A stretch of DNA of 64,000 bases from positions 1,265,001-1,329,000 of the forward strand of contig NZ_CP040021.1 of the NCBI RefSeq assembly GCF_005280275.1, written 5' to 3'. The notes beneath the pieces are model-generated. The model saw nothing but the letters and a program-made list of their open reading frames with translations, did not search any database and had not been told where the DNA came from. A program made the position numbers and the translations under genes. Source of the DNA: Salinivibrio kushneri. GTDB lineage: Bacteria > Pseudomonadota > Gammaproteobacteria > Enterobacterales > Vibrionaceae. Of the stretch, positions 1 through 64,000 are shown piece after piece; positions within the stretch are counted from its first letter, which is position 1, and each line of letters starts with the position of its first letter.

Positions 1-1
1 C

Positions 2-52
2 CGCGATCATCTCGCGCGCGATGCCGCAGTCCAGCGGATGAGCAAGGGGTAA
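2..52 (+). CDS. 3' end of an unidentified gene (partial)
   Basis: One frame is open from the window edge to a TAA at 50-52 and would encode a 16-residue tail ending RMSKG. A rho-independent terminator starts five bases after the stop, which is the main reason to think a real gene ends here. Too little is visible to name it. A second frame is open to position 57, so the choice of frame is tentative. Confidence 0.3.
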   Translation, partial: RDHLARDAAVQRMSKG

Positions 53-56
53 CATG

Positions 57-82
57 AAGGCGTCTGGAAAGACGCCTTTTTA
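57..82 (+). terminator. Rho-independent terminator
   Basis: AAGGCGTCT, loop GGAA, AGACGCCTT, then a T-rich run: a 9-bp stem. It would end transcription from the left edge, and it lies downstream of punC on the other strand. Confidence 0.8.
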
Positions 83-101
83 GTCTCTAAACCCCGTTTC
101 C

Positions 102-1307
102 TTACGCGGCTGCTAGCGTTTGTGCTTGACGGTTTGCATGCCAGACCAAGCCAAAGCCAATAATCACCAGCGCACAGGTGGACAGCATGACGGTGGTGAC
201 GGCGATCAAGCCCGAGGCCGCAAACGCAGACACCACGGCGCTCGCCAAGAAGCAGATCATCATTTGCAAGAAGTTCAGCAGCCCCGCAGCGGTCGCGCTA
301 CAGGATTTAAAATATTCCAAGGCGCGATTGACGACCAGTGGGTAAATGGCGCCGTTCGCCGCCGCAAGGAAGCAGAATGGGCCAAGAATCACCCAGATAT
401 TAGTCACATCGGTGCGCCAGCTGATCAAAAAGATAACCACTACGCTGGCAACAAACAGCTTAAGCAGCCAAGGCAGGATACTGTGATCTTTGAGTTTGTT
501 GAGGGCATGACGACACGTGTATCCGCCGACAACAAACGCGATCGTTTGTGGGATGTAGCTTAGGCCAATGTCTGCTTCGGTATAGCCCATCGCTGACATA
601 ATAAACGGCGATCCAGTGAGATAGGCAAAGAAAGCGGCCGAGCAACCGGCAAAGATAAGCATATTTCCGATGAACTTTTTTGATTTAAAAACTTGCTGGT
701 AGTCACCCTTAAGTTTATCAATAATTTTAGTATCTTGTGCTGGGCTAGTTAAGCTTTCTTCCTCACGAAGGGTCAGTGCAACAAAAATAATACCTAGTGC
801 GAATAAAACCACAAAAATACTGCGCCAATCAAAATGCTGGAGTAAATAGGAACCTAATAATGGTGCGAGAGCTGGAGACAAGGCAACTAAAGGCATGATA
901 GTGGCGAACACTTTCTGCCCCAGTTTTCCCTCATAGCGATCAATGACCACGGCTTGCCAAATCACAATTGCGCTGCACGCGCCCAACGCCTGAACAAGGC
1001 GCGCACCGAGTAACAGATAAATATTATCTGCAAACAGACATACCACGGTCGCAACGCTATAGAGACTTAAGCCAATTAACAGCGCAGGTTTACGGCCAAT
1101 ACGGTCGGAGAGGGGGCCATAAACGAGCTGACCACAGGCCATGCCAAGCAAAAAGATGCTCAAGGTTAAACCGATATTGGCCGACGAGGTCGCAAAATCG
1201 ATTTGCATGGCTTCAAAGGCGGGAAGATACATGTCGGTGGCTAAGAAGCCAAGCATACTGAGCCCTGCTAGCCAAAACAGCGTGATAAATGGCAAATTTT
1301 TGTTCAT
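102..1307 (-). CDS. punC: MFS purine-nucleoside/drug exporter, PunC-like (Bcr/CflA subfamily)
   Basis: A 401-residue inner-membrane protein with about 12 hydrophobic helices. The major-facilitator motif A lies at residues 60-75 (GQLVYGPLSDRIGRKP), and the length is normal for the Bcr/CflA group. The divergent neighbour is a clear PunR homologue, and in E. coli PunR activates punC, an exporter of purine ribonucleosides. The assignment to PunC rather than a generic Bcr drug pump therefore rests on that pairing. The two genes share a 106-bp intergenic space. Confidence 0.8.
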   Translation of the reverse strand: MNKNLPFITLFWLAGLSMLGFLATDMYLPAFEAMQIDFATSSANIGLTLSIFLLGMACGQLVYGPLSDRIGRKPALLIGLSLYSVATVVCLFADNIYLLLGARLVQALGACSAIVIWQAVVIDRYEGKLGQKVFATIMPLVALSPALAPLLGSYLLQHFDWRSIFVVLFALGIIFVALTLREEESLTSPAQDTKIIDKLKGDYQQVFKSKKFIGNMLIFAGCSAAFFAYLTGSPFIMSAMGYTEADIGLSYIPQTIAFVVGGYTCRHALNKLKDHSILPWLLKLFVASVVVIFLISWRTDVTNIWVILGPFCFLAAANGAIYPLVVNRALEYFKSCSATAAGLLNFLQMMICFLASAVVSAFAASGLIAVTTVMLSTCALVIIGFGLVWHANRQAQTLAAA

Positions 1308-1413
1308 TTTTTATCTCTTGATACAAAGATTAATGTAAAGAGCAGTTTATGCCTAACAATTGATACTGTGAAACGCTATGATTTGAATACTACTTTCAAA
1401 ATATTTGATGTGA

Positions 1414-2313
1414 ATGTTTTCTTACCAAGATTTTCAAGTGATTGACGTGGTTGCACGGCGAGGAAGTTTCTCCGCGGCGGCTGAAGAGCTGCACAAGGTA
1501 CCGAGTGCGGTGAGCTACACGGTACGACAGATTGAAGACAAGCTGGCCGTCACCCTGTTTGAGCGGCTTCATCGTCAGGTTCGGTTGACCGCCGCGGGTG
1601 AGTACTTTGTCTCCCAGTCACGTGAGATGATTAAGAATATGGAAGCCATTCGCCAGCAAACCCAACGTGTTGCTAATGGTTGGACGCAAAGTGTCGCATT
1701 GGCACTGGATAACGTCGTAAGAGAGGATAGCGTCAATACCTTGGTACGTGACTTTTATGATGCGTTTCCTGATGTCGAGCTGTTACTGACCATGGAAGTA
1801 TTCAATGGTGTGTGGGATGCGCTGGCGGATGATAGAGCCGATATTGCCATTGGTGCTACAGCTGCTGTGCCAGTGAGCGGCGCGTTTCGCTATCGAGAAA
1901 TGGGCACCCTGCGTTGGCGATTTGTGGTGAGCCCATCGCATCCACTCGTCCAGTGTGCCCAGCCACTGGCTAATGATCAGCTCGCGCCGTATCCGGCGAT
2001 ATGTTTGGAAGATACTTCGCGCCGTTTGCCGCGTCGTACTACCTGGCTATTGGATAATCAGCGCCGTCTTACCGTCCCCAATTGGCACAGTGCCATGCAA
2101 TGCTTTAAGGCCGGGCTGGGCATTGGTGTGATGCCTTCACACATGGCAGAAGACGCGATTGCGCGAGGAGAGTTGGTGGAGCTTGCCCTTGAAGAGCCGC
2201 TATTAAGTAGTCCGTGTTGTATTGCATGGCGCTCGGATAAAGAGTCGCCACCGGTGCGCTGGCTGCTCGACTACTTGGGCGATAAAGAGCAACTGCAGTA
2301 CCAGTGGTTATAA
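1414..2313 (+). CDS. punR: LysR-family regulator of the purine exporter, PunR-like
   Basis: A 299-residue LysR-type regulator. The N-terminal winged helix (residues 1-60) carries the segment VPSAVSYTVRQ, and the effector domain contains EVFNGVWDAL and IAIGAT. As I recall the E. coli PunR (YdhB) sequence, it shares these stretches almost word for word. It is transcribed divergently from punC, the usual layout of a LysR activator and its target. The ribosome-binding site is weak, which is common for such regulators. Confidence 0.85.
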   Translation: MFSYQDFQVIDVVARRGSFSAAAEELHKVPSAVSYTVRQIEDKLAVTLFERLHRQVRLTAAGEYFVSQSREMIKNMEAIRQQTQRVANGWTQSVALALDNVVREDSVNTLVRDFYDAFPDVELLLTMEVFNGVWDALADDRADIAIGATAAVPVSGAFRYREMGTLRWRFVVSPSHPLVQCAQPLANDQLAPYPAICLEDTSRRLPRRTTWLLDNQRRLTVPNWHSAMQCFKAGLGIGVMPSHMAEDAIARGELVELALEEPLLSSPCCIAWRSDKESPPVRWLLDYLGDKEQLQYQWL

Positions 2314-2419
2314 ACGAAGAGCGCTTTGAATACAGTTGTTTCAAATCCATTAAACAAAGGATAATATCGTTAAAACAAACTGATAACATTTGAGTCTGCT
2401 TTGACGTATTGGAACAAAT

Positions 2420-3346
2420 ATGAAAATCAAACCGCTTCCGCCATTAAATAGCCTAGTTGCATTTGAAGCATCGGCACGACATTTGAGTTTTACGCTCGCA
2501 GCCGAGGAGTTGAATGTGACTCAAGGCGCAATTAGTCGACAAATTAGGCAATTAGAAGAGTACCTTGGTAAAGCGATTTTCACGCGTGCAAATCGCAACA
2601 TTCATCTCACCGCAACGGGACTTCAATATTACCAATCGATCAGTCAAGCCTTGCTTGATATCGCGCAAATCACGGGAGAAGTGAGAAAGTGGCAGGGTGA
2701 ACATAAGATAACAGTCGCAACGACCAATGCTATGGCTGCCTTATGGTTATTGCCCAAAGTTGCAGAATTCCAAAACTCGAACGATGAAATAGACATCCGT
2801 ATACTTGCGTCAGACAGTGTGTTGGATTTACGTCGGTTGGAATGCGACCTTGCGTTATTTTACTGTCGAACTCCGCCGGCCGATATGCACGTCACAACCC
2901 TCTTTTCTGAAGAGGTCTTTCCCGTATGTAGCCCTGCTTATTTAGACAAAATTGGAAATCCGTCAGAACCTGAGAACATTTTTAGCAATACATTGCTTTA
3001 CTTAGAAGAATCACAAAGAGACTGGGTGAATTGGGAGCAGTGGTTTTCGAGTGTTGGCCTACCTAATATCCAACCGCGCAACCGGATGAATATCAATAAT
3101 TATCCTATGCTGTTACAAGCAGCCATGAATGGCCAAGGAATCGCTTTGGCATGGGGCTCGTTAGTGGATGATTACCTTCAGCGCGGTGCACTTGTGAGAC
3201 CCGTTGAACATGTTCTTTCAACCCCTTCTAATTTTTTGATGTTGCAGCCGATGAAGCGAGGCGTTATTCCCTCGACAGTCAAGCAATTTAAACAATGGCT
3301 GCTTGAGCAGTTACCTAATGAAATTGGCGATCGTGGGCTCGTTTAA
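2420..3346 (+). CDS. LysR-family regulator, GcvA-like, probable controller of the BCCT/Rieske island
   Basis: A 308-residue LysR regulator. It opens with LPPLNSLVAFEASARHLSFT, followed by the recognition-helix stretch AAEELNVTQGAISRQIRQLE; both are hallmarks of the GcvA/AmpR group. The rest is a periplasmic-binding-like effector domain. It converges on the BCCT transporter gene and is the only regulator in the catabolic island, so control of that island is a reasonable inference. A 15-bp palindrome in the BCCT/oxygenase intergenic region is a candidate operator. The effector is unknown. Confidence 0.75.
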   Translation: MKIKPLPPLNSLVAFEASARHLSFTLAAEELNVTQGAISRQIRQLEEYLGKAIFTRANRNIHLTATGLQYYQSISQALLDIAQITGEVRKWQGEHKITVATTNAMAALWLLPKVAEFQNSNDEIDIRILASDSVLDLRRLECDLALFYCRTPPADMHVTTLFSEEVFPVCSPAYLDKIGNPSEPENIFSNTLLYLEESQRDWVNWEQWFSSVGLPNIQPRNRMNINNYPMLLQAAMNGQGIALAWGSLVDDYLQRGALVRPVEHVLSTPSNFLMLQPMKRGVIPSTVKQFKQWLLEQLPNEIGDRGLV

Positions 3347-3371
3347 GTAGGGGGAGCATTGACGATTCCAG

Positions 3372-3398
3372 CATAATAAAAGGGGGACATATGTCCCC
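3372..3398 (-). terminator. Terminator of the BCCT gene
   Basis: The palindrome GGGGACATATGTCCCC (3383-3398) is followed, on the minus strand, by CTTTTATTATG. That gives a stem plus T-rich tail in the right place to end the BCCT transcript. The plus strand has no comparable T-run. Confidence 0.65.
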
Positions 3399-3424
3399 GC
3401 TTTGCGAGTATGATTGTTTTACCA

Positions 3425-5146
3425 TTAACCTGGAATAGGTTTATCACGCAGTGGTGTGCTCGTGGAGTCACTTGACTGACTACGATCATTTTTACTATTC
3501 ACTAACGGTTCAACCGGACCATAAAGCGTATCAGCACGAGGGTGAACATGTTCCGGTAGCATCGCCCATGGCTTGGGTTCGCGGCGAATACTGTAAAACA
3601 ATGTCAGACTCATTATTGTAATGAAAATTGCAATGGGAAATCCAGCAATGATGGATGCGGTTTGCATTGCCTCTAAGCCACCAGCGTATAGCAATACACC
3701 TGCAAGAGCGGCAATTAAAATACCCCAAAGTACCCGGATCGATCTGGGTGGTTCGGGATGGCCGGCCGCATCAAGTGTGCAAAGCACCAGTGTCCCTGAG
3801 TCAGCAGAGGTGATAAAGTAAGTTGCTAATAATAGACAGGCCAATAGGCTTAGTACTTGGCCGAATACCCCGGAATCTAAGCTATCGAATAATGTGAATA
3901 ACGCACGAGTCGTATCATCTTGAGTTGCGCGAAGAATAGGGCCGCCAATAAACTCGCCTGGAGGTGATGTGCTTGTTTCTTGCGCAGACGCTACCTGGGT
4001 TTGATGAGCGATGCGCGCATCTTTCTCTACGCTTAAAGCCGCCCCTCCGAATATGGAAACCCAGAGAAACGTTATTAGTGTCGGAACAATTAAAGCGCCG
4101 CTTACGAGTTCGCGAACCGTACGTCCTTTGGATATTCGCGCGATAAACATGCCGACAAACGGTGCCCAAGTCATCCACCATGGCCAATAGTATGCCGTCC
4201 ACCAGTTTTGCCAATCGGTGTCATTTTGTGCATCGCTCCACAAACTCATTTGGACAATGTTATTGGCATAGAAGCCAAAAGTCTCAAGAAAAGTGTGAAG
4301 AATATAGCGTGTGGGGCCAACATAAAGCACCACCATTACGAGCAAGATAGACAACAGCATATTCCATAGGGAAAGGCGTCGGATGCCTTTGCTCACTCCT
4401 GATAAAACAGATGCAATGGCGCACGTGCACAAAATGACGATGATAAAAAGCTGGACACCTAAGCTGATATTGACTCCGAACGTTTGATTCAATCCGGAGT
4501 TTATTTGTATCACGCCCATACCGAGCGTTTGAGATATCCCAAAGGCGGTGACTGCCACCGTTAAAATGTCAACAGTATGACCGATCGGACCGTAAATTCT
4601 TTCACCGATCAAAGGGTATAATATGGATCGCAATGTAAATGGTAAATCTTTACGGTACGAGAAATAAGAGAGTGCCAATGCTACAATGATAAATACTGAC
4701 CAAGGGTGAAGCCCCCAATGGAAAAAAGTTAGTTGCATTGATGTGGTAGCTGCCTCGCTGGTCAATCCCTCACTAAAAGGGTTGTCGGCATAGTGCCACA
4801 TTGGTTCAGCGACAGACCAAAAAATCAAACCTATTCCCATACCGCCAGAAAACAACATCGAAATCCAGGATGCATAACTAAAATTCGGCCTTTCATCATC
4901 TTTACTTAATCTGACGTGACCAAATCGGCTGAGCATCAAGTAAAGAAGAAAACCCACCACTAGCGAAACAGCGCCAAGGTAAAACCACTTCATGTTATGT
5001 AACAGTATTCCAGAGACAGTCTCAAAGTACTGACCTGCTTTGTTAGCCAATATTGCGCAAAAAAGTACGAAGCCGATGACAACGACCTTAGACGCAATAG
5101 TCACGGTTGGATTAAGCCCTCTAAGTAACCCAGATTTTGCTCTCAT
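3425..5146 (-). CDS. BCCT-family sodium-coupled betaine/choline/carnitine transporter
   Basis: A 573-residue inner-membrane carrier with about 12 helices. The BCCT signature SGGMGIGLIFWSVAEP is at residues 100-115; in BetP this glycine-rich segment contributes to sodium binding, whereas sodium-independent CaiT departs from it. The tryptophan-rich aromatic box WPWWMTWAPFVG at 321-332 binds trimethylammonium groups in this family. The substrate should therefore be a quaternary ammonium or sulfonium compound. The gene is divergent from the Rieske oxygenase with 290 bp between, so it probably imports that enzyme's substrate. Confidence 0.9.
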   Translation of the reverse strand: MRAKSGLLRGLNPTVTIASKVVVIGFVLFCAILANKAGQYFETVSGILLHNMKWFYLGAVSLVVGFLLYLMLSRFGHVRLSKDDERPNFSYASWISMLFSGGMGIGLIFWSVAEPMWHYADNPFSEGLTSEAATTSMQLTFFHWGLHPWSVFIIVALALSYFSYRKDLPFTLRSILYPLIGERIYGPIGHTVDILTVAVTAFGISQTLGMGVIQINSGLNQTFGVNISLGVQLFIIVILCTCAIASVLSGVSKGIRRLSLWNMLLSILLVMVVLYVGPTRYILHTFLETFGFYANNIVQMSLWSDAQNDTDWQNWWTAYYWPWWMTWAPFVGMFIARISKGRTVRELVSGALIVPTLITFLWVSIFGGAALSVEKDARIAHQTQVASAQETSTSPPGEFIGGPILRATQDDTTRALFTLFDSLDSGVFGQVLSLLACLLLATYFITSADSGTLVLCTLDAAGHPEPPRSIRVLWGILIAALAGVLLYAGGLEAMQTASIIAGFPIAIFITIMSLTLFYSIRREPKPWAMLPEHVHPRADTLYGPVEPLVNSKNDRSQSSDSTSTPLRDKPIPG

Positions 5147-5224
5147 AATTAGTACGCCCCATTGCTTTTGTTTAATTATTGTTAAATTTGTAAAAACACT
5201 AGATGACTAAGAATAGGGTTTCAA

Positions 5225-5239
5225 CTGATTATTAATCAG
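5225..5239. promoter_or_regulatory. Palindromic candidate operator in the BCCT/Rieske divergent promoter
   Basis: CTGATTA-T-TAATCAG is a perfect 7-1-7 inverted repeat containing the T-N11-A core of LysR-type sites. It sits 79 bp from the transporter start and about 200 bp from the oxygenase start. A second, weaker inverted repeat GCAAC-N8-GTTGC lies at 5386-5403, about 34 bp before the oxygenase start. Assignment to the LysR gene at 2420 is inference. Confidence 0.5.
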
Positions 5240-5436
5240 GCACTCATGACTTTATGTAATGGGTAAGTAGAGCCTATCCAGTTAAAATTCTTCAAATTAT
5301 TATCGAATGATTAAAACTCATAGAGGCCCAGCAAAAAAGTCGTTTGTTTGTTTCATTTTTGTTAACCAGAATGACGGTGACTTACGCAACTAGGTGATGT
5401 TGCACTGGAGAAAATCGATCTCTTGGAGGAACAACC

Positions 5437-6624
5437 ATGAGCAATATTAACGAATCCATTATCCCTATTGAATTTTTTGACAAGGTTCTAAATCCAATCA
5501 GTGAAGCGACAGGAATGCCTAATCAAGCCTATGTAGATGAAGAATACTTCATTTTCGAGCGTGATGAGGTGTTTGGTAATACTTGGGTCTGTGTTGGGTT
5601 TGCGTCCGATTTGCCCAAAAATGGTTATGTAATGCCGATCGAATTCATGAACCTTCCTTTGCTAATGATGCGCAATCATAAAGGCGAGGTTCAGGTATTT
5701 CACAACGTATGCAGTCACCGTGGAATGAAGCTGGTGCATGAAGCAGGTGAAGTACAAGGCATGATTCGTTGCCCGTATCATTCTTGGACTTATGATCTTG
5801 ATGGAAAATTGAAAGGAACGCCACATATTGGCGGGATCGCTAAGCATAAAGATGAGCGCTTTCAGTGTGAAAATCATGGCCTGAAACCGGTTCGTTCCGC
5901 GATATGGATGGATATGGTCTTCGTCAACCTATCGGGAGACGCGAAAAACTTTGAAGACCATATTGCCCCGTTGGAGCAACGGTGGAAGTCTTTTGTCGGA
6001 GACGAAGGGTTCAGTCTGCTTCGTCGTGTGAATATGGGTGGCAATTTAGAGATAGAAGTCAACAGTAACTGGAAACTTGCAGTAGAAAACTATTGCGAAT
6101 CGTACCATTTACCTTGGGTTCACCCCAGTTTAAATAGTTACTCTCGCCTCGAAGATCACTACAACATCATGTTTTCAGATAACTTCGCAGGCCAGGGGAG
6201 TCTTGCTTATAACTTGGCTGACACCGCTGGAACACGGTTACCCAAGTTTCCAGGTTGGCCGAAGGACAAAGAGCGGCACGCGGAGTATGTTGCGATGTTT
6301 CCAAACGTCTTACTGGGCATACAAATTGATCATGCATTTGCCATGATGATTGAACCTATTTCTTCAGGCAAAACGGTTGAACATTTGCGTGTTTTCTATG
6401 TAGGAGATGAAGCAACCAATGACGAGTTTGCTGCTTGTCGTACGGCGACTGTCGAATCTTGGCGTGTTGTATTTGGTGAAGACATCGGTGCGGTGGAAGG
6501 GATGCAAAAAGGGCGACATTCCCCTGGATTTAGTGGCGGTGTGTTCTCCCCTGAAATGGATGTACCGACTCATTTCTTTCAATCTTGGCTGGCTAAGCAA
6601 GTAAAATCTGCGATGGAGCGGTAG
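5437..6624 (+). CDS. Rieske non-heme iron oxygenase, quaternary-amine type
   Basis: A 395-residue oxygenase alpha subunit. The Rieske [2Fe-2S] ligands are C92, H94, C112 and H115. The mononuclear iron site is H224, H229 and probably D349 (in EDIGAVEGMQKG). The residue bridging the two centres is E221 (ENYCESYH); naphthalene-type dioxygenases have Asp there, while the carnitine oxygenase CntA and glycine-betaine GbcA have Glu. With the BCCT carrier next door, a trimethylamine-type substrate is more likely than an aromatic ring. A strong GGAGG precedes the ATG. No beta subunit, ferredoxin or CntB/GbcB-type reductase is present; the likely electron donor is the rubredoxin reductase fusion two genes on. 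Confidence 0.85.
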   Translation: MSNINESIIPIEFFDKVLNPISEATGMPNQAYVDEEYFIFERDEVFGNTWVCVGFASDLPKNGYVMPIEFMNLPLLMMRNHKGEVQVFHNVCSHRGMKLVHEAGEVQGMIRCPYHSWTYDLDGKLKGTPHIGGIAKHKDERFQCENHGLKPVRSAIWMDMVFVNLSGDAKNFEDHIAPLEQRWKSFVGDEGFSLLRRVNMGGNLEIEVNSNWKLAVENYCESYHLPWVHPSLNSYSRLEDHYNIMFSDNFAGQGSLAYNLADTAGTRLPKFPGWPKDKERHAEYVAMFPNVLLGIQIDHAFAMMIEPISSGKTVEHLRVFYVGDEATNDEFAACRTATVESWRVVFGEDIGAVEGMQKGRHSPGFSGGVFSPEMDVPTHFFQSWLAKQVKSAMER

Positions 6625-6628
6625 AGGC

Positions 6629-8044
6629 ATGCATTATCTCAATTATATCGATGGTGATTGGTGTAACTCTGATCAAACAATGACCGTCATGAATCCAGGT
6701 AGCGGAGAAGCCTACGCAACAATTGCAAAAGCGAGTGTCACGGATGCAGACCGCGCGCTCGCTGCGGCACGACGGGTTGTGGAGCAAGGTTTACTCTCCG
6801 ACATCCGGCCCGCTGTAAGAACAGAATGGATGCTTAACGCTGCGCAAGCGATACGTGAGATCGCTGACGAAGGTGCATTAGTCGCGTGCCGGGAAAACGG
6901 TAAGTCTTTACAAGATGCGAAAGATGAGTTTATCGAATCGGCCCGTTATTTTGAATACTACGCAGGTATGGCCGATAAACTTGAGGGCTCGTCGATTCCG
7001 CTAGGTAGAGAATATGTCGACTTCACCCAATATGTCCCCCTGGGCGTGTCTGTCCAAATCGTCCCTTGGAATTTCCCCGTGTCGATTTGTGCTCGCTCCT
7101 TGGCCCCGGCGCTCGCAGCGGGTAATGCGGTCGTGATCAAATCACCTGAACTTTCGCCATTGGCGGTGACATTATTGGTTACGGCAGTAGAAAGTGCTGG
7201 TTTCCCAAAAGGTGCCGTGAATTTATTGTGCGGAACAGGTTCGATAGTGGGTAGCCATCTGGTAAAGCATGGTGAGACAGATCAAATCGTCTTCACCGGC
7301 TCTGTGCCGACAGGGAGGCGTATTCTGGAAGATGCTGCGTACCGAGCGACTCCATCGGTGATGGAATTGGGAGGGAAGTCGGCAGGAATTGTCCTACGTG
7401 ATGCTGATGTGAAAAAAGTACTACAAAGTGTTCGCTCCGGTATTTTTTTTAATTCAGGCCAAGTGTGCTCTGCCATGTCTCGTTTGGTCATTGATCAGGC
7501 ACGCTATACAGAGGTCGTTGATGCGGTGGTTACTCTGGCGCAGTCACTTACGATTGGAAGTGGTGAGAGTCAGTCGGATATCACACCGCTTATCTCGGCG
7601 GAACAGCAGTATAGCGTGCTTGACATGATTGAAGAGGCTAAACGGGAAGGGGCAAAGGTATTGACAGGTGGTTATGTGCCAGATCTCTCTGGCTATTTCA
7701 TCGCACCAACCATTATTGAGGCAACGCCTGATATGCGCATTGCACAGCAAGAAGTATTTGGACCGGTGCTAGTTGTGATGCCATTTGAGACAGAGCAAGA
7801 GGCGGTCGCTATTGCCAACGGCACAGACTTTGGGCTAGTGGCTGGTGTTTTTGGGGAAAGTCTCAGTCAAACCTTACGTGTGGCCCAAAAGCTTCGTGGT
7901 GGACAGGTGTACGTGAACGAGTGGTTTGCCGGTGGTGTTGAAACGCCCTTCGGTGGTGTTGGTTTATCTGGTTTTGGCCGAGAGAAAGGGCAAGAAGCAA
8001 TTTATAGCTACATGCAAACACGTAATATTGCCGTTCGTTTGTAG
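6629..8044 (+). CDS. NAD(P)-dependent aldehyde dehydrogenase, betaine-aldehyde/semialdehyde type
   Basis: A 471-residue cytosolic aldehyde dehydrogenase with PWNFP (N148), the general base E246 in MELGGK and the nucleophile C280 in NSGQVCSAMSRL. That last motif is closer to plant-type betaine/aminoaldehyde dehydrogenases than to BetB, judged from memory. The start is four bases after the oxygenase stop, so the two are co-translated. It should oxidise the aldehyde released by the oxygenase: betaine aldehyde if the substrate is choline, malic semialdehyde if it is carnitine, or another product. Confidence 0.85.
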   Translation: MHYLNYIDGDWCNSDQTMTVMNPGSGEAYATIAKASVTDADRALAAARRVVEQGLLSDIRPAVRTEWMLNAAQAIREIADEGALVACRENGKSLQDAKDEFIESARYFEYYAGMADKLEGSSIPLGREYVDFTQYVPLGVSVQIVPWNFPVSICARSLAPALAAGNAVVIKSPELSPLAVTLLVTAVESAGFPKGAVNLLCGTGSIVGSHLVKHGETDQIVFTGSVPTGRRILEDAAYRATPSVMELGGKSAGIVLRDADVKKVLQSVRSGIFFNSGQVCSAMSRLVIDQARYTEVVDAVVTLAQSLTIGSGESQSDITPLISAEQQYSVLDMIEEAKREGAKVLTGGYVPDLSGYFIAPTIIEATPDMRIAQQEVFGPVLVVMPFETEQEAVAIANGTDFGLVAGVFGESLSQTLRVAQKLRGGQVYVNEWFAGGVETPFGGVGLSGFGREKGQEAIYSYMQTRNIAVRL

Positions 8045-8200
8045 GTATTCAGGCCGTAGCCTTGTACATAGAGGTTCGCCCGAATCATGACGGTTATATA
8101 ATCAAAACCTTATAAAAAGTAGCGCAGTTTAACACTCACAAGAGCTGGTCCAGTCAGCTGTGAAACGCGAACACTGTAACGGAATAGTGGGAGTGAAAAG

Positions 8201-9604
8201 ATGAAAAAGTGGCTCTGTATTATTTGTGGCTTTATCTACGATGAAGCACAAGGTTGGCCTGCTGATGGTATTCCCCCCGGTACGGCGTGGGAGGACGTTC
8301 CCGAAAACTGGGTATGCCCTGACTGTTTGGTGGGGAAAGCGGATTTCGAAATGATCGAAATCACCGAAGATATCCCAGAAGAGTCAGTGTATGTAGACAC
8401 CGGTAGCTCGGAGAGAGAGGCAGAGGTATTGTCAGCCTTTGCTTCTTCTAGTGCTCCCATCGTTATTATTGGCAGTGGCCATAGTGGCTACCAACTCGCT
8501 GCTCAGCTCAGAGAGCATGATGCGAGTGTTGCGATAACTGTGTTCACGGCTGACGATGGTGCGCTGTACAGTAAACCCAGTCTTTCTAATGCACTAACGA
8601 TGGCAAAAGACTGTAACGCGCTACAAACAGCAAGTGCACTAGATTGGGAACAACGCTTAAACATTCGTGTTTATCCGAATACCTATGTTGAGCACATCGA
8701 TCGTAATACTAAGACGCTAGAAACCTCAATTGGTCATTACCGATACAGTCGCTTAGTGATTGCAACGGGGGCATCTCCGATTGAGACCTCTATTGATGGT
8801 GACTGTTCATACCTATTCCATGTCAACAATTTAAGTGACTATCGCCAAGTTCGCGCCCAACTCACGCATAAAAAGCGGATTGCAATTCTAGGAGACGGAT
8901 TAATCGGTTGCGAGTTTGCCAATGATCTTATCGGAAGTGGTTACGAAGTCACGGTCATAGGGCTGGGGGATTGGCCAATGTCGCGGATACTGCCTGAGAA
9001 AGTTGGCCAGGCTTTACAGAAAGGACTTGCTCGGCTGGGAGTAAGGTGGGAACTACAAGAGAGTATCAGGCGCATTGAGCCGGTGACAGAATCCAGTGCT
9101 CGCGTTTATTTGACCAGCGGAAAATACATTGATGCCGACTTAATCTTAAGTGCTGTCGGACTCAAGCCCAACGTAAGACTGGCCGAACAGGCTGGGTTAG
9201 AAGTGGGGCGCGGCATCAAAGTTAACCAGTATGGACAAACAAGTGATGAGCATATCTTCGCATTGGGAGACTGTTCAGAGACGAGTCAGGGTTGGCAACC
9301 TTACATTGCGCCAATTAATCAAATGGTGCCAGCGATTGCGGCGAACTTATTGGGTGATGACTCGCCAATAACTCTACAGCCGTCTCCAGTTATCGTAAAA
9401 ACGCCTGTCCTCCCGCTGAGTGTTTACCCTGTACCGATTAATAGGGAGGGACGCTGGGTTGTTGAGCCTCAAGGCAACGAACTCACCGCGAGGTTTTACT
9501 CTCCTGAGGGCGAGATATTGGGCTTTGCTTTATTGGGTAAGCATGTTCAGGCTCTGAGAGGACCTTGGCTACAGCAACTTTCACCTCAACAGTCCGTAGC
9601 ATAA
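8201..9604 (+). CDS. Rubredoxin fused to NAD(P)H:rubredoxin reductase
   Basis: A 467-residue fusion. Residues 1-52 are a rubredoxin with iron ligands C6, C9, C39 and C42; the second knuckle reads CPDCL instead of the usual CPxCG. A short acidic linker leads to a two-dinucleotide-domain flavoprotein of the AlkT/NorW type, with an FAD fold [15 protein letters not shown] near residue 87, an NAD fold [11 protein letters not shown] near 228 and a C-terminal FAD motif IFALGDCSE. It should pass electrons from NAD(P)H through FAD to its own iron centre. No alkane hydroxylase or nitric-oxide reductase is nearby, so the Rieske oxygenase is the natural acceptor, though this is inference. RBS GGGAGTGAAAAG. 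Confidence 0.88.
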
Positions 9605-9619
9605 AAGGGGCAATGAATA

Positions 9620-10936
9620 ATGGTACATCTACCAAACGATGATGACCAATGTGGTTGGTATCACGCACTGCCAAAAGTACCAGCCAGACCGTCTTTGGTT
9701 GGCGAGCAAACAGCTGATTATTTGATATTGGGCGCGGGGTTCGCGGGGTTGGCAATGGCAAGACGTGTTGCGACGCATAAGCCCAATTCACGCATAAAGC
9801 TGATAGATGCGCAGAGAGTTGGTCAGGGGGCCTCTGGGCGAAACTCCGGCTTCGTGATTGATTTGCCACACAAGTTTGCTTTAGAACACCCTGATCCTGA
9901 GCATAAACAGAAACTACTGGCGCTGAACCGCTCTGCTATTGCGCAGCTCGATCAACTTGTTAACCAATATAGTATTGACTGTCAATGGTCAGCAAAAGGG
10001 AAATATCAAGGTGCGGTTGGTGCTCGAGGTGAAGCCTACCTTGATCACTTTGAGCATCTGATGAAGGAGCTTGGTGAGCCATATTATCATGTTGATAACA
10101 AAGAGCTATCGGAAGTCCTTGGTACCCCTTACTACCGTCGCGCGATTTATACCCCGGGGAGTTATTTAGTTCAACCAGCGGCTCTTGTTCGTGGATTGTC
10201 GGAGAGTTTGCCAGACAATGTCTCGGTGCTTGAGAACTCACCAATTCGTCACTTAACCAAAGAGAATGGACAGTGGGTACTTTATGGACACGAAGGAGTG
10301 ATTAAATCACCAGTACTATTACTGGGAACCAGTATTTTTACGCGAGAATTCGGGTACTTAAAGAATCGCCTGTTGCCCGTCATGACATTTGCAAGTTGGA
10401 CGCGGCCGTTAACCGATGACGAAATGCGTAAGTACGGGGGAGAATTGGACTGGGGGCTAACGCCTGCTGATCATGCCGCAACAACGATGCGTATGACCGC
10501 AGATCGTCGCATCATGGTGCGCAATAGCTACAAACATACGCCCAAATATGGGCGTAGTATTAGTCATGCAATGAAAGCAAAAATAAGAAACGATCACAGG
10601 CAAGCGTTTTTATTACGTTACCCAGCACTAGAGGATGTTCCTTTTACTCACACATGGGGAGGCGTGTACGCGATTTCACGTAACTTTACTAACTTTTTCG
10701 GGCAATTGGATGAAGGCCTTTACGCCAGTGCTTGTGATAATGGTGTCGGTGTCGCTTGGGGAACGATTTCTGGGACGTTATTGGCTGATCATGCGGTGGG
10801 CGCAACATCTAACCAATTAGACGATATTAAATATGTTACCGGGATGCCATCGTTAAACCCACCCGAACCTTTTTTAGGGATAGGTGTTAAAAGCCGTATT
10901 CAGCTGGCCAAATGGCAGAGCAGGAGTGAACTATGA
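9620..10936 (+). CDS. FAD-dependent amine oxidoreductase (DAO superfamily)
   Basis: A 438-residue flavoprotein of the D-amino-acid oxidase/PuuB-like superfamily. The N-terminal dinucleotide fold is DYLILGAGFAGLAMARR (about residues 33-49) and is followed by ASGRNSGFV, a pattern typical of PuuB-like oxidases. The C-terminal flavin motif is ACDNGVGVAWGT. Relatives oxidise secondary amines and N-methyl or aminoalkyl groups. Lying 15 bp after the rubredoxin reductase and overlapping the cupin by 4 bp, it probably handles a later, less methylated amine of the same pathway. Substrate unknown. Confidence 0.8.
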   Translation: MVHLPNDDDQCGWYHALPKVPARPSLVGEQTADYLILGAGFAGLAMARRVATHKPNSRIKLIDAQRVGQGASGRNSGFVIDLPHKFALEHPDPEHKQKLLALNRSAIAQLDQLVNQYSIDCQWSAKGKYQGAVGARGEAYLDHFEHLMKELGEPYYHVDNKELSEVLGTPYYRRAIYTPGSYLVQPAALVRGLSESLPDNVSVLENSPIRHLTKENGQWVLYGHEGVIKSPVLLLGTSIFTREFGYLKNRLLPVMTFASWTRPLTDDEMRKYGGELDWGLTPADHAATTMRMTADRRIMVRNSYKHTPKYGRSISHAMKAKIRNDHRQAFLLRYPALEDVPFTHTWGGVYAISRNFTNFFGQLDEGLYASACDNGVGVAWGTISGTLLADHAVGATSNQLDDIKYVTGMPSLNPPEPFLGIGVKSRIQLAKWQSRSEL

Positions 10937-11283
10937 AACAAGTAAAGCTGATCGACAGTGAAAGTTTAGAGTTTAGTGTTCGAGGCGACTCACCAGGTAT
11001 GGCCTATGTCGCAAGAGCTGTTAGTTCGGAAATATCACCGCACATCGGTGTTGGTTTCGCAAAATGGGAAGGAGCAGTCGTGCCTTGGACGGTGTTATAT
11101 GACGAAGTCATTTTTGTTATCGAAGGCTGCTTCGAACTTACCGCCAATGGTCAGACGCATTTTGTAAGGCCCGGACAAATGCTTTGGATCCCGGAGGGGA
11201 CGGAACTGGTTTATGGTGGGGAGGCATTGTTTGGATATGTGGTCCATCCAGGTAATTGGAAGGCGTTACACGGTATTGAATAG
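10933..11283 (+). CDS. EutQ-like single-domain cupin
   Basis: A 116-residue cupin. The first cupin motif reads YDEVIFVIEGCFEL and the second RPGQMLWIPEGTEL. As in EutQ, the usual metal-binding HxH of motif 1 is missing (YDE in its place), so metal-dependent catalysis is doubtful. The start overlaps the stop of the flavoprotein in an ATGA arrangement, giving tight coupling. EutQ belongs to ethanolamine use, which hints that an aminoalcohol may occur in this pathway. The role here is unknown. Confidence 0.75.
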   Translation: MKQVKLIDSESLEFSVRGDSPGMAYVARAVSSEISPHIGVGFAKWEGAVVPWTVLYDEVIFVIEGCFELTANGQTHFVRPGQMLWIPEGTELVYGGEALFGYVVHPGNWKALHGIE

Positions 11284-11362
11284 CAGCCTCCGTGGCATTG
11301 ACGAAACCGTTTATGCACAAGTTCGATGTAAGGCGGTAATGCTCTCTGCGATCTGGGAAGCC

Positions 11363-11983
11363 TTAGTTGACTTCGACGTCATGTAGTGTCCGATATCCCG
11401 CCCAAACCCGTGTTGCTGCCGTCATTAAACAGGCTGCGCCAAAAACGCCGGCAATCCATGCCATGTATGTAGGGAAAAGACACATCAACACAAAGCTGGC
11501 GATGGTTTCCGTGCCTTCGGTGATCCCGCCGATGTAATACATCGACTTGTTGGCGTACACCGGGTTATCAATCTGGTGTTTGCTCGCCATTATCGCAAAC
11601 GCTAAAAAGCTTGCGCCTGTACCCATAAAGCAAAACAGCAGAAAGCTGGCGGCGATGGCGTTACTAGCGGGATCAGCCAGCGCAAAGCCAAAGGGAATGG
11701 CAGCGTAGAAGATAAAATCGAGGGTGATATCTAAAAAGCCCCCTGCGTCCGTGAGTCCTTGCTCGCGGGCGAGCGCGCCATCAAGGCCATCGAACAGTCG
11801 GTTAATGATAATGAACACAAGCGCCAGCCAATACACTTGTAGCGCCAGAGCGGGCACCGCCAGCAAGCCAATCAAAAAGCCCGATAGTGTGACGGTATCA
11901 GGTTTGATCCCCCATTTTGTGAGCTGCACCGCTGCCTGCTTCAATGGCCAACGGATCACGGCGATGGCATAGCGATCAAGCAT
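11363..11983 (-). CDS. ynjF: CDP-alcohol phosphatidyltransferase family membrane protein, YnjF-like
   Basis: A 206-residue, multi-helix inner-membrane protein. The CDP-alcohol phosphotransferase motif is FDGLDGALAREQG followed by GGFLDITLD, supplying the metal-binding aspartates. It is the last gene of the ynj-type operon and overlaps ynjD by 8 bp; E. coli ynjF is likewise linked to ynjBCD. The phospholipid product is unknown. The start follows a good AGGAGATACAAA. Confidence 0.85.
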   Translation of the reverse strand: MLDRYAIAVIRWPLKQAAVQLTKWGIKPDTVTLSGFLIGLLAVPALALQVYWLALVFIIINRLFDGLDGALAREQGLTDAGGFLDITLDFIFYAAIPFGFALADPASNAIAASFLLFCFMGTGASFLAFAIMASKHQIDNPVYANKSMYYIGGITEGTETIASFVLMCLFPTYMAWIAGVFGAACLMTAATRVWAGYRTLHDVEVN

Positions 11984-12647
11984 TTTGTATCTCCTCTTGC
12001 AGTACTGAGCTAGCTGGGCGTTTAGGCCAATTTAAACAGCGGCTCTGGTGCGCAATATCCTCGGCATCATGTGTCACAATCAGCGCGGGGATGTTGCGCT
12101 GCGCGATTTGCTCAAACACGAAAGCCCGAAAATCCCGTCGTAGCGGCTTATCCAGCTTACTAAAGGGTTCATCAAGCAAGATAGCATCGGGCGCGGCGAG
12201 TAATGCACGCAACACACTGATCCGCGCGCGCTGCCCGCCGGAGAGCTGGCTGGGGGCATAATCGGCAAACTCCGCTAAATTGACAGACCCTAATGTTGCG
12301 ATGGCCTGATCACGTTTTTGCGCTTTGCTCATCGATGAAGGCAGGGCAAAGGCCAAGTTTTGCCAGACGTTGAGATGCGGAAAGAGCAAATCATCTTGAA
12401 ACAAAATCCCGATACGGCGCTGCTCCGGCGGCAAGTGATCAAAGGGTTCACCATTTAAGGTTAGTTGGCCGCTGTAATGCATGGGCGGTTGAATGTGTCC
12501 TGCCAATACGCTCAGCAGGCTCGATTTTCCGCAGCCACTGGGACCCATTACGGTGAGTATTTCTCCCGGGGCGACCGAGAATGATAAATCACGCACCAAG
12601 CATTGCTCAGGCGCGTTTATGGTGAGTTGATTGACACACAGTGTCAT
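11976..12647 (-). CDS. ynjD: ABC transporter ATP-binding protein, YnjD-like
   Basis: About 223 residues from the ATG at 12647, which has an AGGAG upstream; the reading frame continues 30 codons further, but that extension lies inside ynjC and is not conserved-looking. Walker A is GPSGCGKSS, the signature LSGGQRARISVLRAL and Walker B AILLDEPFSKLD. It energises the YnjC permease. Its start lies 40 bases inside the end of ynjC, so the genes are translationally coupled. Confidence 0.88.
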   Translation of the reverse strand: MTLCVNQLTINAPEQCLVRDLSFSVAPGEILTVMGPSGCGKSSLLSVLAGHIQPPMHYSGQLTLNGEPFDHLPPEQRRIGILFQDDLLFPHLNVWQNLAFALPSSMSKAQKRDQAIATLGSVNLAEFADYAPSQLSGGQRARISVLRALLAAPDAILLDEPFSKLDKPLRRDFRAFVFEQIAQRNIPALIVTHDAEDIAHQSRCLNWPKRPASSVLQEEIQNA

Positions 12648-14316
12648 GGTGTTTCGCTCCTGAATAAGTCGGTGTTGATGTGGGTAAAAGGCGGCGCTCC
12701 GCAATACGGCTAAGCACGGTGGCCAAGGCGAAAACAATAAGGGGAAGCATCGCTTGCATCAGTCCATACAGGCCACTAATACGGCGATCGAGGCCGCTCG
12801 ATAAGCTAACTGCCTCGGTAGTGAGCGTATTAATGCGTCCCGCGCCCAACAACTGCGTTGGCAGATATTGCGCCAAACTGACACTCGCGCCGACCGCCCA
12901 CGCCAAGATGATCGCAGGCAAAAGCAGCGGTAGTTTAACGCGCCACCATGCGAGTGTCGCACTGACACCGAGGCTCCTGGCGGTTTGCATGAGCCGCATA
13001 TCAAATTGCTGCCACGGCCCATCGAGCGCGAGATACACATAAGGAAACGCGAAAAAGATATGCGACCAGATAGTAGCTGGCACGTGCCACTGGCCGGGGA
13101 GGCTGTACACCGCCACCTGAATACCGAACAAGATAGAGAGTTGCGGAACCAATAATGGAATGGCGATGACGGCTCTCGGCACCGAGCGTCGCTGATTGGT
13201 TGAACGCTCCAAACACCCGATGGCAAATAACAAGGCGACACTGGCGCTGATCACCGCGAGAACAATGCTGTTTCCCACCAATGACCATACATAGCTCAGT
13301 TCTTGTTCCCAAAACCGTAAGCTATATCGACTGGGCAGCCAATCGGGAAATGACCAACGCAGCGCGAATGACCACACCAGCAACACAGGCATAATCGCAA
13401 GGGGAGTGATAAACACTGGCCACCAGAGTAACTTGCCAGGCAGCCATGCGTGGCGGCGGCCCGTGTATTGCCAGCGATTGAGACATTGGCAGCCAAGCCA
13501 CTCCAAAAAGCGGAATAGCAATAACGCTAAGCCACATAGGGCAAATAACAGCAATGCCCCAGCTGAGGCTCTGGGCAATAACGCCAAATCAGGGTCATTG
13601 AACCATTGCCATACCAATACCGCATAAGTGGGCGGCGTATTGGGCCCGAGGATCATCGCCACATCAACCACCGACAGACTGTAGGCGATGACGGCAAAAA
13701 TCGGGAACCGCATTTTGGCCAGCCAAAGCGGAAGAATGACTTTTAGCCAGGTTGCGGTGCGGTTATACCCGAGGCTGGTTGATACCATGGTCAGTCGAGC
13801 GACATCAATTTGACGCAGCACTGACAGGCTCATCAATAATAAAAATGGGGTCTCTTTTAGCGTTAGCGCCAAGGTGAGCCCGATAACATAAGGATCTTGT
13901 ACTAACGCCCAAGTTACAGGTTTCTCACCGAGAAGGGGACTTAACAGGCGAAACAGCCAACCCGAGGGGGAAAGCAGTAAAACCAGACCAATCGCAAAGG
14001 CGACGTGTGGCAATGCCAGTAGCGCAGGCAAGCGCGTACTGATCTTTTGCCAAATGGGCGTGTGCCAAGCGGCCTGTAAAATTATAAAGCTAAATGCCAC
14101 CGCGAGCAGGCTACTGCCCAACCCCGAGATGAGCGTCAGCTGAATTGATTGCCAAAGTGCCGGCCATGCCATGACTTGGTGCCAGCCGCTAAAATTGGCC
14201 TCTGTCAGCCCCAGGGTGGGCAAGAACGCAAAGGCACTCGCGAGCAAGCCGCCGACCCCTGGCAACAAGGGCAGGCAGCATACCGTTAGGGTGATGGCAA
14301 ACAGCAAACGTGCCAT
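12607..14316 (-). CDS. ynjC: ABC transporter permease, fused two-domain, YnjC-like
   Basis: A 569-residue inner-membrane protein made of two homologous permease halves of about 270-280 residues, each with about six helices. The EAA-type loops are visible near MVSTSLGYNRTATWLKVILP and TARSLGVSATLAWWRVKLP. This fused layout resembles ThiP and YnjC. It lies between the binding protein and the ATPase. The ligand is unknown; thiamine-like, sulfate-like or iron-like cargo are all possible for this class. Confidence 0.87.
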   Translation of the reverse strand: MARLLFAITLTVCCLPLLPGVGGLLASAFAFLPTLGLTEANFSGWHQVMAWPALWQSIQLTLISGLGSSLLAVAFSFIILQAAWHTPIWQKISTRLPALLALPHVAFAIGLVLLLSPSGWLFRLLSPLLGEKPVTWALVQDPYVIGLTLALTLKETPFLLLMSLSVLRQIDVARLTMVSTSLGYNRTATWLKVILPLWLAKMRFPIFAVIAYSLSVVDVAMILGPNTPPTYAVLVWQWFNDPDLALLPRASAGALLLFALCGLALLLFRFLEWLGCQCLNRWQYTGRRHAWLPGKLLWWPVFITPLAIMPVLLVWSFALRWSFPDWLPSRYSLRFWEQELSYVWSLVGNSIVLAVISASVALLFAIGCLERSTNQRRSVPRAVIAIPLLVPQLSILFGIQVAVYSLPGQWHVPATIWSHIFFAFPYVYLALDGPWQQFDMRLMQTARSLGVSATLAWWRVKLPLLLPAIILAWAVGASVSLAQYLPTQLLGAGRINTLTTEAVSLSSGLDRRISGLYGLMQAMLPLIVFALATVLSRIAERRLLPTSTPTYSGAKHHDTVCQSTHHKRA

Positions 14317-14329
14317 ATCAGCCTCGTTT

Positions 14330-15478
14330 CTATTGGCCGTAGCGTTTCAGCCAAGCAGCCTCAAGCGCGGTTTGCCAGCTTGGATGTGGCTCGGGCTGGG
14401 TATTAAAGCGGCTGACCTCGGCGGTGTCGGATAATTTAACGACCGGTGGATCGCCCCATACTTGGGTGTCGGCTTTACGCAGCTGTGCCTTTTCGCTCAT
14501 CAAGAAATTGATAGCGACCATGGCGCCGGCTTTGGCATTGGCGTTGTATGGGATCGCCATAAAGTGAATGTTAGATAGCGCACCTTGGTCAAAGGCAAAC
14601 GCACGTGCTGATGGGGCGAGCTTTCCAGATGCGACTGCCGCTTTTGCCGCATTGGGGTTAAACGCTATCGCCACGAGAAACTCGCCGTCGTCTAGCAGTT
14701 GTAGGGTTTCAGCACTACTTGAAGGAAATTGTGAGCCTTCGCGCCAGGCCACTTGATGTAATTGGTCCAGATAGCGCCATAATGGCGCGGTCACGGCGTT
14801 AAAGTCTACCTCATCAACGGGCAGGTAAAGGGCTTCGGGCGAATCTGTCAGCTCAAGCAGCGCCGCTTTCAAAAAGCTGGTGCCATGGAACTGCGGCGGT
14901 TTTGGGTAACTCACTCGACCTGGGTTCGCTTGCGCGAGACTCAGTAATTCAGCAAACGAGCGAGGCGGGTTGGCAAGTGTGCGCTTATCGTGGATAAATA
15001 CCAGCTGTCCCACCCCCCAAGGCGCTTCGAGGCCGTCTGTTGGTTCCGTGAAGTCCTCTTCAACCGGTAAGCTTTTATCGACAATTTGCCAGTTGGGCAG
15101 CGTGCTAACAAAAGGGCCGTACAGCAAATCATTTTCTTTCATTGATTTGAAGTTTTCGCCGTTAATCCAAACCATATCGACGCTGCCGCCGCTATCCTTA
15201 CCCGCCGTCTTTTCGGCAAGCAGGCGATTGACGGTTTCAGCGATATCCGCCACTTTGACATGTTTAAGCGTGACACCGTAATCGCGTTGCAACTCCCGAT
15301 TTGCCCAACGTAAGTAAGCATTGATCTCTTGATTGCCACCCCATGCGTTAAAGTAAACGGTTTGGCCGTTGGCTTGTTGCTCAATACTTTCCCAACGGTC
15401 GTTTTCCGTGCTGGCGGAGGCGGTTAAACTTACGACACTTGCGATCGACAGTGTCATCGCCGCTATCCAATGTTTCAT
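14330..15478 (-). CDS. ynjB: ABC transporter periplasmic binding protein, YnjB-like
   Basis: About 382 residues from the ATG at 15478, chosen because AAGGAAG lies at ideal spacing; an upstream TTG in frame is not needed. A signal peptide is clear (KHWIAAMTLSIASVVSLTASAS). The mature protein has the YnjB-type opening TVYFNAWGGNQEINAYLRW and the conserved PWGVGQLVFIHD. It delivers an unidentified ligand to YnjCD. It starts 19 bases after the stop of the upstream oxidoreductase gene. Confidence 0.85.
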   Translation of the reverse strand: MKHWIAAMTLSIASVVSLTASASTENDRWESIEQQANGQTVYFNAWGGNQEINAYLRWANRELQRDYGVTLKHVKVADIAETVNRLLAEKTAGKDSGGSVDMVWINGENFKSMKENDLLYGPFVSTLPNWQIVDKSLPVEEDFTEPTDGLEAPWGVGQLVFIHDKRTLANPPRSFAELLSLAQANPGRVSYPKPPQFHGTSFLKAALLELTDSPEALYLPVDEVDFNAVTAPLWRYLDQLHQVAWREGSQFPSSSAETLQLLDDGEFLVAIAFNPNAAKAAVASGKLAPSARAFAFDQGALSNIHFMAIPYNANAKAGAMVAINFLMSEKAQLRKADTQVWGDPPVVKLSDTAEVSRFNTQPEPHPSWQTALEAAWLKRYGQ

Positions 15479-15496
15479 TTTAATCTTCCTTTTCAA

Positions 15497-17632
15497 TTAG
15501 TGACGCATCCAACGGTGATATTTTTCGACCCATTTCAGCAGCTTCTCGGGGGCATGGGCTTGCTTCCACATCCCGGCAGTATACTTCACCGCTTCACTCA
15601 TGGTGGGATAAGGGTGGACGGTGCCAAGGATCTTATTCAGCCCAAGCCCGTGCCGCATGGCGAGAGTAAATTCTGCGAGCAAGTCGCCCGCATGTTCGCC
15701 AACAATAGTTACCCCTAGAATGGTATCTTTTCCTTTCGGTGTCAGCACCTTAATAAAACCATGATCATTGCCATCAGCAATCGCGCGATCCAGATCATCA
15801 ATGCCGTAATAGGTCACTTCCACCTCTTGCTGATTGGCCTTGGCTTCTTTTTCATTGATACCCACGCGCGCGACTTCTGGCGAGGTGTAGGTCGCGGCAG
15901 GCATCACTGAATAATCAGCACGAAAGCGCTTAAATTGACCAAATAGCGCATTCACGGCGGCATACCATGCTTGATGGGCACTGGCGTGGGTGAGCTGAAA
16001 CGGCCCCGCGACGTCGCCCACCGCGTAAATATTGGGATAGGCGGTTTGCAGATACTCATTGACTTGAATTGTGCCACGCTCGGTCACTGGAATATCGAGC
16101 TTTTCGAGACCAAAGCCTTTGGTGTTAGCGCTGCGCCCTAACGCGACCAGTACTGCATCAAACGCGACGGATTTCTCCCCATCAGGACCGTCGAGTAACG
16201 CGACTTGTTGATCATTACGATGCTCAAATGCTTTCACCTTATGCTGAGTTAAAATCGTGACACCGTCACGCTCTAACGCCTGCTCAACCAATTGGGCGGC
16301 ATCTTTATCTTCACGGCTGAGAAGTTGGTCGGCCATTTCTGCGAGCGTTACTTGGCTGCCTAGACACGCAAAACTTTGCGCCAATTCCGCGCCAATGGGA
16401 CCCCCGCCTAACACCAATAACCGTGGTGGCAGTTGAGCCAAAGACCAAATCGTATCCGAGGTGTAATGCGTGACCTCAGCCAAACCGGGAATCGGGGGCA
16501 ACATAGGGCGCGCGCCTGTGGCAATCACGATGTTGCGGGTAGTGAGGCGTTCGCCATTCACCTCGACTTCCCATGGCGAGACGATGTGTGCTTCGCCTTG
16601 CACGCACTCCACGCCGAGCTTGGTGTAACGCTCGACCGAATCGTGAGGCTCAATGTGGGTAATCACTTGCTTAACCCGCGCCATGACTGCCGGAAAATCA
16701 ACAGATGGCGCTTGGGTATGAATGCCAAACGCCTTGGCCTTGCCAATTTCTCGCATGGTTTTCGCTGCGCGGATCAGCGCTTTAGAAGGCACACAGCCCG
16801 TGTTTAGGCAATCACCTCCCATCGAACCTTTTTCGACTAGCGTGACTTTTGCTTTCACCACGGCTGCGATATAGCTCGACACCAGACCGCCTGCGCCGGC
16901 ACCAATGACCACCATATTGCGGTCGAACTGACCAGGCTTGCTCCAACCTTGATAGCGTTTACGACGCGTGATCCACGCCATAACCCACTTTGCCAGCAGT
17001 GGGAAGACACCCAGTAATGCGAGAGAGCCAAGCACCGAGGGTGACACCACGTCGCCGAGTGTGTCGATTTGGGCGAGTTGAGTCCCTGCATTCACGTAGA
17101 CTGCGGTACCCGGCAACATCCCGAGTTGACTGACCCAATAGAAGGTGCGGGTTTTGAATGAGGTTAGCCCCATCACTAGGTTAATCAGAAAAAACGGGAA
17201 AATCGGGATCAGGCGCAGGGTCAACAGATACAAGCTGCCGTCTTTCTCGATACCACGATTAATGACGTCGAGCTTATTACCGAACTTGGCCTGGACCCAG
17301 TCGCGCAACATAAAGCGACTCACCAAGAAGGCGAGGGTGGCGCCAATCGAGCTGGCAAAGGAGACCAACACCAATGCCCACCAAAAGCCAAACAGTGCAG
17401 CGCCCAATAAGCTCGCCACCGCCGCTCCCGGTAGCGACAATGCTGTCATCACCACATAGCCGACAAAAAACACCAGACTTGCGGTGGTCGCGTTTTCGAT
17501 AATGTAATCGTTTAATGCCGCTTGTTGTGCTTTGGCGTTTTCAAGCGTCAACCATTGGCTGAGATCAAAACTAAACCACAGGGCAATAAGCGCAACAATC
17601 ACTAAACCAAGCAGGATTTTTTTTACTGGCAT
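15497..17632 (-). CDS. TVP38/DedA-like membrane domain fused to a class I pyridine nucleotide-disulfide oxidoreductase
   Basis: About 711 residues from the ATG at 17632. The first ~220 residues are a multi-helix TVP38/SNARE-associated domain (LSLPGAAVASLLGAALFGF, then LRLIPIFPFFLINLVMGL). The rest is a flavoprotein with an FAD fold VVIGAGAGGLVSSYIAA, a redox disulfide CLNTGC and a C-terminal HPYPTMSEAV supplying the His-Glu pair. The C-terminal cysteine pair of true mercuric reductase is absent, so mercury reduction is unlikely. It is the first gene of the ynj-type operon. A membrane-tethered disulfide reductase serving the periplasm or an imported ligand is inference. Confidence 0.82.
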   Translation of the reverse strand: MPVKKILLGLVIVALIALWFSFDLSQWLTLENAKAQQAALNDYIIENATTASLVFFVGYVVMTALSLPGAAVASLLGAALFGFWWALVLVSFASSIGATLAFLVSRFMLRDWVQAKFGNKLDVINRGIEKDGSLYLLTLRLIPIFPFFLINLVMGLTSFKTRTFYWVSQLGMLPGTAVYVNAGTQLAQIDTLGDVVSPSVLGSLALLGVFPLLAKWVMAWITRRKRYQGWSKPGQFDRNMVVIGAGAGGLVSSYIAAVVKAKVTLVEKGSMGGDCLNTGCVPSKALIRAAKTMREIGKAKAFGIHTQAPSVDFPAVMARVKQVITHIEPHDSVERYTKLGVECVQGEAHIVSPWEVEVNGERLTTRNIVIATGARPMLPPIPGLAEVTHYTSDTIWSLAQLPPRLLVLGGGPIGAELAQSFACLGSQVTLAEMADQLLSREDKDAAQLVEQALERDGVTILTQHKVKAFEHRNDQQVALLDGPDGEKSVAFDAVLVALGRSANTKGFGLEKLDIPVTERGTIQVNEYLQTAYPNIYAVGDVAGPFQLTHASAHQAWYAAVNALFGQFKRFRADYSVMPAATYTSPEVARVGINEKEAKANQQEVEVTYYGIDDLDRAIADGNDHGFIKVLTPKGKDTILGVTIVGEHAGDLLAEFTLAMRHGLGLNKILGTVHPYPTMSEAVKYTAGMWKQAHAPEKLLKWVEKYHRWMRH

Positions 17633-17832
17633 ACTATGTCTCGTCAGGTAGCAAATAGGGCCCAGATATAACATTAGGTGCTTTAGACTAATTAACTGGC
17701 TGATTTTTTTAGTTGCATTAAGAAACTGTGCTCTTAATCGTACCTAGGATCAGACCTGTCCGATCGCGAGAGACTTTCAAATAGAGTGTGAAAAACGTGT
17801 GGTTGATGCTTTTTTGAGCGAAAAGCGAGGCG

Positions 17833-17852
17833 ACACCGCCGAGAGGCGGTGT
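17833..17852. other. Stem-loop with GAGA tetraloop
   Basis: ACACCGCC-GAGA-GGCGGTGT is a perfect 8-bp stem closed by a GNRA loop. It lies in the gap between tfoY and the oxidoreductase operon (both minus strand). No T-run follows, so it is not a standard terminator; it could protect or process the tfoY 3' end or belong to the oxidoreductase leader. Confidence 0.5.
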
Positions 17853-17912
17853 TGAACGCGAACATTGCTCACAGAAAAGATTAGAGCGTTATACAAGGGA
17901 GACTGTGAGAGG

Positions 17913-18506
17913 TTATTTTTCTAGATGTTGTAATAATTCTTGGCGGCGTTGAGGTGGGACAACTGACCAGTGTTTGCCAGTAATTGCGCCCTCTAGTGAC
18001 CATAATAGCTCCAAGCTCAGGTCTTTATCGTGCGCCGATACCAAGGCTTTGTATGCGTTGACTGCGCCATGTTTTTGCAGCGTTTCGGGGGTGTCAATCC
18101 CTGCCTTTTTCAGCATTCTTTCTGTTGCTAACCGGAGGTTAGGGAGGTCTTTTAATCGCGACGGACTGGTTTCGGTTTTTAGCGAACGATCGCGAATAGC
18201 GACATCGAGTGCACTTTTAGCTTCATTGATGAGTTTTTGGTGATCGTCCCACCAAGCATCAGGAATGGCAAAGTACTTGGTCACCACCGGGAAACCACGC
18301 TTTTTGTAAACGTAAGGGGTAAGGCCCTGCTTCTTAAGTAAGGTTTCGTTTTCTTTGCCGGCGCGTAGATGAAGGGTGTTGTTGACGACAAGGGCGAACA
18401 TGGTGTCTTCGCAAAATAAGCCAAATCCGCCGAACATGGATCGGGATTTGATATTGCCAAAATCGGCAAATAAACGCATCGCGTCTTTTAAAGCTGGTTT
18501 ATCCAT
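17913..18506 (-). CDS. tfoY: TfoX-family regulator under cyclic-di-GMP riboswitch control, TfoY
   Basis: 197 residues from the ATG at 18506; the frame extends 8 codons to a TTG that is not favoured. The N-terminal TfoX domain carries [13 protein letters not shown], and the C-terminal helix-rich domain carries [20 protein letters not shown]. Both TfoX and TfoY have this layout. The call of TfoY rests on the cyclic-di-GMP-I riboswitch in its leader and the purR neighbour, the arrangement I know from V. cholerae VC1722. TfoY there promotes motility and type VI secretion when cyclic-di-GMP is low; whether that holds here is untested. Confidence 0.85.
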
Positions 18507-18649
18507 TAATAACAATCTCGATGAATGCAAATGCCTAAAAATAATGTGTCAGTGTAACAAGGCAAACAGGCAGGATTGTCAATAAGTTATCAGAATATCA
18601 ATAATGATACTTCATATTGCATTGACGCCATCTTCAGCTTTATAACAAC

Positions 18650-18752
18650 GATGCTGGCAACCCCGCTACCGTGACTGACTGAAACGATTGATCAGTGTCC
18701 GTAGGCCGGTGGCTTTGCGTCCCATGCTTTCGCCATGGTTTGCCTTGTTCAA
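18650..18752 (-). ncRNA. Cyclic-di-GMP-I (GEMM-I) riboswitch in the tfoY leader
   Basis: Read on the minus strand, this segment contains the family's invariant blocks in order: GGCAAACC, a GAAA-capped stem (CCATGGCGAAAGCATGG), GGGACGCAAAGCC, CCGGCCTA, a variable arm, and GGTAGCGGGGTTGCC. GGCAA pairs with TTGCC to close P1. The blocks match the Vc2 riboswitch of V. cholerae closely; the variable arm is longer here. About 145 nt separate it from the tfoY start. A TATTAT at 18767-18772 may be the -10 of its promoter. Confidence 0.93.
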
Positions 18753-18881
18753 ACAGGGATAAGCATATAATACTTAGACAGTGATGTCGCCCTCACTAAC
18801 CATACAAAATGTGATTTTGGTTCAAAAAGGTTGTAATTGATAAGTTAAAGTAAAGGCTCTTTTTGGCTCGAAAGACTAAAA

Positions 18882-18912
18882 AAGCCACCATACCCAAAGG
18901 CATTGGCGGCTT
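18882..18912 (-). terminator. Terminator of purR
   Basis: On the minus strand AAGCCGCC(A)ATGCC pairs with GGTATGGTGGCTT around a TTTG loop, with one bulged A and two G-T pairs. TTTTAG follows. It lies 20 bp after the purR stop. A-runs and T-runs on both sides may make it work in both directions. Confidence 0.75.
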
Positions 18913-18931
18913 AAAAAACTTCTATAAAACA

Positions 18932-19936
18932 CTAATTTATCGTTTTTACTGATTCACGACTAATGAGCTCGAGATCCATTTCAAATACTTGCTGTTGCGT
19001 ATCATTATCGTTAATGCGTGCGAGCAAGAGTTTAACGGCGGTTTTACCGAGCCGCCGTTTAGGTTGGTGCACGGTAGTGAGTGGTGGTGAGTAATACTCG
19101 GTGAGATCAATATTGTCATAACCAATCACGGACATATCCTCAGGTACCTGCAACCCAGCTTGGTTAAAGGTGCTAATTGCCGCAAGCGCCATGATATCGT
19201 TGAAGCAAAACACGCCCGTGGGGCGGTGGGTCATATCAATGAACTGTTGTGCAGCGACTTTGGCCTGGTCTGCCTCGAAGTCAGCCTCTACAATCCAGTC
19301 AGGGTTCGCAGCTATATTGGCTTCATTCAGTGCGCGGTAAAACCCTGCTAGTCGTTGTTTACAGGTATTTTTATCCATTTGACCGGAAATGCAGCCAATT
19401 TGGGTATGGCCATTGTCAATAAAGTGTTTGGTGGCCAGATAGCCGCCTAATTCAGCGTTATCTTCGATGCGATCGGTGTTGATATGATGACTCCCCCAGT
19501 CCATAACCACCATGGGCAGGTCACGCTTTTTTTCCAATAGCAGCATGAGGTCTTCATTGAGATCCGAGCACACCACAATCAAGCCGTCGACGCGTTTTTC
19601 TGACAACATGCGCAAATAGTCACGCTGTTTTTCTAAGTTACCCTCGGTATTACATAAGATCAGGGTATAACCTTGCTCATAGCAGTAGTCTTCTACACCG
19701 TGAACCAGTTCAGCGAAAAAGGGGTTAGTCGATTTGGTCACCAACATGCCAAGCGTGCGCGTCGTATTGCATTTTAAGCTGCGCGCCACCGCACTTGGCG
19801 CATAGTTTAGATCATCAACCGCTTGCCACACCTTTTCGGTGGTCTTTTCGGCGACAAAGCGGGTTTTATTGATAACGTGTGAAACCGTCGTGGTCGAAAC
19901 GCCCGCGAGACGCGCGACATCTTTAATCGTTGCCAT
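18932..19936 (-). CDS. purR: LacI-family repressor, PurR-like
   Basis: 334 residues from the ATG at 19936; a further in-frame ATG 34 codons upstream precedes all recognisable homology. The DNA-binding head [12 protein letters not shown]...[18 protein letters not shown] matches PurR nearly exactly. The effector domain has PurR-like and RbsR-like features: PurR positions T192, R196, F221 and D275 appear conserved, while R190 is Lys. Synteny with tfoY supports PurR. In Enterobacteria it represses purine synthesis genes with guanine or hypoxanthine as co-repressor. A matching PurR box lies upstream of fhs at 58 kb. RbsR is the main alternative. Confidence 0.75.
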
Positions 19937-19988
19937 CTTAATTCTTCTATATTGTGAAGCCTTGGGATCGTTACTCGCGACCTTACAG

Positions 19989-20014
19989 AAAAACGCCGCT
20001 GTAACGCAGCGGCG
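19989..20014 (-). terminator. Rho-independent terminator between hutD and purR
   Basis: On the minus strand CGCCGCTG, loop CGTTA, CAGCGGCG, then TTTTT: a perfect GC-rich 8-bp stem with a U-tract. It lies 216 bp after hutD and 53 bp before the purR start. It either ends the hutBCD transcript or, if the purR promoter is further upstream, acts as an attenuator in the purR leader. Confidence 0.75.
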
Positions 20015-20229
20015 ATGTCTTTCACAATCCCGGCTCATTAGACGGTTGCGAAGGTAACGAATCCGATTTCATCCATTCTCATAGTTAATCGGTTGCGATC
20101 TCAGTTTACTTAGGTTGCTGCTCAGTCGCAATTGGTCTGATGAGCAAGCCATCATCAACAGGTGGTTTTGTGACCCAGCTATGCTCTTGGAGAGTGATAT
20201 TATTCTCTTCACTGTCGACAACCTTGTTA

Positions 20230-21006
20230 TTAGGTCACTATCAGTGGGCAAGTATGCGTTGGGTGTGTCATTACTGTCAGTGGGTGTTGATAAATCTCAG
20301 TCATCTGATGGTGAGTAAAGCATTGCCAAGGCGTTCCCGAGAGAACCATTTCGCCTTGCTTCATAAAATACAGATGATCCGCATAGCGACTGGCTAGGTT
20401 AAGGTCATGAAGAACAATGATCACCGTCATGCCTTGGTCAACCAGTGCTCGGCACCGCATTAGCGTTTGGTGCTGGTGACTAATATCAAGAGCAGACGTC
20501 GGCTCATCAAGCATCATCATGGCGCGAGTCGGTTCCGTGTGCGCCAATTGCATGGAAATACGCGCCATATGGACTCGCTGCTTTTCACCGCCTGACAGTG
20601 TGGGGTAGGGACGATGGGCAAGATGAGATATGTGCCACTGGCGTAACTGAGCTTCGGCTAACGCTTGGATTTGTTTACGGTTTGCTTTCAATGGTGTGCC
20701 GCCCATTTCAACAACTTCTCTAACCGTAAAAGCAAAGGTTAACCCACTGGTTTGCGGCAAAAAAGCAACCTGTCTCGCGAATGCGTCGCGAGGCCATGCC
20801 TCTCTGGACGCTGACCAAAATGATACGTCGCCTTGTTGGTGTTGCTCACTCATTAGCTGTTTGAGTAAGGTGCTTTTTCCTGCTCCGTTCGGACCGAGTA
20901 AGACATGTAACTGTCCACTTTGAAACGCGACATTGATGTCGCGAAGCAGTGGGCGTTGGCCAAGGGTGTACTGAAGGTGTTGAACATGAAGCGCAATACG
21001 AGCCAT
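20230..21006 (-). CDS. hutD: Heme ABC transporter ATP-binding protein
   Basis: About 258 residues from the ATG at 21006, which overlaps the hutC stop (TAATG); an upstream start in frame lies inside hutC. Walker A is GPNGAGKST, the signature LSGGEKQRVHMARI, Walker B MMMLDEPTSALD, and the H-loop histidine is in VIIVLHDLNLASRY. It is the HmuV/HutD type of the iron-siderophore/heme class. It is the last gene of hutBCD and drives heme passage across the inner membrane. Confidence 0.9.
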   Translation of the reverse strand: MARIALHVQHLQYTLGQRPLLRDINVAFQSGQLHVLLGPNGAGKSTLLKQLMSEQHQQGDVSFWSASREAWPRDAFARQVAFLPQTSGLTFAFTVREVVEMGGTPLKANRKQIQALAEAQLRQWHISHLAHRPYPTLSGGEKQRVHMARISMQLAHTEPTRAMMMLDEPTSALDISHQHQTLMRCRALVDQGMTVIIVLHDLNLASRYADHLYFMKQGEMVLSGTPWQCFTHHQMTEIYQHPLTVMTHPTHTCPLIVT

Positions 21007-22040
21007 TAGTGTACCATTGTTTGTCGTTGCTGAATAAGCAGCCAAATAAAAAAGGGGGCGCCCATCAAAGCGGTAATGATGCCGACTGGCAACTCCGCTG
21101 GTGCGACAATCACTCGGGCAATAATATCGGCAAGCGTAAGCAAAAGTGCGCCTAATACCGCCGATAAAGGGATGAGCATACGATGATCGGGCCCAGCGAG
21201 CAGGCGGCCAATATGCGGTACCACTAAGCCAATAAACCCTATTAATCCCGCAGCACTGACGGATATTCCCATCCCGGCAGCGGTTGCAATGATCAGTAAG
21301 CGTTTTAGTCGGTGAATATCGATCCCTAAATACGCAGCTTCGTTTTCACCGAGCAATAAAGCATTCAGCTGATGAGCCCGACAATAAGCAAATACCGTGA
21401 GGACGACAGCCGCTACGCCAGTTAAACCGATTTGCCCCCAACTGGCCCCGGTTAGGGAGCCCATCGACCACAGTGCGATATCGCGTAGGGTTTGGTTGTC
21501 GGCCACATAATTGATCATCCCTAACGCCGCGCCTGATAGCGCACTGATAGCGATACCGGCTAATAGCATGACGGTCACGGACGTGCCCATCGCGGTGGTG
21601 CCGATTCGGTATACAAATAGCGTCGCTAAAAGCGCACCGAAAAAAGCGAATAAAGGCACGGATAGGTGAAAGGCCAAATTTATACTGCCAAATGACAATA
21701 ACAACAGCCCCAATGCCCCGCCGAGAGATGCGCCCCCAGAGACACCGATAATCCCAGGATCAGCGAGAGGATTACGAAATAGCCCTTGCATCAAAGCACC
21801 GCAAACAGCGAGCAAAGCGCCCACAAATAAGCAAAGCAGCGTACGAGGCAGCCTGACTTGCTGGACGATAGCGAGTACATGAGGCGCGAGCTGATCTTGC
21901 CAAGGCGTTAAACTTTGTAGACTGACCAGCCAACCTAGCTGCCATTGACCAACTGCAATCGAGGTCACTGATACGGCAAGCAACAGAATGAGCAACGCGG
22001 GAAAGAGTCGCTGATAAGGGTGCTGTATCTGCAATGACAT
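21006..22040 (-). CDS. hutC: Heme ABC transporter permease
   Basis: A FecCD/HmuU-type permease of about 344 residues with roughly ten helices; the segments GALMQGLFRNPLADPGIIGVSGG and GFIGLVVPHIGRLLAGPDHR (broken here to its key parts) are diagnostic. I chose the ATG at 22040, which overlaps the hutB stop as TGATG; a GTG one codon upstream is also open. It forms the inner-membrane channel of the heme importer. Confidence 0.9.
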   Translation of the reverse strand: MSLQIQHPYQRLFPALLILLLAVSVTSIAVGQWQLGWLVSLQSLTPWQDQLAPHVLAIVQQVRLPRTLLCLFVGALLAVCGALMQGLFRNPLADPGIIGVSGGASLGGALGLLLLSFGSINLAFHLSVPLFAFFGALLATLFVYRIGTTAMGTSVTVMLLAGIAISALSGAALGMINYVADNQTLRDIALWSMGSLTGASWGQIGLTGVAAVVLTVFAYCRAHQLNALLLGENEAAYLGIDIHRLKRLLIIATAAGMGISVSAAGLIGFIGLVVPHIGRLLAGPDHRMLIPLSAVLGALLLTLADIIARVIVAPAELPVGIITALMGAPFFIWLLIQQRQTMVH

Positions 22041-22882
22041 CACTGATTACGCTCGATTAGCTGTGATTGCACACGAAGCGCCTCATCTAGCGTTTTCAGG
22101 CTCAAGCCGCCAACCAATACACTGCCATCAATCGCGAGGATCTTGTTTTGCTGAAATGCTTGGGTTTTTTCCAACAAGGGGACGGCATTGGCAAGTCCCG
22201 TTAGGCCGCCCAATTGGTCCAAAGAACGTTGCATCACCAGAATAAAGTCAGGGTTGAAACCGAGCAGCGCCTCGGGTGACAGGGGCTTATAACTGGTAAC
22301 CGTATTGGCGGCCGGATTCGTCGCGCCGATAAGCTCAATGAGCGTATTGGGTGTTGTGTTCGCACCGGCAATACTTGCGGGACGACCTTGGTGGACGAGC
22401 AAGAAAATCCCCTGTTGGGTCGATGTCAAGGCATGACGTTTGAGTTGCGCACGTTTTTCATCGACGGCACGGAGCAGGGGGGCCGCTTCACTTTGTTTGT
22501 CTGTGAGGTTGGCGACTTGGGTTATGCGCTGCTTCAGTGCCGCGACCGTCGGTGCACTCGGTAGCGTAACCACCTCAACCCCGGCATTGTCGAGCTTTGT
22601 TAACACAGGTTTGGGACCCATTTCGTCAGAGCCCAATAAAAGCGTGGGTGATAATGAGAGCACCCCCTCCACCGCTAGCTGACGGTGATAGCCGATATTG
22701 GGAACATCTTTACTATCGAGCTGGCTCGTGGCGTCAATCCCCACAACTTGTTTTTCTGCACCAAGCTCAATCAGTAGATCAGTGACGCTTGCCCCCGCGC
22801 TCACTATACGTGGCGATGCAAAAATCGAAAATGAAGCGAGTGTCATCATCAGGGCAAGCAGTCGAACAGCAGCGGTTGCCAT
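22040..22882 (-). CDS. hutB: Heme ABC transporter periplasmic binding protein
   Basis: A 280-residue HmuT/HutB-type protein. A signal peptide ends near IFASPRIVSAGASVTDLL. The segment SAGASVTDLLIELGAEKQVVGIDATSQ is characteristic of heme-binding HmuT proteins, in which a tyrosine or histidine binds the iron. It is the first gene of hutBCD, preceded by AAGGATAAAAC, and diverges from the receptor gene. A Fur-like box lies in the shared intergenic region. Confidence 0.9.
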   Translation of the reverse strand: MATAAVRLLALMMTLASFSIFASPRIVSAGASVTDLLIELGAEKQVVGIDATSQLDSKDVPNIGYHRQLAVEGVLSLSPTLLLGSDEMGPKPVLTKLDNAGVEVVTLPSAPTVAALKQRITQVANLTDKQSEAAPLLRAVDEKRAQLKRHALTSTQQGIFLLVHQGRPASIAGANTTPNTLIELIGATNPAANTVTSYKPLSPEALLGFNPDFILVMQRSLDQLGGLTGLANAVPLLEKTQAFQQNKILAIDGSVLVGGLSLKTLDEALRVQSQLIERNQ

Positions 22883-22984
22883 GTTTTATCCTTATTTTTC
22901 AGAGTCATTCGTGTCTAGAGGTTTATGTGCTGGTTAGATCGTCACACCGTGTGACATCAACGGAGACAATATATTACTCAATAC

Positions 22985-23005
22985 AAACAAGATCAATTAT
23001 CGTTT
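22985..23005 (-). promoter_or_regulatory. Weak Fur-like box, hutBCD side
   Basis: AAACAAGATC-A-ATTATCGTTT keeps 14 of 20 informative positions of the 21-bp Fur consensus, including an intact ATTATC core. It lies about 103 bp upstream of hutB. Iron control of the operon is expected for the family; this site is a weak match. Confidence 0.35.
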
Positions 23006-23038
23006 GCATTCCTGTTCTCGATCAATAGAATTGCCTTC

Positions 23039-23059
23039 AAATGATGATAAGTCGCATTT
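23039..23059 (+). promoter_or_regulatory. Fur-like box in front of the heme receptor gene
   Basis: AAATGATGAT-A-AGTCGCATTT keeps 16 of 20 informative positions of the Fur consensus (AAATGATAAT-N-ATTATCATTT) and sits 24-44 bp before the receptor start, where it would cover the transcription start or leader. Confidence 0.5.
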
Positions 23060-23082
23060 GCAGTAAGGCATAGAGAACCGTT

Positions 23083-25137
23083 ATGAAAACCAGAAAGGAT
23101 ATTTGGACAGTAAAGCATAGCCACCGTGTCGCCCTGGCAGTCGGTGCCGTGTTGAGTACGATGAGTGTTGCGCCTCAGGCCGTCGCTGAGAGTGCCGACA
23201 GCCAGTCTAAAGAGGCGAACCCTGTAGAGACGCTCTCTGTCTACGGAAGCCGCATGAGCACACAAAAAGCGAACGCTGGTGTGGCCGTGAGTACCGTATC
23301 ATTGGAGGAGATAGAGAAACGGCAGGGAAGTAACGTTACCGACTTAATCCATCACTTACCTAATGTGTCTGTGCTGGGCGGTGGGCGTGATGTGGCTCAA
23401 TCTGTGACTATTCGTGGACTAAGCAGTGAAAACGGCCGCGTCATCCAGTTAGTTGATGGCACCCGCCAGAATTTCTCGGTCGGCCATCGCTCTAGCCTAT
23501 TCATCGATCCTGAGTTACTCCGTTCAGTCGAAGTGGTCCGTGGCCCTTCCAGTACCTTGTGGGGATCCGGTGCATTAGGCGGTGTATTCGCCCAAAACAC
23601 CAAATCAGCTAGCGATTTTCTTTCTGGCAGTCAGACCTTAGGTGGTTACCTTAAGCAAGGTTTCCATAGCAACAATAATGCTTCACGCACCAGCGGCGCG
23701 GTATTTGGTCGCACGGAGACGGTTGATTGGCTGGTACAAAGTTACTACAACGATAGTGATGATAATCAATTAGGCAATGGCAAAACCTTGTCTTATTCAG
23801 CCGAGCGAGAAAAAGGCGGGTTTGCCAAACTGGTGTTTACGCCTTCTTTGGATCACCAGTGGACGTTCACTGCTCGTCAAGGCGAACTTGATGATATGTC
23901 TCCATCAAATCCCTCAGTCAAAGAGCCGTCAGGTTCTTATCCGTTAGTATACCGTGAAACAAGGGACCAGAGCCTTTCCGTTGCCTACGATTATAGCCCC
24001 GCCAGTCATTGGGTCGATATTAACTCTCAGTTGTATTTCAATAATACTGAGATGAAAGAGCACCGTGTTGCATCGCAAGAACGTGACAATAATGAGACCC
24101 AAACCATAGGCTTCTCTATCACGAATACGTCCAACATAAAAAATATCGATTTAATTACAGGTCTGGATTTATATCGCGATAGTTATGAAACAAAACGTGA
24201 TGACAGTAGTGCACCTGGAGAGCGTCCAGCAGGACAAGATGCAAATGCAGAAAGTATAGGGGCGTTTGGTCAAATAAATATTCCTGTATTCGACCAGCTT
24301 CGTTGGCAAGCGGGTGTTCGATTTGACTCATACCAAGGTGAAGATAATCGACCGACATCACTGGATAGTGAGAGCCGCGATCATGCATGGTCCCCATCGA
24401 CGGCATTGACATGGAATGCAACCGAACAGCTAGCATTGACTGCCAGCTATCGCGAAGCTTTTCGCGCACCGAGCTTAGAAGAAATGTATGCCAGTGGTAC
24501 TCATTTTACTACTCACATGGGGATTAACCAATTTGTCCCTAATCCGGACTTGAAACCCGAGCACAGTGCCAACAAAGAATTAGCCATCACGTACCGATTT
24601 ACTCCGACGAGCTATGTCGATAACGCCTATGTTGATGCGCGCCTGTTCCGTAACGATGTTGACGATTTTATTGATATGAACGTTGACTTCATGGGCGGCA
24701 CAACAACGCGCGAAAACGTTCAAGATGCCAAACTTGAAGGCATCGAGCTAAGCCTTCATCACCAACTCGGTGGTTTTACCAATAATCTAAGCTACAGCCA
24801 AACTGAAGGGAAAGACAAAGAGACCGGCAGTTACCTCGATAACATCCCAGCCCACAAGTTTGTCGCAGAAACCGACTATGCGCTGGCGACGTTACCAGTG
24901 AGTATTGGCGGTCGAGTCTCTCATTATGCCGAACAAACCGACACTAACGATGCCAAAACTTATGACGGCTACACCTTGTGGGATGTGTATGCAAGCTATA
25001 GCCCTAATGGCGAGTGGGATGGTGTGAAGTTCGATCTCGCGATCGATAACTTGACCGATGAACAATATACCCGAGCCTGGGCGCAAGTAGCCTCTCCTGG
25101 GCGTGATATTAAACTCAATGTTCGTTACCAATTTTAA
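23083..25137 (+). CDS. hutA: TonB-dependent outer-membrane heme receptor, HutA-like
   Basis: A 684-residue receptor with a signal peptide. A TonB-box-like VETLSVYG is followed by the plug domain (residues ~50-170, with VEVVRGPSSTLWGSGALGG). The barrel carries the heme-receptor signature FRAPSLEEMY and, about 25 residues on, NPDLKPEHS (the FRAP and NPNL-type boxes), with a histidine between them. It ends in YQF, a barrel insertion signal. It brings heme across the outer membrane and is divergent from hutBCD. HutR is a possible alternative name. The tonB/exbBD genes are not in the window. Confidence 0.9.
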   Translation: MKTRKDIWTVKHSHRVALAVGAVLSTMSVAPQAVAESADSQSKEANPVETLSVYGSRMSTQKANAGVAVSTVSLEEIEKRQGSNVTDLIHHLPNVSVLGGGRDVAQSVTIRGLSSENGRVIQLVDGTRQNFSVGHRSSLFIDPELLRSVEVVRGPSSTLWGSGALGGVFAQNTKSASDFLSGSQTLGGYLKQGFHSNNNASRTSGAVFGRTETVDWLVQSYYNDSDDNQLGNGKTLSYSAEREKGGFAKLVFTPSLDHQWTFTARQGELDDMSPSNPSVKEPSGSYPLVYRETRDQSLSVAYDYSPASHWVDINSQLYFNNTEMKEHRVASQERDNNETQTIGFSITNTSNIKNIDLITGLDLYRDSYETKRDDSSAPGERPAGQDANAESIGAFGQINIPVFDQLRWQAGVRFDSYQGEDNRPTSLDSESRDHAWSPSTALTWNATEQLALTASYREAFRAPSLEEMYASGTHFTTHMGINQFVPNPDLKPEHSANKELAITYRFTPTSYVDNAYVDARLFRNDVDDFIDMNVDFMGGTTTRENVQDAKLEGIELSLHHQLGGFTNNLSYSQTEGKDKETGSYLDNIPAHKFVAETDYALATLPVSIGGRVSHYAEQTDTNDAKTYDGYTLWDVYASYSPNGEWDGVKFDLAIDNLTDEQYTRAWAQVASPGRDIKLNVRYQF

Positions 25138-25152
25138 TCAAACACATACAAA

Positions 25153-25172
25153 GGGCAGGTAAACGCCTGCCC
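25153..25172. other. Intercistronic stem-loop between hutA and hutX
   Basis: GGGCAGG-TAAACG-CCTGCCC forms a 7-bp GC-rich stem 15 bp after the hutA stop. No T-run follows, so full termination is unlikely. It may act as a 3' stabiliser for the receptor message and lower expression of hutXZ. Confidence 0.45.
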
Positions 25173-25217
25173 GCACTGATAGCACCTATCACAATACAAA
25201 TAGGCTGGGAGTGATCA

Positions 25218-25754
25218 ATGACAACCACCACGTTAACGGAACAGGTCAGCGCATTACTGAACGACAATGCCTCGATGCTACCTGCCGATATGGCAACAAC
25301 TCTGGGGGTGAGTGAGGGGGAAGTGGTACGCGCTATGCCCGCAGACTATCAAACTTGGGTTGAGGGGCAGCATGCTGAAACCGTGCTCATGAAAGTGGCC
25401 GAATGGGGTGGCCCGGTCACGGCGATTGTGCATTCCGGCGGCTCAATCTTTGAAGTAAAAGCGCCGTTTCCCAAAGGAAAAATCGCTTACGGCTATTACA
25501 ACTTAATGGGTAAGCCCGGCGAGATGCATGGCCACCTAAAGCTAGAGCGTATGGCGGGTATTGCTTTTGTCAGCAAGCCCTTTCGCGGCAAGACAACCCA
25601 TTACATCGGCTTTTTCACCGAGCAGGGGGATTCAATCTTTAAGATTTACTTGGGGCGTGATGAAAAGCGTCAGCTTCTCGGCCATCAGGTTGAAGCATTC
25701 CATCAACTAAAAACGCAGTTAGCGACCTCAACACCAACAGACCTGGAGCAATAA
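25218..25754 (+). CDS. hutX: Cytoplasmic heme carrier HutX
   Basis: A 178-residue HutX/HuvX-type protein. The conserved core runs from VIHSGGSIFEVKAPFPKGK through YYNLMGKPGEMHGHLKLE to RGKTTHYIGFFTEQGDSIFKIY. In V. cholerae HutX stores heme and hands it to HutZ. It is two bases upstream of hutZ and downstream of the receptor. The radical-SAM gene hutW, usually part of hutWXZ, is absent here. Confidence 0.9.
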   Translation: MTTTTLTEQVSALLNDNASMLPADMATTLGVSEGEVVRAMPADYQTWVEGQHAETVLMKVAEWGGPVTAIVHSGGSIFEVKAPFPKGKIAYGYYNLMGKPGEMHGHLKLERMAGIAFVSKPFRGKTTHYIGFFTEQGDSIFKIYLGRDEKRQLLGHQVEAFHQLKTQLATSTPTDLEQ

Positions 25755-25756
25755 TT

Positions 25757-26326
25757 ATGGATCAAGCGACGAAACAACAACGCCTACAAAACCGCCTTGG
25801 CCCTGAAATTAAAGAATTTCGTGAAAACTGTCGTACCTTGCAGCTCGCAACCGTCGATGCGCAAGGAAAACCTAACGTGAGTTATGCGCCATTTGCACAG
25901 CTAGAGGACGGTTTTTATATTTTAATCAGTGAAATAGCTCGCCATGCGCGGAACTTACAACAAAACCCTCAGGTCTCGTTGATGATGATCGAAGACGAAA
26001 GCGGCGCAAAACAAATTTATGCGCGCCAGCGTCTCAGTTTCGATGCCAATGCTGAATTAGTGATGCGTGACACCACGGCGTGGCAAACGGGGATTTCGGC
26101 GCTGTCCCACCGCTTTGGCGATATTATCGACAGCTTAAGCGGGTTGGCTGACTTCCATTTATTCCGCCTCAAGCCGGAAAACGGCCTTTATGTCAAAGGG
26201 TTTGGTCAGGCCTTTCAGGTTGGCAGTGATGACTTTGTCGATATGGTACACCTTGATCAGGGCCATCGAAAACTTGGCGACAGCCAGGATGTTCGTTCGA
26301 CGGATGAGATAGCGGTTAACGACTAA
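25757..26326 (+). CDS. hutZ: Heme-degrading enzyme HutZ
   Basis: A 189-residue protein with the split-barrel (pyridoxamine-phosphate-oxidase-like) fold: RTLQLATVDAQGKPNVSYAPF near the N terminus and FHLFRLKPENGLYVKGFGQAF later. H170 in LDQGHRKL falls exactly where V. cholerae HutZ has its heme-ligand histidine. It opens the heme ring to release iron. Start two bases after hutX. Confidence 0.92.
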   Translation: MDQATKQQRLQNRLGPEIKEFRENCRTLQLATVDAQGKPNVSYAPFAQLEDGFYILISEIARHARNLQQNPQVSLMMIEDESGAKQIYARQRLSFDANAELVMRDTTAWQTGISALSHRFGDIIDSLSGLADFHLFRLKPENGLYVKGFGQAFQVGSDDFVDMVHLDQGHRKLGDSQDVRSTDEIAVND

Positions 26327-26344
26327 CCGAGTACGCTTTCCTCA

Positions 26345-26375
26345 AACGGCAATGTGTGATGCATTGCCGTTCTTG
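26345..26375 (+). terminator. Terminator of hutXZ
   Basis: ACGGCAATG-TGTGATG-CATTGCCGT, a 9-bp stem, then TTCTTGTG. It lies about 20 bp after the hutZ stop. Confidence 0.65.
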
Positions 26376-26463
26376 TGTCGCTTCAATCGGGCTTTACTTG
26401 GTAACAACCCAGTGATGAATATGATAAAGTTGCCGGCATCATAGAGCGTATAACCTGATTAAC

Positions 26464-26934
26464 ATGAATTATCTCCCGTTGTCTGAATATAAAAGGAAGT
26501 GGATCTTTACCCACCAGTCTTTACCTATTCCCGAACAGGAGCTGGCTGATATTAAACCCATGACAGAAGCTCGCGCCGCGCAGTTATGGCAAGAATTTAT
26601 CAGCAAAGACAGCCCGACACCGGATCATTTTGGCAAGCAAGATTGGCCGACCCATCAAAGTGTTTGGACCCAGCGGCTGGTTTGGCAACAAGCCTGGGAT
26701 GATGACGGTGACCTTCCTGATGAGTTTCTCGCTCACTTTCCATGGGAAGACAACATCACGGTCTACTTTTGTTATGACAAACACAATATCGTCGAAACGC
26801 ACTGGGGGGTGTTTAAACGGTATTGGAAAAACTTTCTGTTCTACGACGATAAGCCTATTTTACTGGGGCGTCGGCGTAAGGAAGTGGCGATGTTTGAGCA
26901 ATCAGGAGAAGTGGTAATTGGCAAGCGTGACTGA
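26464..26934 (+). CDS. Conserved hypothetical protein, probably DUF2947
   Basis: A 156-residue, tryptophan-rich, cytosolic-looking protein (no signal peptide, no membrane segment). It opens MNYLPLSEYKRKWIFTHQ and contains FPWEDNITVYFCYDK and ETHWGVFKRYWKNFLFYDD. I recall this pattern from a Vibrio family of unknown function (DUF2947). It stands alone between the hut genes and a lipoprotein gene. The function is unknown. Confidence 0.65.
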   Translation: MNYLPLSEYKRKWIFTHQSLPIPEQELADIKPMTEARAAQLWQEFISKDSPTPDHFGKQDWPTHQSVWTQRLVWQQAWDDDGDLPDEFLAHFPWEDNITVYFCYDKHNIVETHWGVFKRYWKNFLFYDDKPILLGRRRKEVAMFEQSGEVVIGKRD

Positions 26935-27075
26935 CCTCAAGTTATCAGTGGTGGTGCCGTTATAAGTGATAGCAAGACGTCATTGTGACAGTAGACATGG
27001 TTTTATGGCGCAAACCTCTTGATAAGTAGCCTTAGAGAGAAGAGTGGTATTTGGTGCTGAGCGTAGGAAGAAGCG

Positions 27076-27519
27076 ATGATTAGGATAATGGCAGCGGTGT
27101 GCTTGTCGATGTTGTTGGTCGGTTGCTCACTGCCAAAAATGTCGGACTTATGGCGCAATTACAGCACCATTGGCCTCAACGAAGCACTGCGTGGCGCGCA
27201 ACAAGATCTTATCCATTGCCGCTATGATAAAACACTTGATACGGCGCAGCGTTATACCGTGATTGGTACGGCGCGAGAGAAAACACGTGCGTTTGAGCTA
27301 ATGGGTATTGTCTACAGCGAACAAGAGAACAGCGCTGAGTTTGATCATACCTTGCAGCGCTTTTTGTTTTCAGAGCCGGGACGGACAATGACGGCCTCTC
27401 AGGTGCAGATGCAATGGCGCCAAGCCCAAATTGATATTGAACATCAACGCGAGGCTGTATTGAGTCAAACTCATTGCCTGCAATCGACCGACTCACCCAA
27501 AACAGGACCGCTAAAATAG
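27076..27519 (+). CDS. Small predicted lipoprotein of unknown function
   Basis: 147 residues. The N terminus MIRIMAAVCLSMLLVGCS ends in a lipobox (LVGC), so processing by signal peptidase II is expected. The mature part is mostly helical, with two later cysteines (C48 and C125) that could pair. TPR-like spacing is suggested by the region around YTVIGTAREKTRAFELMGI, but this is not firm. AGGAAGAAGCG precedes the ATG. Confidence 0.7.
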   Translation: MIRIMAAVCLSMLLVGCSLPKMSDLWRNYSTIGLNEALRGAQQDLIHCRYDKTLDTAQRYTVIGTAREKTRAFELMGIVYSEQENSAEFDHTLQRFLFSEPGRTMTASQVQMQWRQAQIDIEHQREAVLSQTHCLQSTDSPKTGPLK

Positions 27520-27554
27520 CGCGAATATGACATTGAATCGTGGTTAATCAAATT

Positions 27555-27588
27555 AAAAAGGCAGCCACCGTAACCTGGCTGCCTTTTT
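27555..27588. terminator. Bidirectional terminator between the lipoprotein gene and panP
   Basis: AAAAAGGCAGCCA-CCGTAACC-TGGCTGCCTTTTT: a stem of more than 10 bp with A and T runs on its two sides. It serves the two convergent genes. Confidence 0.9.
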
Positions 27589-27610
27589 ATTATTCGAAAC
27601 GCACTGACAC

Positions 27611-29257
27611 TTAGGCTTTGAGAATACTCTCTGCCAGGGTCATCAGGCGTGGGTAGGCAAACTCGCTTTCTTTGGCGATTTCACCCTGTTCCGCCAACAC
27701 TTCTTGCAAAATATCCGTGGTGGTGAGCGGATTGGCCAACACGACACGGAAAACCGTGGTGGTGCGTCGTTGCCATTGTTCTGGGGTGAGACGCGTGCGG
27801 GAGACAAAGGTTTTGCCTGATTCGCGCTGGCGCTTTTGAATAAACTTGGTTAAGTCGTTAAGCAAATTATGCATCAACTCAACTTGCTCTTCACTGGCCA
27901 CAGCCAGTGCGGTTTGTACTTTGGCAGGGACAAAGCGGTAGGTGAGTAGGCACAACTCGGGTACCGAGATTAGCTCAAAATCTGAATGGGCAGTGATCAT
28001 GTCTGCAAACGTCGCCGCTTTATCAATACTTTGATCAATCAACAACTCATAACCGCGGCGAGAGATAATGTTCATACAAGCAAACACCAACATTGCCATG
28101 CCACTACGAGAGCCCTCGAGTGTGTGACTGCCCAGATCTTTTGCTCCTTTACGGAGAATATACTCGGCGTGGTGCTCGATGGATGCGACCACGGACGGAT
28201 CTTTAAACAGCACCATCCCCGCGCCCATCGGGACATAAAGCTGTTTGTGCGCATCAATGGTGACAGAGTCGGCACGTTCAATCCCACTCAGTTTATGTCG
28301 CTGGTTATTCGACATTAACGTCGCGCCGCCCCACGCGGCGTCAACGTGGAAGTGAATGCCCTCACGCTCCGCAATATCCGCCAATGCGTTGAGTGGGTCG
28401 ATACTGCCGGTTTCTGTGGTGCCCGCGACACCCACGATGGCGACCGGCTTAATATTGTCTCGATTCAGTTGCGAAATGGTGTCTTCAAGTGCATCAATAC
28501 ATATGCGATTTTGGCTATCCGCAGGCACCGAGATCAGTTGGTCGCGACCAATACCCAGCACATCAGCCGCCTTACCCAGTGAATAATGACCACGCTCTGA
28601 CACCAAAATAGCGAGGTCGCGATAGCCGTAGTGGCGCATCGCGCCAAACAAGCCAGCCTTGTTGATGCCAGGAAACTCTCCGTCAGGCTTGAGGACGTTA
28701 TTTCGCGCGACCCATAAAGCGGTGATATTCGCCACTGTGCCACCTGAGCAAAAAGCACCGAGTGAATGGTTGGCGCTGTGCATCCAACTCTGATAGAAGG
28801 CGTCGTCTTGCTGATAAATCAGGTTATGCAACATGCCAAGCACTTGCCGCTCAAGCGGTGTAAACGCTTTAGAGGTTTCAATTTTGACCGTATTTTGGTT
28901 GAGGCCAATCATGATTTTAGACAGTGGCATCAAAAAATAGGGCAGTGCAGAGGTCATGTGGCCGATAAATCGCGGTGAAGCGGTATGTACTGATTGAGCA
29001 ACGAGTTTCTCGAGCAGAAACTGCGTATGATCAGAGACAAAACTGGGATCTTCAGGGATGGCCGGGTCGCTAAAATCGCGCTCAATATCAGCGAGCGATC
29101 GCTCGGTGGCAGTAATATGGTTTTGTAAAAACCGGTTTAGATTCTGAGAGATCGCTTGCTCAATTTGGCTGAGCGTTGAATCTGGGGCTTCGGGGACAGT
29201 AAAAATCCGGTGCAAGGTTTCCGGTGTGGCGTCCGCGGCTTTATTGTGTGTTGCCAT
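27611..29257 (-). CDS. panP: PLP-dependent aspartate 1-decarboxylase, PanP-like
   Basis: A 548-residue group II decarboxylase. The lysine that binds pyridoxal phosphate is in TIDAHKQLYVPMGAG, and the cofactor-binding HVDAAWGG precedes it. Length and sequence (e.g. SPRFIGHMTSALPYFLMPLSK) fit the Vibrio/Shewanella PanP type, which makes beta-alanine for pantothenate where the usual PanD is missing. A glutamate or cysteine-sulfinate decarboxylase activity cannot be excluded. It is monocistronic. Confidence 0.85.
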   Translation of the reverse strand: MATHNKAADATPETLHRIFTVPEAPDSTLSQIEQAISQNLNRFLQNHITATERSLADIERDFSDPAIPEDPSFVSDHTQFLLEKLVAQSVHTASPRFIGHMTSALPYFLMPLSKIMIGLNQNTVKIETSKAFTPLERQVLGMLHNLIYQQDDAFYQSWMHSANHSLGAFCSGGTVANITALWVARNNVLKPDGEFPGINKAGLFGAMRHYGYRDLAILVSERGHYSLGKAADVLGIGRDQLISVPADSQNRICIDALEDTISQLNRDNIKPVAIVGVAGTTETGSIDPLNALADIAEREGIHFHVDAAWGGATLMSNNQRHKLSGIERADSVTIDAHKQLYVPMGAGMVLFKDPSVVASIEHHAEYILRKGAKDLGSHTLEGSRSGMAMLVFACMNIISRRGYELLIDQSIDKAATFADMITAHSDFELISVPELCLLTYRFVPAKVQTALAVASEEQVELMHNLLNDLTKFIQKRQRESGKTFVSRTRLTPEQWQRRTTTVFRVVLANPLTTTDILQEVLAEQGEIAKESEFAYPRLMTLAESILKA

Positions 29258-29361
29258 GACGTTCTTCTTATATCTGCTTGGCTGTCCAAATAGTGACTCT
29301 CTCTCAAGCGCATTGAGACTAGGGTCACGATCACTGACTGAAATTAGGCCTCAACATAGCA

Positions 29362-29390
29362 AAAAAAAGCCAGAGCATCAGGCTTTTTTT
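29362..29390. terminator. A/T-flanked short hairpin
   Basis: AAAAAAAGCC and GGCTTTTTTT flank a 9-base loop. It can work in either direction and lies between the secreted-protein gene and the panP promoter. Confidence 0.6.
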
Positions 29391-29445
29391 ACTGAAGGAT
29401 GACAGCTGAAACAGCGCACGCGATAGAGAGTAGAGTTGATAAGAG

Positions 29446-29465
29446 GAGCCAGCGATTGCTGGCTC
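29446..29465 (-). terminator. Hairpin after the secreted-protein gene
   Basis: GAGCCAGC-GATT-GCTGGCTC, a perfect 8-bp stem 16 bp past the stop of the gene at 29482. On the minus strand it is followed by CTCTTATC, only weakly T-rich; the nearby A/T-flanked hairpin may back it up. Confidence 0.55.
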
Positions 29466-29481
29466 TTACATGAGAGCGTGT

Positions 29482-30003
29482 TTACTGACACTGACGTTGG
29501 TTAATACTGTTCATTTGGTCATTATACTGATTGAGAGCTTTGTCAATCTCTTTTGGATGGCTTAGCAGATCAGCCAGTGCACTGCGAAGGGTATAGTTTC
29601 CGTCCATGGCTTCGCCTTGGCGAAAGTTAAACACTTTTTCAGCCAGCGTTGAGGGTGGCAATGAGCTTTGCGCGAGCGTTTTTACGTCTTCTTGACTTAG
29701 TTTTAGCCAAGACTCCACCGGTGCTTCCAAATTGAGCTTGGCACTGTCATTTTCTAGATAATAATCAAAAGCTTGTGCATTGAGATTGAAGTGATTTTTT
29801 CGGCCTTTCAAGAACCACGCGGCGACCTCATCCAGTGTCGGATCTTTTTTTACTGTCATATCGACCAGCGCTTGGTACCAATTGATCGATGCATCCACAT
29901 AATCATGATATTTGGCCGAATAACAGTCTGCATTTTTGATAGGGGCAGCGTTTGACATTATTGGCAATAGTGCCGCGACCAGTGCAAGGGCATAGCGTTT
30001 CAT
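29482..30003 (-). CDS. Secreted hypothetical protein
   Basis: 173 residues with a classic signal peptide (MKRYALALVAALLPIMSNAA). The mature protein is helical and has two cysteines, near each end (NADCYSAKY and the last residues RQCQ), which could form a disulfide. I do not recognise the family. It is monocistronic, with hairpins downstream. Confidence 0.65.
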   Translation of the reverse strand: MKRYALALVAALLPIMSNAAPIKNADCYSAKYHDYVDASINWYQALVDMTVKKDPTLDEVAAWFLKGRKNHFNLNAQAFDYYLENDSAKLNLEAPVESWLKLSQEDVKTLAQSSLPPSTLAEKVFNFRQGEAMDGNYTLRSALADLLSHPKEIDKALNQYNDQMNSINQRQCQ

Positions 30004-30193
30004 AACATTATCCTAATCGTTATCGTGTTTGCGCTTTATGATTATACGCACTAACCGTGTGCGGGGCGCAAACAATGAGGTTTGGGCATCTTTGTGAATG
30101 ATAAAACGCAGATATTGTAGAACGAGCCAGTTACAAAGTTAAATAACACATTGATATAAAAAGCCCTGTAGCAGAAAAGCTGTGACATCACGC

Positions 30194-31018
30194 TCAGTTA
30201 GCGCGTGACATGCCTTGCTGGTTCGACAATACCGACAGCCACTGGCGGGTAAATTCGGCAAAACCAAACCCTCCCGGCGCATCCGTGATCCAAGTTGGCG
30301 CGGTGGTCAATGCTGGAAGGTGAGGAGCAATATTCGCAACGCCGACGCTCAGAGGAAAGTGGGCAAACATGTCACTGTCGTTCGGTGAATCGCCAATAAA
30401 CGCCGCGCGTTGCTGAGCCTGCCCACCGGTGACATTGTAACGCTCTAACCATGCTTGCGCTGCGCGTCGCTTACTATGGGTACCGAACCAAGCATTAATG
30501 TGAATCGAGCTGGCTGTTGCATTAATACCCTGTCCATGAAACTCGGCGAGCAATGCATTGATCTCATCTGTGGATGCACGTGACGTATGCTGGCCAATAT
30601 CAACCGCTACTTCACAAAGGCGATAAGGCTGATCCGCAGCAAGTGCGCGATCTGGATAGCGCTGAAGTAAGCGGTTTACCCAGTCGACGAGGGCGGCTTG
30701 TTGTTGGCGGGCGGCTTGATTGATTTTCGTGAAGCGCTGACCGTTTTCTTGCCATAGGATCACCCCACCGTTTTCGCTGATCACCGTATCAACGGGCCAC
30801 GCGTTAATCATGTGATCGCCCCAGCCGGCGCACGCGCCAGTAACAGGGACAACGTGAATGCCGGCTTCACGGAGATCGGCCATCGCCTTCAGTGTTTGCC
30901 AGGGCAGCTCACCTTGCCATGTCAAGGTGTCATCCACGTCAGTAAATAGCCATTGCACGTCACGCCAGCGTGTGGCGTGATCATGCATTGACGAGATGGG
31001 CAAACACTGATTCGGCAT
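30194..31018 (-). CDS. HAD-IIB family sugar-phosphate phosphatase at the end of the ugp operon
   Basis: A 274-residue HAD phosphatase. Motif I is FTDVDDTLTW and motif IV GDSPNDSDMF, with a C2B-type cap as in mannosyl-3-phosphoglycerate or sucrose phosphatases. I kept the ATG at 31018 (GAGG upstream); a second start 10 codons later is possible. It follows ugpC by 21 bp, in the position where E. coli has ugpQ. It may dephosphorylate a sugar or polyol phosphate linked to the imported substrate; the actual substrate is unknown. Confidence 0.75.
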   Translation of the reverse strand: MPNQCLPISSMHDHATRWRDVQWLFTDVDDTLTWQGELPWQTLKAMADLREAGIHVVPVTGACAGWGDHMINAWPVDTVISENGGVILWQENGQRFTKINQAARQQQAALVDWVNRLLQRYPDRALAADQPYRLCEVAVDIGQHTSRASTDEINALLAEFHGQGINATASSIHINAWFGTHSKRRAAQAWLERYNVTGGQAQQRAAFIGDSPNDSDMFAHFPLSVGVANIAPHLPALTTAPTWITDAPGGFGFAEFTRQWLSVLSNQQGMSRAN

Positions 31019-31039
31019 AGGTGTCGCGATCCTCGTTAA

Positions 31040-32143
31040 TTAAATAGCCGCCACATGGCGATGATTAACCTGACGCAGATTAAGAGCCAGTCGTTTCCCT
31101 TGTTCATTGTCAAATACGTGGAGGTCGTCAGGGGAAATCGTCAAGGGAAGGTTATCGCCTTCAACCACCTTACTGTGCCCCTCTAAACGCAGTGTGATGA
31201 AGCTATCGGTATCGGTTATATGACCATAAACCAGCAAATCAGCCCCTAAAGACTCGGTCAAGGTGACTGCAAGCGTAAAACTGGCCTGATCGGCCGATAC
31301 CACTTTTAAATGCTCGGGCCGCAATCCGACGGACACGGATTGTGTATCAACGTCCTGACACGCCGCCAAAACGTGTTTACCTATCGAGAGGGCATCACTG
31401 TCGATTTGACCCTCGACAATATTCATCGCTGGAGAGCCAATAAACGTGGCGACAAACAAGCTAGCCGGTGCATCGTAAACGTCTAACGGTGTACCAATTT
31501 GCTCAACGTTACCACCATTCAATACCACTAAGCGGTCCGCGAGGGTCATCGCTTCAACTTGGTCGTGGGTAACATAAACGGCAGTGGTATTCAGCTTCCT
31601 TTGCAAACTTTTGATTTCTAAACGCATTTGTACACGTAGTTTAGCATCAAGGTTGGATAATGGCTCATCAAAGAGAAAAACCTTGGGACGACGCACAATC
31701 GCACGGCCCATTGCCACCCGTTGTCGCTGTCCACCGGACAATTGATTGGGCCGTCTGTCGAGCAGGTGTTCTAGCTCGAGCATCGTCGCAACCTCGGTCA
31801 CAAGCTGTTGAATGGTCGCTTTGGGTGTGCCGCGGTTTTTAAGGCCATAGGCCATATTGTCGAATACACTCATGTGTGGATAGAGCGCATAGTTTTGAAA
31901 CACCATGGCAATATCGCGCTCGCCGGGCTCAAGATCATTCACTTTTTTATCGTCAATGACCAATTGGCCGCTGGAAATCGCCTCGAGGCCGGCAATCATG
32001 CGCAGTAAGGTTGATTTGCCACAGCCGCTGGGTCCCACCAACACAATCATTTCGCCATCTTTCACTGATAAGTCGACGCCGTGAATGGCTTTAAACCCAT
32101 TAGGGTAGGTCTTTGCCATCTGTTCTAGGGTTACCGTTGCCAT
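31040..32143 (-). CDS. ugpC: Glycerol-3-phosphate/glycerophosphodiester ABC transporter ATPase
   Basis: 367 residues. Walker A is GPSGCGKST, the signature LSGGQRQRVAMGRA, Walker B VFLFDEPLSNLD and the H-loop AVYVTHDQVEA. A C-terminal TOBE-type regulatory domain of about 130 residues follows. It is a MalK/UgpC-type ATPase that energises UgpAE. It starts directly after ugpE. Confidence 0.9.
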   Translation of the reverse strand: MATVTLEQMAKTYPNGFKAIHGVDLSVKDGEMIVLVGPSGCGKSTLLRMIAGLEAISSGQLVIDDKKVNDLEPGERDIAMVFQNYALYPHMSVFDNMAYGLKNRGTPKATIQQLVTEVATMLELEHLLDRRPNQLSGGQRQRVAMGRAIVRRPKVFLFDEPLSNLDAKLRVQMRLEIKSLQRKLNTTAVYVTHDQVEAMTLADRLVVLNGGNVEQIGTPLDVYDAPASLFVATFIGSPAMNIVEGQIDSDALSIGKHVLAACQDVDTQSVSVGLRPEHLKVVSADQASFTLAVTLTESLGADLLVYGHITDTDSFITLRLEGHSKVVEGDNLPLTISPDDLHVFDNEQGKRLALNLRQVNHRHVAAI

Positions 32144-32992
32144 TTACTTCTCCGTTTCCACTAAGCCTTTCACAAAGAGTTTTTGCATGCCGAGCACCAC
32201 GATCACGGGTGGTAGCATGGCCATCAGGGTTGTTGCCATTACGCGATTCCATTCCACTTCACCGTCGCCGACCGACAGCATGCGCTGAATACTCATCACA
32301 ATGGTGTAATACTCATCATCCGTGGTGATCAATATCGGCCAAAGGTACTGGTTCCAACCGTATATGAAGGTGATCACAAACAGCGCGGCGATATTGGTAC
32401 GCGAGAGAGGGAGCAGGATGTCTTTGAAAAACTTGAACGGGCCCGCGCCATCAATCCGCGCGGCTTCAAGCATTTCGCCAGGGACCGTCATAAAAAACTG
32501 ACGGAACAAAAAGGTCGCGGTAGCACTGGCGATGAGTGGAATGGTCAGTCCCGACATCGAGTTGAGCATGTTCAGGTCGGCAATGACCTGGAACGTAGGC
32601 ATAATGCGCACCTCCACGGGCAGCATCAGGGTCATAAAAATCACCCAAAATGCCAACATCCGACCCGGAAAGCGAAAATACACCACCGCATAGGCCGATA
32701 AAATAGAAATAGCCAGTTTGCCGATCGATATACCCATCGCCATTAAAAATGAATTCCACAGCATGCCGGCAACGGAAATATTTAACTCACGGGATGTCCC
32801 TTCGGTTAATACCTCTTTGAACACAGATAAGCCTTTGTCACCAAACCATAACGGCGTGACACCACTGACAAAGGCGCTGCTGTCATGGGTCGCAGCGGTT
32901 AACGCTAGCCACACAGGGAGTGCAACCGAGGCCACCCCTAAAATCAACACCAAATGCGAGAACACAGTAAGCCAAGGGCGACGTTCAACCAT
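32144..32992 (-). CDS. ugpE: Glycerol-3-phosphate ABC transporter permease
   Basis: A 282-residue inner-membrane permease with about six helices and the EAA loop EMLEAARIDGAGPFKFFKDILLP (key part EAARIDGAG). Its start overlaps the ugpA stop by one base (TAATG). The closest remembered match is E. coli UgpE. Confidence 0.9.
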   Translation of the reverse strand: MVERRPWLTVFSHLVLILGVASVALPVWLALTAATHDSSAFVSGVTPLWFGDKGLSVFKEVLTEGTSRELNISVAGMLWNSFLMAMGISIGKLAISILSAYAVVYFRFPGRMLAFWVIFMTLMLPVEVRIMPTFQVIADLNMLNSMSGLTIPLIASATATFLFRQFFMTVPGEMLEAARIDGAGPFKFFKDILLPLSRTNIAALFVITFIYGWNQYLWPILITTDDEYYTIVMSIQRMLSVGDGEVEWNRVMATTLMAMLPPVIVVLGMQKLFVKGLVETEK

Positions 32993-33873
32993 TAGTAAGC
33001 CACCTTCTTTTCAACATATTTAAACTGAATCACGGTTAATGCACCCACGAGGATCATCAACACCACGGATTGCGCGGCGGATGAGCCCATATTGAGGCCG
33101 ACAAAACCGTCTGCATACACTTTATAAACCAGCGTCGTGGTGGATTGCCCAGGCCCACCTTGTGTCATGGCATGAATCACCCCAAAGGTTTCGAAAAAGG
33201 CGTACACCAAGTTCACGACCAATAGGAAAAAAGAGGTCGGAGAGAGCAATGGGAAAATGATGGTAAAAAAGCGTTTTACCGGGCCTGCGCCGTCAATGGC
33301 TGCCGCTTCCACCAAAGAGCGTGGGATGGATTGTAGCCCGGCGAGGAAGAAGAGGAAGTTGTAGCTAATCTGCTTCCATGTGGCGGCAATGATCACCATG
33401 GTCATGGCATCGCCAGAATGGATAAACGGATTCCAGTCTAAACCCATGGCTTTTAGCGCATGGGCCAATACACCGACAGTGGGATTGAACATGAATAACC
33501 ACAGCACCCCTGCGACAGCGGGAGCGACGGCGTAGGGCCATACCAATAGCGTTTTATAGCCAGCCGCCCCTTTAATGACTCGATCGGCCATCACCGCAAG
33601 CACAAGCGCCGATAGCAGTGCGATGCCTGCAACAGAAAAACTAAATAATAAGGTGGTCAAAAAAGAGCGATAATAGCTGGCGTCTCCCAGCAACTCAGTG
33701 AAGTTTTCGCCACCGACAAACTCGGTACTGAGACCGAATGGATCTTCCAACAAGGTGGATTGCCATACTGCCTGCGCCGCTGGCCAGATAAAAAAGATAA
33801 AGGTGATCAGCAATTGAGGCGCGAGTAGTAAAATGGGAAACGCACAATGATTAAATGTGGGTTTATTGGACAT
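32992..33873 (-). CDS. ugpA: Glycerol-3-phosphate ABC transporter permease
   Basis: About 293 residues from the ATG at 33873 (MSNKPTFNHC...), which matches the length and start of E. coli UgpA; the in-frame ATG at 33918 would add 15 residues without homology. The segment LLLAPQLLITFIFFIWPA and the EAA loop VEAAAIDGAGPVKRFF are clear. It pairs with UgpE to form the channel. Confidence 0.88.
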   Translation of the reverse strand: MSNKPTFNHCAFPILLLAPQLLITFIFFIWPAAQAVWQSTLLEDPFGLSTEFVGGENFTELLGDASYYRSFLTTLLFSFSVAGIALLSALVLAVMADRVIKGAAGYKTLLVWPYAVAPAVAGVLWLFMFNPTVGVLAHALKAMGLDWNPFIHSGDAMTMVIIAATWKQISYNFLFFLAGLQSIPRSLVEAAAIDGAGPVKRFFTIIFPLLSPTSFFLLVVNLVYAFFETFGVIHAMTQGGPGQSTTTLVYKVYADGFVGLNMGSSAAQSVVLMILVGALTVIQFKYVEKKVAY

Positions 33874-33951
33874 AGGCTTTCTCAAAAAGTGGAGCGGCAG
33901 TTTATACCGCTCCGTCATACAACAAGGTTTTTTATGGAAGGAATTAACTGT

Positions 33952-35256
33952 CTATTGATTAGCTTTCGCAAACTTTGAAAGCAAGCCATTAGCGCGCTCA
34001 ACGGCTTCATCCAGCGCTTCTTGAGCCGATTGATCGCCGGACCATACAGTCTCAAGCTCTTCGTTAATCACGTCACGGATTTGCACGAAGTTACCTAAGC
34101 GGATCCCTTTCGAAGCAGGCGTTGGTTCGACCTCGGTCATCTGCTTAATTGCGATGTCCGTGCCTGGGTTTTTGGCATAAAAGCCTTGCTTCTTGCTTAG
34201 CTCATAGGCGTCGTGGGTAATGGGTAAGTAACCGGTGAACTGGTGCCAGTCGGCTTGGATTTCAGGTTGAGACAAGAAGGAGAAGAACTGGGCGACGCCT
34301 TTATACTCTTCTGACTCGTGGCCTTGTAGAACCCAAAGCGTTGCGCCACCGATGATGGTATTTCTTGGCTGCTCAACGGCTTTGTCCCAGTAAGGGAGTT
34401 TCGCCACACCAAACTCGAAATCTTTCACGCTTTCACGCACACCGGCATAAGACGCTGACGAGTTCATATACATGGCACATTCACCACTGTAGAACAGCGG
34501 AGCACTGTCAGAGCGGCGACCGCCATATTCAAAAATGCCAGCCTGTTGCCAATCCGCCATTTTGGCAATGTGATCCACAAACGGAGACTGGTTAATCAGC
34601 ATCTTGTTATCGACACTGCTAAAGCCATTGTCATTGGTGGCAATGGGGGCATTGTGGCGAGCGCCGAGGTTTTCAATTTGTACCCAAGATTGCCAACCAG
34701 TCGTGAAGCCGCACTGAGCACCATTGGCAAGCAGTTTCTCAGATACTTGCTCAACCTCTTCCCAGGTTTTGGGAGGATTAACGCCAGCTTTAGCAAATAG
34801 GTCTTTGTTGTAATACAGCACGGGCGTTGAGCTATTAAACGGCATCGACAGCATATTGCCATCTTCATCTGAATAATAACCCGTGACAGAAGAGAGGTAG
34901 TCAGATTGGTCAAACGGGACGTTAGCATTTTCCATCAGCTCATAGACAGGGTACACCGCTCCTTTTGCTGACATCATGGTCGCGGTGCCGACTTCAAACA
35001 CCTGGACGATATGAGGTTGCTTGTTGGCGCGGAATGCCGATACGGCGCCTGTCATGGTTTCGGTGTAGTTACCCTTGTAGACGGGTTTGACGGAATAGTC
35101 ATCCTGACTGGCATTGAACTTCTCGGCTATTTCATTCACTTTTTCGCCAAGATTTCCGCCCATTGCGTGCCACCATTCGATTTCGGTTGTCGCGTTGGCA
35201 GAAAAAGAGGCCAGCAACAGGGCCGAAGAAAGCGCGGTTAAGCGTTGGGTTTTCAT
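33952..35256 (-). CDS. ugpB: Glycerol-3-phosphate periplasmic binding protein
   Basis: 434 residues. The signal peptide ends at ASFSANA. The mature protein shares long stretches with E. coli UgpB as I recall it: VFEVGTATMMSAKGAVYPVY, PFNSSTPVLYYNKD, IIGGATLWVLQG and HQFTGYLPIT. It captures glycerol-3-phosphate or glycerophosphodiesters. It is the first gene of the operon, with AAGGAG at good spacing. The promoter carries the phased ATGAAC repeats. Confidence 0.92.
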   Translation of the reverse strand: MKTQRLTALSSALLLASFSANATTEIEWWHAMGGNLGEKVNEIAEKFNASQDDYSVKPVYKGNYTETMTGAVSAFRANKQPHIVQVFEVGTATMMSAKGAVYPVYELMENANVPFDQSDYLSSVTGYYSDEDGNMLSMPFNSSTPVLYYNKDLFAKAGVNPPKTWEEVEQVSEKLLANGAQCGFTTGWQSWVQIENLGARHNAPIATNDNGFSSVDNKMLINQSPFVDHIAKMADWQQAGIFEYGGRRSDSAPLFYSGECAMYMNSSASYAGVRESVKDFEFGVAKLPYWDKAVEQPRNTIIGGATLWVLQGHESEEYKGVAQFFSFLSQPEIQADWHQFTGYLPITHDAYELSKKQGFYAKNPGTDIAIKQMTEVEPTPASKGIRLGNFVQIRDVINEELETVWSGDQSAQEALDEAVERANGLLSKFAKANQ

Positions 35257-35284
35257 GCGTCACTCCTTTTGAGGATTGGGTAAT

Positions 35285-35328
35285 GTTCATTCGGCAACTT
35301 AATGAACAAAAATGAACATAATATGAAC
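35285..35328 (-). promoter_or_regulatory. Phased direct repeats, candidate GlpR-like operator of ugp
   Basis: ATGAAC occurs at 35302, 35312 and 35323, i.e. every 10-11 bp (one helical turn), and in inverted form as GTTCAT at 35285-35290. The half-site TGTTCATT matches the WATGTTCGWT half of the GlpR operator except for one base. On the minus strand a TATTAT -10-like hexamer lies among the repeats. This fits repression of ugpBAEC by the DeoR-family protein at 36332. Confidence 0.6.
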
Positions 35329-35535
35329 CCAAACGAAAAGGGAGATGACAATTGTATGACTTTTGACCGCCGTCTCATGCTGTGTGAAAAAAATGTTAAA
35401 TAGAGCGTGTTTTGATGATGAAAATGCTGTAACCGCAACCACTTATTCGTAAAAACACTGTCATAGTTACGCGAGACAATGCGGTGAACGCTGTCCTACA
35501 ATACCCGAATGACCGATTGAAATGAGACTGTTCAA

Positions 35536-36270
35536 ATGAAAATCGCACCACAACAATTATGCGGGCATCGAGGTGTCGCCGCTCATGCACCAGAGAATAC
35601 GTTAGCGTCTATTTCAAAGGTGCGAGAGATGGGGTTAAGCTGGGTGGAGGTCGATGTGCAATTGACCCAAGACGGGGTGCCCGTGGTGTTTCATGACCAC
35701 ACTTTGTTACGTTGCACGAATGGGACAGGGGCGCTAAAAGATACCGCCTTGGCAGACTTGCAGCAGCTTGATGCAGGCGGACATTTTTCACCCGTGTTTG
35801 GGTATGAAAGGGTACCCACGCTCGCGGCCGTTTTAGCCCAAGCGCACCGTGATGCACTTCATATCAACCTTGAGATAAAAACCTACCCGGATAGCGATAT
35901 TCCTGCCTTATGCCGCGCGATATTTGCTTGCTTGTCGGCAAGCCCTATCAGCACCGAGAAGGTATTAGTCTCGTCTTTTTCTCTTGAAGCACTCGCGATT
36001 GTTCGTGATGAAATGCCTGAGTTAGCGCGGGCGATTTTATGGGAAACGATCCCTGACAATTGGCATGAGTTTCGGGACTTAGCGACGTTTAGTATTCACT
36101 GCAACTATCGCCACCTCACGCAAGACAAAGCGAAATCCGTGAAAGAATCAGGTTTAGTATTGAAGTGTTATACCCCTAATGAGCCAGCTGAAGTTGACAC
36201 GTTATGGGCTTGGGGCGTAGATATGATGATCACCGACGACCCGGGCAAATACTTAACACACCCGTGCTAA
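35536..36270 (+). CDS. ugpQ: Glycerophosphodiester phosphodiesterase
   Basis: A 244-residue cytosolic GDPD enzyme without signal peptide. Catalytic features: HRG near residue 14, APENT, the metal-binding EVDVQLTQDGVPVVFHDHTL and EIKTY. It splits glycerophosphodiesters into glycerol-3-phosphate and an alcohol. It is divergent from ugpB, unlike the E. coli order where ugpQ ends the operon. It supports glycerophosphodiesters as the imported substrates. Confidence 0.9.
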   Translation: MKIAPQQLCGHRGVAAHAPENTLASISKVREMGLSWVEVDVQLTQDGVPVVFHDHTLLRCTNGTGALKDTALADLQQLDAGGHFSPVFGYERVPTLAAVLAQAHRDALHINLEIKTYPDSDIPALCRAIFACLSASPISTEKVLVSSFSLEALAIVRDEMPELARAILWETIPDNWHEFRDLATFSIHCNYRHLTQDKAKSVKESGLVLKCYTPNEPAEVDTLWAWGVDMMITDDPGKYLTHPC

Positions 36271-36331
36271 CACAGGGTTAAACGACTCGGTCGATGAGCG
36301 GTCGAGCATTTTCTGACAGCAAGGAGCATAC

Positions 36332-37096
36332 GTGCCACAAGAGGCAGAGTTAAATTGGCGTCAGCGCGAAATATTAGCGCAATTAGCAAAAACAGAGCAC
36401 CTAGAAACGGATGATTTAGCCACGCAGTTTTCGGTTACGACGCAGACGGTTCGTCGTGATATTAATCAGCTTTGTGCGCTGGGCTTAGCTCGACGTCACC
36501 ATGGTGGCATTAATATGCCCTCTGCGCATGTCAATAGCGATTACCAGCGCCGTTTGCAACGGCACAGTGGTGTGAAAACGGCGATTGCACGGGCCGTGGC
36601 CGAGCACATTCCTGAGGGGGCGACCGTGATGCTCGGGATAGGGACCACGGTTTCTGCGATTGCTGAGCAGCTATTAACAAGACGCAACCTTCGCGTGATC
36701 ACCAATAACGTCCAGATCGCGCACATTTTGGGGGCGAACCCCGACCTTGATATTTGGCTGGCAGGGGGGAAGTTGCGCGCCAATGACCAAGACATGGTTG
36801 GCCACTCAGTGCTTCAGTTCCTATCCCGTTTCCAACCGGATATCGCCATTATCGGCTGTGCGGCGGTCAATGAAGAGGGATGGGTGTGTGAGTTTTCACC
36901 CGATGAAGCAGATGTCAGTGACACCATGCTTAGCGCGGCGAGTGCGCGTTGGTTGGTGGCAGATGGGTCAAAGTGGCAGCGCAGCGCACCGGTGAAAGTG
37001 ACAACCTTAAGTCAGTTCGACTATGTGTTCACTAACGATGTACTGAGCAACTATTCGACGCTGCCGCCAGATATCGCTTTTATTCCTTGTGACTAG
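36332..37096 (+). CDS. DeoR-family repressor, GlpR-like
   Basis: 254 residues from a GTG start (AAGGAG upstream). The N-terminal winged helix carries FSVTTQTVRRDINQL, followed by RRHHGGINMPSAHVN, which matches GlpR closely. The effector domain has the family's IGTT, ITNN and LAGGKLR. It is co-directional with ugpQ, 61 bp downstream. Its likely targets are ugpQ-itself and the divergent ugpBAEC, through ATGAAC repeats. The effector is probably glycerol-3-phosphate or a related metabolite. Confidence 0.8.
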   Translation: MPQEAELNWRQREILAQLAKTEHLETDDLATQFSVTTQTVRRDINQLCALGLARRHHGGINMPSAHVNSDYQRRLQRHSGVKTAIARAVAEHIPEGATVMLGIGTTVSAIAEQLLTRRNLRVITNNVQIAHILGANPDLDIWLAGGKLRANDQDMVGHSVLQFLSRFQPDIAIIGCAAVNEEGWVCEFSPDEADVSDTMLSAASARWLVADGSKWQRSAPVKVTTLSQFDYVFTNDVLSNYSTLPPDIAFIPCD

Positions 37097-37178
37097 CGCG
37101 ATCCCAGCCCTACGCAAGCGCCCATTACCGGTTGAGAAGGGCTGGCTATACCTGTGTGGCGACATACCATAGCGGGGA

Positions 37179-38444
37179 TCACGCTTGCGCGGATAAAATC
37201 GCGCGATACAGTGCCTCGGTGGCTTCACGCGGCGTTTGCTCAGGGTTATAGAAGAACTCATTAATCACATCGAACACCGCGCTTTGTACATAACGTGTGG
37301 TAGAAAGACCGTGTGACATGCTGGGACTTAAGGTGCCATTCTCCTGCGCATAAATAAACGCATCACGCGATTGCTGTGCACATCGGTCCCCTTGGGGGAG
37401 GGGCACATCAAACCGAATAGGCAACGAGCCTTTGTAACGGTTAAAGTCACGCTGGAACTGTGGTGTGAGTAGGTACGAGGCCATGTCTGTTTGGCTTTGT
37501 CGCTCACTTTGATTATTGGGTTTGAAAAACACAAAGCTGTCGACGTTGTAACTAAAGGCTTTTCTTGTTCCCGGGAAGGCGACACAGGTAAAGGCGTTGC
37601 CTTCTTGTTGGTTGGCGGCAAAAAACTCGCCTTTAGCCCAATCACCCATCACTTGCATACCCGCTTGATTTTCAATGAGCAGGCGTGTGGTGTCGCTCCA
37701 GTTGCGCCCTTGGCCTGAGTCATCCACGTATTGGCGCATCTTCGCCAACAGGGTAAAGGCTTTAACCACATCGTCACTCAGCAGCGCTTTGCGGTCAAAG
37801 TCTAAAAAGGCTCGTTGATAATCTTGTGGTCCCAACACTGATAGCGCCAAACTGTCGAAAAGTGTCGCGACCTGCCATGGCTCGCCGCCTAAGGCGAGTG
37901 GGATATAGCCTGCTTGCTGCAGTTTATCGGCGGCAGCAAAAAAGCTATCAAAGTCGGTCGGGATGTCGGCATTGGCCGCTTCAAAGGCGCGTAAGTTGAC
38001 CCACAGCCAATTCACGCGGTGAATATTGATGGGCGCCGCTACATAGTTACCTTGGTACTGCATGACATCACGTAGTGGGGCAGGGATTTTATCTTCCCAG
38101 TGTTCCGCTTCCGCAATCTCATTGAGGTTGCGTAAAAAGCCTAAACGGGCCCATTCGGTGATCTCTGGCCCTTTGATTTGTGCCGCAAGGGGCGGGTTAC
38201 CACTGATGGCACGGATCCTCAGGGTGTTCATCGCGCTTATCCCTGCGCGACCACCGACCGCGAAGTCTTGCCATTGATGGCCTCGTTGCTCAATACCTTC
38301 TCGCAAGACAGAGGCGGCTTTGGCTTCACCGGCAGATGTCCACCAGTGTAAAACTTCAACATCACTAGCGGACACTGCAAGGCTGTAGGTGGCAAGCATG
38401 CCACTGATGATCCAGTGAGAGAGGTATCTATTTAAGCGTGCCAT
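37179..38444 (-). CDS. Sugar ABC-type periplasmic binding protein without its transporter
   Basis: 421 residues. A signal peptide ends at SLAVSASDVEVLHWW. The stretch EVLHWWTSAGEAKAASVL and the later ISGNPPLAAQIKGPEITEWA resemble the Pseudomonas glucose-binding protein GtsA. It overlaps the kinase gene (ATG over TGA) and is the last gene of the three-gene operon. No permease or ATPase gene is adjacent, so it may serve as a periplasmic sensing partner of the kinase rather than a transport component. Confidence 0.8.
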   Translation of the reverse strand: MARLNRYLSHWIISGMLATYSLAVSASDVEVLHWWTSAGEAKAASVLREGIEQRGHQWQDFAVGGRAGISAMNTLRIRAISGNPPLAAQIKGPEITEWARLGFLRNLNEIAEAEHWEDKIPAPLRDVMQYQGNYVAAPINIHRVNWLWVNLRAFEAANADIPTDFDSFFAAADKLQQAGYIPLALGGEPWQVATLFDSLALSVLGPQDYQRAFLDFDRKALLSDDVVKAFTLLAKMRQYVDDSGQGRNWSDTTRLLIENQAGMQVMGDWAKGEFFAANQQEGNAFTCVAFPGTRKAFSYNVDSFVFFKPNNQSERQSQTDMASYLLTPQFQRDFNRYKGSLPIRFDVPLPQGDRCAQQSRDAFIYAQENGTLSPSMSHGLSTTRYVQSAVFDVINEFFYNPEQTPREATEALYRAILSAQA

Positions 38445-39892
38445 TATTCTTCTACCCGCGGAAAACTGATATCAACTTGCAGGCCACCTTCACTGCGGTT
38501 ACTAAGCACCATATCTCCGCCATGCGCGTGGATGATATCGCGTGCAATCCCCAAACCAAGCCCGGAACCGTCGTTATCATCGTGTAAGCGTACATAAGGG
38601 TCAAACACTGAGTCGAGCGCTTGCTCAGGAATACCTGGCCCTTCGTCAATCAGGGTAATATCTAATGTGTGTTTGGCGTCCATGACGTAAATCGTCACTT
38701 TATCACCGTATTTCACACCATTATCAATTAAATTGGATAAGCAGCGTTTAAAGGCGAGTGGCTTGCAAGTAAACGGAGGCACCGCGTCACTTTCAATACT
38801 GACTCGGATACGGTTTTGATTGTGTGGTTCGACAATCATCGCCAAGAAATCAATGACATCAATAGCCGCCATGTTTTCATGGATATCGGTGTCTCTGACG
38901 GTTTGTACCGCGCCTTTAACCATGATTTCAAGATCATCTAAATCTTTATTGAGCTTCGCTGCTTGTACGTCGTCATCGATTAATTCTGCCCGTAAACGTA
39001 AGCGGGTGATGGGCGTTTTTAAATCATGCGACATGGAGCGGAATAAGGTCTCACGCTCACGCAGGTGGCGTTGTAAGCGACGCTGCATACGGTTAAACGC
39101 TCGTGTCACAATCGCGATTTCAGCCGCGCCTTCTTCCTTAAGCGGTGGCTGCTCGATATCGGTGCTAAATAAGTTTGCTGCTTTAGCGAGTCGTTTCAAT
39201 GGTCGAGCTTGCTGGCGAATCAAGATGTAAGTAAAAAACAGTAATAGCGCAGTGATCACCACAATAAAGACCACTTGATCGGCGGTAATCAGGGTGTCGT
39301 CGAGCGTCACATAGGGCGCAGGCAACAACGCGGCGATATAGATCCACTCATCTTGTTTCAGCTCCATTTGTACCACCAAAATGGGTGGGTTTAATGGCTC
39401 TAAACTTAACGTGTGATGTGCCCAGGACTTGGGCAAGTCTTGCAATAAAATGTCGTTATTCAGCACGCGTAAGGTTTCAGGGCGCGAAAAATCAACATCA
39501 ATCGTATTCAATGACGGGAGCTGCTCATGGAGAATGCCCGATACGGTGCGGGTCGCGACTTTTTTCGCCTGTGTCTCTTCAATGGGCGTGATTTCGATTT
39601 TTTCTTTGTTGAAGGAGACAAAAAACCGTGTCCCGCCCATATTCCTTAACTGGTTAAGCGCAACATGCCGGTAAGCAACGGGCAAGGATTGAAAAAAGGT
39701 GGTGGTTGAGGCAAACATGTTAGCCAAGCTCGCCGATGCGGACTCTAATCCCTCTAGCTGGGTTCGCTTTGACTGGGTATACCAGATTGACGTCGCGATC
39801 CCTTGTGCTAAGACCACGGATAGCAGCGTTAATAGCAGGGTTCTGGAAAGCAAAGAGCGGGGGATCAGCTTTTCTAGCCAGTCATGATTCAT
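38444..39892 (-). CDS. Sensor histidine kinase (EnvZ/GtrS type)
   Basis: About 482 residues from the ATG at 39892; the frame opens earlier inside the regulator gene. Two membrane helices flank a periplasmic domain of about 170 residues. A HAMP follows, then the phosphorylated histidine in MSHDLKTPITRLRLRAEL and an ATPase domain with NLIDNGVKYG, DEGPGI and GSGLGLGIARDI. It overlaps the response-regulator gene by 11 bp. The order regulator-kinase-binding protein resembles gltR-gtrS-gltB of Pseudomonas, so a sugar signal is likely. Confidence 0.88.
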   Translation of the reverse strand: MNHDWLEKLIPRSLLSRTLLLTLLSVVLAQGIATSIWYTQSKRTQLEGLESASASLANMFASTTTFFQSLPVAYRHVALNQLRNMGGTRFFVSFNKEKIEITPIEETQAKKVATRTVSGILHEQLPSLNTIDVDFSRPETLRVLNNDILLQDLPKSWAHHTLSLEPLNPPILVVQMELKQDEWIYIAALLPAPYVTLDDTLITADQVVFIVVITALLLFFTYILIRQQARPLKRLAKAANLFSTDIEQPPLKEEGAAEIAIVTRAFNRMQRRLQRHLRERETLFRSMSHDLKTPITRLRLRAELIDDDVQAAKLNKDLDDLEIMVKGAVQTVRDTDIHENMAAIDVIDFLAMIVEPHNQNRIRVSIESDAVPPFTCKPLAFKRCLSNLIDNGVKYGDKVTIYVMDAKHTLDITLIDEGPGIPEQALDSVFDPYVRLHDDNDGSGLGLGIARDIIHAHGGDMVLSNRSEGGLQVDISFPRVEE

Positions 39893-40601
39893 ATTGGATC
39901 TCAGCCACAAACATATAACCCGCACCACGCACGGTTTTAATCAAGTTCGCTTTGCCAGTATCACGTAAGCGCTGGCGTAAGCGGCTAACTTGTACATCGA
40001 TGCCACGCTCTTGCGCCTGAGCATCGCGGCCTCGTGTCGCTTGGCTAATCGCATTACGATCGAGCAATTGGTGTGGGTGGTCGATAAACAACATCAGCAG
40101 GGCATAATCAGACGCCGACAACTCTATTTCCATACCTGTGACAACGTGATGCAATTGCTGGGTGGCAGGCTCAAGACGCCACTGGCCGAACCGAATCGCT
40201 TTGGGTCGGGACAAGGTGGTTTCCTGCAATTGCTGGGTGCGACGTAGTAATGCACGAATACGGGCGATCAATTGGCGCGGACTAAAGGGCTTGGCGATAT
40301 AGTCATCGGCGCCTAACTCTAACCCTACAATTTGATCGGTTTCGTCTGACACGGCGGTGAGCATGATGATAGGCACACTCGAATCTTTACGAATACTTTT
40401 GCACAGGGTAAAGCCATCATCCCCTGGAAGCATCACGTCGAGTAAAATTAAATCCGGGTATTGGACAGCCAGTTTAGTTTGCATCTCATGACCGTTTTGC
40501 GCGGTCATGACTTCGTAACCCGCTTTGGTGAGGTAAGCTTGGAGAAGCTCACGAATTTCGACATCGTCGTCGACCACTAAGATGCGTTTGGCTGAAGCCA
40601 T
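39882..40601 (-). CDS. OmpR-family response regulator
   Basis: 239 residues. The receiver domain has the acidic pocket VVDDD, the phosphorylated aspartate in LILLDVMLPGDDG and a lysine in IAKPFSPRQL. The C-terminal winged helix ends RLRDTGKANLIKTVRGAGYMF (key part TVRGAGYMF). First gene of the operon; partner of the kinase that follows. Confidence 0.9.
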   Translation of the reverse strand: MASAKRILVVDDDVEIRELLQAYLTKAGYEVMTAQNGHEMQTKLAVQYPDLILLDVMLPGDDGFTLCKSIRKDSSVPIIMLTAVSDETDQIVGLELGADDYIAKPFSPRQLIARIRALLRRTQQLQETTLSRPKAIRFGQWRLEPATQQLHHVVTGMEIELSASDYALLMLFIDHPHQLLDRNAISQATRGRDAQAQERGIDVQVSRLRQRLRDTGKANLIKTVRGAGYMFVAEIQYES

Positions 40602-40810
40602 ATCGCCATTGTCCTCGTTGTTATAGTCAGTGTCCCCATTATCGGTGCTTTATCGTTGAGATGCTACAAACAAAGCCGCACTTTGTGTAAATAATCAGCG
40701 ACTTGTTGATAGCCGTATTGGTGATGATGTCAGAGCAGACACCCAGGAGGGGTAAAGGTATAAAAAGGCAGATAGTGCATCGCATGACGACGCGAGAGCG
40801 TGAAAAAGAC

Positions 40811-40835
40811 AAAGCCCTCCATTGAAGAGGGCTTT
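40811..40835 (-). terminator. Terminator of the metPS-like operon
   Basis: AAAGCCCTC-CATTGAA-GAGGGCTTT, a 9-bp stem; on the minus strand GTCTTTTTC follows. It lies 43 bp after the small-subunit stop. Confidence 0.8.
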
Positions 40836-40877
40836 GGTTGACATCACAGTGTGTTATGAACCGTGACGCGCTATTCG

Positions 40878-40979
40878 CTATTCGCTATTGCTGTGCATGG
40901 CTTTACGAATACATAAAGCCGCGCCACCCCAAGTGACGGCAAAGCCGATAAGCATCATGATAATTGCGCCTGTTGTCAT
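40878..40979 (-). CDS. metS: MetS-like small subunit of an NSS amino-acid importer
   Basis: 33 residues: one hydrophobic helix (IIMMLIGFAVTWGGAALCI) followed by a basic end (RKAMHSNS). It starts inside the stop of the transporter gene (ATGA overlap). Size, single helix and position match MetS of Corynebacterium, the small subunit needed by the sodium-coupled methionine/alanine importer MetP. After the stop the 7-mer CTATTCG is repeated in tandem (40871-40884, plus strand). Confidence 0.8.
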   Translation of the reverse strand: MTTGAIIMMLIGFAVTWGGAALCIRKAMHSNSE

Positions 40980-42463
40980 GCGTCTGTCTCCATATCGCGA
41001 GCAGGGGGTGTGGTGCTATTAACGATAATCCCTACCACAAGCATGGCAGCGACCAAGCCCCAACCTAGGGTCAGTAATTCGAATTGTGCGTAACCACCGT
41101 AGCCTTCGTTGAAGGTGTCAATCAGGTTTTTCACCAAGATCACCGCCAGCATAATGGGGCTGATAAAGCGGATACAAATTTCCATCCACTGTCCCACGCT
41201 GAACTCAGAGATACGGTTAGCATATTGACGGATGTCTGATAGTTTAACCAGCCAGCCGACCAAGAGTAGCTCAAGCAAGCAGCTTGTGAGCAGTGCAACG
41301 TTGTTAACAAAGTAATCGACCAAATCTAGCAGCAACAAACCGCCGTTAGTGGCGAACGCCATTGAGACGACAAAACCCACACCACAGACGGCTGTCGCCG
41401 CTTTTTGGCGAGTCACATTGAGTTTGTCCATGATGGATGATGTGACGGCTTCGATGATGGAAATGTGCGAACTCAAGCCAGCAACAACCAACGCCAGGAA
41501 GAACAGCGGGCCAAGAATATAAGGGATAGGGAGCAGATTAATCGCCGCGGGTAAGGTGACGAACGCTAGACCAACCCCACCACTGACCACGTCGGTGATC
41601 CCTTTGCTCTGCTCCGCGGCCATATAACCAAGAATGGAGAAGATCAGCACGCCGGCGACAATCGAGAAACCACAGTTGATCAACACCGTCATCAAGGCGT
41701 TATTGTTGACGTCAGACTTTTCTGGCAAATAGCTAGAATAGGCAAGCATGATGGCAAAGCCCACTGACAGTGTGAAGAAGATCTGTCCGTAGGCGGCGGA
41801 CCACACACTGGCATCGGCCAATTTGCTAAAGTCAGGCGAGAACAGATAGTTTAAACCATCTAGCGCACCAGGCAGCATTACCACGCGGCCAATGAGCAAC
41901 AACACCATGACAAATAGCAAAGGCATCATGATTTTGCTGGCTTTCTCTATGCCGCCTTTCACGCCACGGAAAACCGCTGCATAGGTGATAGCCCAAGCGA
42001 TGATCATTGGAATCGCGATGTGCCACTGCCAATCACCCAAGCTGGTGGGAGAATTTTCCCCGAGTTTTAGGTAATCGGAGAAGAAGAACGCGTTGGTATC
42101 CGTGCCCCAATCTTGGCCAAACGAAAAGCCAAAGTAGGAAATGGCCCAGCCAATCACGGCCACGTAGTAAATCCCAATGGTGGCCGCGATTAAAACTTGA
42201 AACCATCCCAGCCATTCAAATTTGGTATTGAGCTTGGAAAAGACCACGGGCGATGAGCCGCGCAGTTTTTTCCCTAGCCCAAATTCCATAATCATAAATG
42301 GAATACCCGCGGTGAGCATGGCGAAAAGGTATGGAATAAAAAAGGCCCCGCCACCGTTCTCATAGGCCATGTAAGGGAACCGCCAAATATTCCCTAGGCC
42401 GACTGCTGACCCCACGGCAGCCAAGATAAACCCAGCGCGTGAGCCCCATTGTTCTCTTTTCAT
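40976..42463 (-). CDS. metP: Sodium-dependent amino-acid importer of the NSS/SNF family, MetP-like
   Basis: A 495-residue carrier with about 12 helices. The opening WGSRAGFILAAVGSAVGLGNIWRFPYMAYENGGGAF (key part GSAVGLGNIWRFPY) is the sodium and substrate-binding helix 1 signature of the LeuT fold. Prokaryotic NSS members usually import hydrophobic amino acids. Pairing with a MetS-like peptide favours methionine, alanine or similar. Confidence 0.88.
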   Translation of the reverse strand: MKREQWGSRAGFILAAVGSAVGLGNIWRFPYMAYENGGGAFFIPYLFAMLTAGIPFMIMEFGLGKKLRGSSPVVFSKLNTKFEWLGWFQVLIAATIGIYYVAVIGWAISYFGFSFGQDWGTDTNAFFFSDYLKLGENSPTSLGDWQWHIAIPMIIAWAITYAAVFRGVKGGIEKASKIMMPLLFVMVLLLIGRVVMLPGALDGLNYLFSPDFSKLADASVWSAAYGQIFFTLSVGFAIMLAYSSYLPEKSDVNNNALMTVLINCGFSIVAGVLIFSILGYMAAEQSKGITDVVSGGVGLAFVTLPAAINLLPIPYILGPLFFLALVVAGLSSHISIIEAVTSSIMDKLNVTRQKAATAVCGVGFVVSMAFATNGGLLLLDLVDYFVNNVALLTSCLLELLLVGWLVKLSDIRQYANRISEFSVGQWMEICIRFISPIMLAVILVKNLIDTFNEGYGGYAQFELLTLGWGLVAAMLVVGIIVNSTTPPARDMETDA

Positions 42464-42970
42464 ATCTACTTACTCCTTTGCGAATCGCCTTTCTTTACGT
42501 CCATCCAAATATGCAGTGTTGTGAGGCTGCGTTTTTTGGGTCGATATGAAAGAAATAGCACATTCCCGCAATATTGATTTTTAACTTCCTGTTGCCCGAA
42601 TGTTGAATTTTTTATCTAAAGCGGGCAGTCATTGCACATTAAGCACAGCGTGAGGGTAAATCAATAGCCTTAAAACCAACAAGTTAGCAATAAAATGGGG
42701 GTTAACCTGCTATCTGTGCATATAGACAGATATAAATCATGTCTTTTTGCGATAAAGTAGTTAAATGAGCTGTCTAAATTGTCAATAACTGGTGATTAAT
42801 GGTTATTTTTTGTCGGTCGCCAATTGATGAAAAAAACAACGGGAATACGTATCGAGCCCGTGCCACAGCGCCAAAAAACATGATCTCATTAGCAGAATTT
42901 TAGGCAACAAAGACGCACACTAAACATGGTTTATACTTGTTATAGCAGCGTGATCATCTAGGAGAACATC
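42464..42970. other. 507-bp intergenic region upstream of metP and the 29-residue ORF
   Basis: No protein gene is supported here. It is AT-rich. A 7-bp inverted repeat, TATCTGT-N8-ACAGATA, lies at 42711-42732 and could be an operator for metP, whose start is about 250 bp away. A plausible -10 (TATACT, 42932-42937) precedes the small ORF. A small RNA cannot be excluded from sequence alone. Confidence 0.4.
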
Positions 42971-43060
42971 ATGAATACGACCCTCACTTATGCATTGCTG
43001 ACGACAGCCTGCGCACTCGGCCTTATTTTTACATTTGCCGCCGTGGCGGTGCTGGCATAA
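42971..43060 (+). CDS. 29-residue single-helix membrane peptide
   Basis: ATG preceded by AGGAGAACATC, an almost ideal ribosome-binding site. The peptide begins MNTTLTYALLTTACALG and ends AVAVLA; nearly all of it is one hydrophobic helix, with no charged residue at all. The spacing of its own promoter-like elements suggests a free-standing gene. Known peptides of this size often act as accessory subunits of membrane enzymes or transporters; the partner here is unknown and I do not recognise the family. Confidence 0.55.
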   Translation: MNTTLTYALLTTACALGLIFTFAAVAVLA

Positions 43061-43214
43061 ACATCACCGAGGTGGCCGCTAGCTCGATAACGATGCCACG
43101 GCGCGCTAAGCGCTAGCACAGTATCACACGACGCGTTAGACTATGAGCTATAGCTAACTAAAAATATTCAATAAAACATAAGCATAACGCTAAGTGTGAT
43201 GGTAAGGGGCGAAC

Positions 43215-44489
43215 GTGGTAGAAACTAATCAAGCCGTGCAGCCCACGGTATTGACCGACAACGCGTTGACCGCTAGTGCACAGAGCGGGACGCGCGCGCG
43301 GCCGCAGCGCATCGCCCTAGTGCTTCAAGGGGGCGGACAACGAGGCATTTTTACAGCCGGTGTGCTAGATGCTTTTTTAACCCACCGATTTGATCCTTTT
43401 GAGCTTTATTTTGGCACCTCAGCGGGTGCGCTTAATATGAGCGCGTATGTGTGTCAGCAATATCAATATGGCTACCGCTTTATTACGCAGCTCACCACGC
43501 AAGAACGCTTCTTCCATTTGATGAAGTATGTGCGTCGCCAGCATTACATGGACTTGGATTGGGCGCTCGATACGGCCTTGCCGGGCAAAGAAACCGCGTT
43601 AGATATGGAAGCCGCGCGGCGCCACCTGCAAAGCCGCTATGCCTACGCGTGTGCGACAGACGTCGATACATTGCAACCGGCCTTTTTCTCACTGACAGAA
43701 GACAGCTGGCCAGATGCTCTGAAAGCGACCTGTGCGATACCGCTTCTTTACCCGCATCCGGTGACTATCGGGACGCACCGCTATGTCGATGGCGGGGTCA
43801 CCGCGGCGATCCCGGTAAAGGAGGCGTTCGCGCGCGGGGCAGATATTATTGTGGTTGTACGTACCGAGCCTGTGATAGAGCAAGAAAAGCGCGATGACGA
43901 AAACCGCCGCTTTCTTGAGACACTGCGCGAACGCTTTGAGGCGAAAAGACCGCAATTTAAGCTCTCCGACTATTTATCAAATTTTGAGTCGAAATATCGA
44001 CTCGCCCGCTTTGAAACCTTCCAGAAAGAGCTGAGTAAGCAGCTCGGGGAACTATCAGAGCGCTATAAGTCTAGCCGCGAGCAACTGGTTAATCGTGTGC
44101 GCGACAGCATGAAAGAAAAAGCGATGCAAAATGGTGGTCGTTGGCTGTTTGGTGGTGACACGATTTATCGGTTGCAGTCTTTATCGGGCAAACCATTGAA
44201 TACGGAAATGCTCAAGATGCTGACCACGCATTACCAAAGCTACCAAAGTGAACTGCAGTTTTTGGCGTCACCGCCAGCGCGTGCTCAGATAGTGCAAATT
44301 GCGCCGAGCGCGCCGCTGCAAAGCAGTGCCTTGCTGAGTAAGCCGGCGGCATTAGAAGCCGACTATCAGCTGGGGGCCTCGCTGGGAAACCAATTCTTGC
44401 GTGAATACGGTGACTCGCTGGTCTCTTTGTCGACAGTGGATAACCCCGGCTTTGAGTCAACGTCGTTACAAATGCCGCATCAAGGGTAG
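43215..44489 (+). CDS. Patatin-like phospholipase, YjjU-like
   Basis: 424 residues from a GTG (AAGGGG upstream). The oxyanion-hole motif is GGGQRGIFTAGVLDAF, the nucleophile serine is in GTSAG, and the catalytic aspartate in VDGGV; together they form a Ser-Asp dyad. The first 300 residues resemble E. coli YjjU. A charged, coiled-coil-like stretch (about 235-300) follows. No signal peptide, so it acts in the cytosol or at the inner face of the membrane. The acetyltransferase gene follows by 5 bp. Confidence 0.85.
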   Translation: MVETNQAVQPTVLTDNALTASAQSGTRARPQRIALVLQGGGQRGIFTAGVLDAFLTHRFDPFELYFGTSAGALNMSAYVCQQYQYGYRFITQLTTQERFFHLMKYVRRQHYMDLDWALDTALPGKETALDMEAARRHLQSRYAYACATDVDTLQPAFFSLTEDSWPDALKATCAIPLLYPHPVTIGTHRYVDGGVTAAIPVKEAFARGADIIVVVRTEPVIEQEKRDDENRRFLETLRERFEAKRPQFKLSDYLSNFESKYRLARFETFQKELSKQLGELSERYKSSREQLVNRVRDSMKEKAMQNGGRWLFGGDTIYRLQSLSGKPLNTEMLKMLTTHYQSYQSELQFLASPPARAQIVQIAPSAPLQSSALLSKPAALEADYQLGASLGNQFLREYGDSLVSLSTVDNPGFESTSLQMPHQG

Positions 44490-44494
44490 CGCCG

Positions 44495-45052
44495 ATGACA
44501 GAGTTTGAAAAAATGCAACGCGGCCTGCCTTATTGTCCCGCGGATGAAGAGCTGACTTTGTTTCGATATGCCGCGCGTCGACTTTGCCAACAGTTTAATC
44601 GACTTGATCCTGAAGATGCCGCCAGTTTAGCCGTGGTAACCACCAAGCTATTCGCCCGTATTGGCGATAACGTTGAAATCGATGCGCCTTTCTTTTGCCA
44701 TTATGGGATGAATATTCATCTTGGCAGTAATGTAAGCGTCGGTCCCAATTGCACCATTTTAGACGGCGCGCACGTCAGTATTGGCGATAATGTGAGTATT
44801 GGCCCTAACGTGGGGATCTATACCACGCGTCATCGCGTATTACCGCTAGACATTGCCCGAGGTGAATGTGAGTCCTCTCAAGATGTCATCATCGGTAATA
44901 ACGTCATCATCGAGGGAAATACCGTGATAAAAGCGGGTGCGGCGATCGGTGAAGGGGTAGTGATTGAAGCCGGATCAGTGGTTGATGCGGACATCGAACC
45001 CTTTTCTATTGTGGCTGGTAATCCGGCTGCGGTCGTCCGTCGTTTGCAGTGA
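44495..45052 (+). CDS. Maltose/galactoside O-acetyltransferase family protein
   Basis: 185 residues. After an N-terminal helical part comes a left-handed parallel beta-helix with hexapeptide repeats from about residue 70 (IHLGSNVSVGPNC, VSIGDNVSIGPNV). The catalytic histidine is in YTTRHRVLPLD, corresponding to the TxxHPxD motif of Maa and LacA. It transfers acetyl groups from acetyl-CoA to a sugar hydroxyl. Probably co-transcribed with the patatin gene. Confidence 0.85.
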   Translation: MTEFEKMQRGLPYCPADEELTLFRYAARRLCQQFNRLDPEDAASLAVVTTKLFARIGDNVEIDAPFFCHYGMNIHLGSNVSVGPNCTILDGAHVSIGDNVSIGPNVGIYTTRHRVLPLDIARGECESSQDVIIGNNVIIEGNTVIKAGAAIGEGVVIEAGSVVDADIEPFSIVAGNPAAVVRRLQ

Positions 45053-45111
45053 TGAGGGTAGAGACAACGCGACAGGTGCCTCCCAACACGATGTTATCGC
45101 ATCCTCCCTAT

Positions 45112-45132
45112 AAATGTTATAATATAACATTT
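45112..45132 (+). promoter_or_regulatory. Zur-type operator over the ribA promoter
   Basis: AAATGTTATA-A-TATAACATTT is a perfect 21-bp palindrome with the 10-1-10 layout of the gammaproteobacterial Zur consensus (GAAATGTTATA-N-TATAACATTTC). Its centre contains TATAAT (45118-45123), a perfect -10, so bound zinc-Zur would block the promoter. The ribA start is 77 bp downstream. Confidence 0.75.
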
Positions 45133-45209
45133 TTGAATTGGCATACTGATGTGGGTGTAGTAATGTTAGCGCCCTCAATCGGGTATCAGCAGTAAGAGAT
45201 AGACGCAGA

Positions 45210-45815
45210 ATGGTTAAAGTTAGGGCCCGAGTGCCGTTGAAAGTCGGGGTGGGAAGTCAGATCCCAGCAGAGATCCTTTCCTTCCATGGTTTAGAATCTG
45301 AGCAAGAGCACGTCGCGCTAATTTTCCAACAAGCCGATAAGAAAGCTGATCCGCCTTTAGTTCGTATGCATTCCGAGTGTTTAACCGGTGATGTCTTCCA
45401 TTCCTCTCGATGCGATTGTGGTGAGCAACTTGAAGAAACCATCCAAAAGATGGGTGAAGATGGCGGTATTATTCTTTATTTGCGCCAAGAAGGGCGCGGG
45501 ATAGGGCTGTATAACAAGCTGGATGCCTACAAGCTACAAAGCGAAGGGATGACGACGTATGAAGCGAACAACCACTTGGGGTTTGCCGATGACTTGCGTG
45601 ATTTTTCCGAAGCGGCGCAGATGCTAAAAGCGTTAGACGCTCACCGTATTCGCTTGATTACCAATAACCCCAAAAAGATCGAAGAGCTACAAGCGGCAGG
45701 GATTACTCTCAAAGAAGTGATTGGCACCAAAGCCCACCTTAAAGACGGTAATCGTAACTATCTTAAGGCAAAGATTGAGCACGGCAAGCATCGTCTCAAT
45801 ATTGAGCAAGATTAA
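45210..45815 (+). CDS. ribA: GTP cyclohydrolase II
   Basis: 201 residues. The zinc ligands are the three cysteines in [18 protein letters not shown], and the catalytic stretch [14 protein letters not shown] is intact. It opens GTP to start riboflavin synthesis. It is a stand-alone RibA without a RibB domain. Its promoter carries a Zur-type palindrome, unusual for a riboflavin gene whose product itself needs zinc; it may be a second copy for low zinc. Confidence 0.92.
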
Positions 45816-45921
45816 ACATTCGTCGATAAAAATGGGCTAAATTGCTCGCAGGGCAGTGACAATCACTGCCCATATTCGCTACATTATTGCCATTATATCA
45901 GTCATTGCTCAAGGACGAGTC

Positions 45922-46383
45922 ATGCGTGTGCAAACATGGCATTATCTCTTTCCCCCATTGCCCCCTGTGGCGATGCTCATTGCGGTTGCAATTGGCTTAT
46001 TACTGAGCCATTTCTTTCCTTTTTCGCTGGTGCTGGGTGCGCCGATTTGGGCTGCCTTGCCTCTGGGGTTAGCTGTGGGGTTATTAGCCGCAGCTAAATG
46101 GGCGTTCCATCGCCATCACACCACACTTGATCCGCTGCAAATGCCTTCAGCGTTGGTGACCACTGGGATCTATCGTTATACCCGCAACCCCATGTATCTG
46201 GCGTTGGTACTCATCATCGCTGCGGCTGGGCTGTATTTTAATGCGCTATGGTGCTGGGGGATGATTCCCGCTTTTATGGCCTACCTATCCGCCACATTTA
46301 TTCCTGCTGAAGAAGCCCGTTTATCACGCCAATGGCCTGATGATTTTGACGCTTATGCAGCTCGTGTCCGACGCTGGCTTTAG
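45922..46383 (+). CDS. Membrane methyltransferase of the isoprenylcysteine methyltransferase-like family
   Basis: 153 residues from the ATG at 45922 (AGGACGAGTC upstream); a GTG 22 codons earlier has no support. It has about four helices and the family's C-terminal core: TTGIYRYTRNPMYLALVLII, then PAEEARLSRQWPDDFDAYAARVRRWL. RNPMYLA and the paired glutamates are the usual SAM-binding signature of ICMT/phospholipid methyltransferase-like proteins. Substrate unknown. Confidence 0.75.
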   Translation: MRVQTWHYLFPPLPPVAMLIAVAIGLLLSHFFPFSLVLGAPIWAALPLGLAVGLLAAAKWAFHRHHTTLDPLQMPSALVTTGIYRYTRNPMYLALVLIIAAAGLYFNALWCWGMIPAFMAYLSATFIPAEEARLSRQWPDDFDAYAARVRRWL

Positions 46384-46403
46384 GATTAGTTAAACTAATC
46401 TTT
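46384..46403 (+). terminator. Short AT-rich hairpin after the methyltransferase gene
   Basis: GATTAGT-TAA-ACTAATC then TTTAAT: a 7-bp stem that begins at the stop codon. The stem is AT-rich, so termination may be incomplete; it could also be an operator in front of emrD. Confidence 0.4.
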
Positions 46404-46574
46404 AATATAATAAAGAATCGGGATCGTTATGATCGACTCTGATTGCGACATGCTCTCTTAAAGCCTATCATTCGCCTGTCTATCATTAGGTGGCAGAGTG
46501 GGTTAGGCCTTTATCCTTAATCTCGCCACCTATTCCTTACTTATTTTCGCATAATTATTTTTAGGAGTGCTGGT

Positions 46575-47783
46575 ATGTCCTCGGCAATGCCTATGGGCAA
46601 GCTATTGCTATTGATCGTTCTATTAGCGGCGGTTGGGCAAATGACCCAAACCATGTATGTACCATCCATCGGTGCAATGGCGGACGACTTCGCCGTATCG
46701 CCCGCTTGGTTGCAAGCGGTGATGGCTTGTTATCTTATTCCCTATGGGTTATCACAGTTTGTTTATGGCCCTGTCTCCGATCGCATCGGCCGCAAGCCGG
46801 TTATCTTGTTTGGTTTAGCATTGTTTTTAGTCGGGACGGCTATCACCTTATTGGCGACCTCCTTTGCGATATTTTTACTGGGCAGTATTGTTCAAGGCGC
46901 GGGGATTGGCTGCGGCGGTGCCATGGCGCGCACCTTAACCCGAGATTGTTTTGCAGGAGCCAAACTGCACCGCGCCAACAGCCTAGTCAGTATGGGACTG
47001 ATCTTTTCTCCCTTAGTTGCCCCGCTTCTGGGAGGGTTTTTAACCGAGGCTTTACATTGGCGTGCCAGTTACTTCTTCTTATTGTTACTCGCGGTATTGG
47101 TTTATACCATTATGGCTTGGCGCTTTAGCGAGACCTTGCCCGCTGATTTACGGCAACCTGGGCATTTTGGCGCGCGCTATCGTCATGTGATGCGATCACG
47201 TCAGTTCAAAGGCTATTTGCTATGCTTGATTACCGTTTTTTCCGGTGTGTCTTTGTTCGAGGCAGCGGCGGGCGTGATCATGTCAGATGCGTTGGGGTTA
47301 TCTCCGAGTATGATTAGTTTGCTGTTTGTCGTCCCCCTGCCGGCTTACTTAGTCGGGTCAGGCCTGTCGAGTCGGCTTTCCGAGAGCATGGGGTATTATC
47401 CTACCCTGACATTGGGTGGTGTCTTAGCCTTGTTAGGGGCAGGAGTTATAGGTTTACCCGGTATGCTCGGTGACGTCTCACTCTATGCGTTGGTCGGTGG
47501 CGGCTGTGTGTATTTTGCTGGCGCAGGTATTCTCTTTCCGGCTGCCAGTACGGGGGCGATTAACCCTTTCCCTCACCATGCGGGTACCGCAGGGGCCATT
47601 CTTGGCGGCGCGCAAAATCTATTGGCAGGCCTAGTAACACTCGCGGCCAGTAGCCTCGGTGTGGCGAGCCAATTGTCGTTAGGGATAATCATGCTGACAT
47701 TGGCGACCCTGGCAAGCTTAGGACTGGTGACCAGTTATCGCGCTCAAGCCCATGATGACGCGGATTCTGTGACCGTACTGTAA
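46575..47783 (+). CDS. emrD: MFS multidrug exporter, EmrD-like
   Basis: 402 residues, about 12 helices. The start region LLAAVGQMTQTMYVPSIGAMA and motif A (YGPVSDRIGRKPVIL) match E. coli EmrD closely; ARTLTRDCFAGAKLHRANSL also corresponds. It exports amphipathic drugs. It stands alone with a good RBS (AGGAG). The preceding 190 bp hold no other gene. Confidence 0.85.
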   Translation: MSSAMPMGKLLLLIVLLAAVGQMTQTMYVPSIGAMADDFAVSPAWLQAVMACYLIPYGLSQFVYGPVSDRIGRKPVILFGLALFLVGTAITLLATSFAIFLLGSIVQGAGIGCGGAMARTLTRDCFAGAKLHRANSLVSMGLIFSPLVAPLLGGFLTEALHWRASYFFLLLLAVLVYTIMAWRFSETLPADLRQPGHFGARYRHVMRSRQFKGYLLCLITVFSGVSLFEAAAGVIMSDALGLSPSMISLLFVVPLPAYLVGSGLSSRLSESMGYYPTLTLGGVLALLGAGVIGLPGMLGDVSLYALVGGGCVYFAGAGILFPAASTGAINPFPHHAGTAGAILGGAQNLLAGLVTLAASSLGVASQLSLGIIMLTLATLASLGLVTSYRAQAHDDADSVTVL

Positions 47784-47902
47784 TCATTCAACCGGGGATT
47801 ATTCCATGAAGTCAGCACCAGTCCGCACCGATAACGCTTAAGTCATGTCTCCGCGACAGGGTATCCACAACTGACTGGACGCTATGGGTGGGACAGTCGC
47901 AT

Positions 47903-47940
47903 CCACAACGGCAGCACCTATCGCTGCCGTTATCCTGTGG
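47903..47940. terminator. Stem-loop between the convergent emrD and yciU genes
   Basis: AACGGCAGC-ACCTATC-GCTGCCGTT forms a 9-bp stem, extended by CCACA/TGTGG across an internal loop. It lacks a T-run but lies where both transcripts should end. Confidence 0.5.
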
Positions 47941-47947
47941 GGCAGGG

Positions 47948-48283
47948 CTAGTGGAGCTGTGTTGGGCTGCGCTTCCACAATAAATGACAGAATTTATTAT
48001 CGGGATCTCGGCTGATGAGCATACGCACAAAGACTTCATCTAACACCTCAGCGCCAGCTAAACCCATTTGCACCTCGGCACACTGAGACAAGTCAACATC
48101 GGCGCCCACATGCTCTGGCCAATCACTATTGACCTCAACCACCACAGCGCCCCCTTCTTCTTCAAAACGGGACTCATAGAGCATTAAATCGTCGAACTCC
48201 AAGTTGTCTGGGGCCGTTTCGGCAAAAATCTCGAACGCGATCTCTAACACGGTCTCCAAGCTGAGTTGATTCTCTTGCGTCAT
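47948..48283 (-). CDS. yciU: YciU/HI1450-family acidic protein (DUF440)
   Basis: 111 residues, strongly acidic. The core LEIAFEIFAETAPDNLEFDD...FEEEGGA and CHLLWKR match E. coli YciU and H. influenzae HI1450, the latter described as a double-stranded DNA mimic that may bind HU. The function is not settled. Confidence 0.82.
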   Translation of the reverse strand: MTQENQLSLETVLEIAFEIFAETAPDNLEFDDLMLYESRFEEEGGAVVVEVNSDWPEHVGADVDLSQCAEVQMGLAGAEVLDEVFVRMLISRDPDNKFCHLLWKRSPTQLH

Positions 48284-48483
48284 GATAAGCTCTCATTGTC
48301 TGTATGTATGCGCACTATATCATGCTGTACGGGGTATCTCAGCCGCGCCGTACCGGTTGCCTTTTACAAAGACGTACCTAGAGCGTATACGCATTCCTCC
48401 TCCCAACCGTCGGTGTCCATGGTGAAATCGACAACCTCTGGCTAAAATAAAAGCAGACCCACAGTTAGAGCGTTGATTTGTTT

Positions 48484-49326
48484 ATGCAGATGACCAACAA
48501 TAGCGCGCGTACCCAAACCTGTGTGAAAGTCGTGACTCAGTTGCAACCCAGAAACGCCTATTTACCGGAGCCCGACCGGCGCGCCCCGTTCCAATCTGAA
48601 TTTATCCCCGTGATGATTAAAGCGGTGAAGCAACTCCGTGGCTTGCTCGGCAAGCGGCTTCACAGCGTCTATGTGAGTGGAGATATTGTTTGGCGGCGGG
48701 CCGTGGTGAATGAAAGTGTGCTATCGCTGACGGTGGTGTGCCAACACGCCTTGACGCTTGATCAATCGAACGCATTAAACACCTTGCTCTGGCGATTAAA
48801 AACCAGCCATAGCAAGGTGATCAGTGATTGTCATATCGATATCGTGACCGTGTCACATGTTAGAGATCTCTCACAAATCTTTCACTGGGGATTCTTTTTT
48901 AAGCACAGAGCCATTTGCCTCTATGGCCAAGACTTGTCGGCCAGTTTTGGTTTATTTGAAGCCAGCTGGGAAGTGGCGAAGGCGATGAATCCAGATATCT
49001 CTGACAAACTCGCGCGTGCCAAACAAAAGATCACTGCCGCCACCACATGGAATACCCAGCTCAATACAGCTCAAGCGATTGCGGATACCTTGATACGCGG
49101 TGCATTTGGTTTGGTACTTCATAAAGAAGCGTATTGGAGTGAATCACTCAACGAGTGTGCGGATGCCTTTATCAAACACTACCCGGATAAAAAAATGGCG
49201 ATTGAGCGACTTTTTATCCTGCTAGAGCGCAAACCGGTAAAAAAACGTGCTGTCATGACCCTCCTCAATGACTTTGGCGATTGGTTGATCAAAGAATACG
49301 CGCGCATTGACTTTAAAATTGGTTAA
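48484..49326 (+). CDS. Nucleotidyltransferase-fold protein, probably inactive
   Basis: About 280 residues from the ATG at 48484 (an in-frame TTG lies two codons earlier). The N-terminal third, around LHSVYVSGDIVWRRAV, resembles the minimal nucleotidyltransferase fold, with CHIDIVTV where the third acidic strand would be. The expected GS...SDxD metal motif is not present (SGD, then NESVLSL), so catalysis is doubtful. The C-terminal half is helical. It is an orphan gene; function unknown. Confidence 0.6.
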   Translation: MQMTNNSARTQTCVKVVTQLQPRNAYLPEPDRRAPFQSEFIPVMIKAVKQLRGLLGKRLHSVYVSGDIVWRRAVVNESVLSLTVVCQHALTLDQSNALNTLLWRLKTSHSKVISDCHIDIVTVSHVRDLSQIFHWGFFFKHRAICLYGQDLSASFGLFEASWEVAKAMNPDISDKLARAKQKITAATTWNTQLNTAQAIADTLIRGAFGLVLHKEAYWSESLNECADAFIKHYPDKKMAIERLFILLERKPVKKRAVMTLLNDFGDWLIKEYARIDFKIG

Positions 49327-49671
49327 CGAGCGTTTGGCAACGATGCGGGCGTTGGACGCTTGAGCATTAAGCGTATTCTGTGAGCCAACCCGCCTCATTC
49401 TCTACAAGTGAGTAACAGAATCTGATCTTGGTCAATAAAACGACGTAACAAACTTTTCACAAAAGGTGGTTTGTTGAACTATAAAACCACCATTAGGCAT
49501 GTGCAATCTGCTTTTGGGGTGTATTTATTCAGTATTTATGACTAAATAGTTATTTACATCCTGTGCATGATTCGATAATCTGCATGTCAGTTAGTCACGG
49601 TGAGTGAATAATTAATCAGCAAAGGCGCTGATACTCGCGGTGAGATAAATATAAATTCAGGATTCAGACGT
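49327..49671. other. 345-bp intergenic region upstream of yjiH
   Basis: No gene is supported. A hairpin GGTGGTTT-N11-AAACCACC lies at 49465-49491 and could be a terminator for the upstream gene or a leader element. TGAATAATTAATCA at 49604-49617 is close to an ArgR half-box pair (TGAAT-N4-ATTCA) but not good enough to call. Confidence 0.4.
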
Positions 49672-51042
49672 ATGCAAAAAACTGACACTCTCTCTACGAA
49701 GTCACCTTCGATGAGAAACATTCTGATGTTCGCAATCCCATCACTATTGGGGTTGTTCCTTTTCATGACGCCCGTCAGTTTCGGTGACAGTGTCACTATT
49801 CCGATTGCGGTGATGGCGAGCAGTGTCTTGGACTTACTAGGTAACAGTGCAACAGCGGTCGTCACTGCCTTAGTGGTGTTGAGTGCCGTTGTTTCAGTGT
49901 TGGTTACGCTGACCAAACCTGCTGTTATCATGCGAAATGGCTTTCTTAATGGCTTGTTTAACGTCTCACCCGTATGGCTTGTCACCCGTGTTTTCGGGGC
50001 TGCCTTTATCGTGATGGCGTTTTATGGCTTGGGCTCGCCGGTCATCATGGGAGAAACAACGGGGGCCTTTGTGCTCAATGAGCTGCTGCCTACCTTGTTG
50101 TCTGTGTTTATCTTTGCTGGCCTATTACTGCCGCTATTGACCAGTTTCGGTTTGCTTGAGCTGCTTGGCGCGATTTTCACCAAGGTAATGCGCCCACTAT
50201 TCGGTTTACCGGGGCGTTCTGCGGTTGATTGTGCCGCGTCTTGGCTAGGCGATGGCAGTGTCGGTATCTTGATGACCAGTAAACAATATGAGCAAGGTTT
50301 TTACACCCAGCGTGAAGCAGCAGTGGTTGGTACGACGTTCTCTGCGGTTTCAATCAGCTTTAGTTTGGTGGTGATAGCCCAAGTTGACTTAATGCACATG
50401 TTTGCCTGGTTCTATCTCACCGTCTGTCTAGCGGGGATTGCCGCGGCGATTATCGTGCCTCGTCTACCGCCTCTGAGCTGGAAAAAAGATGCGCTTATCG
50501 ATAACGCTGAGCGTGAAACCAATGATGAAGTCTTACCGGCTGGTCACAATACGTTGAGTTATGGACTGCACTGTGCACTGACACGTGCCGAGAAAATTCG
50601 CTCGGTAAGCAGTGTGCTAAAAGAGGGCGTACAAAACGCCGTCGATATGGTTCTCGGTGTATTGCCGGTTGTGATGGCGATTGGTACTGCCGCGTTGATG
50701 GTCGCCGAATACACCGATGTGTTCAGCATCCTAGGAGCACCGTTTGTACCATTGCTTGAACTGCTGCATATCCCTGATGCGGTGAAAGCGTCTGAGACCA
50801 TGGTGATTGGTTTTGCAGACATGTTTATCCCGGCCATCTTAGCCGCAGAAATCGACAGTGAAATGACCCGTTTTGTGATTGCTACGGTATCGGTGACCCA
50901 GCTGATTTATATTTCGGAAGTTGGGGCGTTGTTGCTGGGCAGCAAAATCCCAGTCAAGCTGTGGGAGCTGTTCGTGATCTTTATTTTACGTACGCTGGTC
51001 ACACTGCCTGTCATCGCGGGGATTGCGCACCTGATTTTCTAA
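49672..51042 (+). CDS. yjiH: YjiH-family membrane protein with GATE (nucleoside-recognition) domains
   Basis: 456 residues and about ten helices. The pattern SVGILMTSKQYEQGFYTQREA and the GATE-like segments (VLPVVMAIGTAALMVAEYT; PAILAAEIDSEMTRFVIA) match YjiH. The cargo is unknown. It is a single gene followed by a terminator. Confidence 0.8.
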   Translation: MQKTDTLSTKSPSMRNILMFAIPSLLGLFLFMTPVSFGDSVTIPIAVMASSVLDLLGNSATAVVTALVVLSAVVSVLVTLTKPAVIMRNGFLNGLFNVSPVWLVTRVFGAAFIVMAFYGLGSPVIMGETTGAFVLNELLPTLLSVFIFAGLLLPLLTSFGLLELLGAIFTKVMRPLFGLPGRSAVDCAASWLGDGSVGILMTSKQYEQGFYTQREAAVVGTTFSAVSISFSLVVIAQVDLMHMFAWFYLTVCLAGIAAAIIVPRLPPLSWKKDALIDNAERETNDEVLPAGHNTLSYGLHCALTRAEKIRSVSSVLKEGVQNAVDMVLGVLPVVMAIGTAALMVAEYTDVFSILGAPFVPLLELLHIPDAVKASETMVIGFADMFIPAILAAEIDSEMTRFVIATVSVTQLIYISEVGALLLGSKIPVKLWELFVIFILRTLVTLPVIAGIAHLIF

Positions 51043-51088
51043 TTAGACATCACGCATAAGCCGCCATGCGCGTCCCAATACATCATCA

Positions 51089-51117
51089 ACGCCTCACTGT
51101 TTGTGGGGCGTTTTTTG
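51089..51117 (+). terminator. Terminator of yjiH
   Basis: AACGCCTCAC-TGTT-GTGGGGCGTT with one G-T pair, then TTTTTG. 46 bp past the stop. Confidence 0.85.
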
Positions 51118-51225
51118 TTAACGCGTCCTCGTTGTTGTGATGCAAGCTCTCTGTCGTATCAACCCCCTATGGGCAGCAAGGGGCATACCTTGGTATGCTG
51201 GACGCAGCGGCGAATGGGAGGCGGG

Positions 51226-51867
51226 ATGAAAATAGTGACTCTTCATGGGTTATACATGCATGGCGTATTTTTGATTCCGCTGTGCGAGCGCTTGGAAAAA
51301 CAAGGGCATCAGGTACTGAATGTTTCTTATAATACGCTTAATCCGGATCTGGATGATATCACCGCTAAGATAAATGCTTTTATTGGCGACCAGCCCGCGG
51401 TCTTGGTTGGTCACTCGATGGGCGGACTCATTATTCGCCGTTACTTGGAACAGCACACAGAGCAGAACGATAGACCACCTCTCGACATTCGTGCCGTGAT
51501 CACCTTGGGCACACCGCATCAGGGCGCGAAGTTGGCACGTATCTTTGGCGATCTGGGGTGGGGCGGCTGGTTGTTTCAACGCAGCGAAGAGATGCTTATC
51601 CCTGACAAGGTCAAACCCTGGCAAAACCTTCCGCCATTACATAGCCTTGCCGGCGATTGCCCGTGGGGACCCGCTGGATTGTTATTAAAAGACCAAGTTT
51701 GCGATGGCACTGTGCTGGTTGAAGAGACCAAAATCGAGGGCATGATCAGTCACGATCTGTACCCGGTGACCCACATTGCCCTCCTATTTTCTCGTCGGGT
51801 CAGTGATCGTGTGATTCAGTTAGTCGCTCAATATACGTCGGCGGCTGTGCCAGCCGCCGAGGGCTAA
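51226..51867 (+). CDS. Alpha/beta hydrolase, lipase/PGAP1-like
   Basis: 213 residues from the ATG at 51226 (GGGAGG upstream); the frame extends to a GTG inside the yjiH terminator, which is not credible as a start. The oxyanion-hole HGLYMHG is near the start, the nucleophile is in VLVGHSMGGLI, and the catalytic His is probably in YPVTHIALLFS. No signal peptide: a cytosolic esterase or lipase of unknown substrate. Confidence 0.82.
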   Translation: MKIVTLHGLYMHGVFLIPLCERLEKQGHQVLNVSYNTLNPDLDDITAKINAFIGDQPAVLVGHSMGGLIIRRYLEQHTEQNDRPPLDIRAVITLGTPHQGAKLARIFGDLGWGGWLFQRSEEMLIPDKVKPWQNLPPLHSLAGDCPWGPAGLLLKDQVCDGTVLVEETKIEGMISHDLYPVTHIALLFSRRVSDRVIQLVAQYTSAAVPAAEG

Positions 51868-51894
51868 AGTGGTGATTTTATAAGGTCACTTTAG
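51864..51894. terminator. Inverted repeat over the convergent gene ends
   Basis: CTAAAGTG-N15-CACTTTAG, a perfect 8-bp repeat that includes the stop region of both the hydrolase and cryptochrome genes. The loop is long and there is no T-run, so it is only a possible bidirectional terminator. Confidence 0.3.
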
Positions 51895-53163
51895 TTCGGA
51901 TGATTCGTGTTCTCCCACCCAAGTCTTAACAAATGTGCCATCGGGATCGTACTGTGCTGCTTGTTTATCGAGATTAAATCGGCGGCTGCCGCGCGGATCG
52001 GCACCAACGCCTGCTAAGTATTGCCAATTGCCATAATTAGCCGCTACATCAAAATCAATCAGTTGTTGTTCGAAGTACGCCGCGCCATAGCGCCAATCAA
52101 CGCCTAATTCATGGATTAAGCAGCTGGCGACCAATTGTCGACTGCGATTAGAGAGCCAACCCGTTTGCTTAAGTTGGCGCATCGCCGCATTGACGATAGG
52201 AAAAGGCGTGGTGCCTTCACGCCACGCCATAAAGGCTTCGGCATAAAAGGTCGTGAGTGGCCGTTTGTTGGCAATGCCTTTAAAGGCAAAAAAACGGGCA
52301 CCGTAGTGATACAGCATCCATTGGAAATACTCGCGCCACAATAGCTCGAAATATAGCCAATAGGTGGACTCGTTCTTCTCGACATTGCGCTCATAGCGAT
52401 CGAGCTCTGCAGCGACCCAGCGCACGGATAAACTGCCGTTAGCTAGCCAGGCCGATAAGCGTGACGAAAAATCCCAACCATCCAAGCCATTTCGCGTTTC
52501 TTTATAACGCTGAATGCGGTGAGTATCCCAAAGGTAATGATTGAGCTGCGCGCGGCCGGCTATTTCACCGCCCTGATAAGGGGCTATTCGGCGATCAGAC
52601 AAGGGCGCGGGGTCGGACTTAATCGCTGTGATGGGGGCAGGCAACGACTCAGGCACCGGCAGCGGCAGGCGCGGCATGAGCTCCCGTTTTTCCACCGCTT
52701 TACGGAATTGGGTAAACGTGGCAGGGATATCCGGTAAATCAAAAGGTAGTTGGTGCTGGGTAAACAAGGTGTGAGCATCCGAGACGACCACTCGCTGTGG
52801 AAAGCGCTCGACCAGCATATCAACCTGATGACGCTCGCGCGTGCCTGGGTGATCCGTCACGCCAATAAGATCAAACGCGTGATCCATACACAAATTCGCC
52901 ACCACCTCGAGCGGCTTGCCGGTGCGAATGATCAGCTTTTGTCCCATCGCATCCAGCGCGCGATGCAGCTCGGTTAAGCTTTGCCATAAAAACGCTTCTC
53001 GTGGAGCTCCGAGGTGCTTGCTTTGAAAGTGATCCGCGCGATACCAATTTGGATCAATCACAAACACGCAGGTTAGTTGATCGCAGCTCGAGGCTAAATT
53101 GGCGAGTGCAGGGTTATCATGTATTCGAAGGTCGTGGCGAAACCACATTAATCCGCGTTGCAT
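51886..53163 (-). CDS. Cryptochrome/photolyase, DASH type
   Basis: About 425 residues from the ATG at 53163 (AAGGAGAGATG upstream); the longer frame adds 13 residues. The N-terminal antenna domain starts RGLMWFRHDLRIHDNPAL. The FAD domain has LWREYFQWMLYHYG and the DASH-like ANYGNWQYLAGVGADPRGSR (20 residues), ending in RRFNLDKQAAQYDPDG. DASH proteins repair UV dimers in single-stranded DNA and may sense blue light. Confidence 0.88.
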   Translation of the reverse strand: MQRGLMWFRHDLRIHDNPALANLASSCDQLTCVFVIDPNWYRADHFQSKHLGAPREAFLWQSLTELHRALDAMGQKLIIRTGKPLEVVANLCMDHAFDLIGVTDHPGTRERHQVDMLVERFPQRVVVSDAHTLFTQHQLPFDLPDIPATFTQFRKAVEKRELMPRLPLPVPESLPAPITAIKSDPAPLSDRRIAPYQGGEIAGRAQLNHYLWDTHRIQRYKETRNGLDGWDFSSRLSAWLANGSLSVRWVAAELDRYERNVEKNESTYWLYFELLWREYFQWMLYHYGARFFAFKGIANKRPLTTFYAEAFMAWREGTTPFPIVNAAMRQLKQTGWLSNRSRQLVASCLIHELGVDWRYGAAYFEQQLIDFDVAANYGNWQYLAGVGADPRGSRRFNLDKQAAQYDPDGTFVKTWVGEHESSELK

Positions 53164-53314
53164 ACATCTCTCCTTTTTCTCACCAATACGCCAAGAGGCC
53201 ACCGCCGGATTGCTTGATGTGTCTCGTTGGCGGACAATTCATCGATATCATGTAGCAAAGCCTCTCGCTCACATTCGTAACTCAACGGTTGTGGGTGAGT
53301 GTAGTGGCTAGGCG

Positions 53315-53647
53315 TTAGATTTGTCGCTGCCGTTGTGCCCACATACCAATAAAAATAAAGGTCGCGACCAAGCCGGCAAAAAGCCAATGATCTGGCCATC
53401 CGCGCATTTGTCGTGCCAACCAAGGGGAGACGGCGATAATAAAAGCACCGTAACCAAAGGCATTGATCGCCACAAAAACGAGTGTACGCACGATAAAATG
53501 ATGGCCGGTCAGTAAACGGCGTAGCGTCCGGTTGATATCATTGCCAAAAACCACCAACAGTGACGCGACAATCGCCACTGCAATATCACTGAGCCAGGGT
53601 GTTAACCATGCGCCCGCCTGAGAAAACCAAGAGATTAAAATATTCAT
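53315..53647 (-). CDS. Small membrane protein, probably DUF3392
   Basis: 110 residues with three hydrophobic helices (around 22-36, 52-70 and 87-103). The stretch VVFGNDINRTLRRLL recalls the DUF3392 family of Vibrio. Function unknown. It lies alone between the cryptochrome and oxidoreductase genes. Confidence 0.65.
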   Translation of the reverse strand: MNILISWFSQAGAWLTPWLSDIAVAIVASLLVVFGNDINRTLRRLLTGHHFIVRTLVFVAINAFGYGAFIIAVSPWLARQMRGWPDHWLFAGLVATFIFIGMWAQRQRQI

Positions 53648-53747
53648 AACGATTTACACTGTGTAGAATGCAGCTAGGTTACTGATTTCTGCTGGCGACT
53701 TCCAGCGCGGACTTGGCCCGCGGGAACGCACGATGTAAGGAGAAGGC

Positions 53748-54689
53748 ATGAAGATCGCATCGATCGGGTTAGGGGACATCGCACAAAAAGCCTACCTGCC
53801 ATTGATGGCCAACTGGCCGGGGCTGGAGTGGGTATTGTGCAGCCGTGATAGCGCGAAACGGGCGGCGCTGGCCACGCAATATCGTGTGAGTGAGACCGCA
53901 AGTGATATCCACGAGTGCTTAGCCTTAGGGGTGGATGGGGTGATGATCCACAGCGCGACCGACTCTCATGCGGCCTTGATTCGTACCTGCTTACAAGCAG
54001 GCGTGCCAGTGTTTGTCGATAAACCCGTTGCTCAATCAGGCGCGGAGGTTGAAGCCTTATTCAACCTTGCAGAGCAACAACAAACCCCCTTATTTGCCGG
54101 GTTTAACCGGCGTTATTTGCCTTTGCTCAACACCCACCTTAATGGCCAGCGCCCTGAAGATGAGCTGGGCACACCGCTTTTATCGTTGCGTTGGGAGAAA
54201 CACCGTCATGCGCTGCCCGATGCGCCACGTCGTTTTGTTTTTGATGATTTCATTCATCCGCTCGACAGCATTAATGTCCATGGTGACATCAATATTGATG
54301 ACTTGGATGTGTTTGCGCAATTTAGCGAGGGCTTGCTCGGGCGTTTAGATGTGCGTTGGCACCGCGACAATAGCTTGTTTGAGGCCAGCATGAACCGCCA
54401 GTATGGGGTCACCAAAGAAACCATTGCCGCGGCCTATCGTAACGAGTGCTATTTCTTTGATGGCTTTACCCGCGGTGCGCGCATGCAAGACAACGTCACC
54501 ACACAGCTGACCTTGCCAGATTGGACGGGTATGCAAGCGAGCAAAGGTTTTGCCGCGATGCTCAGCCATTGGTTTGAGGTAGTCAGCGAAGGGCGGATTG
54601 ATGCTGCTTTAACCGCTCGTAATGTGTCGAGCCACTGGGCCGCGGAAGATTTGGTCGCCTATTGTGAGGCGCTGCGCGATAGCCCCTAG
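53748..54689 (+). CDS. Gfo/Idh/MocA-family NAD(P)-dependent oxidoreductase
   Basis: 313 residues. An N-terminal Rossmann fold begins KIASIGLGDIAQKAYLPLM, and the catalytic lysine sits in FVDKPVAQSG. It oxidises or reduces a sugar, inositol or related carbonyl compound. AAGGAGAAGGC gives a strong start. No sugar pathway genes are adjacent, so the substrate is open. Confidence 0.82.
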   Translation: MKIASIGLGDIAQKAYLPLMANWPGLEWVLCSRDSAKRAALATQYRVSETASDIHECLALGVDGVMIHSATDSHAALIRTCLQAGVPVFVDKPVAQSGAEVEALFNLAEQQQTPLFAGFNRRYLPLLNTHLNGQRPEDELGTPLLSLRWEKHRHALPDAPRRFVFDDFIHPLDSINVHGDINIDDLDVFAQFSEGLLGRLDVRWHRDNSLFEASMNRQYGVTKETIAAAYRNECYFFDGFTRGARMQDNVTTQLTLPDWTGMQASKGFAAMLSHWFEVVSEGRIDAALTARNVSSHWAAEDLVAYCEALRDSP

Positions 54690-54715
54690 GACACCGCGCC
54701 GCACGCTGTGGGTGG

Positions 54716-56056
54716 TTACGCTTCGACCGACTTCGCCGTGTGTGAGTGGATTAAATAAGGCAGCAACAACTGGCGGACATTAAAGCTGACGTTTAACTTG
54801 GCCGCCAGCAAATACAACCCGGCAATTTTACGGTGTAAAAACAGCGCATCCGCCGGCGGCGTGTGCCAATAGCCTTGCTCCATGCTCAGCGCCATCCCTC
54901 GGTTACGTAAACGGGTCGCTAAATCGGCGTCGCCAAAATTAAATGGCGCATCCGTTGCGATCGGCTCACACGCCGTGTTCACAAGCTCCAGCACGCTGGC
55001 TTTTTGCTCCGGCAAGATGTGCTCGGCAAAAAAGCCAATTTGGGTCAGTGCCGCCTCAATACCCACGTTGTCTTTTTCAATCGCCGCTAAAAATAGCTTG
55101 CGATAGCCATCGGTAAAGGTCGGGGCATACTGACGGGTGGCGCCAAAATCGAGCAACACCACACGCCCGGTGTCAGGCTGATACAAATAATTGGCAAAGT
55201 TGGGGTCGGTTTGTACTTCACCGAATACAAAGACTTCCTCAAACAGCAACTGGAATAAGCGACTGATCACACGATGACGAATTGTCTCTGAGGCGTTGTT
55301 GAGCCGCTCAATCGGTTCTCCTGCCATATAGCTCATGGTGAGAACGCGATCAGAGGTAAGGGCTGCGTGCACTCTTGGCACCATTAAACCGTTGGCATTT
55401 TTCAAATGGTCGCCAAACCGTGTCAGTGCTTGTGCTTCTTTGCGGTAATCGGCTTCGTCATGCAGCTGCTGCTTGGCTTCATCGAGTAAGGCTTGATAGT
55501 TGGCTTCTTTGGGGAGCAGGCCACTGAGGCGCAATAAGGTGATCACATTATCCACATCGCTATCAATGCTGTCTTTGATGCGCGGGTACTGTACCTTTAC
55601 CGCCACTTTTTCACCGGCATCGGTATAGGCCTCGTGCACTTGGCCAATCGATGCTGACGCGATGGGTGAGAAACGAAAATGAGTGAACTCAGCCTGCCAA
55701 TTATCGCCCAGCTCGTCATTAAGTACTGCTTTAAGCTGCGCCGGAGGCATGGGCGTGGCGTTACTGCGTAAGCGGGCGAGCAAATCACTAAGCTCTGGCG
55801 GGATCAGATCTCCTGCATCCATCGAAAGCAACTGACCAACCTTCATCGCCGCCCCACGCAAATCCGCCAGTTTATCCGCCACGTGGGCAATATTGGTCGG
55901 CGACATTACCAGGTCCTTACGACTCGGCCGATTACCCTGGGCAAACTTTTTGGTTCCTTCCCACGCCACATTCGACGCCACCCGTCCCGCCAACGAAGCC
56001 AGTGCACCAAAGCGAGAAAACTTACCATGCGGCACTTTACGATTTTTCATAGCCAC
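54716..56056 (-). CDS. ABC1/UbiB-family atypical kinase-like protein
   Basis: 446 residues. The diagnostic KxGQ motif is in AAMKVGQLLSMDAGDLIP, the Ala-rich loop SASIGQVHEA replaces the glycine loop, KVQYP carries the ATP-binding Lys, and VVLLDFGATRQY holds the metal-binding Asp. It is closer in length to the AarF/Coq8-like group than to full-length UbiB and has no clear C-terminal membrane helices. It probably supports quinone or lipid metabolism. Confidence 0.85.
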   Translation of the reverse strand: MAMKNRKVPHGKFSRFGALASLAGRVASNVAWEGTKKFAQGNRPSRKDLVMSPTNIAHVADKLADLRGAAMKVGQLLSMDAGDLIPPELSDLLARLRSNATPMPPAQLKAVLNDELGDNWQAEFTHFRFSPIASASIGQVHEAYTDAGEKVAVKVQYPRIKDSIDSDVDNVITLLRLSGLLPKEANYQALLDEAKQQLHDEADYRKEAQALTRFGDHLKNANGLMVPRVHAALTSDRVLTMSYMAGEPIERLNNASETIRHRVISRLFQLLFEEVFVFGEVQTDPNFANYLYQPDTGRVVLLDFGATRQYAPTFTDGYRKLFLAAIEKDNVGIEAALTQIGFFAEHILPEQKASVLELVNTACEPIATDAPFNFGDADLATRLRNRGMALSMEQGYWHTPPADALFLHRKIAGLYLLAAKLNVSFNVRQLLLPYLIHSHTAKSVEA

Positions 56057-56322
56057 CTCCTGAATACGCCACTAAGAATACGGGATAAATAGCAGAATGG
56101 TTTGGTGAGACGAGTTGCTCGCTCTCACACAGACGCGAGTTAAAGAGTTAAATCCACACCAGGATATGACAAAGACCTTTCCATTTACATGACATTCCAA
56201 CCCGGGTCACAGCCCCGGGGGTGAAACTGCGTTTAGATCAAATAAAACAGCAGTTTATATTTTTGTCTGTCTAGTTAAGTAGTAGCATTTGCTTACAAAG
56301 TTAGTCTGCAGGGTAATTGCCA

Positions 56323-57996
56323 ATGAAGCTGATGTTTAAAACGAAGATACTGCTACTTGCCATCGTGCCACTGATCGCCTCGATGCTGATTATGAGTGCG
56401 GTAACGGCCTATAACGAACAGGCATTAATAGAGGAAAATATTGCTACGTTTCGGGACAAGCTGGTTAACGAGCGTAAAAAGCAACTAAAAGAAGTCACTC
56501 AGGTGGCGGAAAACATCGTTAAGCGTATTAATCCTGGCACCAGTGATGATCGCTTGGCCGAGGTGAAAACAGCGCTCACAGATGTACAGTTTGGTGACGC
56601 GGGTTACTTTTTTATTTACAACAAACAGGGGATCAATGTGTTTCATCCTGTTAAGCCTGCGCTTGAAGGGAAAAACCTGATTGATTTTACCGATCCGAAA
56701 GGCAACAAGGTCATTCAGGGCCTGCTTGAGGCCGCACAACGTGGCGATGGCTACTTCAATTTTATGTTTGATAAGCCGGGTACCGATGCGCTGATTGATA
56801 AAATAGGCTATGCGGTAATGGTGAATAACGGTCAGTGGCTATTAGGCACAGGTGCCTACACCGATGACATTGAGCAAGAGGTCGCAGCCTATCGCACCGA
56901 CGCAAAGCAAACCCTGGATGCGCAAATTTTCCGTTTAACCTTGCTTGGGCTAGGTACGGTAGTGATTACCGGCTTATTAGTGAGTTGGTTTGCGCAGCGT
57001 ATTGGTGAGCCGGTGAAAAACATGCTCGATAAGCTTAATGATATCGCCAGTGGCGAGGGTGATCTCACTCAGCGCTTGCACGTGCATGGCCATGATGAGA
57101 TCGCTCAACTTGGCCATGCGTTTAATCGTTTTGTAGAGAAACTGCAGCAGACTATTCAGCGTGTGGCGCAAGTGACGGCACAAGTAAACAGCACCGCCAG
57201 TGATATGGCTCAGCAAACATCTGCGGTAGCGCAAAAACTACAAACCCATGATAACGAGACCGAGCAAGTGGTCACCGCGGTAACAGAAATGAGCTCTGCT
57301 GCGCAGGAAGTGGCACAGAACACTACTCAGGTTGCTGATGCCGCTACGTCTGCCACCCAAGACGCCCAGAATGCACAAACCCAAGTGCATGAATCTATCT
57401 CGTCGGTTGAGCGGTTGGTAGCGAAAATGGGTGAGTCGAGCGGGCAGGTGGACCAGCTTAAAGCCCAGTCGGACAAGATCACCTCGGTGCTGTCTGTGAT
57501 TGGTGAGATTGCCGAGCAAACCAATCTACTGGCGCTGAATGCGGCGATTGAAGCGGCCCGTGCGGGTGAGCAGGGGAGAGGCTTTGCGGTAGTGGCTGAT
57601 GAAGTGCGCACCTTGGCCAGTCGCACCCAAACCAGCACTCATGAGATCCGTGACATGCTCGATGGCCTGCATGTGCATGTGGATAGTGCGGTCAAAACCA
57701 TAGCCGACAGTGATCAAGAGTGCCAAAACATGGCAACGATCTCATCAGAAATTGGCGAGCGAATCACCTCGGTGAGTGCGGCTTTTTCGCAAGTGAACGA
57801 TATGACCTCGCAAATTGCCAGCGCAGCATCAGAGCAAACCACGGTCACCGAAGATATTCATCGTAACCTCATATCAATACGCGACATTGTCACCAGCTTA
57901 CTAAACGCGAGCGAGACGTCGTCACACGCGGCGGAAGAGCTGAGTTCGCTTGGCCAAGATCTCGATACCTTGGTCGGGCAATTTAAAGTCGCTTAA
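56323..57996 (+). CDS. Methyl-accepting chemotaxis protein with a single Cache domain
   Basis: About 558 residues; ATG at 56323 preferred over a TTG two codons earlier. A membrane helix (12-33) is followed by a periplasmic single Cache domain (about 40-190, with [19 protein letters not shown]), a second helix (about 210-230), a HAMP and a long signalling domain. The hairpin tip contains [20 protein letters not shown]. The ligand is probably a small carboxylate or similar, as for other single-Cache receptors. Confidence 0.9.
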
Positions 57997-58053
57997 ATCA
58001 CGCTTAACTCGCTCCCACGCGCAAGCATAGGCGCGAGGCATGATAAAAACGTT

Positions 58054-58080
58054 AAAGGACGCTTACGGCAAGCGTCCTTT
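58054..58080 (+). terminator. Terminator of the chemoreceptor gene
   Basis: AAAGGACGCTT-ACGGC-AAGCGTCCTTT: an 11-bp stem, ending in T-rich sequence. It separates the chemoreceptor gene from fhs. Confidence 0.85.
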
Positions 58081-58083
58081 CGC

Positions 58084-58131
58084 TTTACAATAGCTATTTT
58101 AGCGGTATTATGCTCACGCAAACGTTTGCTT
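58084..58131 (+). promoter_or_regulatory. fhs promoter with PurR box
   Basis: -35 TTTACA (58084-58089), 16-bp spacer, -10 TATTAT (58106-58111), then ACGCAAACGTTTGCTT at 58116-58131. The last element matches the PurR operator ACGCAAACGTTTGCGT in 15 of 16 positions. It lies on the expected transcription start, an ideal place for repression. Confidence 0.85.
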
Positions 58132-58162
58132 TAAACATATTGTGCGCTGTTGAGAGGGTTTC

Positions 58163-59911
58163 ATGCTGCCTGATGTCGAGATTTGTCGTAATACCACACT
58201 CGCTCCCATATCTACCATTGCCAAGCAAGCTGGCCTCATTGACTCAGAGTTTAAAACGCAAGGTAGCTATAAAGCCAAAGTTTCTCTCGATTGCGTAAAG
58301 CGTCTTGCCTCCAACCGAACGGGAAAGTTGGTTCTGGTCACCGCCATCACTCCCACGCCCTTGGGTGAAGGAAAAACCGTCACCACCATTGGCCTGGCGC
58401 AAGGCTTAGCGAAGCTGAATCATTCTGTGACAGCGTGTATTCGTCAGCCTTCGATGGGGCCCGTATTTGGTGTGAAAGGTGGCGCAGCTGGCGGTGGTTA
58501 TTCGCAAGTGGCTCCAATGGAGGAGCTCAACCTCCACCTAACGGGAGATATTCATGCGGTGACCGCGGCGCACAACTTGGCTGCTGCGGCTATTGATGCG
58601 CGAATCTATCACGAGCAACGCCTAGGCTATGACGATTTTGAGGCGCGTAGTGGCTTAAAAGCGTTAAAAATCGACCCAAGTCGTGTGGTATGGAAGCGGG
58701 TGATGGATCACAACGATCGCGCCTTGCGTATGGTAACTGTGGGTAAAAACGAGCCTGGCAAAACCATCAACGGCTACGAGCGTGAAGGCGGGTTTGATAT
58801 CTCGGCCGCCTCCGAACTAATGGCGATTTTGGCGTTGGCGAGCGGTCTTCGCGATCTGCGTCAGCGCATCGGCCGCATAGTGTTGGCTTATAGCCATACC
58901 GGTGAGCCGATCACCACCGAGGATTTGCAGGTGGCCGGCGCGATGGCGGTGAGTATGAAAGAAGCGATTGAACCCACGCTCATGCAAACCTTAGAGGGCG
59001 TGCCGACGCTAATCCATGCCGGCCCCTTTGCCAATATTGCCCATGGCAATTCGTCGATTATCGCCGATAACATTGCCCTCAAACTGGGTGACTATACCGT
59101 CACCGAAGGCGGCTTTAGCTCAGACATGGGGTTTGAAAAAGCCTGCAACATCAAAGCGCAAGCATCGGGTAAAGCGCCAGATTGTGCGGTGATTGTGGCG
59201 ACATTGCGTGGCTTAAAAGCCAACTCAGGTCACTACAATTTACAGCCTGGTCAGCCCATGCCCGACGCGCTCTTTGCGGATGATAATGAGGCATTAGTAG
59301 CAGGGTTCGAAAACCTCAAATGGCACATCAACAATGTGAATCAATATGGTGTACCGGCGGTGGTGGCAATTAATCGCTTTCCACAAGACAGTGATGCCGA
59401 GCTTGCGACACTCAAGGCGATGATTGAAGCCCTGCCCTACAAGGTAAGAGTAGCGATCAGTGAAGGCTTTGCCCAAGGTGGTGAGGGTACGCGTGAACTG
59501 GCGGAACAAGTGGTCGCGCAATGTGAAACCGATGCATCATTCTCGCCCTTGTATCGTGCCCATCAAAGTTTGGAAGAAAAACTGATGGTGGTTGCGGAAG
59601 TCGGTTATGGCGCGGGAAGCGTGACGTTAAGTGAAACCGCGAAACAGCAACTGCAACAATTGAAAGCGCAAGGGTATGACGGTTTGGCGGTCTGTTTGGC
59701 GAAAACGCCGCTGTCTATTTCAACCGATGGTGCGATAAAAGGCGCTCCCAAAGGCTTTGATGTACCGATCCGCGAGTTGAAACTATGCGCGGGTGCCGGA
59801 TTTGTCTATGCCTTATGCGGCAACGTGATGACTATGCCTGGCCTACCGGAAAAACCGGCATTTATGCACCTCGACCTCGATGATGAGGGTAATATTGTTG
59901 GATTGAGTTAA
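58163..59911 (+). CDS. fhs: Formate-tetrahydrofolate ligase
   Basis: 582 residues, the family's normal length. The P-loop is [19 protein letters not shown]. Further landmarks are [19 protein letters not shown] and the C-terminal GMPGLPxKPA-type motif ([10 protein letters not shown]). It makes 10-formyl-tetrahydrofolate from formate, ATP and THF, feeding purine synthesis. Its promoter carries a PurR box. GAGAGGG precedes the ATG. No terminator is seen before the zeta-like gene 62 bp downstream. Confidence 0.95.
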
Positions 59912-59973
59912 TGACTTAGCGTCCGAGCAGAGTGCTAGGACTGGATGACGTTGCTGGTTTAAAGGCGAATTCA

Positions 59974-60708
59974 ATGGATGATCAACAAATTACGGATAAA
60001 GCTATAAAGCAAGCAAAAGCAATGAAAAAAGTGATTGCTAGAAAGCTTGTTGATCATTTGCCCGAGGAGGAGGAAGCGGCTTCTGTATTTATGGCAGGGT
60101 CGCCAGGCGCAGGTAAAACGGAAGCGGCTAGAGCGATGGTTCGTGCTTTTAAGAATGAGCACGACCTGACATTGGTGCACATAGAGAACGACGAGTTAAG
60201 AAAGGAGTTTGAAGATTATCAAGGTTATAATTCGCCCTTGTTTCAGCGTCCAGCTACAATCTTGGTAGAGGCTATTCATGATCGTGCTTTGAAGCGAAGA
60301 GTCAGCTTTATTCTTGATTCAACGCTTTCCAATTTCGATAAAGCGAAAGATAATATTGAGCGATCTTTGAAAAAAGGCCGCTTTGTTATGATTGTTTTTG
60401 TATATCAAGAGCCAGTGCAAGCTTGGCGGCTAGTGAAAGCGAGAGAAAGTGTTGAAAGCCGTCGTGTCCCTAGTGAAGTCTTCATCAATCAGTTCCTAAA
60501 ATCGCAACGTGTGGTGAGTGAACTAAAGAAACTATTTAGGGATCAGATTGATATCACTTTTATTGAGAAAAACGTCGATGGCGATAACAAGAGACCACAC
60601 TTTAACGTCAGTGACATTGACGCGTTATTGCGCAAAAAGTACAATCGAGAATCGCTTGAACGTATCGTCGGTATAACGAGAGGAGGAAGCCATGCAGAAC
60701 AAGCGTAA
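59974..60708 (+). CDS. Zeta-toxin-family P-loop kinase
   Basis: 244 residues from the ATG at 59974 (AAAGGCG upstream); a GTG 14 codons earlier is possible. Walker A GSPGAGKT is at 42-49, and ESRRVPSEVFINQFLKSQR (161-179) supplies the arginines expected near the substrate and ATP. The family phosphorylates UDP-N-acetylglucosamine or acts on other nucleotides. The region is visibly AT-richer than its neighbours, suggesting acquisition. No epsilon-type antitoxin precedes it; a 54-residue basic protein overlaps its end. Confidence 0.8.
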   Translation: MDDQQITDKAIKQAKAMKKVIARKLVDHLPEEEEAASVFMAGSPGAGKTEAARAMVRAFKNEHDLTLVHIENDELRKEFEDYQGYNSPLFQRPATILVEAIHDRALKRRVSFILDSTLSNFDKAKDNIERSLKKGRFVMIVFVYQEPVQAWRLVKARESVESRRVPSEVFINQFLKSQRVVSELKKLFRDQIDITFIEKNVDGDNKRPHFNVSDIDALLRKKYNRESLERIVGITRGGSHAEQA

Positions 60709-60856
60709 TAAGGTAAAATCTACCGCTTTCTCTGACTTCGTACGTCACTCATCGTCGAGAGAAAAGCGAAAGTTTTTCGATAAAATAGTAAGAGAAACGA
60801 TCAAAGAGCAGCAAGACATGCTCACAAAGGCAGAGCAAACGGCTAAGTGTCAGTAA
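60692..60856 (+). CDS. 54-residue basic protein overlapping the zeta-like gene
   Basis: ATG preceded by AGGAGGAAGCC, the strongest ribosome-binding site in the region. The frame overlaps the zeta-like gene by 17 bp and ends 20 bp before a terminator. The protein is rich in Lys and Arg (MQNKRNKVKSTAFSDFVRH at the start) and predicted helical from about residue 23. No hydrophobic segment. It may be an antitoxin in reverse order, an accessory factor, or an unrelated small protein. Family not recognised. Confidence 0.7.
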   Translation: MQNKRNKVKSTAFSDFVRHSSSREKRKFFDKIVRETIKEQQDMLTKAEQTAKCQ

Positions 60857-60876
60857 TCGTTTATATTTCTCGTGAG

Positions 60877-60903
60877 AGCCGCTGTTGTCAGCGGCTTTTT
60901 TGT
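60877..60903 (+). terminator. Terminator of the fhs/zeta/small-protein unit
   Basis: AGCCGCTG-TTGT-CAGCGGCT then TTTTTG. A perfect 8-bp stem. Confidence 0.92.
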
Positions 60904-60998
60904 TTTGGCTAGACGCGGCGACGCTTGTGATTGTCTTCAAGGTCGCGTGATGTGGTATCCTCTCTGGCTTCAATTCTCCCACCGACTGTGAGCCTGAC

Positions 60999-61472
60999 TT
61001 GAAAAAAATCGCGGTTTTTGTCGACGTTCAAAATATCTACTACACCACACGCCAAGCCTACGGGCGTCAGTTTAACTATCGCCAGTTGTGGCAAACCCTC
61101 AATGACATGGGGGAGGTGATAACCGCGTATGCCTATGCCATTCGCCGTGATGACGATCAGCAAATCAAATTTCAAGATGCCCTGCGCCACATTGGCTTTA
61201 CCGTCAAGCTCAAACCTTATATTCAACGCGCCGATGGCAGTACCAAAGGCGATTGGGATGTGGGGATTGCTATTGATGTGATGGAAACCGCTCCCGAGGT
61301 CGATACCGTGGTGCTGTTATCTGGCGACGGAGATTTTGACTTGCTGATGAACAAAATCCGCGCGCGCTATCACACTGAAGCGATCGTGCTTGGTGTGCCT
61401 TCCCTAACGGCTAATTCCTTGGTGAGCAGTGTCGATCGCTTTATTGCGATTGAAGACGATATGTTGTTGTAG
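60999..61472 (+). CDS. NYN-domain (LabA-like PIN-fold) protein
   Basis: 157 residues from a TTG start; no ATG is available near the conserved N terminus KKIAVFVDVQNIYY. The acidic residues of the PIN-like active site are in FVDVQN, KGDWDVGIAIDVM and LLSGDGDFDLL. NYN proteins are predicted ribonucleases. The weak start codon suggests low expression. Confidence 0.82.
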   Translation: MKKIAVFVDVQNIYYTTRQAYGRQFNYRQLWQTLNDMGEVITAYAYAIRRDDDQQIKFQDALRHIGFTVKLKPYIQRADGSTKGDWDVGIAIDVMETAPEVDTVVLLSGDGDFDLLMNKIRARYHTEAIVLGVPSLTANSLVSSVDRFIAIEDDMLL

Positions 61473-61539
61473 GCACGGCGTTTAGTTTGTGGTTCTGGGA
61501 CAATTTCTGATTTTATTTTGATGTTGAAGTGAGTAAACG

Positions 61540-62364
61540 ATGTACAAATTAATCGCCTTGGATATGGACGGCACCTTGTTAAACAGCGAGAAAGCAATCT
61601 CTGCTGAGAATAAGCAAGCCATTGCCCGCGCGCGTGAAAAAGGCGTGACTGTGGTATTGGCGTCCGGTCGGCCGCTTGAGGGCATGCAGCCTAAGCTGGA
61701 TGAGTTGGGTATCCATTCAGATAAAGACTTTGTGCTTTATTACAATGGCTCGATGGTGAAAAACGTGGGGACCGATAAGGTGATCTTGCAAAAAGGGCTC
61801 GACGGAAAAGCCGCTAAAACATTGGCTCGGCACGCCGAGGCACTGGGAGCCTCTGTGCATGCCTTTAGTACTGAACATGGTTTGATTACCCCAGCACAGA
61901 ATCCGTACACCGAGATTGAGGGCAAGATCAACGGCCTGGATATTACCGTGATGGATTTCGAGACCCTAAGTGATGATCATCCGATTATCAAAGTGTTGAT
62001 GGTGGCGGAGCCAAGCAAGTTAAATGAAGTGATCGCCGCTTTACCATCCGCGCTGCGGGAGGAGTTTACAGTCGTACAAAGTGCGCCTTTCTTCCTCGAG
62101 TTTTTAAACCCTGAGAGCAATAAAGGGACGGGGGTGGCCGCCATTGCGGAGCATTTAGGTATTCAACCTAACGAGGTGATTTGCATGGGCGATGCTGAAA
62201 ACGATCACGCGATGTTGGAATATGCGGGCCTTGGGATTGCGATGGCGAATGCCATGGAAGCAACCAAGCAAATCGCGGATTACATTACCGAGAGCAATGA
62301 TGAGCACGGTGTGGCCAAAGCGATTGAAAAGTTTGTGTTAGCGGCCGATAGCGCCGTAGCGTAA
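61540..62364 (+). CDS. yidA: Cof-type HAD sugar phosphatase, YidA-like
   Basis: 274 residues. Motif I LIALDMDGTLLNSE, motif II VLASGRP, and motifs III/IV in NKGTGVAAIAEHLG and ICMGDAENDHAML. It closely resembles E. coli YidA, a broad sugar-phosphate phosphatase. Monocistronic, with its own terminator. Confidence 0.87.
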   Translation: MYKLIALDMDGTLLNSEKAISAENKQAIARAREKGVTVVLASGRPLEGMQPKLDELGIHSDKDFVLYYNGSMVKNVGTDKVILQKGLDGKAAKTLARHAEALGASVHAFSTEHGLITPAQNPYTEIEGKINGLDITVMDFETLSDDHPIIKVLMVAEPSKLNEVIAALPSALREEFTVVQSAPFFLEFLNPESNKGTGVAAIAEHLGIQPNEVICMGDAENDHAMLEYAGLGIAMANAMEATKQIADYITESNDEHGVAKAIEKFVLAADSAVA

Positions 62365-62385
62365 AACGAACAAGCAAGAACAAAT

Positions 62386-62415
62386 GGGGTGGGTGTTTGT
62401 GCCTGCCCCGTTTTT
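62386..62415 (+). terminator. Terminator of yidA
   Basis: GGGGTGGG-TGTTTGTG-CCTGCCCC (two G-T pairs) followed by GTTTTTATTT. Confidence 0.8.
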
Positions 62416-62501
62416 ATTTCATGGTATTGATGGCGTATTCGTAGCGCGTTTTGGCGTGAGCCTATCTAGCTTTAATGAGCCGATAGCGGTATTCGCGCAA
62501 A

Positions 62502-62528
62502 ACAAAAAAGCCTGCTTAAAAGCAGGCT
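62502..62528 (-). terminator. Terminator of the tRNA-Val operon
   Basis: On the minus strand AGCCTGCT-TTTA-AGCAGGCT then TTTTTTG. It lies 9 bp after the last tRNA. Confidence 0.92.
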
Positions 62529-62537
62529 CTCTGGAAA

Positions 62538-62614
62538 TGGTGCGTCCGGGCAGACTCGAACTGCCGACCCCCGCCATGTCAAGGCGGTACTCTAACCAAC
62601 TGAGCTACGGACGC
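62538..62614 (-). tRNA. tRNA-Val (GAC), third in the array
   Basis: 77 nt including an encoded CCA. The acceptor stem is GCGTCCG/CGGACGC. The anticodon loop TTGACAT gives anticodon GAC, which reads GUC/GUU valine codons. It resembles E. coli valV/valW. Confidence 0.95.
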
Positions 62615-62627
62615 GAATTTCAAAATG

Positions 62628-62704
62628 TGGTGCGTCTGAGTGGACTCGAACCACCGACTTCCACCATGTCAAGGTGACACTCTAACCAACTGAGTTACAG
62701 ACGC
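62628..62704 (-). tRNA. tRNA-Val (GAC), second in the array
   Basis: 77 nt with encoded CCA and the same TTGACAT anticodon loop. It differs from its two neighbours at paired positions: acceptor GCGTCTG/CAGACGC and anticodon stem CACC/GGTG. The changes are compensatory, so the gene should be functional. Confidence 0.93.
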
Positions 62705-62727
62705 ATAGTTTAATTTTTCAAGCAACG

Positions 62728-62804
62728 TGGTGCGTCCGAGTGGACTCGAACCACCGACCCCCGCCATGTCAAGGCGATACTCTAACCAGCTGAGCTACGG
62801 ACGC
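62728..62804 (-). tRNA. tRNA-Val (GAC), first in the array
   Basis: 77 nt with encoded CCA, acceptor GCGTCCG/CGGACGC and anticodon GAC. It is the promoter-proximal copy. Confidence 0.95.
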
Positions 62805-62826
62805 ACAGTGCTTGAAAGCGGGATGA

Positions 62827-62855
62827 ATAGTAGCGAGTTCATCTGTGTCACGCAA
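62827..62855 (-). promoter_or_regulatory. Promoter of the tRNA-Val operon
   Basis: On the minus strand -35 TTGCGT, 17-bp spacer, -10 TACTAT. The first tRNA begins about 22 bp after the -10, so the leader is short. Confidence 0.7.
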
Positions 62856-62981
62856 GCGCTTAAGCCCATATTTTTGCGTAGAAACGACTGTTTGGCGATT
62901 TGATCGTCAATATGGCGATGTTTTCGCTATCTGTCATGCGTGAGTGACTGTTTTAACGGTGACGCGCTGATTGTTGATGCG

Positions 62982-63986
62982 TTATTGGCCGAGTTTGACA
63001 TCGCAACGCTGGAACAATTGTTGCCAGACATCAGCATGATGTTTAATCGCCGCTTTGTAGGCCTGATAAGCGTCTCCCTTCCAGTAGGCGTTTTTGTAAT
63101 CGTTAAATGTGTCAGGCGTGTTTAAGCTCGCAAGACGCGCAAGAGCCGGGGCAAGATCGCGATACAGCCCATCTACCCGAGCCAGATATGGCTGCACATC
63201 ACCCACGTAAAACTTATAAAAGACAGTCTGCAGGCGTTTTAAACGGGTGGTATCGAAATTACCGCCGCAACGCACTTTATCTTGATGGTTAGCAATCAGT
63301 TCACTGGTTTGGTTAAGCCAAGCGGTGTGATAGCTCAAGCTCACAAACAAATCGCCTAAAATTGGCTGTTTTTCGATGCTTTCTTGCCAGTCTGTAACAG
63401 ACTCTGTGGGCGCTTGGGTTGAGGGTATTAATTGGCTAAATTGCGCAATGGTGTTGACCGCATTGCTATGTGCCGGAAGCTCGATGGGGAGCGTAAACGC
63501 CGGCAAGTTGAGCTGCGCGCGCCAAGCATCACTATCAATCAAGGTATTCCAGATCACTTTCTCCCGCTGCTGGCGTTTAAGCGCCAGCGCCTTTTCTAGC
63601 TCAGCGTGAATACTTGGATCCTTCACTTGCGGCAAACACTGCGCCGCGGTATCGATGAATTTGAGCTCGTAGTCAAGTTGGCGAAAGCGATCCGCGACTT
63701 TACCCAAGGATGAGTTACGTTCTGCAATAAGGTTGAATAAGCCACACTGGCGAAGCTCATAGGCATCGAGCACCCCCATTCGCAGTTCATCAAGCGGCTG
63801 AACCAGATCGCGTTTACGTGGCAATGTCGGTAGCTCAGGGGCGGTGAAATCGGGGGTTGGCGCATCCAACACATTCCCAAGTCGCTGATAGTAGTCGGTC
63901 ATCATGTCCTTGGCTGGATCATCTGATTGGCATCCCGCTAATGCTGCTAACGATATGACGAGTATTGCGGTTTGTATTCGGCGCAT
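62982..63986 (-). CDS. Lipoprotein of the DUF3080 family
   Basis: 334 residues. The signal peptide ends in a lipobox (SLAALAGCQSDD); Asp at the second and third positions after the cysteine could affect sorting. The mature protein is helical, with GVLDAYELRQCGLFNLIAERNSSLG (key part CGLFNLIAERNS) that I associate with DUF3080. Function unknown. The start is 14 bases from the window's right edge, so the promoter is outside. Confidence 0.75.
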   Translation of the reverse strand: MRRIQTAILVISLAALAGCQSDDPAKDMMTDYYQRLGNVLDAPTPDFTAPELPTLPRKRDLVQPLDELRMGVLDAYELRQCGLFNLIAERNSSLGKVADRFRQLDYELKFIDTAAQCLPQVKDPSIHAELEKALALKRQQREKVIWNTLIDSDAWRAQLNLPAFTLPIELPAHSNAVNTIAQFSQLIPSTQAPTESVTDWQESIEKQPILGDLFVSLSYHTAWLNQTSELIANHQDKVRCGGNFDTTRLKRLQTVFYKFYVGDVQPYLARVDGLYRDLAPALARLASLNTPDTFNDYKNAYWKGDAYQAYKAAIKHHADVWQQLFQRCDVKLGQ

Positions 63987-64000
63987 GATGTCGTTTTTAT

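Follow-up and report, generated by a model that had tools for sequence, protein, structure and literature searches.

What does a linked set of genes for a betaine-type carrier, a Rieske oxygenase and a flavin-dependent amine oxidase do in Salinivibrio kushneri, and where do its electrons come from? The genes lie in a window of 64,000 nucleotides, the whole stretch of DNA analysed here, to which all coordinates refer. A sequence-only reading had proposed an amine-oxidation island of six linked genes, and all six open reading frames were confirmed, with families assigned by Pfam and NCBIfam profile searches. The gene of a BCCT carrier (3425-5146, minus strand, 573 aa; motifs GMGIG and WPWWMTW; Pfam BCCT PF02028) stands beside five genes on the plus strand, encoding a Rieske oxygenase (5437-6624, 395 aa; Pfam Ring_hydroxyl_A and Rieske), an aldehyde dehydrogenase (ALDH; 6629-8044, 471 aa; Pfam Aldedh, 493 bits; catalytic E246 and C280), a rubredoxin-rubredoxin reductase fusion (8201-9604, 467 aa; Pfam Rubredoxin, Pyr_redox_2 and Rbx_binding), an FAD-dependent amine oxidase or dehydrogenase of the DAO family (9620-10936, 438 aa; Pfam DAO PF01266, 140 bits) and a EutQ-type cupin (10933-11283, 116 aa; Pfam EutQ PF06249, 61 bits). 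The spacings of 4, 156, 15 and -4 bp read earlier from the Rieske through the cupin gene match the coordinates. A terminator-like stem-loop (3383-3398, minus strand) is located just past the BCCT gene; it is a weak call, since the region holds 14 such sites and shuffled sequences average 8.6. The promoter scan returned 9 sites, below the shuffles (14.1).

The set arrived as a block. When six genomes of the same genus were compared by blastn, the sequences flanking it were found only 36-47 bases apart, so that a segment of about 9.08 kb (2314-11391, no strand), containing the whole cassette, can be taken as one insertion. It begins directly after punR (1414-2313), and on the right it stops inside a CDP-alcohol phosphatidyltransferase gene (11363-11983, minus strand), in the final 29 bases at the 3' end of that gene. 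Its G+C content is 0.467, versus 0.502 in the remainder of the window, and its two ends (140-150 bases each) have no exact word of more than 8 bases in common. A seventh gene (2420-3346, plus strand; Pfam HTH_1 and LysR_substrate) belongs to the cassette unit in addition to the six. It encodes a GcvA-like LysR-type protein (283 bits against NCBIfam GcvA, slightly below the cut-off of 288), which is probably the regulator of the cassette. The seven-gene set is best explained as a self-contained catabolic cassette that was horizontally acquired.

To describe its spread, genomes were scanned with two peptide patterns and the best 80 of 131 loci were kept, which leaves more distant sets uncounted. 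The flank rule was satisfied by 67 of these 80, hereafter the complete loci; the other 13, several of them with the whole cassette, were set aside. In the gene-neighbourhood search suggested by the sequence-only reading, ALDH, rubredoxin, reductase, DAO and cupin follow the oxygenase consecutively in 64 of the 67 complete loci (from the best 80 of 131). All eight parts of the cassette are present in 54 of them, ALDH and DAO in all 67, the rubredoxin part in 66 and the reductase part in 65, and the rubredoxin invariably lies 2.6-2.8 kb downstream of the oxygenase start. Within the same 67 loci, a BCCT homologue (at least 48% identity, anywhere in the locus) is found in 58 (upstream in 46, downstream in 12), and a LysR homologue (at least 50% identity, anywhere in the locus) in 65 (upstream in 60, downstream in 5). 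Part of the Pseudomonas loci have either a downstream carrier or solely one that is more distant (~35%). Protein identities across the complete loci (from the best 80 of 131) range from 43% for the reductase part to 89% for the rubredoxin part. One complete locus (L066) has neither rubredoxin nor reductase; in another locus, L046 of Marinobacter sp. X15-166B, a lone rubredoxin is flanked by ALDH and DAO, and both reductase and cupin are missing. As the set recurs in many genera among the 67 complete loci (from the best 80 of 131), its co-occurrence exceeds chance, and an island peculiar to the S. kushneri genome is ruled out. The linkage of the six genes thus stood, but the island as first drawn was too narrow: the cassette is found in many Gammaproteobacteria and has its own LysR gene.

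The oxygenase is predicted to be a Rieske non-haem iron oxygenase alpha subunit. Its [2Fe-2S] ligands (C92, H94, C112 and H115) and the iron ligands of its 2-His-1-carboxylate site (H224, H229 and D349) are conserved in 84/84 rows, a count in which a few genomes (e.g., L022 and L031) enter twice. Alignment A2 comprises 25 of 83 cassette oxygenases, after a 92% identity filter, and three paralogues. The bridging Glu claimed for the enzyme is present as E221, aligned with E205 of CntA and kept in 84/84 rows. The closest solved relative by sequence is CntA, a quaternary-amine enzyme, which matches over most of the protein (residues 24-367, E 7e-35), the next match having an E-value of 5e-24 and the stachydrine demethylase Stc2 one of 8e-23. 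Fold comparison also puts CntA first (E 1.4e-30, TM 0.73/0.80), with stachydrine demethylase a close second (1.3e-28); the model used has pLDDT values under 50 close to the iron site (residues 226-228 and 230-232). The place of CntA Y203 contacts the trimethylammonium group; according to the available part of PMC7948474, an aromatic residue there distinguishes group Va, which covers carnitine, choline and benzalkonium enzymes (CntA, choline monooxygenase and OxyBAC), from the group Vb demethylases, which, like GbcA, have Asn. The corresponding Y219 is Tyr in 79 and Phe in 5 of the 84 rows, and Asn in none. The cysteine pair C206/C209 of CntA, a mark of group V Rieske oxygenases in the accessible text of PMC10952381, is missing in 84/84 rows (Ser or Ala, and Leu instead). 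By these residues, the oxygenase has the bridging Glu of group V and the Tyr/Phe of group Va, and lacks the group V cysteine pair. Degradation of glycine betaine via GbcA was rejected, the score against NF058607 (140 bits) being far below the cut-off of 670, which no genome in the class sample (n = 114) reached. A CntA search of 185 genomes of the class returned solely the second Rieske gene of the S. kushneri genome itself (E 1e-60).

Rubredoxin is chiefly associated with alkane oxidation and some aromatic oxidation. In the fusion protein, it occupies residues 1-50 and the reductase about 84-460; Pfam recognises rubredoxin, FAD-NAD and rubredoxin-binding domains, and the four rubredoxin cysteines (6, 9, 39 and 42) are kept in 80/80 rows. 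There is no CntB-type reductase in the cassette, and a CntB-like query (a single sequence from L071, adjoining a true CntA gene) returned only a flavohaemoprotein from this genome. Relatives of that CntB-like reductase occur in 2 of the best 80 of 131 loci, each adjoining another Rieske gene. The oxygenase therefore probably draws its electrons from rubredoxin, an unusual partner. Rubredoxin has been reported with some aromatic Rieske dioxygenases of Rhodococcus, for o-xylene and naphthalene (available part of PMC5209329). Its role as donor is not proven here, since L066 lacks it, and neither rubredoxin nor reductase was found at E 1e-3 in the stretch examined of 16 oxygenase loci that are more distant (identity 30-61%). 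The second Rieske locus of the S. kushneri genome (L025) also contains a rubredoxin gene standing alone (74% identity over 54 aa) and one for a rubredoxin reductase (39% identity); as its Rieske gene had no match in 119 relatives at E 1e-100, this link is without comparative support.

The BCCT family of the carrier, already named by the sequence-only reading, is supported by Pfam (576 bits) and by the general model TIGR00842 (460 bits, above the cut-off of 408), while the glycine-betaine model NF047988 (549 bits, cut-off 650) and the choline BetT model (433 bits) stay below their cut-offs. Its top solved match is a trimethylamine transporter, and two among the best are choline carriers. The ALDH assignment likewise holds, with E246 and C280 kept in 83/83 rows; its best NCBIfam match is betaine-aldehyde dehydrogenase TIGR01804 (397 bits, cut-off 668.6). 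For the DAO protein (alignment A3, 34 of 40 filtered rows, 81 before filtering), a sequence search at E 1e-5 gave no relative of solved structure. Its structure model, of fair quality (pLDDT 79), is nearest to glycine oxidase (Foldseek E 1.8e-22), L-proline dehydrogenase, dimethylglycine dehydrogenase, sarcosine oxidase and others, a modelled fold that agrees with the flavin amine oxidase proposed earlier; the match to the L-pipecolate oxidase AmaA is weak (115 bits, cut-off 600). The cupin is a EutQ-type domain rather than EutQ, as it passes the Pfam cut-off (61 bits) but scores 63 bits against 193 for NCBIfam EutQ (length 233), matching model positions 122-232 only; the domain claimed for it was retained and full EutQ was not. 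In the cupin alignment (A4, 18 of 32 filtered cupins; 19 sequences), an invariant histidine is absent.

The best explanation of the whole, for which belief and doubt are about equal, is a pathway in which a betaine-like compound is imported, a Rieske enzyme supplied by rubredoxin cleaves a C-N bond, the aldehyde is oxidised and a DAO step follows. The LysR protein would sense the substrate or a product, and the BCCT carrier would bring in a small quaternary-ammonium zwitterion. Electrons would pass from NAD(P)H to the fused rubredoxin reductase, to rubredoxin and to the oxygenase, which would hydroxylate the carbon beside the positive nitrogen, so that the C-N bond is cut as in CntA, yielding an aldehyde. 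ALDH would convert this to an acid, the DAO-family flavoenzyme would oxidise the remaining amine by methyl removal or deamination, and the cupin may assist a late step. It is a tentative proposal that a rubredoxin-driven quaternary-amine Rieske oxygenase heads an undescribed mobile pathway, whose boldest form has a cyclic betaine as substrate, either proline betaine or a relative with a six-membered ring. The oxygenase, acting next to the nitrogen, would then open the ring to a dimethylamino-acid semialdehyde, from which ALDH would form a dicarboxylic acid and DAO would remove methyls, giving glutamate or 2-aminoadipate. If true, this would give a common logic to DAO, ALDH and the ketimine reductase of distant relatives. 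In L127 and L128, relatives of the oxygenase (53-54%) and ALDH (54%) and an adjoining LysR gene are followed by a pyrroline/piperideine-2-carboxylate reductase gene (345 bits in L128, cut-off 322; the L127 copy is 88% identical to it). A homologue of this reductase is also seen further away in L130. The remaining distant oxygenase loci (16 examined) have mixed contexts and nothing that names a substrate, in neighbourhoods whose high-G+C stretches produced false frames.

The same reductase neighbours in L127/L128 would also suit a demethylating oxygenase (group Vb, like GbcA or Stc2), which would release formaldehyde and leave further demethylation or deamination to DAO, with ALDH acting afterwards on a semialdehyde, as in pipecolate/proline-type breakdown. 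The DAO fold, nearest to glycine oxidase and to proline, dimethylglycine and sarcosine enzymes, the weak likeness to AmaA and the near-equal fold match of stachydrine demethylase are consistent with it, yet the residue at the CntA Y203 place is aromatic in 84/84 rows, where Vb demethylases have Asn, and CntA is clearly closer than Stc2 by sequence; demethylation is thus credible but unlikely. That very closeness to CntA speaks for carnitine or gamma-butyrobetaine, with the oxygenase forming trimethylamine and a semialdehyde for ALDH and the other genes being accessory, and the carrier, oxygenase and ALDH of Psychrobacter have been taken as parts of a carnitine cluster (available part of PMC6514802). 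Nevertheless, in Acinetobacter silvestris (L071) the cassette is preceded, at a distance of a few kb upstream, by a true CntA gene (E 3e-245 against solved CntA), by an ALDH resembling succinate-semialdehyde dehydrogenase and by a CntB-like reductase. The two systems, side by side in one genome, are distinct; the window oxygenase is only 25% identical to this CntA, no CntB was found and the DAO enzyme would have no evident use, which makes a carnitine cassette improbable.

An aromatic substrate, such as the N-methylpyridinium acids homarine or trigonelline, would have its ring dihydroxylated, and ALDH and DAO would act on the opened ring. Pfam Ring_hydroxyl_A, weak matches to anthranilate and benzoate dioxygenases, the compatibility of a zwitterionic pyridinium with a betaine carrier and the rubredoxin partners of some aromatic dioxygenases (available part of PMC5209329) point that way, but in the sequence comparison such enzymes come far behind CntA (E 5e-24 or weaker), and Pfam and NCBIfam find neither a small beta subunit nor a ring-cleavage dioxygenase among the seven genes; we consider this very improbable. 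More improbable still is a route from choline to glycine betaine, with a choline monooxygenase of the Rieske type and betaine-aldehyde dehydrogenase as its oxidising enzymes. Group Va does contain choline monooxygenases (accessible text of PMC7948474), and the top NCBIfam match of ALDH and two of the best solved carrier matches fit, but ALDH is well below its family cut-off (397 vs 669 bits), the carrier prefers the glycine-betaine model to BetT, both below cut-off, DAO and cupin are left without a role, and L025, elsewhere in the genome, has a choline-type binding protein and a choline-dehydrogenase-like gene. Least probable is a DMSP/sulfonium cassette, accompanied in certain genomes by a DddP lyase. 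A DddP-like M24 gene occurs in 21 of the best 80 of 131 loci, in several genera, with copies outside Acinetobacter 36-79% identical to the Acinetobacter copy and the Oceanimonas copy above the NCBIfam DddP cut-off (629.5 vs 600). However, no such gene was found at E 1e-20 in the stretch examined of the other 59, the S. kushneri genome lacks it, 4/5 copies scanned are below the cut-off, and, to our knowledge, DddP requires neither an oxygenase nor an amine oxidase, which was counted against this reading.

Under the favoured reading, betaine import and C-N cleavage, the cassette resembles several known systems in part. CntA/CntB converts carnitine to trimethylamine and malic semialdehyde, CntB being a flavin and ferredoxin reductase. 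With this system and its CAR module (Acinetobacter; plasmid pP32BP2), the cassette shares a BCCT carrier, LysR, Rieske oxygenase and ALDH, but it has the rubredoxin-reductase fusion in place of CntB, adds DAO and cupin, and lacks a malate dehydrogenase gene and, in its oxygenase, the cysteine pair. Its proposed electron chain is of the AlkG/AlkT type, the rubredoxin/rubredoxin reductase pair of alkane hydroxylase, although AlkB, the membrane hydroxylase, is missing from the cassette and the oxygenase is a Rieske protein. As with GbcA/GbcB and Dgc/Sox, where amine oxidation has the DAO fold, a Rieske oxygenase precedes such a step, but a GbcB-type reductase is missing from the cassette, and the GbcA score and the aromatic residue in place of Asn (available part of PMC7948474) differ. 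The association of rubredoxin with a Rieske oxygenase recalls the o-xylene and naphthalene dioxygenases of Rhodococcus (accessible part of PMC5209329), whereas the cassette has rubredoxin and reductase in one fused protein, and its oxygenase is most closely related to a quaternary-amine enzyme. In Psychrobacter relatives, the carrier, oxygenase and ALDH genes were noted as carnitine-gene homologues, and the word 'rubredoxin' is absent from the available main text (PMC6514802). No described pathway with the exact gene set was found in open-licence PMC papers, and the earlier statement that none was known stands uncontradicted by that search.

Soil, animals and the sea hold large stores of carbon and nitrogen in the form of betaines, for which some degradation routes are still unassigned. 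If true, the proposed pathway would make one further betaine route readable from genomes across many genera of Gammaproteobacteria, and it would place rubredoxin ahead of a quaternary-amine oxygenase, a simple claim open to direct test.

The sequence-only reading had described six linked genes with their spacings, and these were recovered at their coordinates: a BCCT carrier (3425-5146), a Rieske oxygenase (5437-6624), an aldehyde dehydrogenase (ALDH, 6629-8044), a rubredoxin-reductase (8201-9604), a DAO protein (9620-10936), and a cupin (10933-11283), with gaps of 4, 156, 15 and -4 bp between the last five. Pfam and NCBIfam upheld the identities (BCCT, Rieske/Ring_hydroxyl_A, Aldedh, rubredoxin plus rubredoxin reductase, DAO, and EutQ-type cupin). 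Left of the carrier gene lies a GcvA-like LysR gene (2420-3346; 283 bits for a cut-off of 288), itself preceded by PunR and PunC genes, each above its NCBIfam cut-off, which do not belong to the cassette. On the other side, the cupin gene is followed on the opposite strand by a CDP-alcohol phosphatidyltransferase gene, then an ABC carrier.

The genome (3.44 Mb, two contigs; the window is G000:C1:1265001-1329000) was compared with others of its genus. The oxygenase was not found in the seven other genomes (E 0.001), and punR was found in seven of the eight, this one included (E 1e-100). In the six others compared at this site, only 36-47 bases separate the counterparts of window positions 2313 (2324 in one) and 11392-11397, and the roughly 9.08 kb from LysR through cupin is, therefore, an insertion. 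Its right border falls within the final bases of the phosphatidyltransferase gene, and the seven cassette genes fully occupy it; no integrase was found among its frames of at least 90 aa, and the longest exact word shared by its ends does not exceed 8 bases.

One scan of GTDB contigs yielded 131 stretches encoding an oxygenase relative, close relatives only, because the query consisted of two conserved peptides. The best 80 of the 131 were analyzed; their genera include Vibrio, Photobacterium, Oceanimonas, Oceanisphaera, Zobellella, Pseudoalteromonas, Marinobacter, Rahnella, Halomonas, Acinetobacter, Psychrobacter, Colwellia, Pseudomonas, and Massilia. In 67 loci, the oxygenase had sufficient flanks (over 3.5 kb ahead of it and over 6.5 kb behind), and in these ALDH (67), DAO (67), rubredoxin (66), reductase (65), cupin (65), LysR (65), and BCCT (58) genes were counted. 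The linked set recurs, with all eight parts in 54 of these 67 loci. In 64, the ALDH, rubredoxin, reductase, DAO, and cupin parts lie downstream on the same strand, at most 7 kb from the oxygenase; an upstream LysR gene is seen in 60 loci and a downstream one in 5, and for the carrier the corresponding counts are 46 and 12. Across a class-wide sample of 369 genomes, 16, including this one, encode an oxygenase relative (E 1e-40), the top score among the other 15 being 604 bits versus 906 for the window's oxygenase. One genome, G019, carries a degraded copy (stretches L005/L015/L024) with broken oxygenase and ALDH frames, and no BCCT carrier match in the surrounding stretch.

By sequence, the solved protein nearest to the oxygenase is the carnitine monooxygenase CntA (residues 24-367, E 7e-35; runner-up 5e-24). 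Foldseek, run on the oxygenase model (pLDDT 88, pTM 0.89), also ranks CntA first (best chain E 1.4e-30), with stachydrine demethylase a close second (1.3e-28). Oxygenase residues Y219, E221, H224, H229, and D349 align with CntA Y203, E205, H208, H213, and an Asp. Of these CntA residues, PMC7948474 names Y203 and E205; the other three were placed by counting along the alignment, the Asp being the presumed third iron ligand. The bridging Glu is E221, which, like the metal ligands, is invariant in all 84 aligned cassette oxygenases; the Y219 place holds Tyr in 79 of them and Phe in the remaining 5. In PMC7948474, group Va (Tyr/Phe) acts on carnitine, choline, and benzalkonium, and group Vb (Asn) demethylates glycine betaine and stachydrine. 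On that rule, the aligned residues class the oxygenase as Va-like, and such an enzyme would be expected to oxidize the carbon adjoining the nitrogen, with release of an aldehyde. Position 222 is Ser/Ala and position 225 Leu throughout the 84 sequences, and the CntA cysteine pair is, therefore, missing; on the cysteine-pair rule of PMC10952381, the oxygenase would not count as a typical group V member.

CntA and the glycine betaine monooxygenase GbcA are described, in PMC7948474 and PMC12093977 respectively, with the reductase partners CntB and GbcB, whereas the cassette operon instead contains a rubredoxin fused to its reductase. A CntB-like query (ferredoxin and NAD-binding domains) was taken from the Acinetobacter silvestris locus L071, where it adjoins a gene matching solved CntA (E 3e-245). 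In the window's genome, this query matches only a flavohaemoprotein (E 5.6e-10), which scores 580 bits against the flavohaemoprotein model, and only two of the best 80 loci hold a relative: L071, beside the CntA gene, and L083, beside a vanillate-demethylase-type Rieske gene. Marinobacter sp. X15-166B (L046) has a lone rubredoxin between ALDH and DAO, and lacks the reductase and cupin. Rubredoxin probably feeds the cassette oxygenase, although one locus (L066) has neither rubredoxin nor reductase, and neither was found (E 1e-3) at 16 more distant oxygenase loci. Precedents for rubredoxin paired with a Rieske oxygenase, in PMC5209329, involve aromatic substrates.

The same genome has a second Rieske gene (stretch L025, G000:C1:2650000-2668000, about 4505-12700), for which no counterpart was found among 119 relatives (E 1e-100); its product is 33% identical to CntA, with Ser at the Y203 place. 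Nearby are genes for a choline-dehydrogenase-like protein, an ALDH, a class II aldolase, a choline-type binding protein, a rubredoxin reductase (39% identity), and a lone rubredoxin (74% over 54 aa). On the minus strand of the window, a 725 aa protein (15497-17674) combines a VTT membrane domain (84-198) with a mercuric-reductase-like flavoprotein (253-698), and three tRNA-Val (gac) genes stand in tandem (62538-62804).

The catalytic Glu and Cys of the ALDH are kept in all 83 aligned sequences, but the protein falls far under the cut-off of every family among the 25 listed of 43 matched. At E 1e-5, no solved protein matches the DAO protein by sequence; its model (pLDDT 79) is nearest, at 13-19% identity, to glycine oxidase, L-proline dehydrogenase, dimethylglycine dehydrogenase, amino acid deaminase, and sarcosine oxidase, so it likely oxidizes an amine. 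An ordinary metal cupin appears unlikely, since no histidine is invariant across 19 aligned cupin sequences. Among solved proteins, a trimethylamine carrier matches the cassette's carrier best, followed by choline, glycine-betaine, DMSP, and carnitine carriers, a mix that points to a small onium compound but to nothing narrower.

A gene resembling the DMSP lyase DddP (M24 family) occurs in 21 of the best 80 loci (L033, L034, L038, L045, L046, L054, L058, L067, L072, L075, L078, L080, L083, L085, L087, L094, L096, L099, L101, L102, and L106), adjoining the cassette in several genera, including Acinetobacter and Pseudomonas, and none was found in the window's genome. The Oceanimonas copy exceeds the DddP cut-off; the four others scanned fall below it and may not use DMSP. 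At the distant loci L127 and L128 (two genomes, one genus), a shortened form of the operon has LysR, oxygenase, and ALDH genes and then a pyrroline/piperideine-2-carboxylate reductase gene, with neither DAO nor cupin homologues found in these stretches. CntA, ALDH, and CntB-like reductase genes lie a few kb upstream of the A. silvestris cassette (L071:1239-4942), and the vanillate-demethylase-type Rieske and reductase genes directly upstream of that of Pseudomonas marincola (L083:6394-8402).

According to PMC6514802, four Psychrobacter strains have homologues of its carnitine genes for the carrier, oxygenase, and ALDH, with the carrier divergent; three of these strains are represented among our loci, L057 and L061 by accession and L062 by strain name. 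The passages of that paper on these three genes make no mention of the remaining cassette genes. The parts are known enzyme kinds, and the sequence-only reading's view that no pathway with this exact set had been described is not contradicted by searches of the open PMC literature, where no paper among those listed describes their combination. Overall, the cassette is real, compact, conserved, horizontally acquired, and catabolic, and its substrate is most likely a betaine.
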